Positions 1 to 64,000 of a stretch of DNA of 64,000 nucleotides are shown here, piece after piece. Origin of the DNA: Victivallales bacterium (GTDB taxonomy: Bacteria; Verrucomicrobiota; Lentisphaeria; Oligosphaerales; Oligosphaeraceae); the NCBI GenBank assembly GCA_017535315.1, contig JAFXUD010000054.1:1-64000 (forward strand), read 5' to 3'. The notes beneath the pieces are model-generated. The model saw nothing but the letters and a program-made list of their open reading frames with translations, was not told the DNA's origin and made no database searches. Both the position numbers and the translations under genes were made by a program. The stretch's first letter is position 1, and each line of letters starts with the position of its first letter.

Positions 1-192
1 CCGCGTAAGCGGCGGCAAGAGCATAGCCGTGGGTAGAGCGAAGCCGCGACAGCGGCGAAGCGAAACCCACGGTCAGATGCCCACCCCTGTCCCCGCGCGC
101 CTTGCCGCGTAGCGCAGCAAAGCGGCAAGGCGCATTCAGACCATCGACCAATGAAGGATAATGTCATCAGGAAACTCAAGTATATAATTTCC
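1..192 (-). repeat. Dispersed MITE-like element, copy A (truncated by window edge)
   Basis: This stretch, read on the minus strand, matches 21976-22259 and 52406-52758: it begins GGAAATTATATACTT, continues with TGAGTTTCCTGATGACATTA and then a GC-rich block of short palindromes (GCCGC...GCGGC). The other end lies outside the window. It starts directly after the T-tract of the tRNA-Lys terminator. No coding function is supported; the GC-rich part has chance ORFs only. Confidence 0.85.
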
Positions 193-200
193 AAATAAAA

Positions 201-236
201 AGCCCTCCGATTTTTGGAAGTCAAGATCGGAGGGCT
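201..236 (-). terminator. Intrinsic terminator of tRNA-Lys
   Basis: AGCCCTCCGAT at 201-211 pairs perfectly with ATCGGAGGGCT at 226-236. On the minus strand the stem is followed by TTTTATTT (193-200). It lies 14 nt downstream of the tRNA 3' end, so it should end the tRNA transcript. Confidence 0.85.
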
Positions 237-249
237 GTAATGGTAAAAA

Positions 250-325
250 TGGTGCCCCCGGGCGGATTCGAACCGTCGACCAACTGATTAAGAGTCAGCT
301 GCTCTACCGACTGAGCTACGGAGGC
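250..325 (-). tRNA. tRNA-Lys (anticodon CTT)
   Basis: The minus strand folds as a full cloverleaf. The acceptor GCCTCCG pairs with CGGGGGC; the D arm contains GCTCAGTCGGTAGAGC; the anticodon stem GCTGA/TCAGT encloses loop CTCTTAA, giving anticodon CTT (Lys, AAG codon); the T arm contains GGTTCGAATCC. The 3' CCA is encoded (250-252), with discriminator A at 253. Confidence 0.95.
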
Positions 326-430
326 TTTTCAAAAGACACATATTAATATACCCCCCAAAAAAGCATTTGCAAATAGAACCCTTCAAAAAAGCAAAGTTTA
401 TAGTTCAATTGCTTGGAAGAAACAACCTGC

Positions 431-526
431 AGACCTACCCTAGAAGACTTACCCTAGAAGACCTACCCCCTAGATGACTTAGAAGACCTAGTAGACTTAC
501 CCTAGAAGACCTACCCTAGAAGACCT
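431..526. repeat. Imperfect tandem repeat (about 14-15 bp unit ACCCTAGAAGACCT)
   Basis: The unit ACCCTAGAAGACCT recurs about six times with small indels between the tRNA gene and the 3' end of the ftsK-like gene. It has no open frame and no spacer structure, so it is a minisatellite-like tract and not a CRISPR. The rest of 326-548 is AT-rich with nothing recognisable. Confidence 0.8.
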
Positions 527-548
527 AAAAACAGCCCCCCATCCTCCC

Positions 549-2531
549 CTATTTCTGAAGCATTTTCTTTGCCTCTTCGAGGGTATCGGGGAAGATTTCG
601 CGTTTGCCATTGAGCTGGGGTCCCAGGATACCGTATTCCTTTTCCAATTTTTCAATGATGCCCGCTGATTTGTTATAGCCGATTTTGAGGCGTCGCTGCA
701 CATAGCTGATGGTGGCACGTCGGCTCTCCATAATCACCTCAAGGGCCTTGATTAGCAGAGCGTCCTCGGAGGAGACGTTCTCCTCTGCATCATTTTTGGC
801 GTCTTCACCTGTTCCCTGCGCTATCTCAGGATCAGTCTCGCTATTCTTGATGAACTCGAAACTGGTGGGCGCAGGCCCCTGAGCCGCCCAGAAATCCACC
901 ACGTCCTTGATCTCTTTGTCGGAGAGCATGGCTCCCTGGATGCGCTGCATCCCATCCGCCGATGGTGGTTTAAAAAGCATATCGCCCTTTCCCAGAAGGC
1001 TTTCCGCGCCCATCGTGTCCAGGATGGTTCTGGAGTCTATCTGCGAGGAGGTCTTGAAAGCGATACGCGTCGGGAAATTGGCCTTGATGGTTCCCGTAAT
1101 GATATCGACGCTGGGGCGCTGCGTCGCCACGATGGTGTGTATTCCGACGGCACGCGACTTGGCGGCCAGCCTGCTCAACTGCACCTCGACATCCTTTTTC
1201 GCGGTCAGCATGATATCCGCCATTTCGTCGATAATCAGCACGATAAAGGGCAATTGCGCGGGGATGGGGTTTCCCTCGTCATCCAGAACAGGTTCATCAG
1301 GCAGTTTTCTGGAGTTGAAGTCCTCTAGATTGCGGACATTGACCTTCGCCAGCATGGTATATCGTCTCTCCATCTCATAGACAAGCCAGCGCAGGGCTAT
1401 CATCACCAGATTGATGTCATTGATGACGGGAACCAACAGATGCGGCAACTTGTTGTACATCTGCATTTCAACCACTTTCGGGTCCACCAGCATCAGTTTC
1501 AGTTCCGAAGGCTTGAAGCGTGTGATGAGGGAGATGATGAAGGTATTCAGGCAGACAGACTTACCGCTGCCAGTGGCACCAGCCACAAGCAGATGCGGGG
1601 CACGAGCCAAATCAAGAATCACATCCCGCCCTTCGATATTGCGCCCCATCGCCAGAGGAAGCTGCGCCCTGCTTTGGCTCCAGGCGCGCCCGTTCAGTAG
1701 ATTGCCACACAGCACACCATCCGACACCTTGTTTGGAATTTCAATTCCCGCATAGACCTGCCCTGGCACGGGAGTCAGGACACGGAGGGATTCCGCAGCA
1801 AGTGCCAATGCAAAATCCTTTGAATAGCCGCTTATGCTGGTGACTTTCACGCCCATGGCAACATATATCTTGAATAGGGTAACCCGCGGCCCGCGGATGG
1901 CATCCCGCACATCGGCATCGATTTTGAAGCTATCCAAGCAGTCCTGAATCTTCCGCCGCACCTCCCGAATCTCCTCTTCATCGACTTTTGATGCTTCATC
2001 CTCAATATGATACAGCGTTATAGGCGGCAGCACATATTCACTGTCGTCCAGGTAATCGGCGAAATCACGAGCATCCGTCTCTTGGGGGGCCTCCTCTTTA
2101 ATGACGGCATCCTCAAATTCGAAAACCATCTGTCGCGCGTCGGCATTGGCCCCCGCCTTGCGGAGGGCGGCTCGCCTTGCGGCGTCAAGTTTTCGTTCTT
2201 CTCGGGCATTCAGTTTTTCCCCGAAGCGCGTCATCAGATCATCTGTAATCTTCTCGCGTCCTGGGGCTTGTTTGTTGGGCAACTGCGGTGGAGTGTCAGG
2301 AATGGGCATCTGCTCTGCGGGTACGACTTCCAGCATCAAAGCCTGGTCCTCCTCATCCACCACCACTCCCTTCTCTAGGGGAGGCTGTCCTCCGATGAAA
2401 CGCCACAGGGGACTTCGCACCCTTTCAAGGAAACGCAAACGAAGATATCGAAAAAACAACGATACCTCATGGCAAATCATGCCAAAAATCCCGTTTTCCT
2501 CTTGATTTATGCCATTCTCTTCCGTGAACAT
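549..2531 (-). CDS. ftsK: DNA translocase, FtsK/SpoIIIE family, without N-terminal membrane domain
   Basis: A 660-aa RecA-fold DNA pump expected to act in chromosome-dimer resolution or segregation at the septum. The alpha/beta motor is clear: Walker A GATGSGKS near residue 318, Walker B VLIIDEMADIM near 435, and the ATQRPSVDIITGTIKAN segment. The C-terminal 60 residues (about 595-655) form the winged-helix gamma domain that reads KOPS-type sites. Canonical FtsK carries four N-terminal transmembrane helices. Here residues 1-170 are charged, with only an amphipathic stretch near 18-48, and only 108 bp separate the start from the divergent gene at 2646, so a membrane domain has not simply been missed upstream. 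A second ATG at codon 18 is possible. There is no strong Shine-Dalgarno (SD) at either start. Confidence 0.9.
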   Translation of the reverse strand: MFTEENGINQEENGIFGMICHEVSLFFRYLRLRFLERVRSPLWRFIGGQPPLEKGVVVDEEDQALMLEVVPAEQMPIPDTPPQLPNKQAPGREKITDDLMTRFGEKLNAREERKLDAARRAALRKAGANADARQMVFEFEDAVIKEEAPQETDARDFADYLDDSEYVLPPITLYHIEDEASKVDEEEIREVRRKIQDCLDSFKIDADVRDAIRGPRVTLFKIYVAMGVKVTSISGYSKDFALALAAESLRVLTPVPGQVYAGIEIPNKVSDGVLCGNLLNGRAWSQSRAQLPLAMGRNIEGRDVILDLARAPHLLVAGATGSGKSVCLNTFIISLITRFKPSELKLMLVDPKVVEMQMYNKLPHLLVPVINDINLVMIALRWLVYEMERRYTMLAKVNVRNLEDFNSRKLPDEPVLDDEGNPIPAQLPFIVLIIDEMADIMLTAKKDVEVQLSRLAAKSRAVGIHTIVATQRPSVDIITGTIKANFPTRIAFKTSSQIDSRTILDTMGAESLLGKGDMLFKPPSADGMQRIQGAMLSDKEIKDVVDFWAAQGPAPTSFEFIKNSETDPEIAQGTGEDAKNDAEENVSSEDALLIKALEVIMESRRATISYVQRRLKIGYNKSAGIIEKLEKEYGILGPQLNGKREIFPDTLEEAKKMLQK

Positions 2532-2553
2532 TAAAAATTTGTGAGCAACTGTT

Positions 2554-2581
2554 TTGTTTTTTCCCTATTTCATACTATAGT
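2554..2581 (+). promoter_or_regulatory. Possible promoter of the LRV-like gene
   Basis: TTGTTT (2554-2559), a 16-bp spacer and TATAGT (2576-2581) lie in the AT-rich region between the divergent ftsK-like and LRV-like genes, about 65 nt before the ATG at 2646. Assigned by consensus only. Confidence 0.35.
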
Positions 2582-2645
2582 TTAATATAACCCTTTTTTA
2601 CCATCTTGCGAGAGGTAAAGGAGATTTTGTAGAGATTATTTGAAA

Positions 2646-4166
2646 ATGGCCGAATGCGATACATTGATAAATGAAATTGAGACGGATGTGCAGGGGGCGT
2701 TGAAAAAGCACCGCAGCGGCGACATCCAGCCGCAGACTCTGCGCACCCTCGCGGCAGGAGAACGCACCCCCTCCCTCTCTCTGTTTCTCGCCTCCTATCC
2801 TGACACGCCAAGCCGTATCTTGGAAGAGCTCTTTGAACAGGAGGATAAACCAGAAGTCCTTGTGGCACTGGCAGACAACCCGCGCACGCCCAAAACCATC
2901 ATCCAGCAGCTTGCAAAACATGACAATCCCGATGTCAGGCGCGGTGTCGCATCCAGCAAATCCATCAGCCCACAGTCGGCCCTCATCCTCTGCGACGACC
3001 CCGATGCAACCATACGGGCAGCCCTTGCGGCAAACACTGAAATCACCATGCGTGTCCAGATGACACTCAGCGACGACGTCGTCCCATTTGTCCGCTCCTC
3101 GCTAATCCAGCAAGGGGCCAGACTTGACTCCGAGGCGCTGGAAAAGCTGGCGGACGATGTCGATCCGACTGTCCAGGCAAGTGCGCTCCTCTCCCAGCAC
3201 CTCTCTGTGGAGACGATGCTGCAATGGGCAGATATGGACGAGCATTTCCCGCAGCGCATCCTTCTTATGCGCAAGACATTGCCAGACAAGGTACTGGAAT
3301 CGCTCTGCTTCAGCTCCAGGCCCGACATTCAAAAAGAGGCTGTAGCCCGAAAGACCCTGACCTTGGACGAAATGCTGGGGTTCTCAAAACGCGGCGACGA
3401 AGAGGTGCGCCTGAAAATCGCATCCCTGCCCAATCTGCCTGACATTGTGCAGATTGAACTGGCAAAGGATTCCAGCAAGGTGGTGCGCCTTGCTTTGGCG
3501 AAATGTCCAATTCTTTGCAAGGAAGCTGCACAGGCCCTGACGGCTGAGCAGGACGATGAGCTGGTCGTGGCGGTCGCCTCCAACATGAATGTCCCGATGG
3601 AGGCGTTGCTCAATCTGGCAGGCACAGGAAACAAACAGGTGCTGAAAAGCCTGGCGGCGCACCAATGCCCCCAGGAGATACTGGACATCATCTACGCCTC
3701 GAATGACGACGATGTCCTCTACCACCTTGCCTATAATGACGTGATACCCTACGGGATGCCATCAGATTTGCTGGTTCGGTTGGCTGAGCATCCTTTGCCA
3801 ACCCTTCGCAAGCTGGCGGCCTCCTGCCCCGAGCTACCGTTGTATTTAATGTCGCGCCTTGCCAGGGACGACAATTCCATGGTCAGGCAGGCGATTGCCA
3901 GCAATGAAAAGGCTTCGCCCTCTGCCTTGGAGCTGCTATCGGAGGACAGCAACGCAAAAGTCCGTGCAGCAGCCACTGAAACCCTTTCCCTGCAGGCGGA
4001 ACAGGTGGAGGCAGTACAACCACCGCCGCCAGCAGAGAACAATGACACTGTCTCCCAGGAAGAAGAGAACAACTCGAATGCCGACGAGGAGCCAGAAAGC
4101 GACTCTGGCACGGAATCGCTTTTCAAACGCTTCCTGAAACACGTCAAGCCCCGCAAAAAACAATAA
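2646..4166 (+). CDS. LRV/HEAT-like helical repeat protein with acidic C-terminal tail
   Basis: About 506 aa, cytoplasmic (no signal peptide or membrane segment). Residues 40-440 are repeats of about 24 aa with pattern ALADNPRTPKTIIQQLAKHD followed by NPDVRR, the signature of leucine-rich-repeat-variant (LRV) or HEAT-like solenoids, which usually act as protein-binding scaffolds. The cysteine cluster of the Fe-S-type LRV protein is not evident. After residue 440 comes a Pro/Glu/Asp/Asn-rich linker and a basic end (FLKHVKPRKKQ). ATG at 2646 is chosen over TTG at 2640; AAAGGAG at 2617-2623 is rather far from both. It may be co-transcribed with the two small genes that follow. Partner unknown. 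Confidence 0.8.
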   Translation: MAECDTLINEIETDVQGALKKHRSGDIQPQTLRTLAAGERTPSLSLFLASYPDTPSRILEELFEQEDKPEVLVALADNPRTPKTIIQQLAKHDNPDVRRGVASSKSISPQSALILCDDPDATIRAALAANTEITMRVQMTLSDDVVPFVRSSLIQQGARLDSEALEKLADDVDPTVQASALLSQHLSVETMLQWADMDEHFPQRILLMRKTLPDKVLESLCFSSRPDIQKEAVARKTLTLDEMLGFSKRGDEEVRLKIASLPNLPDIVQIELAKDSSKVVRLALAKCPILCKEAAQALTAEQDDELVVAVASNMNVPMEALLNLAGTGNKQVLKSLAAHQCPQEILDIIYASNDDDVLYHLAYNDVIPYGMPSDLLVRLAEHPLPTLRKLAASCPELPLYLMSRLARDDNSMVRQAIASNEKASPSALELLSEDSNAKVRAAATETLSLQAEQVEAVQPPPPAENNDTVSQEEENNSNADEEPESDSGTESLFKRFLKHVKPRKKQ

Positions 4167-4212
4167 TTAACAAATAACATTATTAAACGCCTGAATACAG
4201 GAGCAAAGAAAC

Positions 4213-4557
4213 ATGGCAAAGACACCGATCTCAACAGTGCCGCTCTCCTTTATGGAGATTGTTATGCGCGCCGATGCGGAAACCATCAAGGCCGCATACG
4301 AGGCAAGAGTCAAAGTTGACGGTCTTCTGGCAGAACGCGAAGCAGCATACAGGCGCATCGCCGAACTAGAGAACCAGGTGGACCAGATCATGGGAGAACC
4401 AGGGCTTTTCACCTTCCCAGAGCCTCCTCTGCCCGTCGCTGGTTTCACATCCAAGGCCCAGCCGCCCAAGAAGCCAGTGCCGCCTAAACCAGCACCGACC
4501 AAGCCCGCAGCCGCCGACAAACCAGCCGAGACACCTGAAGCCAAGGGAAACAACTGA
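4213..4557 (+). CDS. Small unknown protein with coiled-coil and Pro/Lys/Ala tail
   Basis: 114 aa, not assigned to a family. The N-terminal half is helical (AYEARVKVDGLLAEREAAYR...IAELENQVDQIM), then FPEPPLPVA, then a low-complexity P/K/A tail. It resembles the N-terminal part of the next protein (4587-5015): both have D.LL..REA..-R..E.E....I followed by FP.PP.LP. That suggests a tandem duplication. It lies between the LRV-like gene and the UbiA-family gene in one orientation with short gaps. No signal peptide or membrane segment. Confidence 0.7.
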   Translation: MAKTPISTVPLSFMEIVMRADAETIKAAYEARVKVDGLLAEREAAYRRIAELENQVDQIMGEPGLFTFPEPPLPVAGFTSKAQPPKKPVPPKPAPTKPAAADKPAETPEAKGNN

Positions 4558-4586
4558 CTGTTTTCCGATGATGGTTCATTGACTTG

Positions 4587-5015
4587 ATGCGCGCAAACGT
4601 ATCCATAGAGGTCATTGACCTGCTGCACCAGCGCGAAGCAGAGTTCATCCGCGTATGGGAGTGTGAACAGAAGATTAGGGAGATATTGCCTGATTTTCCA
4701 TTCCCTGACCCGCCAGACCTGCCCTCACGCCACAAAAAGGTCAAACCTGCGGCAAAGAAGACGCCGCAAACAGAGGCCCCTCCTGCCTCCCAGGCAAGTG
4801 CTGCCATCAGGCGGCTTGTCCCAAGGGAGGAAAACGCCTACCGCCTCACATTCCTCTATAACAACGAGCTTCAAACCAGTTTCCAGATGGACAGAGAGCT
4901 GGTGCGCATGCTTGTCAATGTCAAGACCACCGACTTCTCCATCGTCTCCGTAGAAACCGTTCTCTTCCAGGATGCCGAGCACTGGAAAACCATTGAAACC
5001 CTCTACAAGCCATAG
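4587..5015 (+). CDS. Small unknown protein, related to the upstream small protein
   Basis: 142 aa. Residues 5-50 (VIDLLHQREAEFIRVWECEQ, then FPFPDPPDLP) parallel residues 30-75 of the preceding small protein. A Lys/Ala/Pro linker joins this to a C-terminal domain of about 60 residues (AYRLTFLYNNELQTSFQMDR...FSIVSVETVLFQD) with no relative in the neighbour. ATG 4587 is preferred to in-frame TTG 4584; no clear ribosome-binding site. The stop is 2 nt before the UbiA-family start, indicating co-transcription. Function unknown. Confidence 0.7.
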   Translation: MRANVSIEVIDLLHQREAEFIRVWECEQKIREILPDFPFPDPPDLPSRHKKVKPAAKKTPQTEAPPASQASAAIRRLVPREENAYRLTFLYNNELQTSFQMDRELVRMLVNVKTTDFSIVSVETVLFQDAEHWKTIETLYKP

Positions 5016-5017
5016 TT

Positions 5018-6004
5018 ATGTTGATCTCAAAAACAACCAAATACGGCAAGAAAAAAACCTTTGCCAGACGTTTTGCCGACAGTGAGCTAGGTTATTTTTT
5101 CAGGAGGCACATCCTCCCCTGGATGAGGCTTATCCGCCTCCCGAATGTCCTGACGGCCTTTGGAGATTCCCTGGGCGGTGCCTGCATAGCCGCGGCCCTG
5201 AACGGCATCGAACTCTCCTTCTGGTCTGTCCTGGATGTCTGCTTCTGCTCCACCGTCCTGTACATCTTCGGGATGATCCAGAACGACTGGTGCGACTTGC
5301 CAGAGGATACTCGGCTGCGTCCTGAACGCCCACTGCCCAATCACGACATGCCAGTTGCAGCGGCGGCGCTTGTCGCCATCGCCTGTGCCTTTGTCGCCTT
5401 GACCCTGGCCGCCCTGACAGGCCGTACCACGTTTATATTGGCCCTGCTCCTGGTGGTAGCCATCAGCGCCTACAATTTCAAGTTGAAGCACAACTTGGCA
5501 AGCGGCTCCGTCTGCATGGGGCTCTGCCGCTGCCTGAACATGATGTTGGGTGTCAGTCTGGTGGCCTTCACGCCCGCCATCATCCTGCCGTTGCTCGGCA
5601 TTACCATCTACATCGGCGCCGTAACCTGGCTTGCGGACGGTGAGAACCGCAAACACATCCCCACGCGTGCCGTCTTCATCCCATCCATCGCGCTAGGCGT
5701 GAGCTGGTTGATTACGCTGTTTTTCATTCCTGGCAAGGCGTTATGGCCTGCATTCCTGCCATCGCTGCTCTGCATAGCCATAGCCGTGTTTTTTGCCTTC
5801 TGGTCCGCGAAGAAAATCTACAACCGCTCTGTCCAGCCCGTCATGATGCGTCGATTCATCGGACTCCTCATCACCCTGCTCATCCCCTGGCAGACCGCCT
5901 GGATACTGTTTGGCGCCACCAGCCATATCCTGCTGGTGCTTGCCCTTGCTGTTATCACCTGGCTGCTCATAAAACTATTCAGCAAATGGATTGCCCAAAG
6001 TTAA
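5018..6004 (+). CDS. UbiA-family prenyltransferase (polytopic membrane protein)
   Basis: 328 aa with seven to nine hydrophobic helices after a basic N-terminus. The UbiA signature is present: N-D-W-C-D-L-P-E-D-T near residue 88 (NDxxD-type, Mg-diphosphate binding), followed by RPERPLPN, the arrangement found in the branch of the family typified by EboC-like and related enzymes. A second Asp-containing motif (TWLADGENRKH near 205) fits the second metal site. Members transfer prenyl groups to aromatic or other acceptors; the substrate cannot be read here. No quinone-biosynthesis neighbour is visible. The gene begins 2 nt after the upstream unknown gene and ends 12 nt before recN. Confidence 0.8.
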   Translation: MLISKTTKYGKKKTFARRFADSELGYFFRRHILPWMRLIRLPNVLTAFGDSLGGACIAAALNGIELSFWSVLDVCFCSTVLYIFGMIQNDWCDLPEDTRLRPERPLPNHDMPVAAAALVAIACAFVALTLAALTGRTTFILALLLVVAISAYNFKLKHNLASGSVCMGLCRCLNMMLGVSLVAFTPAIILPLLGITIYIGAVTWLADGENRKHIPTRAVFIPSIALGVSWLITLFFIPGKALWPAFLPSLLCIAIAVFFAFWSAKKIYNRSVQPVMMRRFIGLLITLLIPWQTAWILFGATSHILLVLALAVITWLLIKLFSKWIAQS

Positions 6005-6016
6005 CGGAAAAACACT

Positions 6017-7690
6017 GTGCTAGAAAACCTGCACATACGCAACCTCGCCCTTGTCACAGAGCTTGACATTGACTTCGGGGAGGGGCTGAACACCATCACA
6101 GGTGAAACAGGCGCTGGTAAATCGCTGATTATCGGGGCGGTCCAGCTTCTGGCGGGCGGGCGGGCCACACCTGCCTCCATTCGGAAAGGCGCCAAATCTT
6201 GCGAGGCCGCAGGCGTCATTCGCCTGGGAAAGCCGTTTGACGCGCTTTTGAAGACCATTGATTCCATGCTGGAGGAGGCGGGCATCCCTCCATGCGAAGA
6301 ACGCAGGCTGCTGTTGCGGCGCGTCATCACGGAAAGCGGCAGCCGTGCATACGTCAACGGCTCCATGGTAACGGCAAGTTTTCTGAAGACTCTCTGCGAC
6401 AATCTCATTGACCTGCACGGTCCACATGACAACCAGACGCTGTTGTTCCCGAACAGACAAATGGCCCTTCTGGATACTTACGCGGGATTGCTGCCACAAG
6501 TGAAGGAGGTTCACCAACTCCATACGGAACTGGCAGCCGTGCAGGCGGAACGCGAGGCTCTCAAGGCGGAGGGGCTCACTCCTGAAGAAGCAGATCTACT
6601 GGAATACCAGCTCCGCGAAATCGACCAGGCGGAACTCGTCCCTGAAGAGGAGGAAGAGCTTTTCCAGAAATACAAGCTCGCCTCCAATTCAAGACATCTC
6701 ATCGAAGTGGCGGCAGCCGCCGCGCAGGCCATCAGTGAGAATGAGAACTCCATCGCCGACCAGCTTGGGACACAGCTCCGCAACCTGCGCGAACTGGAAC
6801 AGCTGGACCCCAACCACGGGGCTGCACTGGTCACGCAGCTAGAGGAGACGGTTGAAAATGTCCGTGACCTTGGTCAGCAGATCGCCGATTACGCAGAGAA
6901 CCTGGATATTGACCAGGAGGAGCTCCAAAGGATGGAAAACCGCCTCGACCTGCTTCAGAAACTGAAGCGCAAATACGGTCCCACCCTTTCCGACGTCTTG
7001 GAAACGGCAGAACGTATCCGCACGCGCCTTGCCAACATCCGTGGTCGCGCGGGCAAGCTGGAGGAACTGGTTCAGAAAGAGATGGAACTAAAGCAACTTT
7101 TTGAAAAACACTGCGGAAAGCTTTCACAGGAGAGGCGAAAAATCTCGCCCAAACTCGCAAAGGCCATTGAGGAGAAACTCCATAATCTTGGTTTCCTTCG
7201 CGCCGCATTTGCCATTTCCATTAAAGAGGCCTCCCCTGGTCCAAATGGCACAGACGCGGTTGAGTTTGACTTCGCGGCCAATGTCGGCGAAGAGATGCAG
7301 CCCCTTCGGCAGGTCGCCAGCAGCGGCGAAATCGCGCGCGTCATGCTGGCGATCAAAACAGTGCTGAGCGATGCCGACAGTATCCCCATCATGATATTCG
7401 ATGAAATCGACGCCAATGTCGGCGGTCGCGTGGCCGTCACGGTCGCGCAGGAACTGAAGGCAGTCGGGCAAAAGCACCAGGTCTTCAGCATTACCCATCT
7501 GCCACAGATCGCTGCCGCTGGCGAACAGCACTACCTGGTCGCCAAAAGCGTGGCGGACGAACGAACGACCACAACCATGAAACGCCTGGAGGGCGAGGGA
7601 CGCCTTCAGGAAATAGTGCGTATGCTAGGAGCCGACAAGGATTCGCCTGCGGCACTGGCGCACGCCAAAGAACTACTGAACATGAAATGA
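6017..7690 (+). CDS. recN: DNA repair protein RecN
   Basis: 557 aa, the usual length for RecN, an SMC-like ATPase of double-strand-break repair. The N-terminal head has Walker A GETGAGKS (residues 29-36). Two long coiled-coil arms occupy roughly 150-370. The C-terminal head has the ABC signature SSGEIARVMLAIK and Walker B IMIFDEIDANVGGRV, then ITHLPQIAAAG (H-loop). Translation starts at GTG 6017, which places MLENLHIRNLALV at the N-terminus as in other RecN proteins. The SD is weak. It follows the UbiA-family gene closely and is followed after 16 nt by a TPR lipoprotein gene. Confidence 0.95.
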   Translation: MLENLHIRNLALVTELDIDFGEGLNTITGETGAGKSLIIGAVQLLAGGRATPASIRKGAKSCEAAGVIRLGKPFDALLKTIDSMLEEAGIPPCEERRLLLRRVITESGSRAYVNGSMVTASFLKTLCDNLIDLHGPHDNQTLLFPNRQMALLDTYAGLLPQVKEVHQLHTELAAVQAEREALKAEGLTPEEADLLEYQLREIDQAELVPEEEEELFQKYKLASNSRHLIEVAAAAAQAISENENSIADQLGTQLRNLRELEQLDPNHGAALVTQLEETVENVRDLGQQIADYAENLDIDQEELQRMENRLDLLQKLKRKYGPTLSDVLETAERIRTRLANIRGRAGKLEELVQKEMELKQLFEKHCGKLSQERRKISPKLAKAIEEKLHNLGFLRAAFAISIKEASPGPNGTDAVEFDFAANVGEEMQPLRQVASSGEIARVMLAIKTVLSDADSIPIMIFDEIDANVGGRVAVTVAQELKAVGQKHQVFSITHLPQIAAAGEQHYLVAKSVADERTTTTMKRLEGEGRLQEIVRMLGADKDSPAALAHAKELLNMK

Positions 7691-7706
7691 CAGGGAGGGT
7701 TGAATT

Positions 7707-8627
7707 ATGAAAAATTGGCTGTTTTTACTTTGCGGAATGGCATTGTTCTGGTACGGATGCGGACTGGGAGATGCCCAGAAAACCATGAAACTCGCCACTG
7801 AGGCGGCGGCAAAGCAGGATTGGAAAACCGTCAGGGAACTCTCTGAGAAAAGGATTCATTCCGTTCCGACAGACAAGGATGCCGCCGTGTTGCTTGCGCT
7901 TGCCCTCTTCCATACGGAATCAGATAAGCCTGCCTCAATCGACCGTGCCATCAACTGTATGCGCCAGGTGCTCACCAATGAGAATCAACGCTATGATCTT
8001 TATTTCATCTATGGCTGGATTCTCTTGAACACGGGGCATTTCCAGGAGGCGCGCATCCCTCTTCAGACGGCCTACGAGCTGCATTTGAAGGACCCGCACA
8101 ACATCGGTCAGGATGCACAGGGACTGGTCAAATACGCGCTTGGACGCTGCTGCATGATGAATGGCCTCTACAAGGATGCCTTGAAGTATTATGAGCAGGC
8201 AACCAAAAGCACAGATTTCAATGACTGGAGCACCCTGTACAATGACATCGCCTTCTGTCATATATGCCAGAGGGATTACGGCAATGCGATGAATGCATTG
8301 AAAACCGCCCTTGAGAAAAACAACCTCTCCAAGCAAAAGGCGGAAAAGGAGCTTTTGAAGAATCCCGACGCCCCGCTCTACGAGAATCCGTATGAATACA
8401 TCCTTTTCCTGAACACCGCAGTCGTCACCGATTATCTCTCCTTCCCCCAATACAACCCGACCAATGCAGCGGCCTTTAGCGCCATCCGCCAAGCCTGGTA
8501 CAATAGTGCGGAAAGCATGGTCGCCGCAGCGGCAAAGGCATCGCCAAACGCCAGTCAGCAGCAGGAACTGAACAACCTTCAACGAAAGATCAACCTCCGC
8601 AAGGCGGCCTTGGCTGGGACAAAATAG
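7707..8627 (+). CDS. TPR-repeat lipoprotein
   Basis: 306 aa. The N-terminus MKNWLFLLCGMALFWYGC is a lipoprotein signal with a candidate lipid-attachment Cys near residue 18, so membrane anchoring is inferred. The mature part is built of tetratricopeptide-like helical pairs (for example AINCMRQVLTNENQRYDLYF and ALKYYEQATKSTDFNDWSTL), which mediate protein-protein contacts. GGAGGG precedes the ATG at good spacing. It sits between recN and dnaG in the same orientation. Its partner is unknown. Confidence 0.8.
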   Translation: MKNWLFLLCGMALFWYGCGLGDAQKTMKLATEAAAKQDWKTVRELSEKRIHSVPTDKDAAVLLALALFHTESDKPASIDRAINCMRQVLTNENQRYDLYFIYGWILLNTGHFQEARIPLQTAYELHLKDPHNIGQDAQGLVKYALGRCCMMNGLYKDALKYYEQATKSTDFNDWSTLYNDIAFCHICQRDYGNAMNALKTALEKNNLSKQKAEKELLKNPDAPLYENPYEYILFLNTAVVTDYLSFPQYNPTNAAAFSAIRQAWYNSAESMVAAAAKASPNASQQQELNNLQRKINLRKAALAGTK

Positions 8628-8661
8628 CCTCTGCCATGCAAGCATAGAAGAGAGGCCATTC

Positions 8662-10629
8662 ATGGGGTTTATCAGCCAGGAAACAATCGACCAGGTTTAT
8701 GACAAAGCCGACATCGTGGAAGTCGTCAGCGGCTTCACGGAGGTCCATCGCCGCGGCAAGGAATACTGGTGCTGCTGCCCGTTCCACCACGAGAAAACCC
8801 CATCCTGCAAACTGAACCAGGAACGCCAGGGGTATTACTGCTTCGGCTGCAAAGAACACGGCAACATCATCACCTTTGTCAAGAAGATTGTCAACACAGA
8901 TTTTCCAGGGGCCATCCGCTGGTTGGCCGACAAATACAACATCCAGGTGATTGAAGAGCAGCACGGCAGGGATTCCGCGGAGGCGGAACGCCTCCGTAAG
9001 TTGTCCGAAAAGCGCAGAAGCCTTTTGAATGACATTGCCAACTGGTACCACTCCCAGCTCAACACCCAAGAAGCGGAAGCGGCGAGAAACTACCTTGCCA
9101 GCCGTGGCCTGGACGCCAACGCCATCGAACAGTTCAAGTTGGGCTATTCCCCCAATGGATGGGACAACGCCATCCGATGGGCGGCTGGCTTTGGCTATGA
9201 CATGGAGGACCTGAAGGCCACTGGCCTGGTATCCGAAAACGAGGAGAAGCAGCGCCTGTACGACCGTTTCCGCGGGCGGTTGATGTTCCCCATCTGGAAC
9301 GAACTTGGAAAAGTCGTCGGCTTCAGCGCGCGCATCCTGGAGCAGGATGCCAAAGCGGCAAAATACGTCAACAGCCCCGAAACAGAGTTTTTTCAAAAGG
9401 GCCAGCTCCTCTACGCACTTAATTTCGCGCGTCCAAACCTCAAGGAAATGGGTTACGCCCTGATTTGCGAAGGACAGCTGGACGTGATTTCATGCCATCG
9501 GGCAGGTCTGGTCAATGCCGTGGCAGCCCAGGGAACCGCCTTCACGGAGCAGCACGCCAAACTTCTGCATAAGTCCATTGACAAAGTCGTGCTTTCCTTT
9601 GATGCAGACACGGCAGGATACAAGGCGGCGGAGCGCACCATCACCATCCTTCATGCAGCCGAATTCAATGTCTCGGTCGTCACCTTGCCAGCAGGGGAGG
9701 ACCCCGACAGCATCTTTCGCAAGGGGGGGCCAGAAGCACTCCGCCAGGTGATGTCCGTCACGGAACCAGCCATCCCCTATCTGTTCCGCATCTCCTGCGA
9801 ACAAATTGATTTCAACTCCCCTGACGGGAAAAGCCAAATCGTTCACAGGGTGCTGGCAGCCGTGCAGGTCATAAAGGACGAAATCACGCGAACCGCACAT
9901 TGCCAATGGCTTGCCGAAAAGATGAATCTGCCTGAAAACCTGATTTTCAGCACGCTTCATGCGTTGATGAACAAAGCAGAAGAGCATAATGCCGTACCAG
10001 TCTGGCGACCGAGAACCAGAGAGTCCTCTTCCACTCCGCCTCCATTCCCATTTGCCCCAGGCATTCCGTCCGCCACATTGCAGAATCCAAATGCCGCGGG
10101 CTACACTCCTCCGCCATTTGTGCAGAACAACATGGCATTGCAGACTTGGAACGCCCTGTTTGACATTGTCCTCCACGACGAGCAGATGGCTCAGCGACTG
10201 GCACTCCAGCAGGACATTCTTGACGGTGTCCCCCAGAACGCCATTGGCATGGCCATCAACCAGGTCATCATCATGGTCATGCAGGAGGAATGGAACAAAT
10301 GCATCCAGGTGATTTCCGACATGGACATATTCAACGATCCCGACGTGGGACGCGCCATCATGGCGTCGCAATATGCCAATCTCGCAGCAGGACAACCGAC
10401 AAACGATTCCTCTTCTGCCGAAAACAACGCAGACAACAAGATGGAAACGGCATTCAACGACTGCATCTTCAAAATCAGACGACAGTTGATTGAGGAAAGC
10501 ATTGCACAAAAGCAAAGCCAAATGGCAACAGAGCCTGATGCGGAAAAACGCAGGGACCTGCAAGCAGAACTCGCCAGGCTGATTATGAAGAAAACACGTT
10601 TGAAAAACGAGCGAACAACCACGGGTTGA
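8662..10629 (+). CDS. dnaG: DNA primase DnaG
   Basis: 655 aa; makes RNA primers at the replication fork. The N-terminal CHC2 zinc finger reads CPFHHEKTPSC followed by YYCFGCKEHGNIITF (about residues 38-75). The catalytic core and TOPRIM domain follow, with ALICEGQLDVISCHRAG (about 268-284) and VLSFDADTAGYKAA (about 310-323) supplying the metal-binding acidic residues. The C-terminal region after 430 has a proline-rich linker and a helical segment in the position of the helicase-binding domain. GAGAGG precedes the ATG. The stop overlaps an alternative TTG start of the next gene. Confidence 0.95.
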   Translation: MGFISQETIDQVYDKADIVEVVSGFTEVHRRGKEYWCCCPFHHEKTPSCKLNQERQGYYCFGCKEHGNIITFVKKIVNTDFPGAIRWLADKYNIQVIEEQHGRDSAEAERLRKLSEKRRSLLNDIANWYHSQLNTQEAEAARNYLASRGLDANAIEQFKLGYSPNGWDNAIRWAAGFGYDMEDLKATGLVSENEEKQRLYDRFRGRLMFPIWNELGKVVGFSARILEQDAKAAKYVNSPETEFFQKGQLLYALNFARPNLKEMGYALICEGQLDVISCHRAGLVNAVAAQGTAFTEQHAKLLHKSIDKVVLSFDADTAGYKAAERTITILHAAEFNVSVVTLPAGEDPDSIFRKGGPEALRQVMSVTEPAIPYLFRISCEQIDFNSPDGKSQIVHRVLAAVQVIKDEITRTAHCQWLAEKMNLPENLIFSTLHALMNKAEEHNAVPVWRPRTRESSSTPPPFPFAPGIPSATLQNPNAAGYTPPPFVQNNMALQTWNALFDIVLHDEQMAQRLALQQDILDGVPQNAIGMAINQVIIMVMQEEWNKCIQVISDMDIFNDPDVGRAIMASQYANLAAGQPTNDSSSAENNADNKMETAFNDCIFKIRRQLIEESIAQKQSQMATEPDAEKRRDLQAELARLIMKKTRLKNERTTTG

Positions 10630-10637
10630 CTCGGCAT

Positions 10638-11378
10638 ATGGACAAAATCACCATCATCACCATTTGCCTGAACGCCGCTGAACGTCTGGAACGCTGCGTC
10701 CGTTCCGTTCTAGCGCAAACGCATCTGCCCGATGAGTACTTCTTTGTGGATGGCGGCTCCACTGACGGGACATTGCAGTTGCTTGACACGCTGTGCGGCG
10801 ACCTTCAAAAGGCTGGGGTTTCCACACAGGTGATTCATCAGGTGCGCCATCCAGGCGAAGCAGGCATTCCATCTGCCTGGAACCAGGGGCTTGCCCATGC
10901 GTCAGGCGACATCATCGCCCTCCTCAACAGCGATGACTTCTATGCACCGACTGCCCTGGAAACCGTCCTGGCAGGATTTGCCAAAGGATGCGACCTCTTT
11001 GTCGGCTCCATCAATCTTGTGGACGCCGCAGGAAGGAAAACAGGCGAGATACATCCCAAATGCCTTTTCTGGCAAGAAATCATGATGGCAATACCGCACC
11101 CAGCCTGTTTTGTCGCCAAAGAGACATACGACAAAGTCGGCCTCTATGATACATCCTACAGGATTTCCGCCGACTACGACTTCATTTGGCGGTGCAGAAA
11201 AGCGCAGATGCGTTTTCTCTATTCACAAGAGTTTCTCACCAGCATGGAAACTGGCGGTACCGCCAACTCCAGCCGCGCACTGGCGCGCAACGAAACCCGC
11301 GACATCGCCCTCAAATACTCCCGCATCCCGTTTCTGGCACGCCTCGCCTGGCTCCTCCGCAAGATTACGGGAAGATAA
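10638..11378 (+). CDS. Family 2 glycosyltransferase
   Basis: 246 aa, single GT-A domain. The N-terminus KITIITICLNAAERLERCVR is the nucleotide-sugar binding strand, VDGGSTDGT follows near residue 40, and LLNSDDFY near 100 is the metal-binding DxD-like motif; WNQGLAHASGDIIA is typical of the family. No membrane anchor is seen, so it acts at the cytoplasmic face, probably on a lipid-linked or polysaccharide substrate. ATG 10638 is preferred over TTG 10626, which overlaps the dnaG stop. Sugar specificity unknown. Confidence 0.85.
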   Translation: MDKITIITICLNAAERLERCVRSVLAQTHLPDEYFFVDGGSTDGTLQLLDTLCGDLQKAGVSTQVIHQVRHPGEAGIPSAWNQGLAHASGDIIALLNSDDFYAPTALETVLAGFAKGCDLFVGSINLVDAAGRKTGEIHPKCLFWQEIMMAIPHPACFVAKETYDKVGLYDTSYRISADYDFIWRCRKAQMRFLYSQEFLTSMETGGTANSSRALARNETRDIALKYSRIPFLARLAWLLRKITGR

Positions 11379-11423
11379 GCACGGCGTAGGGAGTGGCGAC
11401 AGTGGCCACGCCGTCGTGCTGCG
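11377..11423. repeat. Imperfect inverted repeat after the glycosyltransferase gene
   Basis: AGCACGGCG just past the stop codon pairs imperfectly with CGCCGTCGTGCT some 20 nt later, with GTGGC/GCCAC nearer the loop. No T-run follows on the plus strand, so calling it a terminator would be a guess. Confidence 0.45.
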
Positions 11424-11484
11424 CAACACCAGCGCAAATGCAATGCTACAACGACGACGTCTCGTAAAAACTCCTAACTAAAAA

Positions 11485-11571
11485 GGGACGGGAGCGACGG
11501 GAGGGACGAGAGCGACAGCAAAATGATGCTAGTTTTTTTGTCGCTCCCGTCCCTCCCGTCGCTCCCGTCCC
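11485..11571. repeat. Long hairpin, 33-nt arms with one mismatch
   Basis: The left arm at 11485-11517 (starting GGGACGGGAGCGACGGGAGG) is the reverse complement of the right arm at 11539-11571 except for one position that can form G-U. The loop is 21 nt and contains T7. Each arm is itself built of an 8-9 bp unit (GACGGGAG plus C or G) repeated three times. It lies between the plus-strand glycosyltransferase gene and the convergent hydF, where it could act as a bidirectional transcription barrier. Confidence 0.9.
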
Positions 11572-11643
11572 ATTAGGTGTTAACTCAGAAGTATTGACGG
11601 GACGTCATCATTACATCCACTGTCGCAATGCACAACCAGATGG

Positions 11644-12837
11644 TTATAGCGTGAGTGAGTGTTTCACGGGAGCGATGCAGCGTTCTAGGATGCCGTTCAA
11701 ATGGGCAATGGTGATGCCATAGTTGGTAAAGGGAATATTCTGGTCTTCGGCGCATTTTGCCCTATAGTGCATTTCCCGTTCCGTGAGCATGCAACCGCCA
11801 CAATGGACAACTACCGCAAAGCGGGACAAATCATCAGGGAAGCCTGTTCCGCTGGTGAATTCGAAGTGTATTTCCTTCCCGCAACGGCTGCGTATGAGTT
11901 TCGGAAGCTTTTCCGTGCCGATGTCGCCGCATTGTCGATGATGACTGCACCCTTCTGAAATCAGCACGGTATCCCCGTCCTTCAAGGCATCCAGCGCATG
12001 GACGCCCTTGACGGCCCCAGAAAGATAGCCTTTGTAGCGCGAAAACAGAATCGAGAACGAAGTCAGCAAAATATCCTGCGGGACAATCTTCGCGACCTTT
12101 GCAAAGACCTGGCTGTCCGTCACGACGAGCCTTGGCGAAGCAGGAAGTTTGCCCAATGCCGCCGCCAGTTCCGTCTCCTTGACGACAAGCCCCATGGCGT
12201 TGCTGTCGAGGATGTCGCGCAGCGTCTGCACCTGCGGCAAAATCAGTCGTCCTTTTGGAGCGGCGGCGTCAATCGGCGTCACCAAAACAACCAGGTCGCC
12301 AGGGGAAAGCAGGTCACCGATGAGCCGTCTGCCGCTGTCTCCAGAAGGCACAGCCTTTGCAATCGCCTCTTTCAGTTCGCGGATACCCTGCCCAGTCTTG
12401 GCACTCACATAGACAACAGTGTTTCCCTGCAATAAAAGCTCCGCCTGCGATAAGTCCGACTTGTTGACGGCGACCACGCAGGGAATCTGCTTTTTCTGGA
12501 TAAGCGCGAGAATGGCGGAGTCTTCTGGCGTTAAGCCCACCGTGCCGTCAAGCACCAGCACGGCAATGTCGGTGCGATTCAGCGTCTGACGCGCGCGGTT
12601 CACGCGGAGGCTACCCAAAGCAGTGTCATCGTCAAGCCCAGGCGTGTCCATCATCACGACAGGCCCCAGGGGCAGCAGTTCCATGGATTTCTGCACGGGG
12701 TCTGTCGTCGTGCCGCGCATGGGCGACACGACAGACATCTCCTGCGCAGTCACCGCGTTCATCAAACTTGACTTTCCCACGTTGCTTCGACCGAAAAAGC
12801 CGATGTGGACACGCTCCGATGATGATGTTTCGTTCAT
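11644..12837 (-). CDS. hydF: [FeFe]-hydrogenase maturation GTPase HydF
   Basis: 397 aa. HydF is the scaffold on which the 2Fe subcluster of the H-cluster is assembled before transfer to the hydrogenase. The N-terminal Era-like GTPase shows GRSNVGKSSLMNA (P-loop), RGTTTDPV (switch), DTPGLDDD and VNKSD. The C-terminal cluster-binding domain has EGCSHHRQ (C-x-H-H type), then VVHCGGCML with the CxxC ligands. ATG 12837 is chosen over the longer frame because it begins MNETSSSERVHIGFFGRSNV, as in HydF, and lies 4 nt after the hydG stop. The maturation genes form one minus-strand operon. Confidence 0.93.
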   Translation of the reverse strand: MNETSSSERVHIGFFGRSNVGKSSLMNAVTAQEMSVVSPMRGTTTDPVQKSMELLPLGPVVMMDTPGLDDDTALGSLRVNRARQTLNRTDIAVLVLDGTVGLTPEDSAILALIQKKQIPCVVAVNKSDLSQAELLLQGNTVVYVSAKTGQGIRELKEAIAKAVPSGDSGRRLIGDLLSPGDLVVLVTPIDAAAPKGRLILPQVQTLRDILDSNAMGLVVKETELAAALGKLPASPRLVVTDSQVFAKVAKIVPQDILLTSFSILFSRYKGYLSGAVKGVHALDALKDGDTVLISEGCSHHRQCGDIGTEKLPKLIRSRCGKEIHFEFTSGTGFPDDLSRFAVVVHCGGCMLTEREMHYRAKCAEDQNIPFTNYGITIAHLNGILERCIAPVKHSLTL

Positions 12838-12841
12838 AGAA

Positions 12842-14263
12842 TCAGAACCTGAAGTCGCGCTGGCCGTTCTCGATTTCGGCCAGATGGCGTTTGGTGATTT
12901 CACGGATGTTGTCGGTCGAGATATTCGCCAATTCTTTCTCAATCAACTTCTCCCCGATAGCGCGTGTCTCGGGCGTCGCATAGTCCATCAGGTACTCTTT
13001 CAGGGTCATCAGGGCGTTCGGATGGCAGCAGTCTTGAATCTTGCCAGCCTTGCAGAGGGCCATGAAGCGGTCGCCTGTGCGGCCAGCGCGATAGCAGGCG
13101 GTGCAGAAGCTGGGGATATAGCCCATCTCCATGAGCCAGCGCGCCACTTCGTCCAGTGTGCGGCGGTCATTGACGTCGAACTGCGCGGATTCCTCCGCCT
13201 CAGGCGTATTGTCCGCATAGCCACCCACACTGGTCTTGGAGGCGCCGCTGATTTGGGAGATGCCCAAGTGAAGCACCCGCTGACGCGTCTCCTTGCTTTC
13301 ACGCGTGGAGACAATCATGCCCGTGTAGGGAACAGCAATGCGGATGCAGGCGACGATTTTGCAGAACTGGTCGTCGCTGATGCCGTTCTTGAAGGTACTG
13401 GGGTCAATGTCGTCTGCCGCACGGATTCTAGGCACGGAAATCGTGTGGGGGCCGACGCCGAATGCGGCCTCCAGATGCTCGGCGTGCATCAGGAGCGCGG
13501 AAAACTCATAGCGATAGCGTTCAAGGCCGAAGAGAACGCCAAGGCCGACATCATCAATGCCGCCTTCCATTGCCCTGTCCATCGCCTCCGTGTGATAGCA
13601 GTAGTCGTGCTTGGGGCCCGTGGGATGGAGGTACTCGTAGCTCTCCTTGTGATAGGTCTCCTGGAAGAGGATGTAGGTACCGATGCCCGCATCCTTCAGC
13701 TTGCGGTAGTTCTCCACCGTCGTGGCAGCGATGTTCACATTGACGCGTCGGATGGCACCGTTTTTGTGCTTGATGCTGTAGATGGTCTTGATAGAATCCA
13801 GAATGTATTCGATGGGGTTCTCTACGGGATGCTCGCCGCATTCGATGGCCAGCCGCTTGTGTCCCATGTCCTGCAGAGCAATCACTTCGCGGCGGATTTC
13901 ATCCTGCGTCAGCTTTTTGCGCGGGATGTGCTTGTTCTTCAGGTGATAGGGGCAGTAGAGGCAGCCGTTGATGCAGTAGTTCGAGAGGTAAAGCGGTGCA
14001 AAGAAGACGATGCGGTTGCCATAAAAATCCTTCTTAATCTGCTCGGCCAAGGCGTAAATCTCTTTATTCTTCTCTTCGATGTCGCAATCAAGAAGCACCG
14101 CCGCCTCGCGGTGGCTCAGACCCTTGCGCAACTTCGCCTTCGCGATGATCTGGTCGATCAATTCAACATTGTGCTTGTTCTTCTCCGCGTACTCCAAAGA
14201 GGCCAGCACCTCTTCGTGGTTGATGAATTCATCTGCCTTGTGGGATTTTGGGTCGTAGATCAT
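12842..14263 (-). CDS. hydG: [FeFe]-hydrogenase H-cluster radical SAM maturase HydG
   Basis: 473 aa, full length. HydG cleaves tyrosine to supply the CO and CN ligands of the H-cluster. The radical-SAM cluster motif is CINGCLYC (CX3CX2C, about residues 95-102). The family-specific C-terminal auxiliary-cluster motif is present as CTACYRAGRTGDRFMALC followed by CC near 395-420, which separates HydG from ThiH. It lies downstream of hydE across an AATTAGC repeat tract and 4 nt upstream of hydF. AGAAG precedes the ATG. Confidence 0.95.
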   Translation of the reverse strand: MIYDPKSHKADEFINHEEVLASLEYAEKNKHNVELIDQIIAKAKLRKGLSHREAAVLLDCDIEEKNKEIYALAEQIKKDFYGNRIVFFAPLYLSNYCINGCLYCPYHLKNKHIPRKKLTQDEIRREVIALQDMGHKRLAIECGEHPVENPIEYILDSIKTIYSIKHKNGAIRRVNVNIAATTVENYRKLKDAGIGTYILFQETYHKESYEYLHPTGPKHDYCYHTEAMDRAMEGGIDDVGLGVLFGLERYRYEFSALLMHAEHLEAAFGVGPHTISVPRIRAADDIDPSTFKNGISDDQFCKIVACIRIAVPYTGMIVSTRESKETRQRVLHLGISQISGASKTSVGGYADNTPEAEESAQFDVNDRRTLDEVARWLMEMGYIPSFCTACYRAGRTGDRFMALCKAGKIQDCCHPNALMTLKEYLMDYATPETRAIGEKLIEKELANISTDNIREITKRHLAEIENGQRDFRF

Positions 14264-14283
14264 GATCTTCTCGTTTTAAAGTG

Positions 14284-14372
14284 GTTAGTGGTTATTGGTA
14301 AACAATTAGCAATTAGCAATTAGAAATTAGCAATTAGCTATTAGCTATTAGAAATTGCTAATTGCTAATTAG
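14284..14372. repeat. AATTAGC heptamer repeats, direct then inverted
   Basis: Between hydE and hydG lie several tandem AATTAGC units (14304-14340), degenerate TTAGCTA units, and inverted copies GCTAATT (14356-14371), so the tract can fold into an AT hairpin. The hydE stop codon lies inside the inverted copies, so the last residues of HydE (LISN) are encoded by the repeat. A similar tract is at 61864-61970. Confidence 0.85.
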
Positions 14373-15422
14373 TGGGTTTGGAGCGTCGCCCCTGCCAATA
14401 ACGATGTGACAGTGGATGGTCTCCAGCTCCCGTGAGAGAATAGCCAACCCCTCCGCCGCCTCCGCGCCGCTATTTGCCTTGTTGTCGTAGAGCGAATAGT
14501 GGTTACGCTGGCTGACTGGCGAAAGGTTGGGCATGATGACATTCGCACCTGCAAGAATGCCCATCAGACGGCCTTTGGGATGAAGGGTCGCCAGAGCCGT
14601 CGTCGCGGGCAACAAAACTTTGGGAAGCGTCAAACGCACCAGTGAAAGCAGCAGCAGAGTCGTCTCCACGCTACCAGGTGGCTGTTTTGCAAACGGGGTG
14701 GAATGATGAGGAATGAAAGGACCAAGCCCCACCATCTGCGGTCTGAATTCCTGGATAAACGAGAGATCTGCCGCCAGGCACTCCGCCGTCTGGTAGGGGG
14801 AGCCCACCATCATGCCGCAGCCCACCTGGTAGCCCAAAGCCTTCAGATTGCGCAGGCACTCCAGACGCGTCGCAAGCTGCTGGACAGGCGGGTGCAGTTT
14901 TGCGTAATGCCATTCTGCCGCCGTCTCGTGGCGAAGTAGATAGCGGTCTGCTCCTGCCTCGCGCAGACGGCGGTAGCTCCCATACGAGCGTTCCCCCAGG
15001 GAAAGCGTCACGGCGACATCAGGATGGCGCAGTTTTATGGAGGTAACAATCTCGCACATTTTACCATCGGTAAAGAAAACATCTTCGCCGCCTTGAAGGA
15101 CAAGTGTGCGGAAGCCAGCGGCATACCCCTGCTCTAGGCACTCCATTATCTGCGACAACGTAAGGCGGTAGCGGACAGCGTCCTGGTTGCTCCGCCGTAT
15201 GCCGCAATAGAAGCAGTCGTTCTTGCAGAAGTTTGTGAACTCCACCAGGCCGCGGATGAAGATGCCATCACCATACTGCGCAATACGCATGCGGTTCGCA
15301 AGGTCTCTTGCCAGCTCGCGGTCCTGGTCGTTGGCCTCGTTCAGAATGTGGAGATACTCCGCCGTGGAGAGGCGTTTCCCCTGCGCCAACGCCTGGATAA
15401 GTTCTCGTGCGTTTTCACCCAT
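14358..15422 (-). CDS. hydE: [FeFe]-hydrogenase H-cluster radical SAM maturase HydE
   Basis: 354 aa. HydE is a radical-SAM enzyme needed for H-cluster assembly, acting with HydG and HydF. The cluster motif CKNDCFYCGIR (CX3CX2C) is near residue 66. LVLQGGEDVFFTD and LSLGERSYGSYRRLREAGAD are typical of HydE within the BioB-like branch, and YLLRHETA matches the substrate-pocket region. The start overlaps the 3' end of the regulator gene by 8 nt (ATGGGTGA), so the two are translationally coupled. The C-terminal residues run into the AATTAGC repeat. Confidence 0.95.
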   Translation of the reverse strand: MGENARELIQALAQGKRLSTAEYLHILNEANDQDRELARDLANRMRIAQYGDGIFIRGLVEFTNFCKNDCFYCGIRRSNQDAVRYRLTLSQIMECLEQGYAAGFRTLVLQGGEDVFFTDGKMCEIVTSIKLRHPDVAVTLSLGERSYGSYRRLREAGADRYLLRHETAAEWHYAKLHPPVQQLATRLECLRNLKALGYQVGCGMMVGSPYQTAECLAADLSFIQEFRPQMVGLGPFIPHHSTPFAKQPPGSVETTLLLLSLVRLTLPKVLLPATTALATLHPKGRLMGILAGANVIMPNLSPVSQRNHYSLYDNKANSGAEAAEGLAILSRELETIHCHIVIGRGDAPNPLISN

Positions 15423-15666
15423 TGAGCTTGGCCATCAGCACCTGGGAGGTCACGCCATTCAGCATACCAATCTTGCCTGAAAGCGAACTGATGGTGTCCG
15501 ACGGAGCGTCCATGGTGACACTGATGACAGCGATATCCCTTGCCCGATAGGGTATTCCCATGCGGCCAATGATGTACTGGCGGTACTCGTGCAGAATCCT
15601 GTTCAAGGGTTCCACGGATTCGACATTCTCGACGATAATGCCAATCAGTGCAAGGCGGTTTTCCAT
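15415..15666 (-). CDS. TM1266-type iron-only hydrogenase system regulator
   Basis: 83 aa. Sequence MENRLALIGIIVENVESVEP...YIIGRMGIPYRARDIAVISV...ISSLSGKIGMLNGV matches the ACT-like small proteins annotated as putative iron-only hydrogenase system regulators, which lie beside hydEFG in many anaerobes; their ligand is unknown. ATG 15666 is chosen because AGGAG lies 9 nt upstream; a longer in-frame start would run into the terminator hairpin. It overlaps hydE by 8 nt and is the first gene of the maturation operon. Confidence 0.85.
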   Translation of the reverse strand: MENRLALIGIIVENVESVEPLNRILHEYRQYIIGRMGIPYRARDIAVISVTMDAPSDTISSLSGKIGMLNGVTSQVLMAKLNG

Positions 15667-15712
15667 TGTGATGTTTCTCCTATGGATTATACTATCCCCT
15701 GCCTTATGCATG

Positions 15713-15740
15713 AAAAAAGGCACGGTCAGAAGGCCGTGCC
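15713..15740 (-). terminator. Intrinsic terminator in the leader of the hydrogenase maturation operon
   Basis: On the minus strand GGCACGG (15734-15740), loop CCTTCTGA, CCGTGCC (15719-15725) and TTTTTT (15713-15718) form a canonical terminator. It ends 46 nt before the regulator start, so it either attenuates the operon or ends a separate small RNA or the upstream pheC-like transcript. Confidence 0.75.
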
Positions 15741-15860
15741 ATCAAATGCGATATGGAAGCGACACAAGGCCACTTCTCTATTAGCATCAATACCATACGC
15801 CTTCTTCCGCAACACAGGGCTTTGGAGTCAGAAACGAGAGATTTTGATTATATAAGCTAG
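15741..15860 (-). ncRNA. Candidate leader RNA or small RNA upstream of the hydrogenase operon
   Basis: About 120 nt from the predicted start near 15860 to the terminator contain no credible ORF. GAAGGC (minus strand, 15799-15804) could pair with GCCTTC within the terminator (15729-15734) as an anti-terminator. I recognise no known riboswitch or 6S fold, so this is a candidate only. Confidence 0.4.
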
Positions 15861-15867
15861 AATATAT

Positions 15868-15896
15868 AATATAAATCATCCAGCCATGTTGTGCAA
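15868..15896 (-). promoter_or_regulatory. Sigma-70-like promoter for the hydrogenase leader or operon
   Basis: Minus-strand TTGCAC (15891-15896), a 17-bp spacer and TATATT (15868-15873) sit about 30-60 nt past the 3' end of the pheC-like gene. The predicted start is near 15860. The hexamers match those upstream of the helicase, secG and LOG-family genes in this window. Confidence 0.55.
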
Positions 15897-15927
15897 GGAA
15901 ACCAATCCAAATCAACTGTTTTTTCCT

Positions 15928-16743
15928 TCACTTGGAATTCTGCCGATGGAAGATGGCGTTGCGCAGTTCATCCAGGCGTCCAATTTCGCGTTCCATCTCA
16001 AGGAAACGGTTGAAGGCATCAAGCAGGGTCTCGCTGCCAGGAGGCATAAGGGCACCGAGTTGGCCACGCGTGAAAGGAGTCTCCAACATAGGAGCGGCCA
16101 GCCTGGAATCCCTGCTTGAATAGTATTCTGCCTCCATAACCTCCGTAATCATCACATCCGCCTTGCCTTCGGCAATCAGGCCAGGAATCTCCTCATTGAT
16201 AGGGTGGATAATCAGCGTGGCTTTCGGCAAATGCGCCCGTGCAAACTTCTCATTGAGCCCGCCTGGGTTCTCCATGAGACGCACTTCGGGGCGGTTAATG
16301 TCATCTAGACTGGTATATTTGGAAAAGTCATCACTACGGCAAAGGATGGTCTTCCCGTTTTCAAGATAGCCATCGGACATAAGCGCCTGCTGTTTTCTGG
16401 CATCGGTGATGGTGATGCCGCAGAGCGCAAGGTCAAATTTCCCCGCCAGCGTATCCGCCATCAAGGTCGGCCAGCTGGTCGGTACATAGACGATTCTGAC
16501 GCCGAGGCAAGAGGCAAAATCCTCCGCCAGCATTGTGTCGAATCCTGTGTATCTCTTGGTTTCAGGATTGAGAAAGGACATAGGCTGGTAATCCCCCGTT
16601 GCACCGACTAAAACCACACCTCGTTGTTTGACTGCCTGTAATTTGTCCCCTGAAGGAAGCGTGTGGCAGGCGCAAAGGAAAAGCACCAGGATAAACGATG
16701 CGCAAAATGAAAAAATCCATCTAGTTTTTCGATGCATTGTCAT
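15928..16743 (-). CDS. PheC-like periplasmic lipoprotein (cyclohexadienyl dehydratase / SBP_bac_3 fold)
   Basis: 271 aa. A lipoprotein signal (FILVLFLCAC, lipid Cys near residue 26) precedes a type-3 solute-binding fold. Internal motifs match PheC-type cyclohexadienyl dehydratases better than ordinary amino-acid-binding proteins: GDYQPMSF, YTGFDTMLAEDFA, VPTSWPTLMADTLAGKFDLA, NPGGLNEKFAR and ADVMITEVMEA. Such enzymes convert prephenate or arogenate to phenylpyruvate or phenylalanine. Without transporter genes nearby, either catalysis or ligand sensing is possible. It begins 6 nt after the phosphodiesterase-like gene. AAGGA precedes two ATGs (16743 and 16737); either may be used. Confidence 0.75.
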   Translation of the reverse strand: MTMHRKTRWIFSFCASFILVLFLCACHTLPSGDKLQAVKQRGVVLVGATGDYQPMSFLNPETKRYTGFDTMLAEDFASCLGVRIVYVPTSWPTLMADTLAGKFDLALCGITITDARKQQALMSDGYLENGKTILCRSDDFSKYTSLDDINRPEVRLMENPGGLNEKFARAHLPKATLIIHPINEEIPGLIAEGKADVMITEVMEAEYYSSRDSRLAAPMLETPFTRGQLGALMPPGSETLLDAFNRFLEMEREIGRLDELRNAIFHRQNSK

Positions 16744-16749
16744 GTTTCC

Positions 16750-17904
16750 TTATAGCGCAAGAATCCTCTGCTTCATCAAGCAGAAGAAGTCCGCAACACA
16801 GTGGATTTCAGGCGGAATCTCATCGTTCGAGAGGATGACGGCCTGCGAATCCTTGTCCTCGGGTGCGAAGCCGTGCATGCCGTTCAGGGGACGGCTTCCC
16901 ATGTCGGAAGGGACAATCTGGATGCCTGGATTCATCAGGAAAATCGCGTCTCCAAAAAGACGATCGGGGCGATAGATGCCATAATGCTTCTCCTCTTCAA
17001 CAGAAAGCCAATGTCCCTTCGTTTCAAACGGTTTCACTGCATCCCGAATGACACCCTCCGCTGTCGGCGAAAGAAACGTTACCCTGAAAAGCGTAGAATC
17101 ATAGCAGGCTCCATAATCCTTGCCAAACACCAACGGCGTCTTCTCAATTGCCGTCTTCAGGTCAATTGTCTGTGTCAGGGGGGTCATGCCATGGTCGGAA
17201 ATAAGGGTCAAACGCAGTTTTCTACCACACTCGCAACACACCTTGAAGATGGCTTCAACCTGTTCCTGATACCACTCCAGTTTTTTGCGGATGACATCAT
17301 GCAGAAGCACGGGATACTGGTGAAGCAGGCCATCCAGTTCCGCCGTATAAATGAAAAGGAAAGAGGCACCCTCTTGCACTGCCCTGCGTGCCGCATCAAA
17401 GTTCGTCTGGTCACTCTCATGCCAATTGGAGATGTGGAAAGGGATGTTCTGACGGCTGAGCAAATCCCGCAGGTTCTCAATCTCCCCCATGCCATGAAGG
17501 GCAAAAAGGTCCTGCTTCTCGCAATAGTCCATCAACGGCAGTTTCTTGAAGGGCATCTGGTATAATTGAAAATAACCTGTAAAGCCATATAGTCTGGCGA
17601 TGATTTTTGAAAGCCAGTGGCGCACCCTACCCCGATTCCACAAACTGGCAGGTTTCATTAGGGGGGCCAGCCACCCAAGCCGTTTAAATGGCGATTTCTC
17701 TGGCGCAAAGCGAAACAGCCCCAGATGGCCGTGTTCAGCAGGGCGTCGTCCAGAGAGAATCGTCGGGATGGCCGTGCTGGAATAGCCGAACTGCATCTCT
17801 ATTTTGCGTCGATACGGCAATTCCTTCTCCATAAAGTTGGTTTTGCTGACCAGCTCCCATCCCAGGGCATCGACAAACAGGAATATTTCGACATTCTCTT
17901 TCAC
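16750..17904 (-). CDS. Alkaline-phosphatase-superfamily phosphodiesterase-like protein
   Basis: 384 aa, no signal peptide. It has the metal- and nucleophile-site pattern of type I phosphodiesterase / nucleotide pyrophosphatase proteins: FVDALGWE near residue 10 (first metal Asp), GYSSTAIPTILSGRRP near 40 (Ser/Thr nucleophile region), YTAELDGLLHQY near 195, LISDHGM near 250 (metal Asp-His) and GMHGFAPE near 350 (last His). It could hydrolyse or transfer phosphate esters or phosphoglycerol-type groups. It lies 12 nt after the GH9 gene and 6 nt before the pheC-like gene, so a role in modifying the polymer made by the adjacent export genes is possible but inferred. Confidence 0.75.
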   Translation of the reverse strand: MKENVEIFLFVDALGWELVSKTNFMEKELPYRRKIEMQFGYSSTAIPTILSGRRPAEHGHLGLFRFAPEKSPFKRLGWLAPLMKPASLWNRGRVRHWLSKIIARLYGFTGYFQLYQMPFKKLPLMDYCEKQDLFALHGMGEIENLRDLLSRQNIPFHISNWHESDQTNFDAARRAVQEGASFLFIYTAELDGLLHQYPVLLHDVIRKKLEWYQEQVEAIFKVCCECGRKLRLTLISDHGMTPLTQTIDLKTAIEKTPLVFGKDYGACYDSTLFRVTFLSPTAEGVIRDAVKPFETKGHWLSVEEEKHYGIYRPDRLFGDAIFLMNPGIQIVPSDMGSRPLNGMHGFAPEDKDSQAVILSNDEIPPEIHCVADFFCLMKQRILAL

Positions 17905-17916
17905 GCAACTCTCCTG

Positions 17917-20493
17917 TCAAGGCAATGGACTAAATCCAGGCAATTGACGTATGTCGGTAGCAGGCTTTCGATCCAGCCATTCCACTTTGGGTATCCGTGG
18001 TCCGTTTAACAGGTAGCCTGTCACTGCCACAGCAGGGGCGATTGTCTCCCAGACAGTAAACTCGCTTGCCGCAACGGTCTGCGATTCAACATTGCCCCAG
18101 CGCCGCCAGATAGGCCATATTTTGTTCATTGCATTGGCACAATCTCCTTCAGAAAGACCAGCCTCTGGTAAAAATGAAAGTTTAAGTTCCTTGAACCGAT
18201 GATGGGGACGCGCACTATAAAAGAGGCCAAATGCCATTGTTATGGCCTTACGCGGGATGCCATATGTATTGCTGTAAGGGGTGATGCCTGGTACGAATTC
18301 CGCAATGCCATCCGAGTATGAATCAAGATGCAAAAACTGAACAGGATAAACTCTGCCTAAGCCACTTGTCATGCTGCTCCCCAGAGGATTGGCACCATTG
18401 TTGAAATCATTTGCAAGACATGCTCCTTCCCAAAATGAGACATCCCCGCTAATGGCATGTGCAGCGACGAGTGTCCTCGCACGCCTCAATGGGTGATAAT
18501 TTCCCCAACCCATCGTGTGTACCCAGGCCTCCCCTGGACCTCGCCAGCCAATGCGAATGGGATAGTTCTCCTCCTGTTGACGAAGCATATTTTTAGCCTC
18601 CCTGACAATCGCCTGAGCGCGATTGCCACGAAGTTTTTCCAGCGCGATGGATTCCGTCGGGAAAACTTCCAGTTCAATCCAGAAGAACGGAGACCATGCC
18701 CATGAATTGCGCAAGGCCTTTAAAGCTTCTGGCATCGCATCTTCTGCCGCATAGAGATATTTTTTATCATTCCAAAGATGAAACAAGTTCCCTCCTGCCT
18801 TGATCACGAATTCGGGCGCAAGTTCAGGTTCTTCGAGATAATAAATCAATTCTTTGTTGTAATTGTAAAAACGCATCTTTGAACTATCTTTATTTTGGGC
18901 ATAATTCCAAGCCAGAGTTGCGGATTCACGAAACAGTTCCGCCTGCTTTTCAGCCCCAGCCTGCTTTAATGCCAATGCGAGTTCAGAAGCATATGCGGCA
19001 TATTCCAAGGTGCTGTTTCGAGTTGCGCAGGAAACATAATATGTCAACTTGTCATCGGAGGCCATTCCATCTTGATAGCCAGGATGCCGAGTAGTCTCGA
19101 TCCAGGTGCCGACGCCTCCGTCAGTCTGCTGGCTTTGCCTTAAGAAATCCAATCCCCAAATCGCCTCGTCAAGGATGTCAGGGATGCCATTCCCACTTTC
19201 GGGGATATTCAACTGTCCATCCACGAAATTCTGTGGTTTCAACAGATAAACGGCAGTTAAATCGCCAACGATTCCAAGATGCTGGGGACGGCGGTCCCAG
19301 TCAGCGGCATCATGCCATCCACCGCAGATTTCCAGCCTTTCCAGCTTTTCTGGGACATTCTCCTTGATCAGCTGAAAATGTTTGACGGTTATGCTCTTGC
19401 CTTTACCGTCCCTAAATCCGTACGGACGCTTATCATCTCCTTTTCCATAGTGTCCGATATTGGGTGGGAAATTACCACGATAGCAAAACAGGTGGCACTT
19501 CTTCTGCGTCCAATGTGTATAGGGGGCCTCCTTGGCTATCCCGCATCTCTGATGAAAAAGCCCACGAGCATGAATAAAGAAGGCCTCCAACATCGTGTCA
19601 TCACCAATGCAAAACTCTTCGCTTCGGCCAATTCCCGCCACTGCCAGGTAATAGCTCCCTGGTGTTTTGCATTTCGAGAAATCAAGTTCTAGAACCTCCT
19701 CGCCTGAAAAAGGTGTTCCCTTGGTCGTCTTGGGGTCCTCGAATCTTTTTCTCAGTTTCCCTGAAAAGACCGTCTGTCCATTGGTTGCATCAACGAGTTG
19801 AAAAGGTTTGCCTTCGAATTCCTGGTGCAAAGGCAATGTACCCGCCGTCCCAAGCCATGCCCCCAGATAGGCATATTTGCATGCGGAAGGCATATATCCC
19901 ACTTGATTGATTTTAAACAGTGGAGTGGGTATCGTCGTTGAATAGGGAAATGAGATTTTTTCCCCTGTTGGCAGGCTTAAAGAAATATGTTCGCCTTCTG
20001 CAAGCGGTCGTGAAAGCGTCAGGAAAAGATAGTGTGCCACATCAGCACATTCAACAAAACAATCCTTCCCATTCTCGTCTGGGAAGCGGGATTGTCCCAC
20101 TGGATTGAGCCAATAGCCTGTCTGCGTTACAGCCAATTGCCCTCCATCAGATTCAACCTGAATAGATGGATTATCCCTAAGCATGCTTACGACTACTGAA
20201 CGGCTCTCGGCTATGGCCTCGATGGCGGAGTAACGAAACCTTGCGTCTTTTGACCAAAATGAAACGACCTTATTGAGGCCTGAGCTACGTTTTTTGATCT
20301 GCTCAGTAAAAAAATCCAATTCCCGTGCCGCGTAATCCCCTGTCAACGCCAAATGTCTTGCATCCAAGGCGACGCACTTCCAATGCCCTTCTTCAGGCGG
20401 CTTCGGCGTGGTCTTCTCCGTAGAGCACAAACCAATACAAAGCATGAAAAGCAAGCAGATCGGTAAAAGCAACCAAACGATTCTTCTATTCAT
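17917..20493 (-). CDS. Glycoside hydrolase family 9 (endoglucanase-like) lipoprotein
   Basis: 858 aa. The N-terminal hydrophobic signal ends LCIGLCSTEK, a likely lipobox. An Ig-like CelD_N domain at about 195-290 (FKINQVGYMP, then VDATNGQTVFSG) precedes the (alpha/alpha)6 catalytic domain. GGWHDAADWDRR near residue 400 is the GH9 GGxxDAxD motif with the catalytic-base Asp pair; NPLGSSMTSGLG and YSDGIAEFVPG near 755-790 carry the C-terminal active-site region. Family members hydrolyse beta-1,4-glucans and related glycans. ATG 20493 is chosen over 20499 because AGAGG is then 7 nt away. It is 63 nt downstream of the polymerase-like gene, in a polysaccharide-export run. Confidence 0.88.
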   Translation of the reverse strand: MNRRIVWLLLPICLLFMLCIGLCSTEKTTPKPPEEGHWKCVALDARHLALTGDYAARELDFFTEQIKKRSSGLNKVVSFWSKDARFRYSAIEAIAESRSVVVSMLRDNPSIQVESDGGQLAVTQTGYWLNPVGQSRFPDENGKDCFVECADVAHYLFLTLSRPLAEGEHISLSLPTGEKISFPYSTTIPTPLFKINQVGYMPSACKYAYLGAWLGTAGTLPLHQEFEGKPFQLVDATNGQTVFSGKLRKRFEDPKTTKGTPFSGEEVLELDFSKCKTPGSYYLAVAGIGRSEEFCIGDDTMLEAFFIHARGLFHQRCGIAKEAPYTHWTQKKCHLFCYRGNFPPNIGHYGKGDDKRPYGFRDGKGKSITVKHFQLIKENVPEKLERLEICGGWHDAADWDRRPQHLGIVGDLTAVYLLKPQNFVDGQLNIPESGNGIPDILDEAIWGLDFLRQSQQTDGGVGTWIETTRHPGYQDGMASDDKLTYYVSCATRNSTLEYAAYASELALALKQAGAEKQAELFRESATLAWNYAQNKDSSKMRFYNYNKELIYYLEEPELAPEFVIKAGGNLFHLWNDKKYLYAAEDAMPEALKALRNSWAWSPFFWIELEVFPTESIALEKLRGNRAQAIVREAKNMLRQQEENYPIRIGWRGPGEAWVHTMGWGNYHPLRRARTLVAAHAISGDVSFWEGACLANDFNNGANPLGSSMTSGLGRVYPVQFLHLDSYSDGIAEFVPGITPYSNTYGIPRKAITMAFGLFYSARPHHRFKELKLSFLPEAGLSEGDCANAMNKIWPIWRRWGNVESQTVAASEFTVWETIAPAVAVTGYLLNGPRIPKVEWLDRKPATDIRQLPGFSPLP

Positions 20494-20555
20494 TGTCATC
20501 CTCTATGAGAAGCAGAAAAACGTCCTCAAAACAACTGGCGTCAAAGCATTGCTTG

Positions 20556-21938
20556 TCAGGAAACCACGTTTTGTGCGGGAGGCACGGAGGAAGCGCTTGC
20601 CAATGCTTCATGCTCCCTTGCGCGTGTCTCTTGTTCACGTTTCACAAGTTTCTTGTAGTTTTTATTCAGAAAACTGACGACTGCAAACATTGCCATCAAC
20701 AAAATAAAATTCATCTGCTGTTTCAGCACCCATTCCAACGCAGATTGAAGCATGATATTAATCATGCCCCCAAAAACACCGACTGGATAATAATAATATC
20801 TGGTATTTCTCAAGCAAAACATCAAGTGAATGCAGGAGAAGAGATAATAGACGAACAATAATATGAAAAGTAAAAGGCAAGGAATGCCACACTCCGCACC
20901 GATTAATAGGTAAACAGTTTCCACAATGGCATCCTTGGAATCTTCCGACCTATCCTCACGACGGGTACTATACAGATAAGGAGGATTGATCTTTATTCCC
21001 CAGTTGTTTATGCCAACTCCCACAATTGGACAGTCCTTTATCATATTGGCGGCAGATTCCGCCAGTTCGATTCGCGTTTGCTTCGAGGCTTCAGGTGCCT
21101 TCTCGAAACGTTCAATAATCTTGGGAAGAAAAAGCCAGAAAAGCACAAGAACAATCAGAACCATAGCAGAAATGATATAGACATTTCTGAAACTGGGACG
21201 AGAAACAAAAGACAAGCCGATGACCAGAACCACCCCGAACGGAAGGCAGAAGAGGGCTCCTCGGGAATAGGAAAACATCACGGAAATGCCACAGAGAAAA
21301 AAAGCAAACAAAAAGATCTTGTCCAACAGGAAACCTGGATTCGTCAAACAGTATGCCAGAAAAAGCATTCCAAGCATATTCATGGCCATGGCCATGCTGT
21401 TTCGGTGGGGAAATACCCCGTATGCCTGATAAACTCCATGAAAATGCTGCCATACAACCAGCAAGCCACATGGAATAATAAAAGACAAAAAACCATACAT
21501 GATAATATCAACATCACCAAAGTTGAACTCCAAATAATGATATACGGCCAAGAATACCATGAAAATCATTATCATTTTCCAAAGCTCAAAAAAACTGAAC
21601 AGAACGTTTTCGGCATTGAAAACAGACAGGCAACTGTACAGAAAATAGCACAGGTAGAGTTTGCTGCCCATCTCAGGAAAGAGACGTTGGTATCCATTGA
21701 AAAATGTTAATGTCAACAGGAGGATAAGTGCCACAAAATAGACGAGCGAAATCTCCATGCCACGCGACGTTCCACGGTATGTCTCATGTGAAAAAAAGTT
21801 GATGGCCGTCGAATTGAACATCAACAATGGCAAAAAGAGCCCAAACACCGCCCAGCGTGTGTAACGTCGAAAGCATATTAAAAAAAGTGTCCCTGGCACA
21901 ATGCCCAGTACAGCAGTAAAGAAAAACAGGTACTTCAT
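20556..21938 (-). CDS. O-antigen ligase / Wzy-type polymerase family membrane protein
   Basis: 460 aa with about ten to twelve transmembrane helices. The Wzy_C/O-antigen-ligase signature is present: a large periplasmic segment between HRNSMAMAMNM, FSYSRGALFCLPF and KDCPIVGVGINNWG. Such proteins polymerise or ligate lipid-linked glycans at the periplasmic membrane face. ATG 21938 is preferred to TTG 21953; no good SD. The gene is visibly AT-richer than its neighbours. It is 322 nt downstream of the Wza-like gene, the gap being almost wholly a MITE-like insertion. The C-terminal Ala/Arg/Glu-rich tail is cytoplasmic. Confidence 0.85.
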   Translation of the reverse strand: MKYLFFFTAVLGIVPGTLFLICFRRYTRWAVFGLFLPLLMFNSTAINFFSHETYRGTSRGMEISLVYFVALILLLTLTFFNGYQRLFPEMGSKLYLCYFLYSCLSVFNAENVLFSFFELWKMIMIFMVFLAVYHYLEFNFGDVDIIMYGFLSFIIPCGLLVVWQHFHGVYQAYGVFPHRNSMAMAMNMLGMLFLAYCLTNPGFLLDKIFLFAFFLCGISVMFSYSRGALFCLPFGVVLVIGLSFVSRPSFRNVYIISAMVLIVLVLFWLFLPKIIERFEKAPEASKQTRIELAESAANMIKDCPIVGVGINNWGIKINPPYLYSTRREDRSEDSKDAIVETVYLLIGAECGIPCLLLFILLFVYYLFSCIHLMFCLRNTRYYYYPVGVFGGMINIMLQSALEWVLKQQMNFILLMAMFAVVSFLNKNYKKLVKREQETRAREHEALASASSVPPAQNVVS

Positions 21939-21975
21939 CGTAAGAAGGCCCAACCTGAAAACCAGGCTTTTTTTT

Positions 21976-22259
21976 GGAAATTATTTACTTGAGTTTCCTG
22001 ATGACATTATCCCTCACTGGTCGATGGTCAAAATGCGCCTTGCCGCTTCGCTGCGCTACGCGGCAAGACGCACAGGGATCGAGGTGGTCATCTGACCGTG
22101 GGCTTCGCTTCGCCGCTATCGCGGCTTCGCTTCACCCACGGCTATACTCTTACCGCCGCTTACGCGGCTTTGCTCTTGCCACGGCTATGTTCCTGCTGCC
22201 GCTGTCGCGGCTCTTCTCTGTTGGTGGAGTCTAATCGGCAACTAAAGAACATAATTCCC
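21976..22259 (+). mobile_element. MITE-like element, copy B (complete, 284 bp)
   Basis: The left end GGAAATTATTTACTT and right end (reverse complement GGGAATTATGTTCTT) form an imperfect 15-bp terminal inverted repeat. The interior is GC-rich with nested palindromes (GCCGCTTCG/CGCGGC, CGCCGCTATCGCGG). The left end follows a T9 tract; the right end lies 1 nt from the Wza-like stop codon. There is no transposase, so it is a presumed non-autonomous element. It separates the export and polymerase genes. Confidence 0.75.
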
Positions 22260-22260
22260 T

Positions 22261-23292
22261 TTATTTTATAGGCAGCAATTTCATCAGCTGAACTGTCGGA
22301 AGGATTTTCCTCACGAAAACATTGTATTCAGAGATATCGTCCTTGGGCACATAGATGACATCCCCCGCCTCTATCAGGACATTTCCGCGCCGTCCCTGAA
22401 GGATGCCATCCAAATCAATTTTGTACATTTTGGGATTGGCAATGCCCCCACGAATGATAATGACGTGATGCCAATAGGTCTCATTCATCCATCCTCCGAT
22501 GGTCAGCGCATCGAGCAGGTTAAGATTCTTAGTCCAGATTTGACGGCAAGGAGCCCTGACATCCCCCACCACATAAAACATGCTGTTGTCCTTGGCCGCG
22601 ACATAGATGTAATCTCCTTTGCTCAACAAGATATTATGAACACGATCCCCCTCTGTAATAGCCTTGTTGAAATCAATGGGTATCGTCTTGTTCTTCCGTA
22701 CAAAAATAGACCTGTCAAAATCGGCGGCCTCCATATCCTTAGTATCATATCGGCGAATAGAGGCGCCGCCTGCCTTTGCGAAAAGATCGACCAGCCTCAT
22801 GCCATTCGATATGGTGTACATTCCAGGCTTCGACACCGCCCCTGCAATCGTGACATTTTCCGAAAGAATCTCAATCGGGGAAATGCCCACTTTCGGGTTG
22901 CGGATATACTTTTCAAGTGCCTCCTCAATGGCATGAGCAGCCTGCTCCAGAGAAAGACCAGCGACTTTGACTTGGCCAGCAAACACCATTCCAATATAGC
23001 CATCTGGAGTCACCGTTGTTCTGATATTCAACTCGGCATGGTTATAGACGATGACCGAAACAACATCCCCTGCATTAATCGCATAAGTTGACTCGTGTTT
23101 TTTTTCCAGTTCCTCCAGTTCCTTCAAGCGGATTGCTCTTTCGACTTCATTCAGCTCAGCCTCTTCAAGCACCGCATTTGGATTGTATTCTAGCTCGGGA
23201 AGCTCCTTGTATTTCAGGTTTGTACGTCCATAACAACCTGCAAGAAGGCAGATTATCAGGAGTATTGCAGAAATATGGAACAATGATTTCAT
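22261..23292 (-). CDS. Wza-like polysaccharide export lipoprotein
   Basis: 343 aa. The signal MKSLFHISAILLIICLLAGC ends in a lipobox with lipid Cys 20. A Poly_export domain follows (about 75-155: YAINAGDVVSVIVYNHAELN, then VTPDGYIGM), then SLBB-like segments (VTIAGAVSKPGMY near 175 and VVGDVRAP near 255). It forms the outer-membrane pore or adaptor of exopolysaccharide export. GGAGG lies 8 nt before the ATG, and the gene starts 3 nt after the Wzz/Wzc-like gene. The stop is followed at once by the MITE-like element. Confidence 0.9.
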   Translation of the reverse strand: MKSLFHISAILLIICLLAGCYGRTNLKYKELPELEYNPNAVLEEAELNEVERAIRLKELEELEKKHESTYAINAGDVVSVIVYNHAELNIRTTVTPDGYIGMVFAGQVKVAGLSLEQAAHAIEEALEKYIRNPKVGISPIEILSENVTIAGAVSKPGMYTISNGMRLVDLFAKAGGASIRRYDTKDMEAADFDRSIFVRKNKTIPIDFNKAITEGDRVHNILLSKGDYIYVAAKDNSMFYVVGDVRAPCRQIWTKNLNLLDALTIGGWMNETYWHHVIIIRGGIANPKMYKIDLDGILQGRRGNVLIEAGDVIYVPKDDISEYNVFVRKILPTVQLMKLLPIK

Positions 23293-23295
23293 CGC

Positions 23296-25263
23296 TCAAT
23301 CCTCCCAATTCTCCGAGTTGCCCCTATTGGAACTGTCGGATAGAACCGTCATGATAGGCTTGTTTTTCTTGAGGAATATCTTTCCCAACGCACGCAGACT
23401 TTTACGCAAGGTCTTTTGTGCCCCCACGCCAATCAAAAGGCCATCGCAAATGGAAGCCATCTGTTCCAGGAATAAACGGTCTCTTTTGATTGGCTCGCCT
23501 CGCCTGATGAAAATGAGGTCATAGGTTTTTCGCAGAACTTCAAGATCTCGTTTCAGCAAATCCATTTCGGCTGGGGAAAAATATCTCTGGTTTGCCACTG
23601 GCAAAATCCCCTTCCAGTCGTGATATGCGATGATGCAAGTGTCTTCCATCGGAGTATTCTCGTTAAAATCGCTTGCAGACATCATGTCTATGGATAGAAT
23701 GCGTTTTCCCGACATGGCATAGTTCCATTCAAAGTTTTCGAAAAGCTCTTTAATAATTGTGCCACCAGGAAGGACGCCAACCATGACAATATGGTGTTCA
23801 TTGCCAGTCGATTGAAAACGATGACACACGGCGCTCAAAGTCAAATCCTCGGGTGACTCGTTTTCCAGCATCTTCTCTGATTCAGGCAAAATGCCAAGAA
23901 AACTGAAATCTGAATAGAGTTCCAGTTCCTTGGCATTTGTGACCTTTCCGAAGAAAAAGTCGAGCATGACTACAAAAATCGCAAAAAAGCCTGTCAGAAC
24001 AACTGTTGAAAAAAAGGCAATGAAAATGCTCTTCTTATCAAACAAAGCCTCACCTTCTGCGGTCTCGACCTGTTCGCCAACAAAAAGGTCATCTTTGACA
24101 AGAAGGAGCAAGTAGTTGATATCCGCAATCGAGTCATCCACTTTTTGGACGGAATCCATAAGATTGGCACTCTGCTGGCTCAGTTGCTGGTAGCGTGGCA
24201 AAACCTCGTTCAACACATGAAATCTCTCACTGTTACTGGAAATCTCGGTTTTAAGGAGCCTCTGCTCCTCTTCCTTCAGTTCCAACTCCCCCTTGACCTC
24301 CTTCAACTCTCTCGTCAAACGGTTCAGCGTCTCAATGAACTCAATGTCATCAAATGAGATTTTCCTTTCCTTGAGGAAAATGTCGAAATTCTCCTTGATG
24401 GTCTGCTTGCGCGCCAACAAAGCCAACATCCTAGGATTCTCTTCAGTGTAGCGTTCCTGATTAAGCAATATCTCGTCGTCAATCTGTTTCAGGGTGGCAA
24501 AGTAGCTCTTGATTTCCTTCTCATAAAGAAGAATATTGGGATTGTGTTTTGCCATTGCCTCCTCCAGCCGTTCCTTTTTCGTCTGCAGGTTCGTAACGAC
24601 CAATGTCAGTTTGACAAGAGCCGCCTGTTGTTCGCCAAGGGACAAGCGTAATCTTTCATAATCTCTTTCTGGCGAAACCACATTCAAGGGAATAATCAGC
24701 CTATCCTTCTCCTGATTAATCCGCTGAATATCCTTGAAAGTATCCTGTTTTTGCTGAAGAAGAGCATCTTTCCATTTCTGAAGGTCCGTCATGCGCTCGC
24801 TGGTATATTCCCGTATGCAAAATTGCGCAAACGCATTTGTCAAAGCAATGGCCTCCTTCGGTGTCATGGCATTGAGTGATATATAGATGGAACTGTCCTG
24901 CTTCCTCTCCTGATAAATAGAGATTTTATTAGCTACAGGCTTACTACGCGCAAACTCATCATTCACCTCTTTGTAAAACTTGTGAAGCAAAGCCTGCCTG
25001 TTGAACATCTGAACCAGATACTTTGAATCATACGACTGAATCTTGTTGGTTTTCTTCGGGAAATAGTGCAATATGATAGTGGCCTTGAAGCGATCAGGAG
25101 AGTGGCTCACCTTTAAATAGATAATAGAAAGAAAAGCTGCAAGAAAAAGCAAAAAGACAACTATCAGCAACACAATATGCTTGCTTAAGATGGCCTGAAC
25201 CAGTTTACGTAACTGCTCCAATCTTTCAAATTGCTCTAGTTCTCTTTCTGTAGAATCTTCCAT
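23296..25263 (-). CDS. Wzz/Wzc-like chain-length protein with degenerate kinase domain
   Basis: 655 aa. An N-terminal transmembrane helix (about 25-50, HIVLLIVVFLLFLAAFLSII), a long periplasmic coiled-coil region (about 60-415) and a second helix (IFIAFFSTVVLTGFFAIFVVM near 420) give the Wzz/GumC layout that controls polysaccharide polymerisation and couples to Wza. The cytoplasmic C-terminal domain has the position and size of a BY-kinase, but the Walker A region reads VGVLPGGTIIKE, without GK[ST]; Walker A' is KRILSIDMMSASDF; Walker B is YDLIFIRRGEP instead of a DTPP-type end. No Tyr cluster is seen. It is therefore probably not an active kinase. ATG 25263 (GGGG upstream) is preferred to TTG 25275. 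Confidence 0.85.
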   Translation of the reverse strand: MEDSTERELEQFERLEQLRKLVQAILSKHIVLLIVVFLLFLAAFLSIIYLKVSHSPDRFKATIILHYFPKKTNKIQSYDSKYLVQMFNRQALLHKFYKEVNDEFARSKPVANKISIYQERKQDSSIYISLNAMTPKEAIALTNAFAQFCIREYTSERMTDLQKWKDALLQQKQDTFKDIQRINQEKDRLIIPLNVVSPERDYERLRLSLGEQQAALVKLTLVVTNLQTKKERLEEAMAKHNPNILLYEKEIKSYFATLKQIDDEILLNQERYTEENPRMLALLARKQTIKENFDIFLKERKISFDDIEFIETLNRLTRELKEVKGELELKEEEQRLLKTEISSNSERFHVLNEVLPRYQQLSQQSANLMDSVQKVDDSIADINYLLLLVKDDLFVGEQVETAEGEALFDKKSIFIAFFSTVVLTGFFAIFVVMLDFFFGKVTNAKELELYSDFSFLGILPESEKMLENESPEDLTLSAVCHRFQSTGNEHHIVMVGVLPGGTIIKELFENFEWNYAMSGKRILSIDMMSASDFNENTPMEDTCIIAYHDWKGILPVANQRYFSPAEMDLLKRDLEVLRKTYDLIFIRRGEPIKRDRLFLEQMASICDGLLIGVGAQKTLRKSLRALGKIFLKKNKPIMTVLSDSSNRGNSENWED

Positions 25264-25275
25264 ACCCCGAAACAA

Positions 25276-25444
25276 AAAACAATCAGCTCATGTTGGCTTC
25301 TTTTTTGAAATCTTCATCCTCAATAAATAATGTATCTTTTTAATTTAATTCAACTATGTTATTTTTCAAATAGATAGAGCTATTTTATATTGTCATTTCT
25401 TCATTATTTCTTCTTTATGACAAAGTTGAACCCAAAGAATAGAA
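25276..25444. other. AT-rich divergent intergenic region
   Basis: The region between the Wzz/Wzc-like gene and the helicase gene is strongly AT-rich. An in-frame extension of the helicase frame back to 25390 runs through it, but it encodes Phe/Tyr-rich residues unlike a real N-terminus. I see no gene, repeat or strong hairpin here. Confidence 0.6.
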
Positions 25445-25473
25445 TTGCATTTTTCCTTTTCAATTATTATATT
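25445..25473 (+). promoter_or_regulatory. Sigma-70-like promoter of the helicase gene
   Basis: TTGCAT (25445-25450), a 17-bp spacer and TATATT (25468-25473) predict a start near 25480, about 110 nt before the ATG at 25591. This supports the shorter coding sequence, because the longer frame would begin upstream of the promoter. Confidence 0.5.
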
Positions 25474-25590
25474 ATGGTTATTATGTCTTGGATGAAATGC
25501 CTTGTGTCGTTTTCAGGCAAACTCTTCCCATGCCAATGGAACATGGTCGGCATCTATGCATTCAGACATAACAGTGGACACAGTTTTTTC

Positions 25591-27696
25591 ATGGTTAACC
25601 TGACATACATCTGTAGAAATTGCGGCAAGAAAAGCGTTCTAGACACGGCCTCCCTTCGCCGACAGAGTGCCATTGTATGCCCTCACTGCGGGAAAACCTT
25701 CAGTGAAACAGCCCCAGGGCAAACCACGTTCCAGCCTGTCTCCCCAGCCACTTTCGACCCATCCCTCAATCCAGAGCAGATGCAAGCCGCCAGCTATGAC
25801 GGTCCAGCAGACGGCATCATGCTCCTGGCAGGCGCGGGCTGCGGCAAGACCAGGACCATGATTGCACGCGCCCTTTTCCTGATGAAGATCAAAGGCGTAC
25901 CCCCAGAGCGCATCGCCCTGCTCACCTTCACACGGCGTGCCACACGCGAAATCGCCGACCGCGTGTCTGTTGAATTGCCTGGTGCTGAGCGCAAGCTCTT
26001 CATCGGAACATTCCACCGCTTTTCCCTCAATCTGATGCACCGCTTCCCAGCGCTTTACAACCTCCACGACATCAAGATACTGGACAGAGGCGACCAGGAG
26101 ATCGCCATCCGACGCATCCGTGCCTCTTTGCACTCGCCGAAATACGGACAGATCACCAAAAAGGATACGATTGTCCCCAATGAAAACGGCATCATCGCCA
26201 CCTTTTCCTATATGAACAACCGACGGAATTCCGTCCGCGAATACTACGAGTGTTTCCCGCCTGAATCGCCTGACACCATCGACCTGATGGAACAGGCCTA
26301 TGACAAATATACGGAGTACAAAGCCCAGAACAACTACCTTGACTTCGACGACATCCTCCTCCGCACGGCACAAGCATTGGAGGAGGTGCCAGCCCTCCGT
26401 GAAAAGGTCCAAAACTCCCTAGACTACATCCTCGTGGATGAGATGCAGGACACGAGCCCTGTCCAGTGGGACATCCTGAAGTCGCTCTACCCCGACATCA
26501 AGCTTTTCTGCGTCGGCGACGACGCGCAAAGCATCTATGCCTTCCGCGGAGCCGACTTCGAGTGCGTCCACAACTTCTGCAACCTCCTGCCCAATAGCAT
26601 CAAACTGAGGCTGACCGAAAACTACCGCTCCACGCAATGCATCCTCGACCTGGCCAATGCGCTTCTGGCGCAATCCCCCCTCAACTATGACAAGGTGCTC
26701 CGCGCACACTCGGGGGAAATCGGGATGCCTCCCAAGCTGATGACCTTCAACAACGAGGACGCGGAGGCGCAGCGCATCGTCCGCATGATTGCCCACAAGC
26801 TGGACCAGGGCGTTCCCCCGAAGGAGATCATGGTGCTCCTGCGCAGCGCCAACCATGCCAGAATGGTGGAATACCAGCTACGCTCCTACGGCATACCATA
26901 TAGGCTCATCGGTGGCGTCGGCCTTCTGCGTGCAGCCCACATCAAGGATGTCATCTCCACCATGGAGGCGCTAACTGTCCCGCAGAACGAAATCTCATGG
27001 CTCCGTTTCCTGCTTCTTCTGCCCAAAATCGGCGAAAAAAGCGCGGAAAGGCTCTATGATGCGGAAGCAGACATCAGCATGAACCGCCACGACTTCCTCC
27101 GCCTGATGGCCTCACGCCTTGCAACCAAGAATCCCGCCGTTGCCTCTTTCATTGGCGATGTCTTCGACCTCGACGCCACTCCCGACGTCATGCTCACGCA
27201 GATTCTCGCCTTCTTCGACGAGACAAACCTGCTGAGTGCGCACTACGACAAGTGGGCAGAGCGTCGCCGCGACCTCGACATCCTTGTCGAGATCGCCAGT
27301 CAATACACCTCCGTCACACGCTTCCTAGAAGCCTTCAAGCTCGACCCCGACGCTGAGGCCGCCATGCGGAACGGCAATTCGGAGGATGATCTGGTCACCC
27401 TCATCACCGTCCACAGTGCCAAAGGCACTGAAGCGGACGTCTGCTTCGTCCTGCGCGTCCAGCCAGGCTCCTATCCGCACTACAAATCGGAGACGCTGAA
27501 GCAGATTGAAGAGGACAGGCGCACCCTCTACGTGGCAATGACACGTGCTCGCAAGGAACTCTACCTCACCAATGTCGAGGAACAGATTTTCTCCTATCGG
27601 CGCCCTGTCAGTGGCGGTCCCTCCTTCCTGGACGCAACCGTCAAACGCCATCTTGCTCTCCCGAGCACCAGAAGATACTCGTATGATGATCTATAA
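25591..27696 (+). CDS. UvrD/Rep-family helicase with N-terminal zinc ribbon
   Basis: 701 aa. Residues 1-35 form a zinc ribbon (CRNCGKKS, then CPHCGKTF: two CxxC pairs). The SF1A helicase follows: Q-motif NPEQMQAAS, motif I LAGAGCGKTRT (about 80-90), motif Ia LLTFTRRATREI, motif II VDEMQDTSPVQWDIL (about 280), motif III GDDAQSIYAFRGAD, motif IV LTENYRSTQ, motif V VHSAKGTEADVCF (about 605) and motif VI LYVAMTRARKELYL. It unwinds DNA with 3'-5' polarity by family analogy, in repair or replication. It is shorter than UvrD/PcrA at the C-terminus. ATG 25591 places the zinc ribbon at the N-terminus. Confidence 0.9.
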   Translation: MVNLTYICRNCGKKSVLDTASLRRQSAIVCPHCGKTFSETAPGQTTFQPVSPATFDPSLNPEQMQAASYDGPADGIMLLAGAGCGKTRTMIARALFLMKIKGVPPERIALLTFTRRATREIADRVSVELPGAERKLFIGTFHRFSLNLMHRFPALYNLHDIKILDRGDQEIAIRRIRASLHSPKYGQITKKDTIVPNENGIIATFSYMNNRRNSVREYYECFPPESPDTIDLMEQAYDKYTEYKAQNNYLDFDDILLRTAQALEEVPALREKVQNSLDYILVDEMQDTSPVQWDILKSLYPDIKLFCVGDDAQSIYAFRGADFECVHNFCNLLPNSIKLRLTENYRSTQCILDLANALLAQSPLNYDKVLRAHSGEIGMPPKLMTFNNEDAEAQRIVRMIAHKLDQGVPPKEIMVLLRSANHARMVEYQLRSYGIPYRLIGGVGLLRAAHIKDVISTMEALTVPQNEISWLRFLLLLPKIGEKSAERLYDAEADISMNRHDFLRLMASRLATKNPAVASFIGDVFDLDATPDVMLTQILAFFDETNLLSAHYDKWAERRRDLDILVEIASQYTSVTRFLEAFKLDPDAEAAMRNGNSEDDLVTLITVHSAKGTEADVCFVLRVQPGSYPHYKSETLKQIEEDRRTLYVAMTRARKELYLTNVEEQIFSYRRPVSGGPSFLDATVKRHLALPSTRRYSYDDL

Positions 27697-27720
27697 CCCA
27701 CCCCATAGCAAGGACTAACC

Positions 27721-28422
27721 ATGGCAACGGAAATCTTTACCGACATCGTAGAACGCTTTACACAGCTTGACCACTTCAGATTTGTGGTGTTCGGCGCCTC
27801 GAACACCGAGCGCTACATGCCCTGCCTCCACTGGTCCGACGTACTGGAAGTCGCCCTCCGTTATCGCTTTGGACGCAAATTCCAGATGGTCAATTCAGGC
27901 ATCAGCGGTAACAACACCCGCGAGGCGCTTGACCGCTTCGACCAGGACGTCGCCTTCTTCAAGCCCGCCTGCGTTGTCATCACCTTCGGCGGCAATGATT
28001 GCAACCCAAACCCGCCCAAGTGGGTTGGGTTCGAGCAATTCGAGAAAAACATGGTCACCATTGTTCGCAAGGTCCGCGACTTGGGCGCCATTCCCGTCCT
28101 CCAGACCTACTATGCCGTCGATCACTCCGAGATGGACCCCAGACGTGCAGACGCCTTCGATGAAAACATGCTCATCATCAAAAAGGTCGCCCGTGATGAA
28201 AACGTACACCTGGTTGACCAGAACGCACTCTTCGAGAAGGCAGGCGCCTCTTACCTCCGCCACAAACTCCTCCTGAATGCCATGCATGTCAACCAGTTCG
28301 GAAACACGCTTATCGGCGTGGAACTTTCCAGCCACTTCGACTGCAAGCTTGAAGCCATCCCTGAAAACGACCTCCTCCTCCCTGCCATTGCCCTCCACAA
28401 GCGCCTCACTGCCGCGCAGTAG
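27721..28422 (+). CDS. SGNH/GDSL-family hydrolase
   Basis: 233 aa, no signal peptide. Block I is FGASNTERYMP (Ser nucleophile in GxS), block II is NSGISGNNTREALDR (Gly), block III is TFGGNDCNPNP (Asn in GxND), and a C-terminal MHVNQFGNTLIG carries the catalytic His. Such enzymes deacetylate or de-esterify glycans and other esters. AAGGA lies 7 nt before the ATG. It is 51 nt upstream of a large secreted glycan-associated protein, so action on imported sugar esters is plausible. Confidence 0.85.
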   Translation: MATEIFTDIVERFTQLDHFRFVVFGASNTERYMPCLHWSDVLEVALRYRFGRKFQMVNSGISGNNTREALDRFDQDVAFFKPACVVITFGGNDCNPNPPKWVGFEQFEKNMVTIVRKVRDLGAIPVLQTYYAVDHSEMDPRRADAFDENMLIIKKVARDENVHLVDQNALFEKAGASYLRHKLLLNAMHVNQFGNTLIGVELSSHFDCKLEAIPENDLLLPAIALHKRLTAAQ

Positions 28423-28473
28423 CCCACTGATTGCGCACAATCCCCCTCCCCTAAAAGCCCGAGAGAAACCACC

Positions 28474-31400
28474 ATGAAACAGTTCATCCTTGCTCTTGCA
28501 TTGTCTTTCACGTCCGCCTTCGCAGCGGAATACCTGAAGAACGGAGATTTCGAAGGGGAGACCACAGCCCCCTGGAGGCTAAAGGAGTCGAAGGCCACCA
28601 TCAGCCTAACCTCGGACAACGTACCCGCTGGCGGCGGTCGCAACGTCCTCGCCGTCCACCTCCCCGATGGAGAGAACAAGGTAGCCTTGCACCAGAAAGT
28701 CAAACTGGAGCCAGGTACCTACACCTTCTCGGGCTACGTCGATACCACGGGCGTCACTGTCCCGCGCGGCTTCGTGCAGTTCTATGTATCAGGCACCCTT
28801 GACGGCAAGTGGAAGAACTATGGCAGCTTCCACATCGGCGGCACACTCCCCAAGCTCGGCTGGCGTAAACACCCGTGGACAAAGCTGGAGACCACCATCA
28901 CCATTCCTGAAAATGGCGTTGGCGCAAGCGTATGGTGCGAGTTCATCAACACAACGGGTACCGTTCTGATGGACAACTTCTCCATCAGCGACGACAAGCC
29001 GCAACCCGCCCCAAAGCCAGTCGAAAAGCCGCAGAAACCCTTTGTCGTCACCCTGCATCCTGGCGGCTACAAGGCACTCTACACGCTGGAGCAGCCCCTT
29101 GATGTCACCCTTCAGGTTGAAAACGCCCCCGCAAGCCTCCCATTAGAAGTGACCTACACCACCACCGACTACTTCGGCAAACTCGTCGGCACAACGAAGG
29201 CCACCTACCAATTGAAGGCAGACGAGCCCCTTGCTGTGCAGGCCCCCTGCCCCGATTCCAAGCAGCCTGGCTTTTTCTGCACCACCGCCTTCTGGAAAGC
29301 GGGCACACACTCGGGTGAAACGCAGGTCTCTTTTGTAAAGGTTGCCCAACTGCCCAGCAAGCCCGACCCGCTCTTCGGCATCTCCGTCTTCGCGGGAGAG
29401 GATGCCGCACGCTACAAGCTCATGGGCGTCGGCACCAAGGGTGTCTATTTCCAGTGGCGCTACTTGGAAGATGAAAACGGCAACCTCCAGCTTGATGACA
29501 TCCGTGCCAAAATCAAAGACCTTCGCGCCGCTGGCATCAAAATCATTGGGCACTTCGGCACAGTGGAGACTGGCAGGCTCCCAAGACGATACCTGAAAAA
29601 ACAGGTGCCCCCCAAGCAAGACCCCATTGAGAATCCTGAACTCTTCTACAAGGACAAGGAGGAGTTCGTTTATCGCATCGTTTCCGCATTCAAGGATGAC
29701 ATCCATGAATGGGCCGCCAGCGGCGAAATCAACCTGCTCGCCTACCAGGCCGACTACATTCGCCAGCGCTACATCGACGAGGTTAAAGTGATCTCGCGCG
29801 CCATCCGCCGTGCCGATCCCACCGCCTCCTATGTCGCCATCGGCTGCTCGGGTGCCGACGGACGCGCCAATCCGCGCTACCCATTCCTCCGCGGCATCCT
29901 CCCCGCCATCGTCGATGACATCGACGGCTTCGGCATCGACCAATACACCGCTGGCCAGACCTATGGCAAGGGCTATGTCAACAAGAACACCGAGGAGGGA
30001 CAGATACGCGAGATGATGCTCGCCGCCCTCCAAATCGCCCGTGAAAACGGCAAGCACGCCCTCTCCATCGAGGAAAAGGGTCCCTCCATCATCCGCAAGA
30101 CCCCGCTGGATTCCCCGCTGGGCATCACAATGGCCAACATGGTCGCCCGCGACTACATCATCCTGAAGACCGTTCCCGAAGTGCGCCACTGGCTCTACTT
30201 CCGCCCCGACAACTGGTCCAAGACCTCCATCGTCGATTGGGGCATGTGGGAGATGGAGAACCCGCGACAGGTGGTTTCCGCATACTCCGCCACCGCCCGC
30301 ACCATGGCGCACGCCACCTTCATCAAGTTCAAATCCCTCTGCGAGGACATTCCTTGCTGGATTTTCCAGAAGGACGGCAAGTTCTTTGCCACCCTCTGGT
30401 ACAACGGCGCCGAACCGCTGGATTTCCGACTGCCAGCCTCCCAAAAGGCCTCCGTTCTCGACGTGCAGGGCAACCCCGTCGTACTGAAAGACAATTCCAT
30501 GGTACTGGCAGATGCGCCCCAGTACCTCTTAGCCGATTCACTTGATGCTCTGGAAGCCTTGCTCGACGGCGCGCAATACACGGTGCCCGAGCTTGGCGCA
30601 ACCATGGAAGTCGTCGCGCTGAACAAGACACAGCTTGTCTTGCGCAACCTCTCAGGCAAGCCCTTCACCGCCACCGTCAGCAAGTTCACCTCCGAACCTT
30701 CACAGGTTTTGCCCGCCTCACTAAGCGAAGCCATTCCCCTCGCACCCAACGAAACTCGTAGTCTGGACCTGCCTTTCGCCGCCAAGGAATGCACCATCGC
30801 ACTGACCACTTCCAACGGCCAGATTTTCACCATCAATCGCTCCTTCAATCCATATCGCCTGGTGAAAATCAGCGGATGGGACGAAATCTCGAAGGCACAG
30901 CCCGTTGTCGTCAACGACCCATCACGCCAGATGCCTGGCTACGATGACCTTAAAGCAAACAAGGTCTATGACGGTCCCAACGACCTCTCGCTCGTCGGTC
31001 GCTTCGCCTATGACGATACCTTCTTCTATATGGAATACGTCGTGAAGGACGACCTCCACTACAACGAGCAGACCCCCGCCCGCTGCTTCAATGGCGACTG
31101 CATCCAATATGGCTTCGACACTCGCAAGGACGCCAGAATCAAGTGGCTGAAGGGCATCCAAGGCTTCTCGGACGACGACTACAACTTCGTCTCCGCACTC
31201 GCCAGCGGACAGCCCGTGACCCACTGCTACATGGCCGCCACGGAAAACAACGAACGTCTGCGTGGCAAGGAGCTTGCGCCGCCTACCATCATACGCGACG
31301 AGGCCACCAAAACCACCACCTACCGCGTTGCCATCCCATTCGCCGACCTCACCCCCCTCAGGCCAATCCCAGGTCGGACCTTCGGTTTCTCCTTCCTCGC

Positions 31401-31503
31401 CTTCGATTCCGACGGCAAGGATACCAAGCTCATCCATATCGAGGCCACCCCTGGCATCACCAATCCCACCAACCCCGCTGAATTCATAGAATTCGCTTTC
31501 TGA
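28474..31503 (+). CDS. Secreted multi-domain protein, putative glycan-active enzyme with CBM-like ends
   Basis: 1009 aa. Signal peptide MKQFILALALSFTSAFA is cleaved before AE. Residues 18-170 resemble a carbohydrate-binding jelly roll (LKNGDFEGETTAPWRL, then GTVLMDNFSI). The centre (about 300-640) looks like a TIM-barrel glycoside hydrolase of uncertain family: KGVYFQWRYLED, IIGHFGTVETGR, AYQADYIRQRYIDEVK, VDDIDGFGIDQYT, LSIEEKGPSI. A C-terminal domain (about 825-1005: SLVGRFAYDDTFFYMEYVVK, FNGDCIQYGFDTRKD) resembles CBM9/DOMON-like sugar-binding folds. A substrate cannot be named. It is followed by an SSS symporter that could import the product. Confidence 0.7.
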   Translation: MKQFILALALSFTSAFAAEYLKNGDFEGETTAPWRLKESKATISLTSDNVPAGGGRNVLAVHLPDGENKVALHQKVKLEPGTYTFSGYVDTTGVTVPRGFVQFYVSGTLDGKWKNYGSFHIGGTLPKLGWRKHPWTKLETTITIPENGVGASVWCEFINTTGTVLMDNFSISDDKPQPAPKPVEKPQKPFVVTLHPGGYKALYTLEQPLDVTLQVENAPASLPLEVTYTTTDYFGKLVGTTKATYQLKADEPLAVQAPCPDSKQPGFFCTTAFWKAGTHSGETQVSFVKVAQLPSKPDPLFGISVFAGEDAARYKLMGVGTKGVYFQWRYLEDENGNLQLDDIRAKIKDLRAAGIKIIGHFGTVETGRLPRRYLKKQVPPKQDPIENPELFYKDKEEFVYRIVSAFKDDIHEWAASGEINLLAYQADYIRQRYIDEVKVISRAIRRADPTASYVAIGCSGADGRANPRYPFLRGILPAIVDDIDGFGIDQYTAGQTYGKGYVNKNTEEGQIREMMLAALQIARENGKHALSIEEKGPSIIRKTPLDSPLGITMANMVARDYIILKTVPEVRHWLYFRPDNWSKTSIVDWGMWEMENPRQVVSAYSATARTMAHATFIKFKSLCEDIPCWIFQKDGKFFATLWYNGAEPLDFRLPASQKASVLDVQGNPVVLKDNSMVLADAPQYLLADSLDALEALLDGAQYTVPELGATMEVVALNKTQLVLRNLSGKPFTATVSKFTSEPSQVLPASLSEAIPLAPNETRSLDLPFAAKECTIALTTSNGQIFTINRSFNPYRLVKISGWDEISKAQPVVVNDPSRQMPGYDDLKANKVYDGPNDLSLVGRFAYDDTFFYMEYVVKDDLHYNEQTPARCFNGDCIQYGFDTRKDARIKWLKGIQGFSDDDYNFVSALASGQPVTHCYMAATENNERLRGKELAPPTIIRDEATKTTTYRVAIPFADLTPLRPIPGRTFGFSFLAFDSDGKDTKLIHIEATPGITNPTNPAEFIEFAF

Positions 31504-31515
31504 AAAACGCATGAA

Positions 31516-31585
31516 AACCGCCGCGCTAAAGCGTGGTGCACTAAACAGGCAACCGTCCTGTGCAGCGGACTTTTAGTCCGCGGTT
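31516..31585. repeat. Palindrome-rich intergenic segment
   Basis: Between the secreted glycan-active gene and the symporter gene lie two small stem-loops: GCAC..CAGG/CCTG.TGC around 31538-31563, and the perfect stem GCGGACT/AGTCCGC (31565-31581). AACCGC (31516) can pair with GCGGTT (31580-31585). It could modulate downstream expression; no T-run follows on the plus strand. Confidence 0.5.
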
Positions 31586-31602
31586 AAAAAAGGAGCTTCC
31601 AA

Positions 31603-33891
31603 ATGAGTTTAATTGACTGGTTGATCACCCTTGTCCCCTTGTGTGTCGTGATGTGGCTGGGTTTCTATGTCAGACGGTATGTCACGGGAATTTCCGACTT
31701 TCTGGCGTGCGGACGGCTCTGCCACCGATATGTCATCACCAACCAGGTACTTGCGAACTCGCTTGGGCTGATTACCCTTGTCTCCTATATTGAGGTGCAC
31801 TACAAGACAGGTTTCGCGCTGGCTTTCTGGGGCTCGTTCACCCTGCCCCTCTCCATCACGCTCTCGCTCTTGGGAATCGGCACCTATCGTTTCCGCGAGA
31901 CGCGCTCTCTGAGCGTCGGCCAATTCCTGGAGATGCGCTACAGCAGATCGCTGCGCATCTTCGCCAGCTTCCTGCGTTCCATCGCCGAGATGCTGGCGAA
32001 CATGATCATGCCAGCCGTTGCAGCACGCTTCTTCATCGCCTACTTGGGACTGCCGCAGACGCTTGTGCTTGGCCCGCTTAGGATATCCACCTTTCTTCTC
32101 ATCATCGTCGTCACGCTGGTGCTTGCCATCACCTTGATTTGCACGGCAGGGCAACTCTCCATCACCCTCACCGATACCTTGCAGGCCCTGCTTTTCCTGC
32201 CCGTCGTGCTCATCTTCATCATCTTTGTCCTCACCAAGTTCTCCTGGAGCAATGAAATCGTGCAGGTAATGTCCGACCGCGCGGAAGGGGAGAGCTTCCT
32301 CAACCCGTATGACCTTTCCAAATTGCGAGACTTCAACCTCTTCATGCTGCTGACAACCTGGGTGGGACTGGGCCTCCACCGCGTCAGCGGCATCACTGGC
32401 AGCAGCGGTGGTGCAGCCGTCACCGCACACGAAGGCAAAATGGCCAATCTCCTCGGCACCTGGAGGTCCGCCTTCGACACCATCTTCTACGTCGTCATTG
32501 CCGTCGCTATCATCACCGTCCTCCACCACAGCAAATTCGCCACCCAGGCCAAGGAAATCCGCACCTCCATCTCACAGGTCATCGCCGACGAGAAAATCGC
32601 AGACCCTGCTGAACGTGCACAGTTCATGGAGAAAATCGCCGCCATTCCCGAACAACATCATGTAATCGGCAAAGATGAACCCTACTCTGAAAAGAACAGT
32701 CCCGACCAGGTCTATTTCGACACCGCACAACAGCATTTCGGCCTGGATGGTGCGGGCAGCCAACGTACACAGGAATTCAAGACTCTTTTCCGACAGATGA
32801 TGATGCCCGTGACCATGCGCCACCTCCTCCCCAAGGGACTCGTCGGCCTCTTCTGCATGCTCATCCTGCTCTTCATCCTCTCGACAGACGACAGCCGCAT
32901 CTACAGTGCAAGCTCCACCCTTGTGCAGGACTGCGTCGTCCCCTTCTACAAGGAGGGCAAACTGCCCATGGAAAAGCACGTCTTCTGGATTCGGCTCATC
33001 TCCATCTTCGTCGGCGTCTTCTTTGTCTTCGGCTCGGTCTTCATGTCGCAATTGGATTACATAAATCTCTTTGTCAAAATAACATACGGCATGTGGATGG
33101 CTGGCTGCGGACCGATGCTGATGTTTGGCCTCTACAGCCGATTCGGCACAACAGCGGGAGCCTGGTGCAGTCTGTTGCTCGGCATGTTCCTCAACCTCAC
33201 GGGGGCCATCTTCCAGCGTTGCTGGGCCTCGCTCATCTACCCCTGGCTTGAAGCACATGAAATGGTTGAGAGCGTGGGTTCCCTCCTCGAAACCCTCTCC
33301 CGCCCCTTCCATCCATGGGTCGTCTGGGAGATGAATCGCCTGAAATTCCCCATCAACTCCTACGAAATCTACCTCATCGCGATGCTCTCCAGCCTCGTGG
33401 TCTATATCGTGGTCTCGCTCCTGACCAAGAAGGAGCCCTTCAACCTCGAGCGAATGCTCCACCGTGGCAAATACGCCATCGAAGGCGAGAAGAAGATTCA
33501 GTCCGCCTGGACCTGGAAAACCGTCTGGCAAAAGCTCATTGGCATCACCCCCGAATACAGCCGCGGCGACAAGGCCATCGCCTGGGGTGTCTTCGCCTAC
33601 TCCATCATCTACAAGTTCTTCATCATGTTTATATTGGTCATCATCCTCAACTCCTTCTCGAAGTGGGGGATCAAAGGATGGGGACGCTATTTCTTCGTCT
33701 CCAACCTGGCCGTCCCAGGCGTCGCAGCCGCCCTGACAGCCGTCTGGTTCACCATCGGCGGAATCCGCGACCTCGCACGCATGTTCCGTGACCTCAAGAA
33801 CCGCAAGGCAAACCCGCTCGACAACGGCATGGTCTCTGGACACGTCTCACTCGCCGAAAAGGAAAAACTCGCCGCCATCGACAAACAATAA
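31603..33891 (+). CDS. Sodium:solute symporter (SSS) family protein
   Basis: 762 aa polytopic membrane protein with about 13-15 helices. The N-terminal LeuT-like part shows GISDFLACGRLCHRYVITNQ (TM1-TM2 region of SSS proteins), and LFILSTDDSRIYSASSTLVQD near residue 425 is the characteristic TM8-TM9 segment. An extended soluble loop at about 305-395 (KFATQAKEIRTSISQVIADE...GSQRTQEFKTLF) and additional C-terminal helices make it longer than the 500-600 aa of typical members. AAGGAG precedes the ATG by 7 nt. Next to putative glycan enzymes, a sugar or sugar-acid substrate is inferred. Confidence 0.85.
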   Translation: MSLIDWLITLVPLCVVMWLGFYVRRYVTGISDFLACGRLCHRYVITNQVLANSLGLITLVSYIEVHYKTGFALAFWGSFTLPLSITLSLLGIGTYRFRETRSLSVGQFLEMRYSRSLRIFASFLRSIAEMLANMIMPAVAARFFIAYLGLPQTLVLGPLRISTFLLIIVVTLVLAITLICTAGQLSITLTDTLQALLFLPVVLIFIIFVLTKFSWSNEIVQVMSDRAEGESFLNPYDLSKLRDFNLFMLLTTWVGLGLHRVSGITGSSGGAAVTAHEGKMANLLGTWRSAFDTIFYVVIAVAIITVLHHSKFATQAKEIRTSISQVIADEKIADPAERAQFMEKIAAIPEQHHVIGKDEPYSEKNSPDQVYFDTAQQHFGLDGAGSQRTQEFKTLFRQMMMPVTMRHLLPKGLVGLFCMLILLFILSTDDSRIYSASSTLVQDCVVPFYKEGKLPMEKHVFWIRLISIFVGVFFVFGSVFMSQLDYINLFVKITYGMWMAGCGPMLMFGLYSRFGTTAGAWCSLLLGMFLNLTGAIFQRCWASLIYPWLEAHEMVESVGSLLETLSRPFHPWVVWEMNRLKFPINSYEIYLIAMLSSLVVYIVVSLLTKKEPFNLERMLHRGKYAIEGEKKIQSAWTWKTVWQKLIGITPEYSRGDKAIAWGVFAYSIIYKFFIMFILVIILNSFSKWGIKGWGRYFFVSNLAVPGVAAALTAVWFTIGGIRDLARMFRDLKNRKANPLDNGMVSGHVSLAEKEKLAAIDKQ

Positions 33892-34043
33892 GCCTCTTAC
33901 GGCATGGGACTACTGCGAAGCCTCTGGGGCACGGTGAAAGCGCGCCCATCCCCCCCCTCCCCCCAAAACAGCCCCACCATCAAATGGGAGTCAATAACAA
34001 ATAAATCGTCGCAACTCATTGAAAAAAAAAAACATACGATACA

Positions 34044-34115
34044 TTATCCTTGTTGAGATGGATTTCCTTATCCAGACTCTTTTAATGACCAAAATCAACC
34101 ATCCGACAAGGATAA
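34044..34115 (+). promoter_or_regulatory. Leader hairpin that covers the ribosome-binding site of the FGE-like gene
   Basis: TTATCCTTGT (34044-34053) pairs perfectly with ACAAGGATAA (34106-34115), with an inner ATGG/CCAT stem (34058-34061 with 34099-34102). The right arm includes AAGGA, the SD for the ATG at 34122, so the folded leader would hide it. The transcription start is not known; if it lies inside the left arm the structure is weaker. The rest of 33892-34043 shows nothing recognisable except a run of A. Confidence 0.5.
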
Positions 34116-34121
34116 AATATA

Positions 34122-35435
34122 ATGAACATAAAGACAATCGTTGCTTTTGTCGCCTTCCTGCTTTGCAACTGGGGATTTACACAGGTTAAAATCTCCAACG
34201 TCAGTTTCACGACACGCTGGCCATGGAATGGTTATGTTGACCTAACATTCACCATAGGAGGCACGAACGTTGAAGGCAAAAAATACTCCCTTGCCTTCGA
34301 GGGCTATGACAATGTCACCCAAACGAGCGTCACGATGAAAAGCATCACAGGGGTTGACTGGACCTACGGAAGGCCCGTCCACTCAGGCACGCTCCATGCG
34401 GTTTGGAACGCAGGTGTCGATTATTCCAAGCTCCACTCTGCCTCCTTCCAAGTCAAAGTCACGGCCACCGAGGTGGAGGCTTCCTCCTATCCCTATCTCG
34501 TGATTGACTTGTCAAAGGGGCCAGATGTCGTTTACTATCCATACGAACTGCGTTCCAGTGGTCCAAGCAGTGGCGAGGTTCTCAGTAAACAGACAACTCA
34601 ACTATGGCTCCGCCTCGTTTCTCCAAACAGATTTATGATGGGTTCTCCAGAAAGTGAGGTGGGACGCCACAGCAATGAGAGGCAACACGTCACATATCTC
34701 ACACGCAATTACTACATGGGCCTCTATGAAATCACGCAGGCACAGTGGGAACTTGTGATGGGATCCAATCCATCCAAGCATATCGGAGATTCCCGCCCCG
34801 TCGAGAATGTCTCGTTTGACATGATACGAGGCTCAGGAAATGGCGCGAAATGGCCGTCAGGTCTCTACCAGACCGATGCCTCCTCCTTCATTGGACGCCT
34901 TCAGGCGCGGACTGGCCTGACACTGGACCTCCCCACCGAGGCACAATGGGAGTATGCCTGCCGTGCTGGCACCACGGGCTACTTGAACAATGGCAATTTC
35001 CAGATCATTGAAGAGTTCCGCGACTACAACGACAACAGCCGTTTCATCTATCTCTATGACGCCGACAGCAAGGCAAAAAGCGAATACAACATCGAGCTTC
35101 TCTCCAGCGTTGCCCGCTGGGACTATAATAAGAAGGACGGCAAAGGTGCCTATACCCAGCACACCATGGTCGGTTTCTACAATCCAAACTCGTATGGCTT
35201 GTATGACATGCATGGGAACCTCTATGAGTGGTGTCTGGACTGGTTTGAGTCCTTCACGCCCCAAGAAGCCGTTGACCCCACAGGGCCTTCCACAGGCACG
35301 GAACGCATCTGCCGCGGCGGCTCCTGGAAGGAAAGCGACTGCGACAAGTTCCGTTCCGCATACAGGGCCAAGCATCGCTCCGACTATACTAGTTCTGACC
35401 TTGGTTTCCGCATTACATGGCACCGTGTCAACTGA
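34122..35435 (+). CDS. Secreted formylglycine-generating-enzyme-like (SUMF1/PvdO family) protein
   Basis: 437 aa. Signal peptide MNIKTIVAFVAFLLCNWGFT. Residues 20-150 are a beta-rich domain beginning VKISNVSFTTRWPWNGYVDL; this RWPWNG-type module in front of an FGE domain is common in gut PVC bacteria. The FGE-sulfatase fold (about 165-435) shows FMMGSPESEVGR, YYMGLYEITQAQWELVMG, LPTEAQWEYACRAGT, YGLYDMHGNLYEWCLDW and CRGGSWKESDCDKFRSAYR, ending LGFRITW. Only one of the two catalytic Cys of true formylglycine-generating enzymes is apparent, so sulfatase activation is unlikely. AAGGA precedes the ATG. Confidence 0.82.
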   Translation: MNIKTIVAFVAFLLCNWGFTQVKISNVSFTTRWPWNGYVDLTFTIGGTNVEGKKYSLAFEGYDNVTQTSVTMKSITGVDWTYGRPVHSGTLHAVWNAGVDYSKLHSASFQVKVTATEVEASSYPYLVIDLSKGPDVVYYPYELRSSGPSSGEVLSKQTTQLWLRLVSPNRFMMGSPESEVGRHSNERQHVTYLTRNYYMGLYEITQAQWELVMGSNPSKHIGDSRPVENVSFDMIRGSGNGAKWPSGLYQTDASSFIGRLQARTGLTLDLPTEAQWEYACRAGTTGYLNNGNFQIIEEFRDYNDNSRFIYLYDADSKAKSEYNIELLSSVARWDYNKKDGKGAYTQHTMVGFYNPNSYGLYDMHGNLYEWCLDWFESFTPQEAVDPTGPSTGTERICRGGSWKESDCDKFRSAYRAKHRSDYTSSDLGFRITWHRVN

Positions 35436-35487
35436 CACGCCTGCTCTTTACGTACGCTTCCTCTAGATTTTTTCAAAGCTGTTGACC

Positions 35488-38400
35488 ATGAAAAAACTCC
35501 TCGCATATACTGGACTGATTCTATTAGTTTCAACTGCGTTCACCATGGCAGTGCAAACAGGCTCCGAATGGAGCTCGCCTGGCGTTTTGGACAATCGTAG
35601 TACCTTTGGATGGCAAGTCGTTCATGGGAAAAATGTCTATGTTTCCCCAAGAAAAAGCTCATATAAGCCTGACACAACCTTCATAATCAACGGCAAAACA
35701 GCTTCTGGCTGGTCCCAAATCAATCCTTTCTGGAACAGTACCAGCGTTGAAAACGCCTATTACTCTGTGGACAACGCCAAACTCGCCGTGCTCAACGATA
35801 ATAACGTTGTCTTTCACGGTGGCGTACTTGAACAAAACGAGACCTGGGAAGGCAACAAGGTGCACCTCGTGCAGTACAGCACCCGTGTTCCAAGAGGATA
35901 TACCCTGACTATTGCGGACAATGCGATTGTCAAGTTCTGCGATGACGTCAATCTCATCGTTGACACGGGAGCGACGCTCGTTGTCGGCAACGCCTATTTC
36001 ACGCATATCGCCGATGACACTGTGGGCGGCGACACCAACCTGGACGGCAACGCCACTTCCCCAAAGAAAGATGCCTACAAGCTCACCATCAATGGAACAG
36101 TTCGCCCTGTCAGCAACCCCTATATCCGCTACCTCACCCCGACTCCTACGGCAAAGCTTTACACGGTGACAACCAATAACAGCACAGCAGACAGAGAGAT
36201 ATACTTCCTCGGCGCAACGGTCTTTCTGAAGACGACGCCTATACCCAACTGGCCAGTGGAGGAGAATGTGGTCACCTGGAGCAGCACACCAGCCGTCACC
36301 ATCACCAAAGACACCGCAAATCGCTTCGCTGCAACGCTGACCATGCCTGCATCCAATCTCACCGTCACCGCCACAGTTACCAAGCAGAAGTTCAAAATCA
36401 CCACCATCAACTGCACGGTGGATGAAACCCCAAAGACGCCTGAAACCACGGCTACGCTGACCGCCACCATTCCCGAAGGACAGCCTCCCGAGGAGTATAT
36501 CGTGGAGTGGAACTCTTCGCCTGCCGTCACCATAACGCCCAACGCCGATGACCACATAAAGGCGACCTTCACCATGCCGCACTCCGCCATCACCGTCACC
36601 TGCACGGTCACACGGAAAACTTACCCACTCACAATCGTCAAGGGCTATGTGATGCAGGACGGCCAAAAGGTCAAGAAAATCATGCTTCCCAAGGATGGGA
36701 ACGTCACCATTTATGCGACACTCATCGATGGTGTTCCCGTGGATGATTTCATCATCGACTGGAGCATTGACCCTGACGAGGCGGGCTTCTCCACGAAGAC
36801 ACACAACAAAGATTCCATCTCCTACACCATGCCCAACCATGCGGTCACCATCACCATTGACGCAAAGCAAATGTTCCACATCACGACGGAGAACTGCACT
36901 GCTGATATGGAGAAGGCCCTGCCGAACACGCTTGTCACGCTGACCGCCACCATCCCAGCAGGCCAGCCGCCAGAAGAGTACACCGTGGAGTGGAGCTCAG
37001 AGCCAGCCGTCACCATCCCCCCCAATCCCGACGACCATACGAAGGCAACCTTCGTCATGCCAAGCCAAAACATCACCGTCACCTGCACGGTCACTCGCAA
37101 GACCTACCTGTTAACGGTGGTGAATGGCGTTGCAGTGAAGGATGAAGTCGAATACACGGAAATTGAACTTGAAAAGGATGAGGTTGTCGCTATCAAATCC
37201 ATCCAATACGACATTGAAAACTGGACGCGCATGATTGGCTGGACGACGGACGAGGCATTCATGAATCTCATTCAGGATGCCACTGAATACGCCACCACCT
37301 TCACCATGCCCAACACTCCCCTGACCCTCACGGCCAACTACGAGGAGATGCCCTATCTGCCAGAGGATACAAACCACAGCAAGAGCTTGACCTTGGCTGA
37401 ATATCTTCAAGCGAAAGATGCCATGCAAAGCCATTTCATCAATGGCGACCTCTGCACGACAGATGAAAGTGGCAATACTCTCTATGTGCCCAATGAAGCC
37501 GTGCTTGCAGGTGCAGAGGGAGACTACATCCGACGCAGCGTCCAACCTGCCATCTATGCAGAGGGCAGCACCATCAAAGTCACCCTCACAATCACCAATG
37601 CCGCCGATTTCCAAAGTCTCGTCATCTTAGAGAATATCCCCGAAAACTGGAAGTGGTACATCATAATAAAGAAAAATGAAGATGGTTCCGTTTCCACATT
37701 CGGTTCCTCCGGTCCCATCATTTTCGATGTAGAACGCTTGAAATACGGTTTATCCTGGACTATTCACGCTACCACAGGAGAAACCATTTACTATGAGGAT
37801 AAGCAACACACGACTGGAGTTCCAAACACCCTCACCTTCTATATCACCCCAGACGAAGGCGCTGACTTGACAGATACCATCCAGCTCGTTTCCAGCGAGG
37901 CCGTGGGCAATATCGGAAACTCCTATCTGGATGTTCTCCCTGCCAATTCCACTTTGCAACGCGTGACCCCACATTGGGCGGATACCAACAAGGACCTGAT
38001 ACTCTCTTCCGAGGAGATTCTTGCAGCCAGAAACGACCTCATCACCATCATCCTGCATGGAGGTCAATACGTCTGGGATGGAGAAGCATTCATCCCCTAT
38101 CCATTGCTGGAGCCGACACGTGGCGACACCCCAGAGCAAGAGTTTGAAATCGCGCGCCAGCTATCCACTACGGAATACGACTTGGGAAGCCGCGTGAGCG
38201 TCACTCTGGATTTGTCTCCCCTTGCCGAAGCCACTCTCGTCTCCTTTGAAGAAACGCTACCGCAAGGATGGACTGTCGTCGAAAACGGCGGTGGCAAAGT
38301 TGCAAAAGACGGCTCCTTCATCCTTTTCGATTTCGACATGATGGACACCAAGCCACGCAGCATCACCTACACCATTCAAGCCCCCAGCCTTTATGCTGAA

Positions 38401-39168
38401 AAGGAGTACAAGTTCCCCTCGACATCCGTCAAAGGCATATCCAACGGCTCCGCCATCAATGTCACGATACAGAGTGCTACCCTGCACTGGTCAAATCCCA
38501 GGCCCTCCCTGACAGTCCATACCTCTGGACAACTCGCGCAATGGCGTATCAACGATGGCGAATGGCTGACAAGCGGAACACGCCTGGCGGTCACCGCCGA
38601 TGCCTCTGTGACCATCCAGTTGAAACTCCCTGGCGAAAACTGTTTGCTTGGCGAATGGCAACCCATCGACAACAGCATCACCCTTGCCACTCCAAAGGCT
38701 GAATCACTCACCATCACCATGCCCAATCACGATGCGGCAATCAAGGCACGACTTCTTTCCCCCAGAGAGTTCACCATCGCAACTGGCTGGAACTTCCTCT
38801 GTAAGACTGCGGAGATGGCAAACATCAAAGAGCTCAACAGTCTTGTCTTCTTCTTTGACCAGAACCAATACAAGAAGAGCTCCTTCCAGGCTTTGCCGTT
38901 AGGTACCGCCTTCTGGTACTACTCGCATAGAACCACTACCCTCACGCTTTACCCCGAAGCAGTGCAGATACCCTCCAACTACCGCCCAGCCAGGCTGAAG
39001 AATGGCTGGCAGGGCATCGGTTCCCCCGACGCACGCCTCAACTGCCTCGTCAAACCCGATGACGCCGACAGCATTTTCGCCTGGCAAAACGGCAAGTGGG
39101 TGCTTTTCGACACCCAAAACGGCACTATCTCACTCTCTGCTGAACAAGGCTATTTCCTGTTTAAATAA
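35488..39168 (+). CDS. Large secreted protein with beta-repeat domains and two EF-hand-like loops
   Basis: 1226 aa. Signal peptide MKKLLAYTGLILLVSTAFTMA. Residues about 215-620 hold five beta repeats of 70-90 aa resembling divergent InlB-type or Big domains; two are nearly identical (TLTATIPEGQPPEEYIVEW versus TLTATIPAGQPPEEYTVEW, each ending in VTCTVTRKTY). Two longer units follow, each opening with an EF-hand or dockerin-like loop (DTNHSKSLTLAEYLQA near 626 and DTNKDLILSSEEILAA near 831) and continuing into a CARDB/DUF11-like beta domain (PENWKWY; PQGWTVVENGG). The C-terminus (about 1090-1226) is a globular Trp-rich module (TGWNFLCKTAEM; GYFLFK). Probably surface-exposed or adhesive. ATG 35488 is preferred to TTG 35482. 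Confidence 0.75.
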   Translation: MKKLLAYTGLILLVSTAFTMAVQTGSEWSSPGVLDNRSTFGWQVVHGKNVYVSPRKSSYKPDTTFIINGKTASGWSQINPFWNSTSVENAYYSVDNAKLAVLNDNNVVFHGGVLEQNETWEGNKVHLVQYSTRVPRGYTLTIADNAIVKFCDDVNLIVDTGATLVVGNAYFTHIADDTVGGDTNLDGNATSPKKDAYKLTINGTVRPVSNPYIRYLTPTPTAKLYTVTTNNSTADREIYFLGATVFLKTTPIPNWPVEENVVTWSSTPAVTITKDTANRFAATLTMPASNLTVTATVTKQKFKITTINCTVDETPKTPETTATLTATIPEGQPPEEYIVEWNSSPAVTITPNADDHIKATFTMPHSAITVTCTVTRKTYPLTIVKGYVMQDGQKVKKIMLPKDGNVTIYATLIDGVPVDDFIIDWSIDPDEAGFSTKTHNKDSISYTMPNHAVTITIDAKQMFHITTENCTADMEKALPNTLVTLTATIPAGQPPEEYTVEWSSEPAVTIPPNPDDHTKATFVMPSQNITVTCTVTRKTYLLTVVNGVAVKDEVEYTEIELEKDEVVAIKSIQYDIENWTRMIGWTTDEAFMNLIQDATEYATTFTMPNTPLTLTANYEEMPYLPEDTNHSKSLTLAEYLQAKDAMQSHFINGDLCTTDESGNTLYVPNEAVLAGAEGDYIRRSVQPAIYAEGSTIKVTLTITNAADFQSLVILENIPENWKWYIIIKKNEDGSVSTFGSSGPIIFDVERLKYGLSWTIHATTGETIYYEDKQHTTGVPNTLTFYITPDEGADLTDTIQLVSSEAVGNIGNSYLDVLPANSTLQRVTPHWADTNKDLILSSEEILAARNDLITIILHGGQYVWDGEAFIPYPLLEPTRGDTPEQEFEIARQLSTTEYDLGSRVSVTLDLSPLAEATLVSFEETLPQGWTVVENGGGKVAKDGSFILFDFDMMDTKPRSITYTIQAPSLYAEKEYKFPSTSVKGISNGSAINVTIQSATLHWSNPRPSLTVHTSGQLAQWRINDGEWLTSGTRLAVTADASVTIQLKLPGENCLLGEWQPIDNSITLATPKAESLTITMPNHDAAIKARLLSPREFTIATGWNFLCKTAEMANIKELNSLVFFFDQNQYKKSSFQALPLGTAFWYYSHRTTTLTLYPEAVQIPSNYRPARLKNGWQGIGSPDARLNCLVKPDDADSIFAWQNGKWVLFDTQNGTISLSAEQGYFLFK

Positions 39169-39605
39169 CTGTTTTTTTCCATGCATTTTTCAAGAGCTAT
39201 TCGATAGCCGTCAAAGCCATGACCAGCGATAGTTGCAAAGCAGGCTTTAGATGCATATGAAATGTGCCTGAAATCCTCGCGCGTGGAGATGTCGGATATG
39301 TGGACTTCCACTGCAGGCAGTGCAACCGCCTTGAGTGCGTCCATGATGCCGATGCTGGTGTGGGTGTAGGCGGCAGGGTTGATGACAATGGCATCGAACT
39401 TGCCCAAAGCCTCCTGAATCCAGTCGATGATGACACCCTCGTGGTTGCTCTGGCGGACATCCACCTCGACATTCAGCTCCTTTGCAGCCTGTTGAATGAA
39501 GGCAATCAGGTCTGCGTATGTCTTCCGCCCATAGATGTCTGGCTCGCGTATGCCCAGCATATTCAGATTCGGGCCGTTGATGACCAGTATCTTAGCAATA
39601 GTCAT
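39150..39605 (-). CDS. aroQ: Type II 3-dehydroquinate dehydratase
   Basis: 151 aa, standard length. It dehydrates 3-dehydroquinate to 3-dehydroshikimate in the shikimate pathway. INGPNLNMLGIREPDIYG carries the N-terminal Asn and catalytic-loop region, QSNHEGVIIDWI the substrate-binding loop, and INPAAYTHTSIGIMDAL with EVHISDISTREDFRHISY the conserved active-site His region. The flexible-loop Tyr is within DIYGRKTY. The last 19 bp overlap the convergent 3' end of the secreted protein gene. It is the last gene of a short minus-strand unit with aroE-aroK. Confidence 0.95.
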   Translation of the reverse strand: MTIAKILVINGPNLNMLGIREPDIYGRKTYADLIAFIQQAAKELNVEVDVRQSNHEGVIIDWIQEALGKFDAIVINPAAYTHTSIGIMDALKAVALPAVEVHISDISTREDFRHISYASKACFATIAGHGFDGYRIALEKCMEKNSYLNRK

Positions 39606-39644
39606 GGTTATGTCACCTTTATAGTTTGAACCGCCGTATTACCA

Positions 39645-40259
39645 TTATGAAACACGCAGGCCGTTGATTTTCTCAACCACCAGCGGCGCATTATTCACCC
39701 CGCGAATCTGAATTTCCGTACCAGAAGTTGCCGCCGTTCCGATATCCACGCTTCCAGTACCGACAATTCTTTCCCAGAAACTCTGGTTCAGATTCACTGC
39801 ACGCATATCCTTTATCCAAATCTCCTTCTGGTTTTTGTTCAGCCAACCTGTTTTCACAATGATGCGCTTGGTTGTCAGGATATAAGTGGTGCAATAGATG
39901 TTAATAAGGGCTGAAATCAGCAAGAAAATGCCGACAATGAGGGGAATTAGCAGAATGCCGAAGATGATATCCAGAAGATAATAGATTGTAGAGGGATGAC
40001 AGACAAGCACCTCCTTTTCGTCCTTCACATCCTGCCCTTGCGACGATTCTATCACGAGCGATGAGCCAGCAAGTTGAGCACCACAGTGGGGACACATTTT
40101 CGCACGCTTTGATATGAGCTGGAAGCAGTCTGGACATGGAACAAGGTTAGGATTCTCCACTATGAAATCATTTTTGCAAGCTTCACAGCGGACGTTTTTC
40201 CCAATATACTCCTTACCAAGCGTATAATCCTGGCCGCAACGGGGACATACAACCTTCAT
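39645..40259 (-). CDS. Double zinc-ribbon, membrane, bacterial PH-domain protein
   Basis: 204 aa. Two zinc ribbons occupy residues 1-70: CPRCGQDY with CEACKNDF, then CPDCFQLI with CPHCGAQL. A hydrophobic stretch (about 95-130, STIYYLLDIIFGILLIPLIV and following) supplies one or two membrane helices, followed by a bPH2/DUF304-like domain (TYILTTKRIIVKTGWLNK, IWIKDMRAVNL, GTGSVDIGTAATSGTEIQI). AAGGAG lies 9 nt before ATG 40259, so the longer frame is rejected. It sits 13 nt after aroE-aroK and 39 nt before aroQ. No evident link to shikimate synthesis; function unknown. Confidence 0.8.
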   Translation of the reverse strand: MKVVCPRCGQDYTLGKEYIGKNVRCEACKNDFIVENPNLVPCPDCFQLISKRAKMCPHCGAQLAGSSLVIESSQGQDVKDEKEVLVCHPSTIYYLLDIIFGILLIPLIVGIFLLISALINIYCTTYILTTKRIIVKTGWLNKNQKEIWIKDMRAVNLNQSFWERIVGTGSVDIGTAATSGTEIQIRGVNNAPLVVEKINGLRVS

Positions 40260-40272
40260 TTCAACTGCTCCT

Positions 40273-41529
40273 TCAAGAAAGATTGTGGTCAAGTGCATCT
40301 ACTATTCGTTGTGATGCCCCAGCAAGCACTCCATCATTATCAACAATGGTGTCGGCGGTCTGCCTGTAGAGTGGTTCGCGCCGTGCGAACAATTCGGTGA
40401 CCGCCTCGCGTGAAGAAGAGAGGGGACGTCCGTTGCCAAGCTGCAAGGCATCCAGAGGACGATTGAGCCAGAAGACAAAGCCGTTCTGCGCCAGGTTCAG
40501 GCGGTTCTCCTCGCGCAAAACCGCCCCGCCCCCTGTGGCGATGACTAAACCGCTCTGTTTTGCGACCTCTGCGATGGTTTCCGCCTCAATTTGCCGAAAG
40601 CCCTCTTCGCCTTTTGAGGCAAAAATCTCGGGAATGGGCATTCCTGCCTTCTCAACAATCAGCTCATCCGTATCGACAAAGTCGCGCCCCATCTTTTCGG
40701 CAACCATTTTTCCGATGGTGGTTTTGCCAGAGCCAGGCATTCCTATTAGAACGATGTTGGCGGTTTCACGGCGGATGCTTGCGGTAACCTCCTCAATCAT
40801 CGCCTCGGGCTCCTTTGCGCCAAGGAAAATCTCCATCGCGTAGAAGGCCTGTGCAACCAGCATCCGCAGGGCATCGCAGTGGACGATTCCCAGGCGGATG
40901 GCCTGCTGCGTGAAGCGAGTTCGCATCGGGTTGTAGATGACATCCAGTGCCGCGCGCAGTTTTGTGAAAGCACTCAAGTCCAGCGGCTGTTCAGCCGTGT
41001 TGGGAAACATCCCCACAGGGGTGGCGTTGATGATGATGTCCGCATCCGCATGAAGCTCTTTCACATTCCCATAGTTGACCTCGCCGCTGCGGGAGACGAT
41101 GACCACCTCGCGCGCCCCCTCGTCCGCCGCAACCGTGCGGGTTGTCAAAGAAGTTCCCCCTGAACCGAGAATCAGCACCTTTGCGCTCTGGAAACTCACA
41201 TTCGCCTTCCTTGCCATATACTTGAAGCCCTCATAGTCGGTGTTGTAGGCCTTGAGGGCACCATCAGGACAGCGCAGCAGCGTATTTGCGCAACCGATTT
41301 TACGCGCGGTCGGCGAGGCCCAGTCGGCGACTTCCAGCGCCAGTTTCTTGTATGGAATGGTGATGGTGATGCCCTTGAAGCTGTCGTGCAGCATGAAATC
41401 CCGTGCTTCATCGGGTTCCAGTTCAATAAGGCTGAAAGGGTATTTCCCAAAGGCCTTGTGTATCTTCTCCGAGTAGCTGTGCGGCAACTTGCGGCCGATC
41501 GTCGCGTATGGCGTGGTGGAAGATTTCAT
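40273..41529 (-). CDS. aroE-aroK: Fused shikimate dehydrogenase / shikimate kinase
   Basis: 418 aa joining two consecutive shikimate-pathway enzymes. Residues 1-250 are AroE: GRKLPHSYSEKIHKAF (substrate site), ITITIPYKK (catalytic Lys), NTDYEGF (catalytic Asp), LILGSGGTS (NADP dinucleotide loop), INATPVGMFPN. Residues 258-418 are AroK: IGMPGSGKTTIG (P-loop), VDTDELIVE (Mg and shikimate Asp), GFRQIEAE, TGGGAVLREENR and RPLSSSREA (lid). The N-terminus is slightly short of typical AroE, beginning within the first strand. It is the first gene of the minus-strand unit leading to aroQ, so three pathway steps are co-expressed. Confidence 0.93.
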   Translation of the reverse strand: MKSSTTPYATIGRKLPHSYSEKIHKAFGKYPFSLIELEPDEARDFMLHDSFKGITITIPYKKLALEVADWASPTARKIGCANTLLRCPDGALKAYNTDYEGFKYMARKANVSFQSAKVLILGSGGTSLTTRTVAADEGAREVVIVSRSGEVNYGNVKELHADADIIINATPVGMFPNTAEQPLDLSAFTKLRAALDVIYNPMRTRFTQQAIRLGIVHCDALRMLVAQAFYAMEIFLGAKEPEAMIEEVTASIRRETANIVLIGMPGSGKTTIGKMVAEKMGRDFVDTDELIVEKAGMPIPEIFASKGEEGFRQIEAETIAEVAKQSGLVIATGGGAVLREENRLNLAQNGFVFWLNRPLDALQLGNGRPLSSSREAVTELFARREPLYRQTADTIVDNDGVLAGASQRIVDALDHNLS

Positions 41530-41647
41530 TATGCAGAATCCTTTTCGCGGGAGGATTTAAGGGCAACTATTTCGCAATTAACCGTGGAGATAATATATTA
41601 TTAACGTAATTATATGCCTTTTTATTTTCCCACAAACAAAATCTTGA

Positions 41648-43213
41648 ATGAATATCGGAGTCAAATTTGAGATTGAAGCGCGACTTTTGCCCGCCAATGC
41701 AGATGAACTACTGCACAAGCACATTGCGGCATCGGCAGGGGTTGCCGCCACTGACGTGCTTTCCTACCGCATAGAAAAGCGCAGTCTGGATGCTCGCCAG
41801 AAGCCGCAGGTAAAAATCCTCTACCAGGTCACTGCCAGCATACGGGAGGGCGTGCGTCCCAAAAAGCCAGTGCAGGAACCGCTCCAGACCGAAAGCTGGC
41901 AACTTCCCCGAAACAGCCATCTTCTGCGCAATCCCGTGGTAGTTGGTGCTGGACCTGCTGGCCTTTTCGCGGCCCTCGTACTGGCGGAGGCGGGTGCAGC
42001 CCCCATTGTCATCGAACGGGGCAAGGATGTCGCCCGCCGCAAGCAGGATATCGATGACTTTTTCCGCACGCGCACCCTGAATCCCGAAAGCAATCTGCTC
42101 TTCGGCGAAGGCGGCGCTGGCACCTGGTCAGACGGAAAGCTCTTCACACGCGTACATGACCCACGCGGACGCTTCGTCCTGGAGGAGTTCGTGCGCTGCG
42201 GGGCATCCCCTGAAATCCTCTACTACGCCCATCCGCACATCGGCTCAGACAAACTGCCCGGCGTCGTCGCAGCCATCCGCAAGCGCATCTGTTCGCTGGG
42301 AGGACAATTTCTATGGGAAAAGCAGGTAGTGGATGTGCAAGGAAACGGACGCTTCCAGGCGTTGAAGCTCGCCGACGGTAACACTGTTGAGGCCCCCGCC
42401 GCCATTATCGCCTGTGGCCATAGCGCCCGCAGCCTTCTGCTGAATCTTTCCGACAAACTGGACTGCGAGCTCAAAGGCTTTCAAATTGGCTGCCGCGTTG
42501 AGCACCCGCAGCGTTTCGTCAACTATTTCCAATACGGGATGGAGGAGCCATACCCTGCATTGGGCGCGGCGGAATACCTCTTCTCCACGCATGGCACGGA
42601 GCGCATCGGCGGAGCCACCACCTTCTGCATGTGCCCAGGCGGCGAAATCCTGCCAGCCACCTGCGAAGAGGGCACCCTGGCCACCAATGGCATGAGCGAA
42701 TCCAAACGCGACGGTGACTTTGCCAACGCCGCCATCATCACCACCATCACGCCCGATTCGTTCCAGAATCCACGACAGGCATTCGATCTGCTGAACTCGC
42801 TGGAAAGGAATCTGTTTCTCAAGGGGGGCGAAAACTACACCTGCCCAGCGCAAACGCCAGCCGATTTCATCAGCCACAGAAATGGGCGCATACCACGTGA
42901 AACCAGCTACCGCCTTGGACTTCGTCCCGCACGCCTTGACACCCTACTTCCACGCAACGCATCCGAAGCCATCCGTTCCGCCCTGCTCCGCTTCGACAAG
43001 CTGGCACCAGGATACATTGAATACGGGCTGATGGTCGGGCTTGAAACCAAAGTCTCTAGCCCCATACGCTTCAAACGCAATCCAGAAAGCCTTGCCACCT
43101 CCTTGCCAGGATTATACATGGCAGGCGAGGGAGCTGGCATGGCGGGGGGAATTGTCTCCGCCGCCATCGACGGCATACGCCTGGCGGAACAGTTGCTGAA
43201 AACGCGGGGCTAG
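41648..43213 (+). CDS. FAD-dependent oxidoreductase (COG2509-type dehydrogenase)
   Basis: 521 aa. Residues 1-85 form the N-terminal alpha/beta domain of this family (SYRIEKRSLDARQKPQVKI). FAD binding is shown by VVVGAGPAGLFAALVLAEAG near residue 97, with LLFGEGGAGTWSDGKLFTR near 155 and IIACGHSARS near 255. The end LYMAGEGAGMAGGIVSAAID closes the FAD site. The substrate of this widespread family is not established. The stop codon lies in the middle of a perfect 18-bp palindrome. No signal peptide. Confidence 0.85.
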   Translation: MNIGVKFEIEARLLPANADELLHKHIAASAGVAATDVLSYRIEKRSLDARQKPQVKILYQVTASIREGVRPKKPVQEPLQTESWQLPRNSHLLRNPVVVGAGPAGLFAALVLAEAGAAPIVIERGKDVARRKQDIDDFFRTRTLNPESNLLFGEGGAGTWSDGKLFTRVHDPRGRFVLEEFVRCGASPEILYYAHPHIGSDKLPGVVAAIRKRICSLGGQFLWEKQVVDVQGNGRFQALKLADGNTVEAPAAIIACGHSARSLLLNLSDKLDCELKGFQIGCRVEHPQRFVNYFQYGMEEPYPALGAAEYLFSTHGTERIGGATTFCMCPGGEILPATCEEGTLATNGMSESKRDGDFANAAIITTITPDSFQNPRQAFDLLNSLERNLFLKGGENYTCPAQTPADFISHRNGRIPRETSYRLGLRPARLDTLLPRNASEAIRSALLRFDKLAPGYIEYGLMVGLETKVSSPIRFKRNPESLATSLPGLYMAGEGAGMAGGIVSAAIDGIRLAEQLLKTRG

Positions 43214-43273
43214 CCCCGCGCACAGGACAGGCAGGAAGCTACGCGCGCAGGACAGTTTTCCTGTTCTGTGCGC
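43203..43273. terminator. Palindromic terminator-like region between convergent genes
   Basis: CGCGGGGCTAGCCCCGCG (43203-43220) is a perfect palindrome containing the stop codon of the FAD gene. It overlaps a second stem: 43218-43231 (GCGCACAGGACAGG) pairs with 43260-43273 (CCTGTTCTGTGCGC) with one G-U. Long U-runs are lacking, so bidirectional termination for this gene and the convergent ftsQ-like gene is inferred from position. Confidence 0.5.
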
Positions 43274-43300
43274 AGCACTTCAGCGCTGGGAAACGTCCCC

Positions 43301-44197
43301 TCAGTCCCTTGTATTCACATTATACTGGAGGGTTATATCGGCAAACGAAAGGGTAGAGCCTTCCTTGAGTTTGATTTTCAGGATGGCCTCCAGGCGTTCA
43401 AATGCCTCCAGCATCTTCTCCTTGTCACAGGGAATCAATATCAAGAGCCCCTTCGGGAAGACGGGATTGGAGAAAAGGGGCTTCAGCGTACACTCCAGCC
43501 ACTCCCTTTCGTAGTTGATCTTGATGACATACGTGGTATATGCGATGCCATCAATCTGGGGACGGATAGTCACCTCGTTGATGAACTCAATGGCGGAGAG
43601 CAGGTATTTGTCTTCGCTTTTTGTTCCCATGGGAAGGTGCTCCGCGTTCTGCACATTGGCGATATAGGGCAGGTTTTCATCCAGTCCCCTATTGTCCACC
43701 TTTGGGAAAACAACGCCATTTTTGTCGATAAGCCCAGTAACGGTCTGAGCATTGCTGACGTAGGCGATGGCGGTGCGTTCCTTGATGCGGATGTCCAGCG
43801 TACTAGGCATTATATGTCTGATTTCCACGCTTTCAATCAGGGGATTGGCAAGGAAGGTCTGGCGGAGCTTTCCAATATCCAGATTCAGCAGATTAGTCCG
43901 CCCGATGATGCAGCCATTGTCATCGCCAAGCTCCTCCAGATAGGTTTGGATGCTTTTATTGGTAAAGTGCGTGGTCTCTTCGAAACGCAGTTCACGAAAA
44001 ACGAAATGGGGGTTGTCGTCAAAAAGGAAATCCCGTATTTTTCCAAAGCCCCACTTCAGCAATAGAAGAAGGACAATCAGGCTTATCGCGAACAAAACCC
44101 AGCGGACTGCCAGGCGGCGTCCTCGCTGGATGGCCATGTTTTTCCTGACCTTTTCCTCGTTTGTCACAACCTGTACAACTGTCTTGTTCGATGCCAT
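43301..44197 (-). CDS. ftsQ: FtsQ-like cell-division protein with POTRA domain
   Basis: 298 aa. A basic cytoplasmic N-terminus and a single transmembrane helix (about 32-50, WVLFAISLIVLLLLLKWGF) are followed by a POTRA domain (about 65-135: FVFRELRFEETTHFTNKSIQ, LDIGKLRQTFLANPLIESVE, PSTLDIRIKERTAIAYV) and a beta domain with LIDKNGVVFP, as in FtsQ of the divisome. The usual dcw neighbours (murC, ddlB, ftsA, ftsZ) are absent, so the assignment rests on architecture. It is 35 nt downstream of rimO on the same strand. Confidence 0.75.
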   Translation of the reverse strand: MASNKTVVQVVTNEEKVRKNMAIQRGRRLAVRWVLFAISLIVLLLLLKWGFGKIRDFLFDDNPHFVFRELRFEETTHFTNKSIQTYLEELGDDNGCIIGRTNLLNLDIGKLRQTFLANPLIESVEIRHIMPSTLDIRIKERTAIAYVSNAQTVTGLIDKNGVVFPKVDNRGLDENLPYIANVQNAEHLPMGTKSEDKYLLSAIEFINEVTIRPQIDGIAYTTYVIKINYEREWLECTLKPLFSNPVFPKGLLILIPCDKEKMLEAFERLEAILKIKLKEGSTLSFADITLQYNVNTRD

Positions 44198-44232
44198 TCT
44201 ATCACCTTAACACAAGAGTCTGTCACCCTTCA

Positions 44233-45579
44233 TCAGATTTCCGACGCGGAAAGCGAATACTCGTCAGCCGCTTCAACAACTGCCTCCACAAAACACGGGG
44301 CTGTATATTTCCGTTTTGTGGCAATGGTCACAAATTGATCTACATCTGGGGCATCCGCTGCCGTGCGCCCTTCCCACTGCCTTGACTTCAGCTGCGTCTC
44401 CAGAAGCACGCGGATTGTCTTGCCAATCATCGCCTTGTTCTTTTCAAGGGAGATACCTGCCTGCAACTCCATGATGTTTTTCTTGCGTTGCTCGGCAACA
44501 TCTGGAGGCACAATGCCCTCTGTCATGGTGGCAGCGGGTGTCCCCTCCTCAGGCGAAAAGGCGAACACTCCCAGTCTGTCAAAGCGGAACTCCTTGACAA
44601 AACCAAGTAACTCCTGGAAGTTCTCCTCTGTTTCACCAGGGAACCCTACCAGGAAGGTGGTGCGGATGGAGAGTTGCGGATAATCCCTGCGGATTCTAGC
44701 CAGAAGCTCCCGCGTCTTGTCACCATCCATGCCCCTTCTCATTCCTTGCAGGACATTGGTGGAAATATGCTGAAGCGGAATGTCCAGATAGGGGACGACA
44801 TGCCTTGAATTGCCCAGGACATCCAAAAGTCCATCCGTCAAATGCAGAGGATGGGTATAGAGGACGCGCAGCCAGAAATCTCCATCAAGCCTGTCGCAGC
44901 GCCGCAATAGTTTTTCAAGATTCTCCTGCGGGGATAAATCTGTTCCATAGCGAGAGGTGTCCTGCGCGATGAAGTTCAATTCATACGCACCGTTTTGCAG
45001 AAGCTGAATACACTCCCGTTCCACCGACTCTGGCGAACGGCTGCGCTGGTTGCCGCGAATAAGGGGGATTGCGCAATATGCGCAGCGATGGTCGCACCCC
45101 TCCGCAACCTTCACATATGCGTAAGCTTCAGGGGTCAGCGACACCCTTGGCGTCTCATCCGTATAAAGATAGGTGGGACGCTGTTGGCTGACCTCGTGTT
45201 TCATTGATTTGTCCAAATAGAGATCAATGAGTTCTGGAAGGCGTGGCACGTCATCCAGCCCCGCAATCAAATCCACCTGGGGATAGGCCTGCTGAATAAC
45301 CTCGGGGGAACGTTGTGCCAAACAGCCAGTGACGACGATGATTCTGCCACGCGCTTGGCTCTTCCAGGCCACCGCCTCCTCAATAAAGTCATTCGATTCC
45401 TTCTTGGCGTCGCGGATGAAGCCGCAGGTATTGACAAGATAGATATTCGCCACATCAGGCGATTCCGCAATGTAAAAGCCATGCGTCACCAGGGAACCGC
45501 ACATAACCTCCGAATCCACAAGGTTTTTTGCGCACCCCAGACTTACAATATATACGATCTTGTCCTGTTTCTTCGCCAT
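44233..45579 (-). CDS. rimO: Ribosomal protein S12 methylthiotransferase RimO
   Basis: 448 aa. RimO is a radical-SAM enzyme that adds a methylthio group to an Asp of ribosomal protein S12. The N-terminal UPF0004 domain has VSLGCAKNLVDSE and VNTCGFIRDAKKES (auxiliary-cluster Cys). The radical-SAM motif is CDHRCAYCAIPLIRG (near residue 155). A C-terminal TRAM-like region follows (about 375-440). IRDAKKES and the SLGCAKN start favour RimO over MiaB. ATG 45579 begins MAKKQDKIVYIVSLGCAKN. Confidence 0.93.
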   Translation of the reverse strand: MAKKQDKIVYIVSLGCAKNLVDSEVMCGSLVTHGFYIAESPDVANIYLVNTCGFIRDAKKESNDFIEEAVAWKSQARGRIIVVTGCLAQRSPEVIQQAYPQVDLIAGLDDVPRLPELIDLYLDKSMKHEVSQQRPTYLYTDETPRVSLTPEAYAYVKVAEGCDHRCAYCAIPLIRGNQRSRSPESVERECIQLLQNGAYELNFIAQDTSRYGTDLSPQENLEKLLRRCDRLDGDFWLRVLYTHPLHLTDGLLDVLGNSRHVVPYLDIPLQHISTNVLQGMRRGMDGDKTRELLARIRRDYPQLSIRTTFLVGFPGETEENFQELLGFVKEFRFDRLGVFAFSPEEGTPAATMTEGIVPPDVAEQRKKNIMELQAGISLEKNKAMIGKTIRVLLETQLKSRQWEGRTAADAPDVDQFVTIATKRKYTAPCFVEAVVEAADEYSLSASEI

Positions 45580-45628
45580 ATACTCGAATGCAAACTCTAA
45601 TTATCTCCCTTTCCGAAAAACTCCTAAG

Positions 45629-45659
45629 AAAAAGGCTGTCAAGGTAATCCTTGACAGCC
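45629..45659 (-). terminator. Intrinsic terminator of secG
   Basis: GGCTGTCAAGG (45634-45644) pairs perfectly with CCTTGACAGCC (45649-45659) across a 4-nt loop; on the minus strand TTTTT follows. It lies 27 nt downstream of the secG stop. Confidence 0.85.
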
Positions 45660-45685
45660 CTTCTTGACGAATAATCTGCCAGAGA

Positions 45686-46123
45686 TTATTTCGCAGGTGC
45701 TTCGGCAGGTTTGGCCTCTTCCTTCGCGGCTTCGGCAGGCTTGGCCTCTTCCTTCGCGGCTTCAGCAGGCTTGGCCTCTTCCTTTGCAGCTTCGGCAGGC
45801 TTGGTAGCTTCTGCGGGGACAGTCTGAGATTCCGTCACCCCAGTCTCAAGCAGTTTTTCAGCGACAGAGGTATTATCGCTCTTCATGCGTCCGATGACGG
45901 TTCCAAGAAGGAGTGTGGAAGCAAGGAAGACAACGGCCAGCCAAGTCGTAATCTTGGTCAGGACATTGGCTGCGGAGGTGCCGAACACACTCTCCGTCAC
46001 CCCACCGCTGACAGCCCCCAGACCACCACCAGATTTGGTCTGCTGTATCATGATGACGCAGATGAGAAGAATCGCGCTGATGACCGCTATCGTGCCGAGA
46101 AAATAGGTCAGAAACGTTGCCAT
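45686..46123 (-). CDS. secG: Protein translocase subunit SecG with extended repeat tail
   Basis: 145 aa. Residues 1-75 are SecG: two transmembrane helices (FLTYFLGTIAVISAILLICV and TWLAVVFLASTLLLGTVIG) with the cytoplasmic loop MIQQTKSGGGLGAVSGGVTE and SVFGTSAANVLTKIT between them. It forms part of the SecYEG channel. The C-terminal 40 residues are a low-complexity Ala/Glu/Lys/Pro tail built of a 10-aa unit (AAKEEAKPAE) repeated three to four times, encoded by about 30-bp tandem repeats, so copy number may vary without frameshift. Most SecG proteins lack so long a regular tail. GGGC precedes the ATG. Confidence 0.9.
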   Translation of the reverse strand: MATFLTYFLGTIAVISAILLICVIMIQQTKSGGGLGAVSGGVTESVFGTSAANVLTKITTWLAVVFLASTLLLGTVIGRMKSDNTSVAEKLLETGVTESQTVPAEATKPAEAAKEEAKPAEAAKEEAKPAEAAKEEAKPAEAPAK

Positions 46124-46182
46124 AATGCCCTTTGTATTGATTGTATAACGTGTTAGATTTCAAACTCCAAAACAAGTAATTA

Positions 46183-46210
46183 AATATAAGCCATATTTCC
46201 CATAAATCAA
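46183..46210 (-). promoter_or_regulatory. Sigma-70-like promoter of secG
   Basis: Minus-strand TTGATT (46205-46210), a 16-bp spacer and TATATT (46183-46188) predict a start near 46176 and a 5' leader of about 50 nt before the secG ATG. Confidence 0.5.
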
Positions 46211-46278
46211 CCCAGTTGGAGCGTTTTTTAGGCGAAGTACGGCAAAACAAGCATGTGATGCCTGTTTTGCCACAACTT

Positions 46279-49158
46279 CTACTGTTCAGGGGTCAGAATC
46301 GAAACCTTGTCATTGACGTTAAATACACAACTCTTTGCAATGCCTGGTGCCATGACTGGCACGACTTCCAGCACATAGTTGGCGTTGATGGTCACCTTGA
46401 AAAGGCCACTGTCGTCCAGATTCCAATAGACCTTGATGGTCCCCTGCGGCGTGGGAATGGAGGCCTTCACCCAGCTGACATCGCCAGGCATCGGGTTGAA
46501 ATAGACCATCCTCATGCCTGGCTCCGCGGGACGTATGCCGACCAGCTCCGAGATGATGAAACTGTTGGGTGAAACGCCGTATCCCTGGCATTTGCCGCAG
46601 ATGCGGTTTTGCTGGTCTGGCAGCTGCGGGTCGAACATCTCCCACCAGGTTTTTGCACCCGCCTTCGCCATCGCGCCCCAATAGTAATGGATGAGGCTCA
46701 GCGCCCATGGAGATTTGCCGAGCGCAAACGCCGTTTCAAGAATGTAATACTTGAAATAGGGGTTGTTGTACTCGCCCTTCGAGTGCTTTTCAAGCGGCGC
46801 ATCCACCGTGAACAACTTGTTCCAAATGCGTTCATAGTGCTGCGGCTTGGCAATGCCGCCATAGATGGCAAGCAGGCTGCTCTGCCAGGAGCATTTGGTG
46901 CTCTGGCGACCGCGCTTGTTGGAATCCGCAAACATGCCTGCCTCATCGTTCCAGTTCAGAACCCAGACCTTGTGGGCGACACTGGTGGCGCGATTGCGAT
47001 AAAGCTCCGCAAAATCCTCCATTCCCGCCTGCGTGGAAAGCACCGAGGCGCTTAAAAGCGCACGGCAATAGAAGGCATTCAGGGCCGTGGAGATTCCACC
47101 TCGCTCCATGTCGCCATAGTCAATGAAGGGATGCAACCCCAGATAATCCCGCAAGTCCCCTAGAGGTCCGTCGGGCTCCGTCGCGATTTCATTATAATAG
47201 AACATCAGCTTTTTCAGCGTTGGCATCATTTTCATCAGGAGATCGTCGTCGCCCGTGTATTGATAATGCCGATGCAACCAGACTGGCCAGCAGAGCGAAT
47301 AGTCAGGCAAGGCCTGGAAAACGCCAGACGGACTGATAGCATTGATCTCTCCTGTCTCCAACTGCGATTGCGCAAACGCCTCAATGGCACGCCCAGCCTG
47401 CTCATATTCGCCATAGACACAATATCCTGCCCAAGACTGGATCATGGCATCGGGCAAGGACTGCGCCTGGTCTTTGGTAGGCGAATCAATATAGACGCTC
47501 CGCATGGTAGTCTCCAAGGTACGGACACCAATGTTCCAAACGTTATCCAAAATAGGAGACGAACACATGAATGAACCTGGATTCTTATGTTCCACCTGCA
47601 TCTGCATGAAATCAACGGCCTTGATTTCAACTTTGCTCTTCACGTTTCTGCAGATGACCATGACGTAGCGGAATCCCCTAAATGTGGCGCTCATCCAGTC
47701 ATTGTCCCCCTCTGCAAGCGTAATTGTGGAGGAATTTCGCCTAACTCCGATCTCGTATGCAATGACCTCGCCGTTCTGGCAAAGCTCACCAAACACCAAA
47801 TCAACCACATCGCCTTCTGAACCGTTGATGGTCAAGTGGGGGAATGCATATTGAGTCTTGTCAAAGTCAAAGATGGCATATTCCTTGTTTCCAAGGGTTA
47901 TCGGCAGTTTGGGTTCTCCTTCGTTTTCGGAAGCGGCAAATGAACAGGCAAGGTAGTAGGCGCTGATATCCGTCACATACCTCTCGTCAAACTCATAGCG
48001 CGTCTTGATCAGTTCCTCGAAGGGGAAACTGGGATAGATCATCGACATTGGAGCCTGAAGTGCACCGACAATATTCCAGCCTTCGGGTGAATCAATCGCA
48101 GTCTTCTCCGTCAACTTCAGGGTTGTCGGAGCCAGCTCTGGCCAGACAATCAAAGCACCCGAACTGTAGGAGGCGCAATGCTGCACCAGCACAAGGCGAT
48201 TCCATCCCTGCGCCAGTTGTATTTCGCAGGACTGCTCTTCCAACTCATGCGGCGCCAACTCATGGAAATCATACGCGGAAAAACCAGCGCGGACCTGCAG
48301 CTTCGGCACCGCCTGCTCTTTGACTTTACGGTTGTTGACAAACAACATGTATGGCTCATCGCAAATCACCACAGCCACATTCTTCTGCTGCATCGGCATA
48401 TAGACGTATGATATGGCCGCGTAGGTGCCAAGTTCCCCCTTGCGGGCAATCGCCCCTGCGAAAGAGATGTTTGTCACCTCACGCTCCTGCTTGCAAACGC
48501 CCCGACAGGTCATCAAGGTCGGCTTAATCGGTTCCGACAGGGATTGTATGACATCATAGCCGACCAGCATCCCGTTTTCAAGGGAGACATCCTTGACGAT
48601 GTCAACAGGATGCCACTCATCCTTGTTCTTCAGTTCATTGATCTGGCAAGCAATGCTCTTGCGGTCAAAAAGGCGCAGATCCGAGTTCTCTACATAGACA
48701 TCGCAGGGAGCAGTGCGCAACCCCGTATCGACAAATGCCATAGAGCGCTTGGCAAGCCAGTCCCCGTCGCTCCACACGATAGGCTTCTCATCCACATCCA
48801 CCTGAAGCCAGAGGCCTTCAATGTTGCGCTTGATTCTGGCTAAAGCGGTATTTTCAATATGTGCAAAAACCGTAATGGTATTGACGCCAACCTCCACCAG
48901 GTGGGTAATGTCAACCTTCACAGCGTATGCATTCTTGCCACCGCCTGGATGCGGGGTCGGCCCCATGATGGCCAGTCTCCCATTAACAAATACCTTGAAG
49001 TAACAGTGGGTGCCAACCCATAATTCCGCAACGCCTGGCATCTCGAACAGCGAGAAATCACGCTTCAGCAACAGGGCATCCCTGTCGTGCCGTTCCCGTG
49101 TTGAACTCCAAATCCATTTTCCTTCAATGCTTTTCGGCAACATTGATTCTGCTTTCAT
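46279..49158 (-). CDS. Alpha-L-rhamnosidase-like glycoside hydrolase (GH78-like)
   Basis: About 959 aa, no signal peptide, so cytoplasmic action on imported glycosides is likely. N-terminal beta domains (FKVFVNGRLAIMGPTPHPGG, then VEVGVNTITVFAHIENTALA) match those of rhamnosidases. The (alpha/alpha)6 catalytic domain contains YIDSPTKDQAQSLPDAMIQS (near residue 590; the GH78 DCPTRxExxxWxxD region in diverged form), DYSLCWPVWLHRHYQYTGDD, and a Trp/Glu-rich stretch KTWWEMFDP. A C-terminal beta domain follows. Specificity is tentative because the catalytic-acid motif is diverged. ATG 49158 is chosen because GAGG lies just upstream. The HPr gene is 76 nt upstream on the same strand. Confidence 0.75.
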   Translation of the reverse strand: MKAESMLPKSIEGKWIWSSTRERHDRDALLLKRDFSLFEMPGVAELWVGTHCYFKVFVNGRLAIMGPTPHPGGGKNAYAVKVDITHLVEVGVNTITVFAHIENTALARIKRNIEGLWLQVDVDEKPIVWSDGDWLAKRSMAFVDTGLRTAPCDVYVENSDLRLFDRKSIACQINELKNKDEWHPVDIVKDVSLENGMLVGYDVIQSLSEPIKPTLMTCRGVCKQEREVTNISFAGAIARKGELGTYAAISYVYMPMQQKNVAVVICDEPYMLFVNNRKVKEQAVPKLQVRAGFSAYDFHELAPHELEEQSCEIQLAQGWNRLVLVQHCASYSSGALIVWPELAPTTLKLTEKTAIDSPEGWNIVGALQAPMSMIYPSFPFEELIKTRYEFDERYVTDISAYYLACSFAASENEGEPKLPITLGNKEYAIFDFDKTQYAFPHLTINGSEGDVVDLVFGELCQNGEVIAYEIGVRRNSSTITLAEGDNDWMSATFRGFRYVMVICRNVKSKVEIKAVDFMQMQVEHKNPGSFMCSSPILDNVWNIGVRTLETTMRSVYIDSPTKDQAQSLPDAMIQSWAGYCVYGEYEQAGRAIEAFAQSQLETGEINAISPSGVFQALPDYSLCWPVWLHRHYQYTGDDDLLMKMMPTLKKLMFYYNEIATEPDGPLGDLRDYLGLHPFIDYGDMERGGISTALNAFYCRALLSASVLSTQAGMEDFAELYRNRATSVAHKVWVLNWNDEAGMFADSNKRGRQSTKCSWQSSLLAIYGGIAKPQHYERIWNKLFTVDAPLEKHSKGEYNNPYFKYYILETAFALGKSPWALSLIHYYWGAMAKAGAKTWWEMFDPQLPDQQNRICGKCQGYGVSPNSFIISELVGIRPAEPGMRMVYFNPMPGDVSWVKASIPTPQGTIKVYWNLDDSGLFKVTINANYVLEVVPVMAPGIAKSCVFNVNDKVSILTPEQ

Positions 49159-49234
49159 TCCACACCTCACTTTGGCATGTTCTTCCGCCATTCGGAAGAA
49201 GACCATAACCGATTATTGGACACCATCAATTGCC

Positions 49235-49507
49235 TCATCGTTGAAAATCATACTCTTTTTCCAGGCAGGCCATCAGCGTGTCGCACACGGACGCCTCCTC
49301 GGGACCATCCACAACAACGCTAAAACAGTCACCGCAAGTCAACGTCAGTGAAAGCAAAGCCAGCACACTGCGCGGATCTGCCTTCTTGCCTTCTGAATTG
49401 AAGACCTCCAGCCTGCCTGAATATCCTTTCACTGCCTTGGCCACCTCCGCAGATGGACGGCAGTGAATGCCGTATGCATTTTTAACTTTTCCTTCTCGTT
49501 TTACCAT
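49235..49507 (-). CDS. ptsH: HPr-family phosphocarrier protein
   Basis: 90 aa. NAYGIHCRPSAEVAKAV contains the phospho-accepting His of HPr (usual motif GLHARPA), and DPRSVLALLSLTLTCGD contains the regulatory-Ser region (usual motif KSIMGVMSL) with the Ser retained. HPr carries phosphate from enzyme I to PTS permeases, or acts as a regulator of carbon metabolism where permeases are missing. No enzyme I, HPr kinase or permease lies in the window. GAGGAG is 6 nt before ATG 49507. It precedes the GH78-like gene, so a link to sugar regulation is possible. Confidence 0.85.
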   Translation of the reverse strand: MVKREGKVKNAYGIHCRPSAEVAKAVKGYSGRLEVFNSEGKKADPRSVLALLSLTLTCGDCFSVVVDGPEEASVCDTLMACLEKEYDFQR

Positions 49508-49615
49508 ACCCACTCCTCTGTATCATCCAAAGGAATCCAACTGCCTCCACGCTGCCGAGATTCCCCATTCCAGAAACAACTGCAAAGGCTTTATCACCTT
49601 GCAACCACCTCTGGT

Positions 49616-50950
49616 CTATGCCAAAACCACGCCCGAAAGGCGCGCACCTCCTACGTTGCCACCAGGGAACTGCGAAGCCGCCTCCAAGGCTGCCTGCCGC
49701 ACCAGGGGGGACGCGTCCCTAAGACAAGAGAGGACATATGGACGCGCTGCCACATCCCCGCGCTTGCCAAGCATCCGCACGACATCGGCCTTTGCCTCGA
49801 CGCACTTCAAAGCCATGGTTCTCTGCAGAATCTGCTCTGTCCAAACCATCTTCTCAAAGCCCCCCGCCAGATATTTCAGTGCCGTGAGGCGCAAAATCTG
49901 ATCGCCCTCGATGACGCATTCCCACAAAATCTCGAAAGCCTCCCTCGTGTCTCCAATGGTGGACATCAACCCAAGCAACGCTGGCTCACGAGGCTCCAAC
50001 GATGCAAAAAGACGTGCAACCTTCTCAGTCGGCAACTGACTGTCAAAATCATCACAATCATCGTCGCAATCGTCGCAATCGCAGTCGTCGCAATCGCAGT
50101 CGTCGCAATCGCAGTCGTCGCAATCGCAATCGTCGCAATTATCGTCGTTCTCGTCGTACTCGCTGAAATCATTGCAATCGCTGCACATGGCCAGGAAAGC
50201 TCTTCTTGCCTGTCCTTGATCGACTTTGCTTTTACTTGCAAGCAGCTCCATCAATGCATCCACAAGCGTGACATCACCATGTGGAGCAAGCGCCGCACAA
50301 AGCATTCTGAAAAGCTCAGGCTTGTCTTTCAGCGAAAGGGCATAATCATAACACTCATCAAAATAATCCCATTTGCCCGAGGGGGATTCCATCATGGCCG
50401 CATAAAGAATTGCCTTCTTGCGGTCGTCTGCCTTTCTCGCCGCATTGCTTAACAGCTCAAGAGCCTTATGGGAATTATACAAACGACGAAGCACATTCAA
50501 GGCGTAGGTGAAGATCGGCTCACCAGCCTTAAGGCACTTCCCCAGGCATTTGAAGAACTCATCGCCATTCACGGGAACAGACGCGCAAATCTGATCCATG
50601 CACTTCAGCAGGATGCAGCGTGCCGTGTTGTTCTTTGCCAGCTTGAAGTTGTTCGACAGCGCCAGGCAAAGCTGTTCAGCTTTTGCCTCCTTGTTGGGGG
50701 CCAAAGCCGCCATGGTCATGCCGTCCAGTGCAAAGGAAGCCTGCACGGTGGCATCGTCGTTCTTCTCGGAAAGCAGCGGTACCAGCGCCTTCAGGGTTTC
50801 GTCATAGTGCTTGGAAAGCGCCGCTATCGCCTTGCGGCCATCCGCTGCGTTTGCCCAGACCAGCGAATTCAGATTCACCCCCGCAATCACCACACCGTGG
50901 GGCTTTCCTGCCGCTGGCTTTGCCTCTGTTTTATTTGTCTTGTTGCTCAT
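49616..50950 (-). CDS. HEAT-like repeat protein with Cys/Asp tandem tract
   Basis: 444 aa, cytoplasmic. Helical repeats flank a low-complexity insertion at about 260-302, in which the unit CDDCD recurs (NDDNCDDCDCDDCDCDDC...DDDCDDFD). The insertion is encoded by a 15-bp tandem unit at about 50052-50150 on the plus strand, so copy changes keep the frame. A Cys- and Asp-rich tract of this kind could bind metal ions; this is inference. C-terminal helices read DVVRMLGKRGDVAARPYVLS, then RDASPLVRQAALEAAS, typical HEAT/PBS-lyase-like units. It ends about 100 nt before HPr and begins 27 nt after the Gfo/Idh/MocA gene. Function unknown. Confidence 0.75.
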   Translation of the reverse strand: MSNKTNKTEAKPAAGKPHGVVIAGVNLNSLVWANAADGRKAIAALSKHYDETLKALVPLLSEKNDDATVQASFALDGMTMAALAPNKEAKAEQLCLALSNNFKLAKNNTARCILLKCMDQICASVPVNGDEFFKCLGKCLKAGEPIFTYALNVLRRLYNSHKALELLSNAARKADDRKKAILYAAMMESPSGKWDYFDECYDYALSLKDKPELFRMLCAALAPHGDVTLVDALMELLASKSKVDQGQARRAFLAMCSDCNDFSEYDENDDNCDDCDCDDCDCDDCDCDDCDCDDCDDDCDDFDSQLPTEKVARLFASLEPREPALLGLMSTIGDTREAFEILWECVIEGDQILRLTALKYLAGGFEKMVWTEQILQRTMALKCVEAKADVVRMLGKRGDVAARPYVLSCLRDASPLVRQAALEAASQFPGGNVGGARLSGVVLA

Positions 50951-50977
50951 TGTTCATTTCCCTTTTTCTTCCACATT

Positions 50978-52237
50978 TTAATGCAACGACCAAGGCAGGC
51001 GCATCGGTTGTTCTGCCAGCGCATTGGCGGCGGGGTCGTTTATAAACCGCATTGAAACGGGGTCGAAATGGAGCTTGCGGCCCGTGCGAATGGCGCAGTT
51101 CGCAAGGTGGACCAGAATGTTGCTGCGGTTGCCGTTCTTCTCGTTCAGCCCGAACTTCTGGCGCGTGCGAATGGAAACATTGAAGTCACTTATCTGCGGC
51201 TCTGGGTCGGGCAGCACCGCCACAAGCGAAGCCAAGTGCTCAGGCTCCGTGCGGAAATTCCTATAGACCTTTCCAAGCGGACCTTCGATGAAGGGCTTGT
51301 CCTTCGTCTCCTCCTCGCCCCATTCGCAGGACTCAAGGATAATCTTGCAGCCGTCGGCGTACTTCATATAGACCTGCCCCCAGAGGCCGACCACGTCGGG
51401 GTGTTGCGGCCACGGAGCGGTTGCCTCAATCTCGACGGGGCTGGTGTCATCCTTGTCCAGGATGTACTGGACGGGATCCAGGTAGTGCTGCCCCATGTCT
51501 GCCAGTCCGCCACCGTCGTAGTCCCAGTAGCCGCGGAACGACTGCGAGGTGCGGTGGGTCGTATAGGGCTTGTAGGGGGCGGGGCCCAGCCACATATCAT
51601 AGTCGATGTCATCAGGAATCGGCTCGGCGGGAAGCCCCAGCTTTCCAGTCCACATGGAGGCCTTCCAGGCAAAGCCCGTATGCGCGCTGATGCGGACGGT
51701 CAAAGGCCACCCCAGCAAACCGCTCTGGACGAGCTTCTTGAGGGGGGCGACCGTCGTGCCCAGCCCGTAGAAGTTGTCCTTCAGGCGGAACCAGGTGTTC
51801 AAGCGGAAGACGCGGGCATTCCGTGCCACGGCCTCGGCTATCAACTGCCCCTCTGCAATGGTACGCGTCATCGGCTTCTCCGCCCAGACATCGCATCCCG
51901 CATCTAAGGCATAGATGTTCTGGACAGCGTGCCAATGGGGAGGCGTCACCACATGTACCACGTCGATCTCCTCGGAATCAATCATCTCGCGGAAGTCGCG
52001 GTAGCCTTTGCATTCTGGCCCCGCCTTCTCCAAAGCAGCCTTCAGATGGGACTGTTTCACATCGCAGACTGCCACCAGCTTCGCCTGTGGGTCGTTCAGC
52101 ACATAGCCGACATGCCCCATCCCCATGCCTCCAACACCAATGATGGCATGGTTGATTCTGTCATTGGCGCCAGGCCGCCCTGGACCGCCCAATATGTCGC
52201 GCCTCACAAACAGTGGAGCCTTGTTGCTATAAACCAT
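50978..52237 (-). CDS. Gfo/Idh/MocA family oxidoreductase
   Basis: 419 aa. NAD(P)-binding Rossmann domain with AIIGVGGMGMGHVGY near residue 32 and AVCDVKQSH; EKPMTRTIAEGQLIAEA near 120 is the family hallmark containing the catalytic Lys; YWDYDGGGLADMGQHYLDP near 245 holds the C-terminal domain His. Members oxidise or reduce sugars, inositols and related polyols. The N-terminal NKAPLFVRRDILGGPGRPG is a short extension, not a clear Tat signal (no RR with a hydrophobic core). ATG 52237 is chosen with AAGGAAG upstream. It may support catabolism of sugars released by the neighbouring hydrolases. Confidence 0.88.
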   Translation of the reverse strand: MVYSNKAPLFVRRDILGGPGRPGANDRINHAIIGVGGMGMGHVGYVLNDPQAKLVAVCDVKQSHLKAALEKAGPECKGYRDFREMIDSEEIDVVHVVTPPHWHAVQNIYALDAGCDVWAEKPMTRTIAEGQLIAEAVARNARVFRLNTWFRLKDNFYGLGTTVAPLKKLVQSGLLGWPLTVRISAHTGFAWKASMWTGKLGLPAEPIPDDIDYDMWLGPAPYKPYTTHRTSQSFRGYWDYDGGGLADMGQHYLDPVQYILDKDDTSPVEIEATAPWPQHPDVVGLWGQVYMKYADGCKIILESCEWGEEETKDKPFIEGPLGKVYRNFRTEPEHLASLVAVLPDPEPQISDFNVSIRTRQKFGLNEKNGNRSNILVHLANCAIRTGRKLHFDPVSMRFINDPAANALAEQPMRLPWSLH

Positions 52238-52405
52238 AGTCGTCTTCCTTATCAATTAATTAAGACAATGCCAAAACAGACGCAAAATACGGTTGAATTA
52301 TCATTATCTTAATCGTCTTGCAAAAAACATGCACACCAATTCATCCTATATAATAATACACAATTTCAAAATGAAAAGTTTTTTCTGTGTTTTTTTGTTT
52401 TTTTA

Positions 52406-52758
52406 GGTAATAATTTACTTGAGTTTCCTGATGACATTATCTCTCACTGGTCGATGACCAGGACGCGCCGTGCCGCTTCGCTGCGCTACGCGGCACGGCG
52501 CACAGGGACCAGGGTGATCAATCTGACCGTGGGTTTCGCTTCGCCGCTGTCGCGGCTTCGCTCCACCCACGGCTATACTCCTGCCGCCGCTTACGCGGCT
52601 CTTCATCGCGGCTTCGCTCCACCCACGGCTATGCCCCTGCCGCCGCTTACGCGGCTCTTCATCGCGGCTTCGCTCCACCTACGGCTATGCTCCTGCCGTC
52701 GCTTACGCGGCTCTTCTCTGTTGGTGAAGTCTTATCGGCAACAAAGTACTTAATTTCC
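52406..52758 (+). mobile_element. MITE-like element, copy C (complete, 353 bp)
   Basis: The left end GGTAATAATTTACTT and right end (reverse complement GGAAATTAAGTACTT) form an imperfect terminal inverted repeat, and it sits after a T7 tract. The core is alignable with copies A and B, from TGAGTTTCCTGATGACATTA to CTCTTCTCTGTTGGTG. It is longer than copy B because of a 56-bp unit present three times (52551-52606, 52607-52662, 52663-about 52716). No transposase is encoded. Confidence 0.8.
52551..52716 (+). repeat. 56-bp tandem triplication inside MITE-like copy C
   Basis: The unit begins CGCGGCTTCGCTCCACCCAC and ends GCGGCTCTTCAT; the three copies differ at only a few positions. Copy B carries one full unit plus a diverged partial one, so the expansion is specific to copy C. 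Confidence 0.85.
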
Positions 52759-52803
52759 TTTTTTTCGCTACACTTGTATTCCATAAATCACCACAAACAT
52801 ATA

Positions 52804-52831
52804 TTGAAATGAGAACTAGTGGCGTTATATT
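52804..52831 (+). promoter_or_regulatory. Sigma-70-like promoter of the LOG-murC-like-ispD unit
   Basis: TTGAAA (52804-52809), a 16-bp spacer and TATATT (52826-52831) predict a start near 52838, 28 nt before the ATG. It begins about 45 bp beyond the MITE-like element. The rest of 52238-52405 is AT-rich with nothing recognisable. Confidence 0.55.
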
Positions 52832-52865
52832 GTAGGAAATCCCAAAATATCGAGGAGAAAAAAGC

Positions 52866-53699
52866 ATGGACAACATACGTGAAGAAATCAAAAAGCTTTT
52901 CAACAACGCGCAGAAAATCGCCTTCGAGGACGAGGACTTCATCAAGTCCCCCGCCTGTCGCGGCCTGCGCCTGGAGATGGAATATCTGAAGCCCGACCTT
53001 GCCATGGATCTGTTCAGGGTCTATTCCACGATGGTCATCTTCGGCAGTGCGCGCACCAAATCGCCTGAAGAGGCGCAGAAAATTCTGGATGACGCGCAGC
53101 AACGCCTAGCCGCCGACCCACGCTCCCCACAGGCCCTTGCCGATGTCAAGGATGCAAAGCGCATCGTAGATGAAAGCCACTATTACACAGTCGCCCGCGA
53201 ACTGGCTGGCCTTGTCACTACCGAAAGCCAAAAGCAGGACGGCACCGACAGGACATTCGTCGTGCTTACAGGTGGAGGCGGGGGCATCATGGAAGCAGCC
53301 AACCGCGGAGCCACCGAAGCGGGAGGCCTCTCTGCCGCTCTCAACATCACCCTTCCCTTTGAACAGTACCCCAATGCCTATATCACCCCAGAACTCAGCT
53401 TCAAGCTCCACTATTTCAGCGTCCGTAAAATGCACTTTTTGAAGCGCGCCAAGGCCTTAGCCGCTTTCCCAGGAGGATTCGGCACGATGGACGAGCTCTT
53501 CGAGGCATTGACCCTTATCCAAACCCACAAGATCGACCCGATGCCCGTCCTCCTTTATGGACGCGAATTCTGGGAAAGACTCATCGACTGGGAGTTCTTC
53601 GTGGAGCGCGGACTTATCTGCAAGGAAGACCTCAATATCTTCACCTACTGCGAAACCGCCCAGGAAGGCTGGAACGCTATCAAAAGGTTCTATCGGTAA
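52866..53699 (+). CDS. LOG-family protein (nucleoside 5'-monophosphate phosphoribohydrolase-like)
   Basis: 277 aa with a Rossmann-like fold. The LOG signature is PGGFGTMDELFEALT near residue 200, and GGGGGIMEAANRGATEAGG near 138 is the nucleotide-binding loop. LOG proteins release a base from AMP-like nucleotides; many bacterial members are annotated as lysine decarboxylase-like by mistake. Here the N-terminus is extended by about 55 residues relative to short LOG proteins. GAGGAG lies 9 nt before the ATG. It is followed after 31 nt by the MurC-like gene. Physiological substrate unknown. Confidence 0.85.
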   Translation: MDNIREEIKKLFNNAQKIAFEDEDFIKSPACRGLRLEMEYLKPDLAMDLFRVYSTMVIFGSARTKSPEEAQKILDDAQQRLAADPRSPQALADVKDAKRIVDESHYYTVARELAGLVTTESQKQDGTDRTFVVLTGGGGGIMEAANRGATEAGGLSAALNITLPFEQYPNAYITPELSFKLHYFSVRKMHFLKRAKALAAFPGGFGTMDELFEALTLIQTHKIDPMPVLLYGREFWERLIDWEFFVERGLICKEDLNIFTYCETAQEGWNAIKRFYR

Positions 53700-53730
53700 A
53701 TTTTGTACGCAAGCGCACAAAGAAAACATT

Positions 53731-55131
53731 ATGGAATACGACAATTCATTGAATCTAGTTTCAGCACCAGGTAAGCTCTTTTTCGTCGGAATCGGCGGAA
53801 TTGGCATGAGCGGTCTCGCACAACTGCTTGTATCGCAAGGCTATTCGATTGCTGGCAGCGACCGTGGGCTCTCTGAACCAGGGAAAGCTGATCTTTATAA
53901 AAAGCTACGCAGACAGGGCATTCGCCTCTATGAGCAGGATGGTTCAGGCGTGCTTGCAGAAAGCCCCGATGAACTGATCGTTTCGACGGCCGTGGAGGAT
54001 GGCAATCCCGACCTAGTTGCCAGGCCTGGCATTCCAGTCCTTCACCGCGCACGGGCCCTTGCACAGGCAATTGCCAACACTGGAGCTCAGATGATTGGCA
54101 TCGCTGGGTCCTGCGGCAAGACCTCCGTCACAGGATGGATAGCCTCCGCCTTGCATTCCCTTGGCGAATCCGTTCTCGTCGTCAATGGCGGCTACTATGC
54201 AGGCCAGCTTCCTGATGAGCTGCCTGGCAACTTCATGACTGACACCGCCCCCCGCTGGGCAGTGGTGGAAATCGATGAAAGCGACCACTCCATCAACACC
54301 TTCTCCCCCGACTATGGTGTCCTTCTTAACGTGGGAAACGACCACTATGAAGAAGATGAACTTCGCAGGGTCTTTGCGGCCTTTCTAGGCCGATGCAAGA
54401 AAGGCATCGTCTGCCTGGATGAATTGCGCAGGTTGGCCGCTGGCTGTACAGTTCCCCTCCAAAGCTTCGCCCCTGAATATACAGAAAAAGCCTTCTATCC
54501 AGACAACTACGCGATGGACAAGCAGGGCATCTCTTTCGACATCCCTGGTATCGGACATATTGTTTCTGGGCAGTCAGGCCACCACTCCGCCCTGAACGCA
54601 ACAGCTGTTGCTGCCTTACTTAAGATGCTTCCGATCTCTGCTGACAATGAACAGATTGCAGCCGCCATCGCTGCTTTCCCAGGCATCTGCCAGCGCTTCG
54701 AGGTGATGGGCACCATGAAGGATGGAACGCCACTTGTGAACGACTATGCGCACAACCCCGAAAAAATCCAGGCGGCCATCAGCACGGCGCAGGAACGCTT
54801 CAACGGCCCTGTGCTCGCCGTCTTCCAGCCACACGGTTTCAGACCGCTCGAATTTATGAGGGAAGCTCTGGCAGAGGTGCTTGCAAAGCTCCTGCGTCCT
54901 GGCGACATTTTCTGTATGCTTCCTGTCTTCTATGCGGGCGGCTCCGCCAGTTTTAAGCCTTCATCCGAAGAAGTCGTTGCCCAGCTGACCGCAAAGGGCA
55001 TTGCCGCAAAAGCCATTAGTCGAGAGGATGTGGCAAAGCTCAGCCTTTCCATGAACAAAGGATGCATCCTTGTGATGGGGGCCCGTGACAGTTCCTTGCG
55101 CCCCTGGACTGCCAGTTTCATAGGACGATAA
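53731..55131 (+). CDS. Mur ligase family protein, MurC-like
   Basis: 466 aa. The N-terminal domain reads FVGIGGIGMSGLAQLLVSQG as in MurC, which adds L-Ala to UDP-MurNAc. The ATP loop is GIAGSCGKTSVTGW instead of the usual GTHGKTT, so the first His is replaced by Cys. DESDHSI and NVGNDHYE correspond to the central metal and Lys/His region; the C-terminal NDYAHNPEKIQAAI, then AVFQPHGFRP, corresponds to the MurC DDYGHHP and FQPH motifs. It may be the sole MurC, or a relative of Mpl or another Mur ligase. ATG 53731 is chosen; the longer frame overlaps the LOG gene. The stop is 2 nt before ispD. Confidence 0.8.
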   Translation: MEYDNSLNLVSAPGKLFFVGIGGIGMSGLAQLLVSQGYSIAGSDRGLSEPGKADLYKKLRRQGIRLYEQDGSGVLAESPDELIVSTAVEDGNPDLVARPGIPVLHRARALAQAIANTGAQMIGIAGSCGKTSVTGWIASALHSLGESVLVVNGGYYAGQLPDELPGNFMTDTAPRWAVVEIDESDHSINTFSPDYGVLLNVGNDHYEEDELRRVFAAFLGRCKKGIVCLDELRRLAAGCTVPLQSFAPEYTEKAFYPDNYAMDKQGISFDIPGIGHIVSGQSGHHSALNATAVAALLKMLPISADNEQIAAAIAAFPGICQRFEVMGTMKDGTPLVNDYAHNPEKIQAAISTAQERFNGPVLAVFQPHGFRPLEFMREALAEVLAKLLRPGDIFCMLPVFYAGGSASFKPSSEEVVAQLTAKGIAAKAISREDVAKLSLSMNKGCILVMGARDSSLRPWTASFIGR

Positions 55132-55133
55132 AT

Positions 55134-55820
55134 ATGTCCCCTATACTAGGTCTTGTCGTTGTTGCAGGCGGTGCGTCACGCCGTTATGGGAAAAGCAACA
55201 AGTTGTTTGAGCTCCTGAATGGCAAGAGCCTCTTTCTGTATTGTCTTGAAAACCTGATTCCTGTCGTTGGCCAGCCAAACAGCGTTCTAGTCGTTCCCAA
55301 TGATGCAGTGGAGCTATTCAGGAGCAGGCTCCCCCAACCTCTCAAAGGCTTGAACTTGGTCACTGGCGGTGCAGAACGCTCCTCCTCCGCGCTCAAAGGC
55401 ATTCTTGCTCTTCCGCCTGAAGTGGACTATGTCGCTATACAGGACGCGGCACGACCATTTGCGAGCGCCTCTCTACTAAAGACCTGCTTCCAAGAGGCCA
55501 TCAAATGCGGTGGAGCCATCGCGGCCCACCGCGTGATAGATACCATCAAAGTTGCGTCACAAGATGGATTCATCCAGGAGACTCCCGATCGTTCAACTCT
55601 CTGGGCCGCTGAAACCCCGCAGGTATTCAGGCGCGACTGGATAACAGAAGCCTACACCCACTGTTTCCAAAACAACATCAGCGTGACCGACGACGCGCAG
55701 GCAGTCCAACTTCTGGGACACAACGTCCGCCTGGTCGAAAACAACGCCTGCAATATGAAAATCACCTATCCTGCCGAACTGAAGTCAGCCGAACTCATCA
55801 TGTCCCAGATGAACAAATGA
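55134..55820 (+). CDS. ispD: 2-C-methyl-D-erythritol 4-phosphate cytidylyltransferase
   Basis: 228 aa. IspD forms CDP-methylerythritol in the MEP isoprenoid pathway. The nucleotide loop is VVAGGASRRYGKSNKLFELL (usual form AAGxGxRM...K). IQDAARPF near residue 100, HRVIDTIK near 138, AETPQVF and SVTDDAQAVQLLG are the remaining family motifs. A second MEP-pathway enzyme is not in the window. It starts 2 nt after the MurC-like gene, so isoprenoid and cell-wall precursor steps are co-expressed. Confidence 0.9.
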   Translation: MSPILGLVVVAGGASRRYGKSNKLFELLNGKSLFLYCLENLIPVVGQPNSVLVVPNDAVELFRSRLPQPLKGLNLVTGGAERSSSALKGILALPPEVDYVAIQDAARPFASASLLKTCFQEAIKCGGAIAAHRVIDTIKVASQDGFIQETPDRSTLWAAETPQVFRRDWITEAYTHCFQNNISVTDDAQAVQLLGHNVRLVENNACNMKITYPAELKSAELIMSQMNK

Positions 55821-55821
55821 C

Positions 55822-55855
55822 AAAAACGCCGCCGACTTCTCAAAAGTCAGCGGCG
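55822..55855 (-). terminator. Intrinsic terminator between ispD and the convergent secreted-protein gene
   Basis: CGCCGCCGACTT (55828-55838 region) pairs with AAGTCAGCGGCG (55844-55855) with one mismatch. On the minus strand TTTTT follows (55822-55826), ending the gene at 55876-57105; the stem may also stop ispD transcripts. Confidence 0.75.
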
Positions 55856-55875
55856 CTCGCATACTCTCTTATGGC

Positions 55876-57105
55876 CTACATGGGAGGCGGACCAGGCTCC
55901 ATGTCATCAGGACCGCCACCGTTGGGGTTGGCTTCCGCTGCTCGGGCAGCAGCTTCACGCTCAGCGGCAACCGATTCAGGCACCCATTCCTTCTCCTCTT
56001 TCCGATAAACGAAGTTCTCGCTGTAGAGTTCCTTTTCGGCTGCATGCTCATAGAATTCTTTCTCCACAGAAGGCGTGATACGCTTCTTTTCCGCCTCATA
56101 TTGCGTTTTGTAGATTTTCGCCTCGTATTCAATGCGGGTCACCCATTTCTTCAAATTAGTGGATTGGCGAATCACCGTTTCTGGCTTCTTGGTCTTCGGG
56201 TCAGGAGTAAGATAGACATTCGGAACGTACCCAAAAACAATCAAGGCATTGGGCAGGATATACTGCGTCCAGTCAGCAACAAAGCCTTCGCGGAGAGCAT
56301 TGTACTTGCGGATTTCATCATCAACATAGTCCTTGACATACTTGGCATTGACGTCTTTGTAGAAGAGAGCCTGTGTCTCTTCTGAAAGGTCCTTGCGGGT
56401 CAACATGCGCGTACCATGGGAAGTCTGAACTTGAAGACGCTCACTGTTGATTTTCTGCAGGCGCCCTTCAACATTTGCATTGGTTCCAAACCCTTCACGG
56501 AGAGTAAACTTGACATGAGGACGTGGATTGTCTTCCGTCAACTCAATCAAAGGATATTTCTTGCGTCCTTCCTTTTCAAGCTCCTCCATGGCTTTCAGCG
56601 GATAGGTGCTGACAAAAAGCTTGTCCAGATTCTTTTCCATTTCGCTTTTGATCATTTCCATCGGGGCCTTTGGCTTATCAACAGGATATTTCCAAACGGG
56701 CGGTGAAAAAAGCTGGAATTCCTTCCTGGCCATGACATTCGGATAGGGAGCCGCAATCATATTCCTCTCCCATTTTCTTTTCTCCAAAGCAACAAAGGAG
56801 GCTATCTGCGCCTCATAATTCTTTCGCATGGCATCCTCATAGAGCTTGGTTCCAAGATTGAGATCCCTGACGATATTCTCATGCTTGACCTTCTGCTTGA
56901 CCCGCTTGTCAATTTCAATCTTGATGGTCTTGGCAATCTCGTCACGCGCAGCCTTCCAAGCATCAGGATCAGCCTGTGCCGTCTGCTCTTCGTCATCCTC
57001 GTCATCGTCATCCGCCTCCTGAGCAATCACAGCAAAAGACGGCAAGAGGAAAAGCAATCCTAAAACCAGCCAAAACGACTTGCCTTTCAATAGAAATGTG
57101 CGCAT
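55876..57105 (-). CDS. Exported charged protein of unknown function
   Basis: 409 aa. The signal peptide (FWLVLGLLFLLPSFAVIAQ) is followed by an acidic stretch (EADDDDEDDEEQ) and long Lys/Glu-rich helical segments, including VDDEIRKYNALREGFVADW and TRIEYEAKIYKTQYEAEKKR. The C-terminus is Pro/Gly-rich (PNGGGPDDMEPGPPPM). I recognise no catalytic motif. A coiled-coil periplasmic protein is likely. AAAGGAG lies 7 nt before the ATG. The upstream intergenic region has a perfect AT-rich hairpin (TTGCAATTAC/GTAATTGCAA at 57168-57194). Confidence 0.65.
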   Translation of the reverse strand: MRTFLLKGKSFWLVLGLLFLLPSFAVIAQEADDDDEDDEEQTAQADPDAWKAARDEIAKTIKIEIDKRVKQKVKHENIVRDLNLGTKLYEDAMRKNYEAQIASFVALEKRKWERNMIAAPYPNVMARKEFQLFSPPVWKYPVDKPKAPMEMIKSEMEKNLDKLFVSTYPLKAMEELEKEGRKKYPLIELTEDNPRPHVKFTLREGFGTNANVEGRLQKINSERLQVQTSHGTRMLTRKDLSEETQALFYKDVNAKYVKDYVDDEIRKYNALREGFVADWTQYILPNALIVFGYVPNVYLTPDPKTKKPETVIRQSTNLKKWVTRIEYEAKIYKTQYEAEKKRITPSVEKEFYEHAAEKELYSENFVYRKEEKEWVPESVAAEREAAARAAEANPNGGGPDDMEPGPPPM

Positions 57106-57167
57106 ACTAGCTCCTTTTATATTAAAGGTTTTTATACAAAACTCCTATTAATGAATTTAACACAAGA

Positions 57168-57194
57168 TTGCAATTACGCAAGAGGTAATTGCAA
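57168..57194. repeat. Perfect 10-bp AT-rich hairpin
   Basis: TTGCAATTAC (57168-57177) and GTAATTGCAA (57185-57194) form a perfect stem with a 7-nt loop, between the stop of the nucleotidyltransferase-like gene and the start of the next minus-strand gene. It could be an operator or a weak terminator; there is no GC-rich stem or T-run. Confidence 0.45.
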
Positions 57195-57221
57195 ATTTAT
57201 CTACCCTTCTTTAGAATTGAT

Positions 57222-58277
57222 TCAGTTAAAAAACTGCCAAAGACGATAAAGCCTGGAAGTGTACCCTGGTGCACTATCTGTCAAGCGACACTCTTCATAT
57301 AGCTGGCAAAGTACGGAAACAACAGGCGGATCCAATGCCATGCTCAATGGACGCCATCCACGAGCGCGAAGAAGCCAGCGCAGAAGATTCAAGACTGAGC
57401 ACTCTTTTCTGACAGCACGATGTAGTCCCGCGCAGATTTCTCTTGGTGATGCATTCACCATCGTGCCAGCCAGGCGACAAACCGTCTCCATGAAAAAAGA
57501 ACGGCAAAAATGCCATCTTTCCCACGGTTTATCAGGGAGTTTTGGAATAGGCTCCAACTTGTAATGAAAAGCCTCTTCATAACTTGCCGCATATTCTTCG
57601 GGCAATCCCATTTGCTTAACAAAACGACGGAATGCACCCACACGCTCCGGCCCACGCCAGCAATAATGACCAGCAGAAAGCAAAAAAGCATCCCCGCAGC
57701 CTAGAATCGCCTTGTTCATATTTCGAACCACAAAATCAACGTCATCCTTTCCAGACTTCAGATACTCGCCCGCAAACATCAGTCCCATTCCCCGATTCAA
57801 AAGCAATCTAACTGCCTCGGAAAACGGCAGTTCATCTGGGCGCATAGCTGGAATCCATTTTGCCCAATCAACCGCCCCCCATACTGGAATCCAACCCTGA
57901 AGAAGCTCCTGAAACATAAGGGTATGCGAAACACGATGAAGCGAAGAGAGGTTCTTTACAGGACTGAAATCAACGGCTATTCCCAGCACCTTTTCCCACC
58001 GTTCGGATATTTTGGCCAACTCACAATGAATTTGCTCATTCTCACGTCTGCTTCCACCATAGGAAAACACGAAGAAATCCAAATCGTTGTAAAGGCGATC
58101 CCCAAGCGGGGTCTTCAATACCCCTCCTTCTCCACGGCCATATCCCCCTCCCAAAACCACAGCGGCCAATTTAGGGAGATGCAACTCATCAATCTCATTT
58201 CCAATTTTACGGAGGGTATCATCCAGTAAATCGGCAACCTGACTGCTAGGCACACCTGTGTAATGGGATTCCCTCAT
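57222..58277 (-). CDS. Nucleotidyltransferase-fold protein
   Basis: 351 aa. Residues 40-75 contain VLGGGYGRGEGG followed by YNDLDFFVF, the GSxxRG...DxD pattern of the polymerase-beta-type nucleotidyltransferase fold. The remainder is helical with no recognised domain (AILGCGDAFLLSAGHYCW, then ERWHFCRSFFMETVCR). It may transfer nucleotides to a small molecule or protein; the substrate is unknown. It is the last gene of the sugar-transferase operon, starting 2 nt after the preceding gene. Confidence 0.65.
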   Translation of the reverse strand: MRESHYTGVPSSQVADLLDDTLRKIGNEIDELHLPKLAAVVLGGGYGRGEGGVLKTPLGDRLYNDLDFFVFSYGGSRRENEQIHCELAKISERWEKVLGIAVDFSPVKNLSSLHRVSHTLMFQELLQGWIPVWGAVDWAKWIPAMRPDELPFSEAVRLLLNRGMGLMFAGEYLKSGKDDVDFVVRNMNKAILGCGDAFLLSAGHYCWRGPERVGAFRRFVKQMGLPEEYAASYEEAFHYKLEPIPKLPDKPWERWHFCRSFFMETVCRLAGTMVNASPREICAGLHRAVRKECSVLNLLRWLLRARGWRPLSMALDPPVVSVLCQLYEECRLTDSAPGYTSRLYRLWQFFN

Positions 58278-58279
58278 GT

Positions 58280-59149
58280 TTACTTGCAGTCTTCTGCAAG
58301 AAACGCATCATCCAAAGCCACCAACACATTCAATTCTGGATCGATGATGCGGTTTCCTGACACAATTTTATTTTTGATAAAAAGGCCACGACCAATATAA
58401 CTGTGGTCGAATATGACAGAATGACTCAATTCCGTTTTTTCGTCAATCACCACATTCGCTCCGACAATCACTCCATCATGTGCTGTCACACCGCGTGCTA
58501 GACAGACATTGTCCCCCAGAACCACAGGTGCCTCGATCTCACAACCAGGCTTGATGCGGACATTCCTCCCGATGGAATACTCCTGCTTTGGGGAATATCC
58601 TGGCAGGACATGCAGACCAGGCTGATTTAGCATCCTAAAATTCGCGTCAAAGTAGTTCTTCAACGTGTCAATCTTATACAGCGGACACTCCCACTTGAAA
58701 AGGCATTCATTCACATACAGATAAATGCCATCATCCTGGGCCAGCATTGGGTCTTCAATCGGCTCCAGCTTATCCAGAAACTCAGAACGGTCATTCACAA
58801 CAGGAAGAACATCCCCCCAAACAATCATAGCATCATCCGCTTTGAACCTCTTATAAAACTCCAGAAACTGCCCAAGAGAGAGAAACCGCCTCCCTCGCTG
58901 ATAGTCCAGCGTCAGACTCCAATAGCTTCCATCTCCCATGCACCGCGCCATTTCATCCGTGTAATCACAATCTGAAACCAAAACATCAGACACGCCAATC
59001 ACTTTTAAGAACGTGCAGAAACCAAGAAGATGCGCCCTAAGGCTTTTGCCTGCCAGCGGCAATTCCAAGGGATGCATGTTTGGAAACAGCTCACGACACC
59101 AGTGATTCTCCCTGATATACGAATATATACACACTTGCATGGTATTCAT
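58280..59149 (-). CDS. Nucleotidyltransferase-like protein with left-handed beta-helix
   Basis: About 289 aa. The N-terminal half resembles sugar-nucleotidyltransferases (LPLAGKSLRAHLLGFCTFLK, IVWGDVLPVVND), but the usual GGxGTRL nucleotide loop is missing; the sequence before LPLAGKSL reads CIYSYIRENHWCRELFPNMH. The C-terminal half is a hexapeptide-repeat helix (IGRNVRIKPGCEIEAPVVLG, then GANVVIDEKTELSHSVIFDH). Proteins with this layout include GlmU-like and GDP-mannose-pyrophosphorylase-like enzymes. ATG 59149 is preferred to TTG 59167, which overlaps the upstream stop. It lies directly after the sugar-transferase gene. Confidence 0.7.
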   Translation of the reverse strand: MNTMQVCIYSYIRENHWCRELFPNMHPLELPLAGKSLRAHLLGFCTFLKVIGVSDVLVSDCDYTDEMARCMGDGSYWSLTLDYQRGRRFLSLGQFLEFYKRFKADDAMIVWGDVLPVVNDRSEFLDKLEPIEDPMLAQDDGIYLYVNECLFKWECPLYKIDTLKNYFDANFRMLNQPGLHVLPGYSPKQEYSIGRNVRIKPGCEIEAPVVLGDNVCLARGVTAHDGVIVGANVVIDEKTELSHSVIFDHSYIGRGLFIKNKIVSGNRIIDPELNVLVALDDAFLAEDCK

Positions 59150-59163
59150 ATCGCACCAGCTAG

Positions 59164-60030
59164 TCAATAAGCCCCTCTTCCGATTATGATTGCAGGAATA
59201 GTCTGAACCATTATCACAAAATCACGCAATAGACTTTGGGATAGAATATACTCCTTGTCCAAGTCAACCTGCTGTTCGAACGTCAAATCACTCCTTCCCC
59301 GTATCTGCCATAGACAGGTCAGCCCTGGCTTGACATCCATACGCTTGCGGGCCTCCAATGGATACCGATCAACCTCCGACGGGACGGGCGGACGCGGGCC
59401 GACAAGACTCATCTCTCCAACAAGAACGTTGAAAAACTGAGGCAGTTCATCGATGCTAGTCTTACGGATTATACGCCCGATGGGGGTTATATTGGGGTCA
59501 TTCGAATCAACCTTGGAGCGGATATCTTTATTAGGCTCGGCACTCAGCAGCCGCCTGTATTCCTGGATTTTTGCCAAAGCAACCTCGTTTGCATCTCCTT
59601 CTGTGGACACGGGGCGTGAATTCAACGGCATACTAGCCACATCTATCTCATCAACCTTTTGATCAGCATTTCCCGTAGGAGAAGCCTTCACCTCGTCTTC
59701 ATCTGGGGCCTCATGATACATGCTACGAAATTTAAAGAACTTGAAATGACGTCCCCCCTGCCCAACCCTGGTCTGAACATAGACAACAGGACCACGGGAA
59801 GTCAGTTTTATCAAAAAAGCCAACAGAATAAAGGGGAAAAACAACAAGCAAAGGGCAGCAATAGATAGCACTATATCAAAAAAACGCTTCGAGACACAAG
59901 AAGCGCTTGTCGCAAACCGCCAAGCATGCCTGCGAAAAAGCGAGCAGATATGGTGGGACGCACGCCCATCCAGCTCCTTCAGCAGTGCATTGGTCTCCGC
60001 AATGTTGCTCTCCTTTCCGATCGTGCTCAT
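59164..60030 (-). CDS. Polyprenyl-phosphate sugar-1-phosphate transferase (initiating glycosyltransferase)
   Basis: 288 aa. It starts a lipid-linked glycan by transferring sugar-1-phosphate to undecaprenyl phosphate. A hydrophobic helix (about 50-72, FDIVLSIAALCLLFFPFILL) is followed by the bacterial sugar transferase domain: KFFKFRSMY (basic motif), GRIIRKTSIDELPQFFNVLV and GEMSLVGPRPPVPSE, then DVKPGLTCLWQIRGRSDLTF and VDLDKEYI. A charged insertion (about 105-165) is longer than in most members. ATG 60030 overlaps the upstream stop (ATGA), showing translational coupling to the SpoIIE-like gene; the longer frame is rejected. Confidence 0.9.
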   Translation of the reverse strand: MSTIGKESNIAETNALLKELDGRASHHICSLFRRHAWRFATSASCVSKRFFDIVLSIAALCLLFFPFILLAFLIKLTSRGPVVYVQTRVGQGGRHFKFFKFRSMYHEAPDEDEVKASPTGNADQKVDEIDVASMPLNSRPVSTEGDANEVALAKIQEYRRLLSAEPNKDIRSKVDSNDPNITPIGRIIRKTSIDELPQFFNVLVGEMSLVGPRPPVPSEVDRYPLEARKRMDVKPGLTCLWQIRGRSDLTFEQQVDLDKEYILSQSLLRDFVIMVQTIPAIIIGRGAY

Positions 60031-61718
60031 TCCCCGCCCTTTCTCTCCTTTCGAGGAATGCAAAATATGGATTCATTCAGGCCACTGTAACGCTGGCGAC
60101 TGCTAAAGGAGGCTATCTTGCCGATAATCGGCAGACCACGTCCCGATGCCATCAGCTCCTCATTCAACCTATCCAGCGTCTCATCGGCTGTTTGCTGCTG
60201 CATGATGAGCCCATTCCACTCCTTCCCATGATCCCATATAATCAGTTTCAGCCTATCATCGTAGGCACACAACTTTATCGCAATGTACTCGTGAAGCTTC
60301 TCATATTCATTCAAACCATGCATAATGACGTTGATGAGATACTCCTCAAGCAGAAGTTCGGTGTTGACAGAAAGCTCTTCATCCTCGTAATAGCTCATCA
60401 CAAAACCATACGCCTTTTCACAGATGGCATCCACTGCCTTTTTATCTGCAGGAACATGTGAGGAAAACACATACTCCTTCTCCAGATTAAGCGGCTTTCT
60501 GATGATTACCATGGACAAATCATCCTGCGGACACTGATAACCAAGCTCTTCAAGAGAATGATGGCACCTGAACGGAATGGCAATGGTCTTCTCCTCCTTC
60601 TGCGCTTCCATGACCAGCTTGGAAACCAGATTCATGCATACATTCATGTCCATAAAGCTCTCTCCTGCCTTGTCCTTGGCAAGATCCATCAAACCATCCG
60701 AGAAGAACAAAAACACCGAGGAATCCAAGAAGTGGTACTCCACGTTGTCATCCTCTGTATATTGAACATCCTTCACCATCCCAAGAGGCAGGCTTCCCTT
60801 ATTCTGGGGGTTGATATTGTCTATCTGCCCAGTAATGGCATCCACGCAAACCAAATCCATATACCCCGCATTCTGATAACACAGATAATTGTTCTTGAAA
60901 TCAAAATAGGCGATCAGCGTGCTCATATACACAATGTTCTGCAGATGATGACAGAAAAACTCGTTGATTTCCCTGGCAACCAAGTACGGCTTTTGCGCCT
61001 TCTCCTTGTCCAGAAAAATCATTTGCTTCAGGAACGACTGCACAGCCGTCATGGCCAGCGCAGAATGGGTGCCATGCCCCGACACGTCTCCAAAAATAAA
61101 CAGGACGCGGTCGTCATCCAAAGGAATCCACTCGAACAAATCTCCACTGACTTGAGAGAAAGGGCAGTAAAAAGAACTGAACTCATAGCTCTTGTTGAAA
61201 TACACCCATGGAGGAAGCATCGCCTGTTGAAGGTGACTGGCCAGCATGAGGTTCCGTTCCAGCTTGCTTTTTGTGTAATTCAGCATCTCTTTCGAGCGAT
61301 TGGCGTTTATCACCTGCTTCAACTTGGCCGAAAGAAACCTGCTGTCCGCATTTTCAGGGAAATAATACGAATACGGATCTTCCACTATTTGACACAACAG
61401 ATCCATGTTCGACCAACAATGCTGAGGAACCAAAAACAAAAGAGGCATCTCATATCCGCCCTCACGTATCCTCTGGCGAAGACAAAGGCTCTTTGCAGCA
61501 TTCGTGCACACCTCCGAAATGATGACATCAAACTTCTCACTGTTCAAAAGGGGTATCACCTCGTTTTCGTTCGCCACAGACACAACTGTAAGCTTTGTGC
61601 CAACAAAAAACTTTTCCAGTGAGCTAAGAATAGACGCATCCCCACTCAACAACATAATCCGATAATGCTCATTATCCAGCATTATCTGCGTCGGCTCATT
61701 TGATTCAGCATTTGGCAT
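60027..61718 (-). CDS. SpoIIE-type PP2C phosphatase with receiver-like and HATPase domains
   Basis: 563 aa. A receiver-like domain (about 20-140) lacks the phospho-accepting Asp: the strand reads FDVIISEVCTN, with Glu in its place, and the acidic pair is MLLSGDAS. A PP2C/SpoIIE domain (about 170-400) has FCPFSQVSGDLFEW, FGDVSGHGTHSALAM and FSDGLMDLAKDK with the metal-binding Asp residues. A C-terminal GHKL ATPase (about 415-560) shows LLLEEYLINVIMHGLNEY (N box), WDHGKEW and SGRGLPIIG (G box), as in RsbW-type anti-sigma kinases. It therefore joins phosphatase and kinase modules of partner-switching systems in one protein. ATG 61718 (AAGAG upstream) is preferred to TTG 61793. No cognate STAS or sigma gene is seen here. 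Confidence 0.88.
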   Translation of the reverse strand: MPNAESNEPTQIMLDNEHYRIMLLSGDASILSSLEKFFVGTKLTVVSVANENEVIPLLNSEKFDVIISEVCTNAAKSLCLRQRIREGGYEMPLLFLVPQHCWSNMDLLCQIVEDPYSYYFPENADSRFLSAKLKQVINANRSKEMLNYTKSKLERNLMLASHLQQAMLPPWVYFNKSYEFSSFYCPFSQVSGDLFEWIPLDDDRVLFIFGDVSGHGTHSALAMTAVQSFLKQMIFLDKEKAQKPYLVAREINEFFCHHLQNIVYMSTLIAYFDFKNNYLCYQNAGYMDLVCVDAITGQIDNINPQNKGSLPLGMVKDVQYTEDDNVEYHFLDSSVFLFFSDGLMDLAKDKAGESFMDMNVCMNLVSKLVMEAQKEEKTIAIPFRCHHSLEELGYQCPQDDLSMVIIRKPLNLEKEYVFSSHVPADKKAVDAICEKAYGFVMSYYEDEELSVNTELLLEEYLINVIMHGLNEYEKLHEYIAIKLCAYDDRLKLIIWDHGKEWNGLIMQQQTADETLDRLNEELMASGRGLPIIGKIASFSSRQRYSGLNESIFCIPRKERKGGE

Positions 61719-61793
61719 TCGTACACTCTTGTTTTCTGTAGAAAAAAAACTGCTAAAAACATCCCTTTCATCCTTTTGCCCTTTTATCCCCAA

Positions 61794-62116
61794 ATAGTAA
61801 TTTTAATATATTGATTCTAGCGATTATTTCAATCTAAGATGCGCCAGAAAAACAATACCAATTGAATTAGCAATTAGCAATTAGCAATTGACAATTGGAA
61901 CTATTCACCTATGGAGAACAGTATTCACTTCCTTTTCCAGCTCAATTGCAAATTGCTAATTGCTAATTATTTGAAAGCCTCCATATCAATCGGTGATGGA
62001 TTTCATTTAATTGCCTTATGTAGTAAAGAAAATAGGCCAAACTACTTTGAATTACACCAATTATCAAGTAAATTATTATTAAAGAATAGTCTAGACAAAA
62101 ATAGGATTCTGCAAAG
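61794..62116. repeat. AT-rich intergenic region with AATTAGC heptamer repeats
   Basis: Direct AATTAGC units at about 61864-61885 face inverted GCTAATT units at about 61950-61968, as in 14284-14372. The AT-rich stretch separates divergent genes and should carry promoters for both, but no clear -35/-10 pair stands out. Short ORFs here are not credible. Confidence 0.75.
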
Positions 62117-63247
62117 ATGACTGATATGATGGCAAAAACATTTTCCCTGTTCAAATGGATGCTTGTATCTACTGTTCTATTGCTGAATGGAACTGGATGC
62201 TATAGAATCTCCCTGAACAGAACGTCGTTCTATGAACGCTTCTACGACGACCAAAAAAACTGGGTCGTTTTAGACAGTTGCGTTCCAACTTATTACTCTG
62301 AGTTTGATATATTCTATCTCTACCCCACACAGATGGAAAAGCTCGACAGTGAATACCTGAACTGGCTTCAGGGCAACCAAGTCCACGAAATCCATAATTA
62401 TGTCAGAATACAGACTAGCAATCAATTTGGTCCGCGTGTCCGCATCTTTTCACCATACGTCCCCCAAATAAGCTTTGATAAATACAATCAGCTCCTAATG
62501 GAATATCAAGACAACCTCAATCAAGACAACCTCAATCAAGACAACCTTGATGTTTTTTCCGTTGAGGACGGACCACTTTCCCTTGCTATTGAGAATACGG
62601 TTATGGCTTTGCGTTACTACATGTCCCATTATCACAAACCAGGTTCCCCCTTCTTCCTCATTGGAAATGGACAAGGCGCTGTTATTCTTTATGAAGCCTT
62701 CAAGCAATGTTATGAAATCAAACCGTCAAAGGGTTTCATTGCCGCCTATTTCTTTGGTTTACCTGGCCTCTCAGCCGAACGAATCACTAAAGACTTCAAA
62801 AAACATGGCATTCGCCCTGCAACAGGCAGGGATGACCTCGGTGTCATTGCCATTATCAACACCCAGCTTCCTGACACTCCTCTGCAGGAAACCTTTGGAA
62901 AACCAGGTTGCTATGTCATTAATCCTTTGAATTGGCGCACGGATGACACTCCCGCCTCACGCGAATTGAACGAAGGGGCTATCTTCTATAAGCGCACGGA
63001 AAAATACCTTACCCAGCGTTCCCAGACGACTCCCTATTACTGCGGGGCTACTGTTGACCCTGAAAATGGCGTCATCAAGATCACAGAACTTCCCGAAAGA
63101 TCCTTGGATTTGAATCTGGAAGAGCGAGCTTTTCAATCCAACATCTGGGGGCTTTACGGGAAAAACATTGCCTTGAACGCAGGAGAACGCGTCAAAAAAT
63201 ATTTCTTCAACAAAAAAATACTCAGATACTCCGATGCACAGGAGTAA
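62117..63247 (+). CDS. DUF3089-like alpha/beta-hydrolase-fold lipoprotein with altered nucleophile
   Basis: 376 aa. The signal (FKWMLVSTVLLLNGTGC) ends in a lipobox with Cys near residue 28. FDIFYLYPTQM, GPRVRIFSPYVPQISF, then PFFLIGNGQGAVILYEAF match the DUF3089-type alpha/beta-hydrolase pattern (PADVFFVHPT, APRYRQ, GHSQGS), but the nucleophile elbow reads GNGQG, with Gly at the Ser position, so hydrolase activity is doubtful. A 15-bp tandem repeat near 62512-62548 encodes DNLNQ three times. It begins after the heptamer-repeat region and is followed closely by a GH127-like gene. Confidence 0.7.
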   Translation: MTDMMAKTFSLFKWMLVSTVLLLNGTGCYRISLNRTSFYERFYDDQKNWVVLDSCVPTYYSEFDIFYLYPTQMEKLDSEYLNWLQGNQVHEIHNYVRIQTSNQFGPRVRIFSPYVPQISFDKYNQLLMEYQDNLNQDNLNQDNLDVFSVEDGPLSLAIENTVMALRYYMSHYHKPGSPFFLIGNGQGAVILYEAFKQCYEIKPSKGFIAAYFFGLPGLSAERITKDFKKHGIRPATGRDDLGVIAIINTQLPDTPLQETFGKPGCYVINPLNWRTDDTPASRELNEGAIFYKRTEKYLTQRSQTTPYYCGATVDPENGVIKITELPERSLDLNLEERAFQSNIWGLYGKNIALNAGERVKKYFFNKKILRYSDAQE

Positions 63248-63257
63248 TGACTGCACA

Positions 63258-64000
63258 ATGGATAAATACCGTGACTGCCTTCTGAAAAATGTCCGCCTGG
63301 AGGGCGCTCCCGCGGTCAAGATGAACCGTTTCCTCCAGTTCCGCGTCCTCTCCGATTTTGCAAAACAGGAGATATTCGCCGAGGCGCGTACCCCGATTGA
63401 ACAAAGAAACGATGACGAAGGAATGCCTGCTGGAGGTATGTGGCGTGGTGAATTCTGGGGCAAGCTGATGCTCAGCGCCGCACGCGTCGCAGACTATACC
63501 CAAGATGCAGCACTGCTGGATTTTATCCAGAAGGAAACCCACCGTCTGATGACTCTGCAGGATCCCGACGGATATCTTGGCTCCTACACAGACAAGGAGC
63601 GTGTCGCCTTCAATGAGGTGACGGGCAAGATGATGGACGAGAATCCTGCCTTCGGTTGGCATTGCCTCTGGAACATCTGGAACCGAAAATACATCATGTG
63701 GGCCATGCTGATGGTCGCAAAAGTCACGCACGACCTGGAAATCCTCGATAGTGTGAAACGCCAGATGAACCAGCTCATCGACATGATGCACAGGCTGAAC
63801 ATCCCCCTTTATATTACGGGAAATGACCAGATCATGGGCGTCGCCTCCATGTCACTCCTCAAGCCCCTCCTCATGCTCTATGAGGAAACAGGTGTCCAGA
63901 AATATCTGGATTACGCAGCCGAAATGATTCCCGACTGGGACCGCGAGGACGGAAAAGGCCCTAACTTCCTCCGCAATGCCTTCAACGGCAAGGAACTCTG
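63258..64000 (+). CDS. GH127-like (DUF1680) beta-L-arabinofuranosidase family protein, partial
   Basis: The N-terminal 247 codons of a gene that continues past the window. The plus strand reads MDKYRDCLLKNVRLEGAPAV, then FAEARTPIEQRND, GGMWRGEFWGKLMLSAARVA, LQDPDGYLGSYTDKE, WHCLWNIWNRKYIMWAMLMV and ITGNDQIMGVASMSLLKPLL. The WxGEFWGK, DGYLGxY and WNxKYxM elements are typical of GH127-related hydrolases, which release beta-L-arabinofuranose or act on related sugars. There is no signal peptide. ATG 63258 lies 10 nt after the preceding stop, with AGGAG 14 nt upstream. Long ORFs on the opposite strand here are shadows. Confidence 0.8.
   Translation, partial: MDKYRDCLLKNVRLEGAPAVKMNRFLQFRVLSDFAKQEIFAEARTPIEQRNDDEGMPAGGMWRGEFWGKLMLSAARVADYTQDAALLDFIQKETHRLMTLQDPDGYLGSYTDKERVAFNEVTGKMMDENPAFGWHCLWNIWNRKYIMWAMLMVAKVTHDLEILDSVKRQMNQLIDMMHRLNIPLYITGNDQIMGVASMSLLKPLLMLYEETGVQKYLDYAAEMIPDWDREDGKGPNFLRNAFNGKEL

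Follow-up and report, generated by a model that had tools for sequence, protein, structure and literature searches.

MITEs that contain REPs are already known, as are REP dimers within repeated palindromes. QMITE2 of Coxiella burnetii is a MITE of 150 to 190 bp with terminal inverted repeats (TIRs) and direct repeats of 7 to 11 nt, and it contains a REP that has a GTAG tag and is targeted by IS1111 (PMC5896051). In Anabaena variabilis, GTAG-15 REP dimers lie inside another palindromic sequence that is itself repeated, and target palindromes unlinked to the REPs were not found (PMC3733652). In REP/BIME systems and REPtrons, the repeats are short palindromes between genes; each has an unpaired foot, and they form both tandem and inverted arrays (PMC2817692, PMC3733652, PMC6006769).

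The family described here, MITE-1, was recognized from three copies in a 64,000-nucleotide window (bases 1 to 64000 of contig C94 in a 4.9-Mb genome of 96 contigs). By eye, a 16S fragment (L198) hints at the PVC group, possibly Kiritimatiellota. Like QMITE2, which is mostly intergenic or 3' untranslated, MITE-1 has TIRs, direct repeats, and a REP-like interior. Unlike that of QMITE2, its core consists of three hairpins, is common to at least three MITE families, and matches the repeats beside Y1 genes. The core palindromes resemble those of REP/BIME systems and REPtrons in being short and intergenic, in having an unpaired foot, and in forming tandem and inverted arrays, and, as in REPtrons, they flank a Y1 HUH transposase gene; however, most core copies here lie inside DDE-type MITEs, unlike those of REP/BIME systems. 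The embedding of REPs in a second repeated palindromic sequence is shared with A. variabilis, whereas the recurrence of the MITE-1 ends with other interiors in relatives and the presence of an 8-bp duplication are not. A second family with the same core, MITE-2, resembles the IS66 family and IS66-type MITEs in its GTAA-type ends and 8-bp duplication. In contrast, MITE-1 ends start with GGGAATTATATAC and match no insertion sequence found in this analysis. That a single REP-like core occurs in several MITE families whose ends differ, and is linked to Y1 genes of the same lineage, is new. MITE-1 is probably a cut-and-paste, non-autonomous transposon with a REP/BIME-like core from a Y1 (RAYT-like) system.

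Copies, ends, and target duplications of MITE-1

The sequence-only reading had reported three related copies in the window, the first reversed relative to the other two, and its coordinates and orientations were all correct (Table 1). The 5' module that it described is identical in copies A, B, and C. Copy A is incomplete because the first base of the window is also the first base of contig C94; the 8-bp target sequence beside it lies directly past a terminator-like stem, itself downstream of a tRNA gene. The 8-bp duplications around copies B and C are poly-T. Each extra unit of copy C repeats part of hairpin B together with hairpin C.

Table 1. Positions of the MITE-1 copies and their parts in the window
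Feature	Position	Strand	Remark
Copy A, 5' part	1..192	-	element reads 192 to 1; incomplete at contig end
A+T-rich 8-bp target sequence beside copy A	193..200		reads TTTTATTT on - strand; single side visible
Copy B, left target duplication TTTTTTTT	21968..21975		8-bp period set by 89 elements
Copy B, complete, 284 bp	21976..22259	+	
Copy B, hairpin A	22034..22072	+	repeat family D11
Copy B, hairpin B (CCGTGGG...CCCACGG)	22096..22141	+	REP-like
Copy B, hairpin C	22155..22168	+	
Copy B, right target duplication TTTATTTT	22260..22267		
Copy C, left target duplication TTTTTTTA	52398..52405		
Copy C, complete long variant, 353 bp	52406..52758	+	
Copy C, 5' terminal inverted repeat	52406..52428	+	family consensus GGGAATTATATACTTGAGTTTCC
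Copy C, hairpin A	52464..52502	+	
Copy C, hairpin B	52527..52572	+	REP-like
Copy C, hairpin C	52586..52599	+	
Copy C, two extra 56-bp tandem units	52600..52711	+	repeat family D1, spacing 56
Copy C, 3' terminal inverted repeat	52737..52758	+	
Copy C, right target duplication TTTTTTTC	52759..52766		

The 21-base 5' module matched the genome 103 times at up to 3 mismatches, far more than the three copies of the window, while the reversed pattern gave no match. A BLAST search with copy C as the query returned 48 matches, the top 40 at E ≤ 2.3e-70. By these pattern and BLAST searches, together with direct reading of about a quarter of the genome, the family comprises about 100 copies in 4.9 Mb. 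An alignment of 55 full copies spanned 259 columns with a mean column identity of 88%, and the ends were constant across the aligned copies; pairwise divergence was 2% to 14%. The consensus is 241 bp long, and elements range from 119 to 485 bp, most being about 241 bp, with extra tandem hairpin units accounting for the longer copies (282 to 369 bp), among them copy C. Inverted repeats do bound copies B and C, as had been noted, but the 15 bp given for them was too short. The TIR is an imperfect repeat of 23 bp (GGGAATTATATACTTnAGTTnCC), and the 5' end (GGGAATTATATACTTGAGTTTCC) and the inverse of the 3' end (GGGAATTATATACTTTAGTTGCC) agree at 21 of 23 positions. The interior has no transposase gene, and the elements are too short for one. 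In total, 80 of 83 copies are intergenic, in tandem, divergent, and convergent gaps alike.

Target duplication was scored in 89 unique elements, each counted once. An exact 8-bp duplication flanks 27 of them, against 0.40 expected from mismatched flanks, and 55 have one with at most one mismatch (2.90 expected), while neighbouring duplication lengths are near expectation. The duplicated bases are 88% A+T, compared with 47% in the sequence read. Joining the two flanks revealed paralogous empty sites for at least three elements, each site with a single copy of the 8 bp, after matches that are the occupied locus itself were left out. The sites are L133, L192, and L210 for the element of contig C7; L199, L104, and L152 for that of C52; and L139 for that of C6. 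At L136, MITE-1 is nested within another element having the same TIRs. The suggestion of an abundant non-autonomous element is thus borne out by the copy number, constant ends, 8-bp target duplication, paralogous empty sites, and lack of an ORF. Neither sign that would have refuted it, a family of just three copies or variable ends, was seen. The TIRs and the duplication point to a DDE transposase as the mover of MITE-1. As a separate observation, six of the empty sites (L133, L192, L210, L199, L104, and L152) belong to another intergenic repeat family (GGTAACGGCAATGTTTTTTGTTGCGCCC...GGGCGC...), which is both a target of MITE-1 insertion and a source of empty sites.

The sequence-only reading had also suggested that the transposase comes from elsewhere. 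Its non-autonomous part held, but no gene with MITE-1 ends was found in the 4.9-Mb genome or in the family relatives searched. The search covered ISL3, IS1595, IS256, IS66, and DDE_Tnp_1 in a 96-contig assembly, and the first four families had no match in this genome. IS66 was rejected as the source of MITE-1, whose ends start with GGGAATTATATAC and are not of the GTAA type; one IS66 transposase gene is present in the sister species G002, and none is present here. DDE_Tnp_1 was rejected as a partner, its sole locus (two adjacent ORFs on contig C88) having no matching end. By eye, that locus (L221, G000:C88:110416-112242) has inverted repeats containing ATCCGTAACTT on both sides. TIR searches leaving out MITE-1 ends returned just MITE fragments, nested copies, and single TIR-like sequences. 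When 1.16 Mb of the genome was compared with itself, only two repeat pairs reached 450 bp, and neither was common to different contigs. When the 5' module was sought in species genomes and in viral contigs, no match continued as the element, and several opened as protein-coding frames.

The hairpin core in different ends and beside Y1 genes

The GC-rich core is not specific to MITE-1, since the ordered hairpins A, B, and C also occur in two further MITE families with different TIRs. Of 127 hairpin-core clusters in the 1.16 Mb read directly, 101 are MITE-1 and the rest are differently flanked. MITE-2 has the ends GTAACTATTCAGAAGG...CCTTCTGAATAGTTAC, and at least 7 of 8 bases are duplicated around 7 of its 17 elements (0.00 expected). 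Its end GTAACTATTCAG is identical over 12 bases to the end beside the G002 IS66 transposase gene, and MITE-2, not MITE-1, has ends of the IS66 (GTAA) type. MITE-3, mostly seen in the sister species, has the ends GTAATGCCTCACTGG...CACTGAGGGATTAC. The order of the core is constant in all three families: hairpin A, linker, hairpin B, CTATGYTC linker, and hairpin C. Copies differ in the inner part of hairpin B, which can be exchanged or absent, but they keep its outer stem. Just inside the MITE-1 5' end lies TTATCCCTCACTGGTCGATGG; because this resembles the MITE-3 end, MITE-1 may have arisen when new ends came to enclose a MITE-3-like element.

Conversely, the MITE-1 ends bound other interiors. 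Of 29 genomes examined in the family, 11 have the TIR with a subterminal AGTT, against no match to the reversed control, and the TIR recurs in several other genera around unrelated non-coding interiors. These elements are 72 to 293 bp long, with interiors of tandem CTAGAAGACCTAG-type repeats, GGGACA-type repeats, or other palindromes, and none of the TIR-bounded elements of relatives contains an ORF of 150 aa. Many of them may be old, because the target duplications around them are often poor. Two repeats of the window are similar to such interiors. The tandem repeats at 431-541 (D6; units like CCTAGAAGACCTA) resemble the CTAGAAGACCTAG repeats that form TIR-1 element interiors in sister genomes (L298, L308, and L343), and a 42-bp inverted repeat at 11482-11574 (I6; GGGACGGGAGCGAC type, 90% complementary, 9-nt loop) recalls the GGGACA-type interiors.

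Three Y1 transposase genes were found in the genome. Near the one at C78:90597, the B-C part of the core has three strong matches within about 1 kb, one to the left on the - strand (89% identity, E 2e-21) and two to the right on the + strand (88%, E 7e-21, and 84%, E 5e-16). TnpA-REP genes have been described in the same layout, that of the REPtron (PMC6006769). Long arrays of related palindromes lie on both sides of the gene at C58:17290. A unit related to core B-C adjoins a Y1 gene in G002 (E 1e-5). In G003, of another genus, a Y1 gene is flanked by units whose foot is similar and whose stem differs (CGGGGG/CCCCCG). No hairpin A was seen beside the Y1 genes. A single REPtron alone is modest evidence, because two-sided, opposite-orientation flanking of a CDS by core-like sequence occurs by chance at 4 of 409 (about 1%) in MITE-rich loci. 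Genome-wide, the pattern of hairpin-B arm plus linker has 306 matches, compared with none for the reversed control. Next to the stem, most copies have the foot ATAG, and several units of C78, G002, and G003 have ACAG; the foot reads GARCATAG, unlike the strict GTAG of REP/BIME systems, whose other tetranucleotide foot is CGTC. The two REP-flanked Y1 proteins pass PF01797 but score too low for the curated cut-off of either the IS200 or the RAYT model, with 23.0 and 19.5 bits against NF047646 (the RAYT model; cut-off, 80), and they are therefore termed RAYT-like only, in distinction from the proteins of RAYT systems. REP-like tandem arrays (CCGTGGG...CCCACGTCTATTCTCTGCCGCCCCTACGGGGC) also occur outside MITEs, at L142:457-640, L162:13187-13462, L214:5251-5488, and L211:88-364, several of them at contig ends.

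MITE-1 could be an ordinary MITE whose core is a degenerate remnant of the interior of a single lost autonomous transposon, with the REPs being MITE fragments. Core and TIR are indeed inherited together in about 100 copies, and there is a precedent in Coxiella, where REPs were read as truncated MITEs, that is, small QMITE2 copies (PMC5896051). This account is nevertheless unlikely, as at least three different TIR pairs enclose the same core, Y1 genes in two genera have REP arrays that lack TIRs on their flanks, and relatives have the TIR without the core. It is scarcely credible that a Y1 transposase moves the whole element, ends included, as single-stranded DNA with the TIR being incidental; the core palindromes do match the Y1-flanking repeats, but MITE-1 has both a target duplication and TIRs. 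IS200/IS605-type and RAYT systems are not known to have either. A core shared with other MITEs and with Y1-flanking palindromes, and a TIR that occurs elsewhere, lead instead to a chimeric MITE with DDE-type ends and a REP-derived core. MITE-1 would depend on recognition of its 23-bp TIRs by a DDE-type transposase supplied in trans, and it would have inserted into 8-bp A+T-rich intergenic targets, giving the observed duplications. The REP/BIME-like palindrome core of the Y1 (RAYT-like) system would have been placed between several DDE-type end pairs, those of MITE-1, MITE-2 (IS66-type ends), and MITE-3, a direction of transfer that we infer. The MITE-1 version would then have been amplified to about 100 copies in this species, with relatives having the same ends around other interiors.

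DDE-end MITEs and Y1-linked REPs are physically fused in a single genome here. One core can be traced from one pair of ends to another, and one pair of ends from core to core, which makes the acquisition of MITE interiors testable.

Hairpin variation and the RNA alternative

Divergence from the consensus among MITE-1 copies is 2.2% in hairpins B and C, 7.7% in other internal sequence, and 4.7% in the TIRs. Hairpins B and C are thus 3 to 4 times less variable than other internal sequence (p = 1e-5; p = 1e-3 against the TIRs), and the contrast with other internal sequence persists when G and C columns alone are used. The slow change of B and C could reflect selection on structure, or else template switching or Y1 action may have homogenised them. 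At one pair of hairpin A, 8 of 55 copies have a compensatory change from U-A to G-C, and 13 are unpaired there. Of 86 copies that could be scored, 3 also have hairpin A inverted in place, at C34:17786, C49:260182, and C64:33629 of this genome (G000), the last being partial.

A structured non-coding RNA, which the sequence-only reading had raised as an alternative, or a dual terminator could also have a strong fold like that of the element (z = -7.8, folded as DNA), and would be conserved for how its RNA folds and mobile in appearance only. The low variation of B and C and the compensatory change in hairpin A are in keeping with it. However, such an RNA is very improbable given the 8-bp duplications, paralogous empty sites, and nested insertions. 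Covariation within the family is confined to hairpin A, and template switching can correct DNA palindromes, hairpin A being inverted in three copies. Relative to genes, orientation was opposite in 29 copies and the same in 16, which is not significant (p = 0.07), and no gene-context preference suggesting a terminator or orientation function was significant. In Rfam searches, tRNA alone reached the threshold in the window, and the MITE-1 element gave weak, implausible matches only. The structured-RNA reading was therefore disfavoured, finding no support in the Rfam searches or the within-family covariation.

For the chimeric MITE, a further step can be put forward tentatively: the core may be a palindrome cassette that can be transferred, with a domesticated single-strand (Y1) transposase producing and maintaining it, and that is repeatedly loaded into the ends of unrelated double-strand (DDE) transposons. 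If so, these would be hybrid elements with two mobilisation systems, and the hairpins would be kept for aiding spread, hence their several-fold lower variation. Whether a REP inside a MITE aids its spread, a question raised and not settled by QMITE2, is now testable.

Other repeats in the window

Repeats of ATTAGCAATTAGC with a 14-base period, also in inverted copies (D3, D10, and I8-I13), are located at 14290-14371 and 61851-61972. At 45669-45811, 30-bp repeats (GCTTCGGCAGGCTTGGCCTCTTCCTTCGC) overlap a short ORF (45686-46123, - strand, 145 aa), in which they possibly encode a lysine- and alanine-rich tail. Repeats of about 230 to 255 bp at 36334-37331 lie within a long ORF (35482-39168), which suggests repeated extracellular domains.
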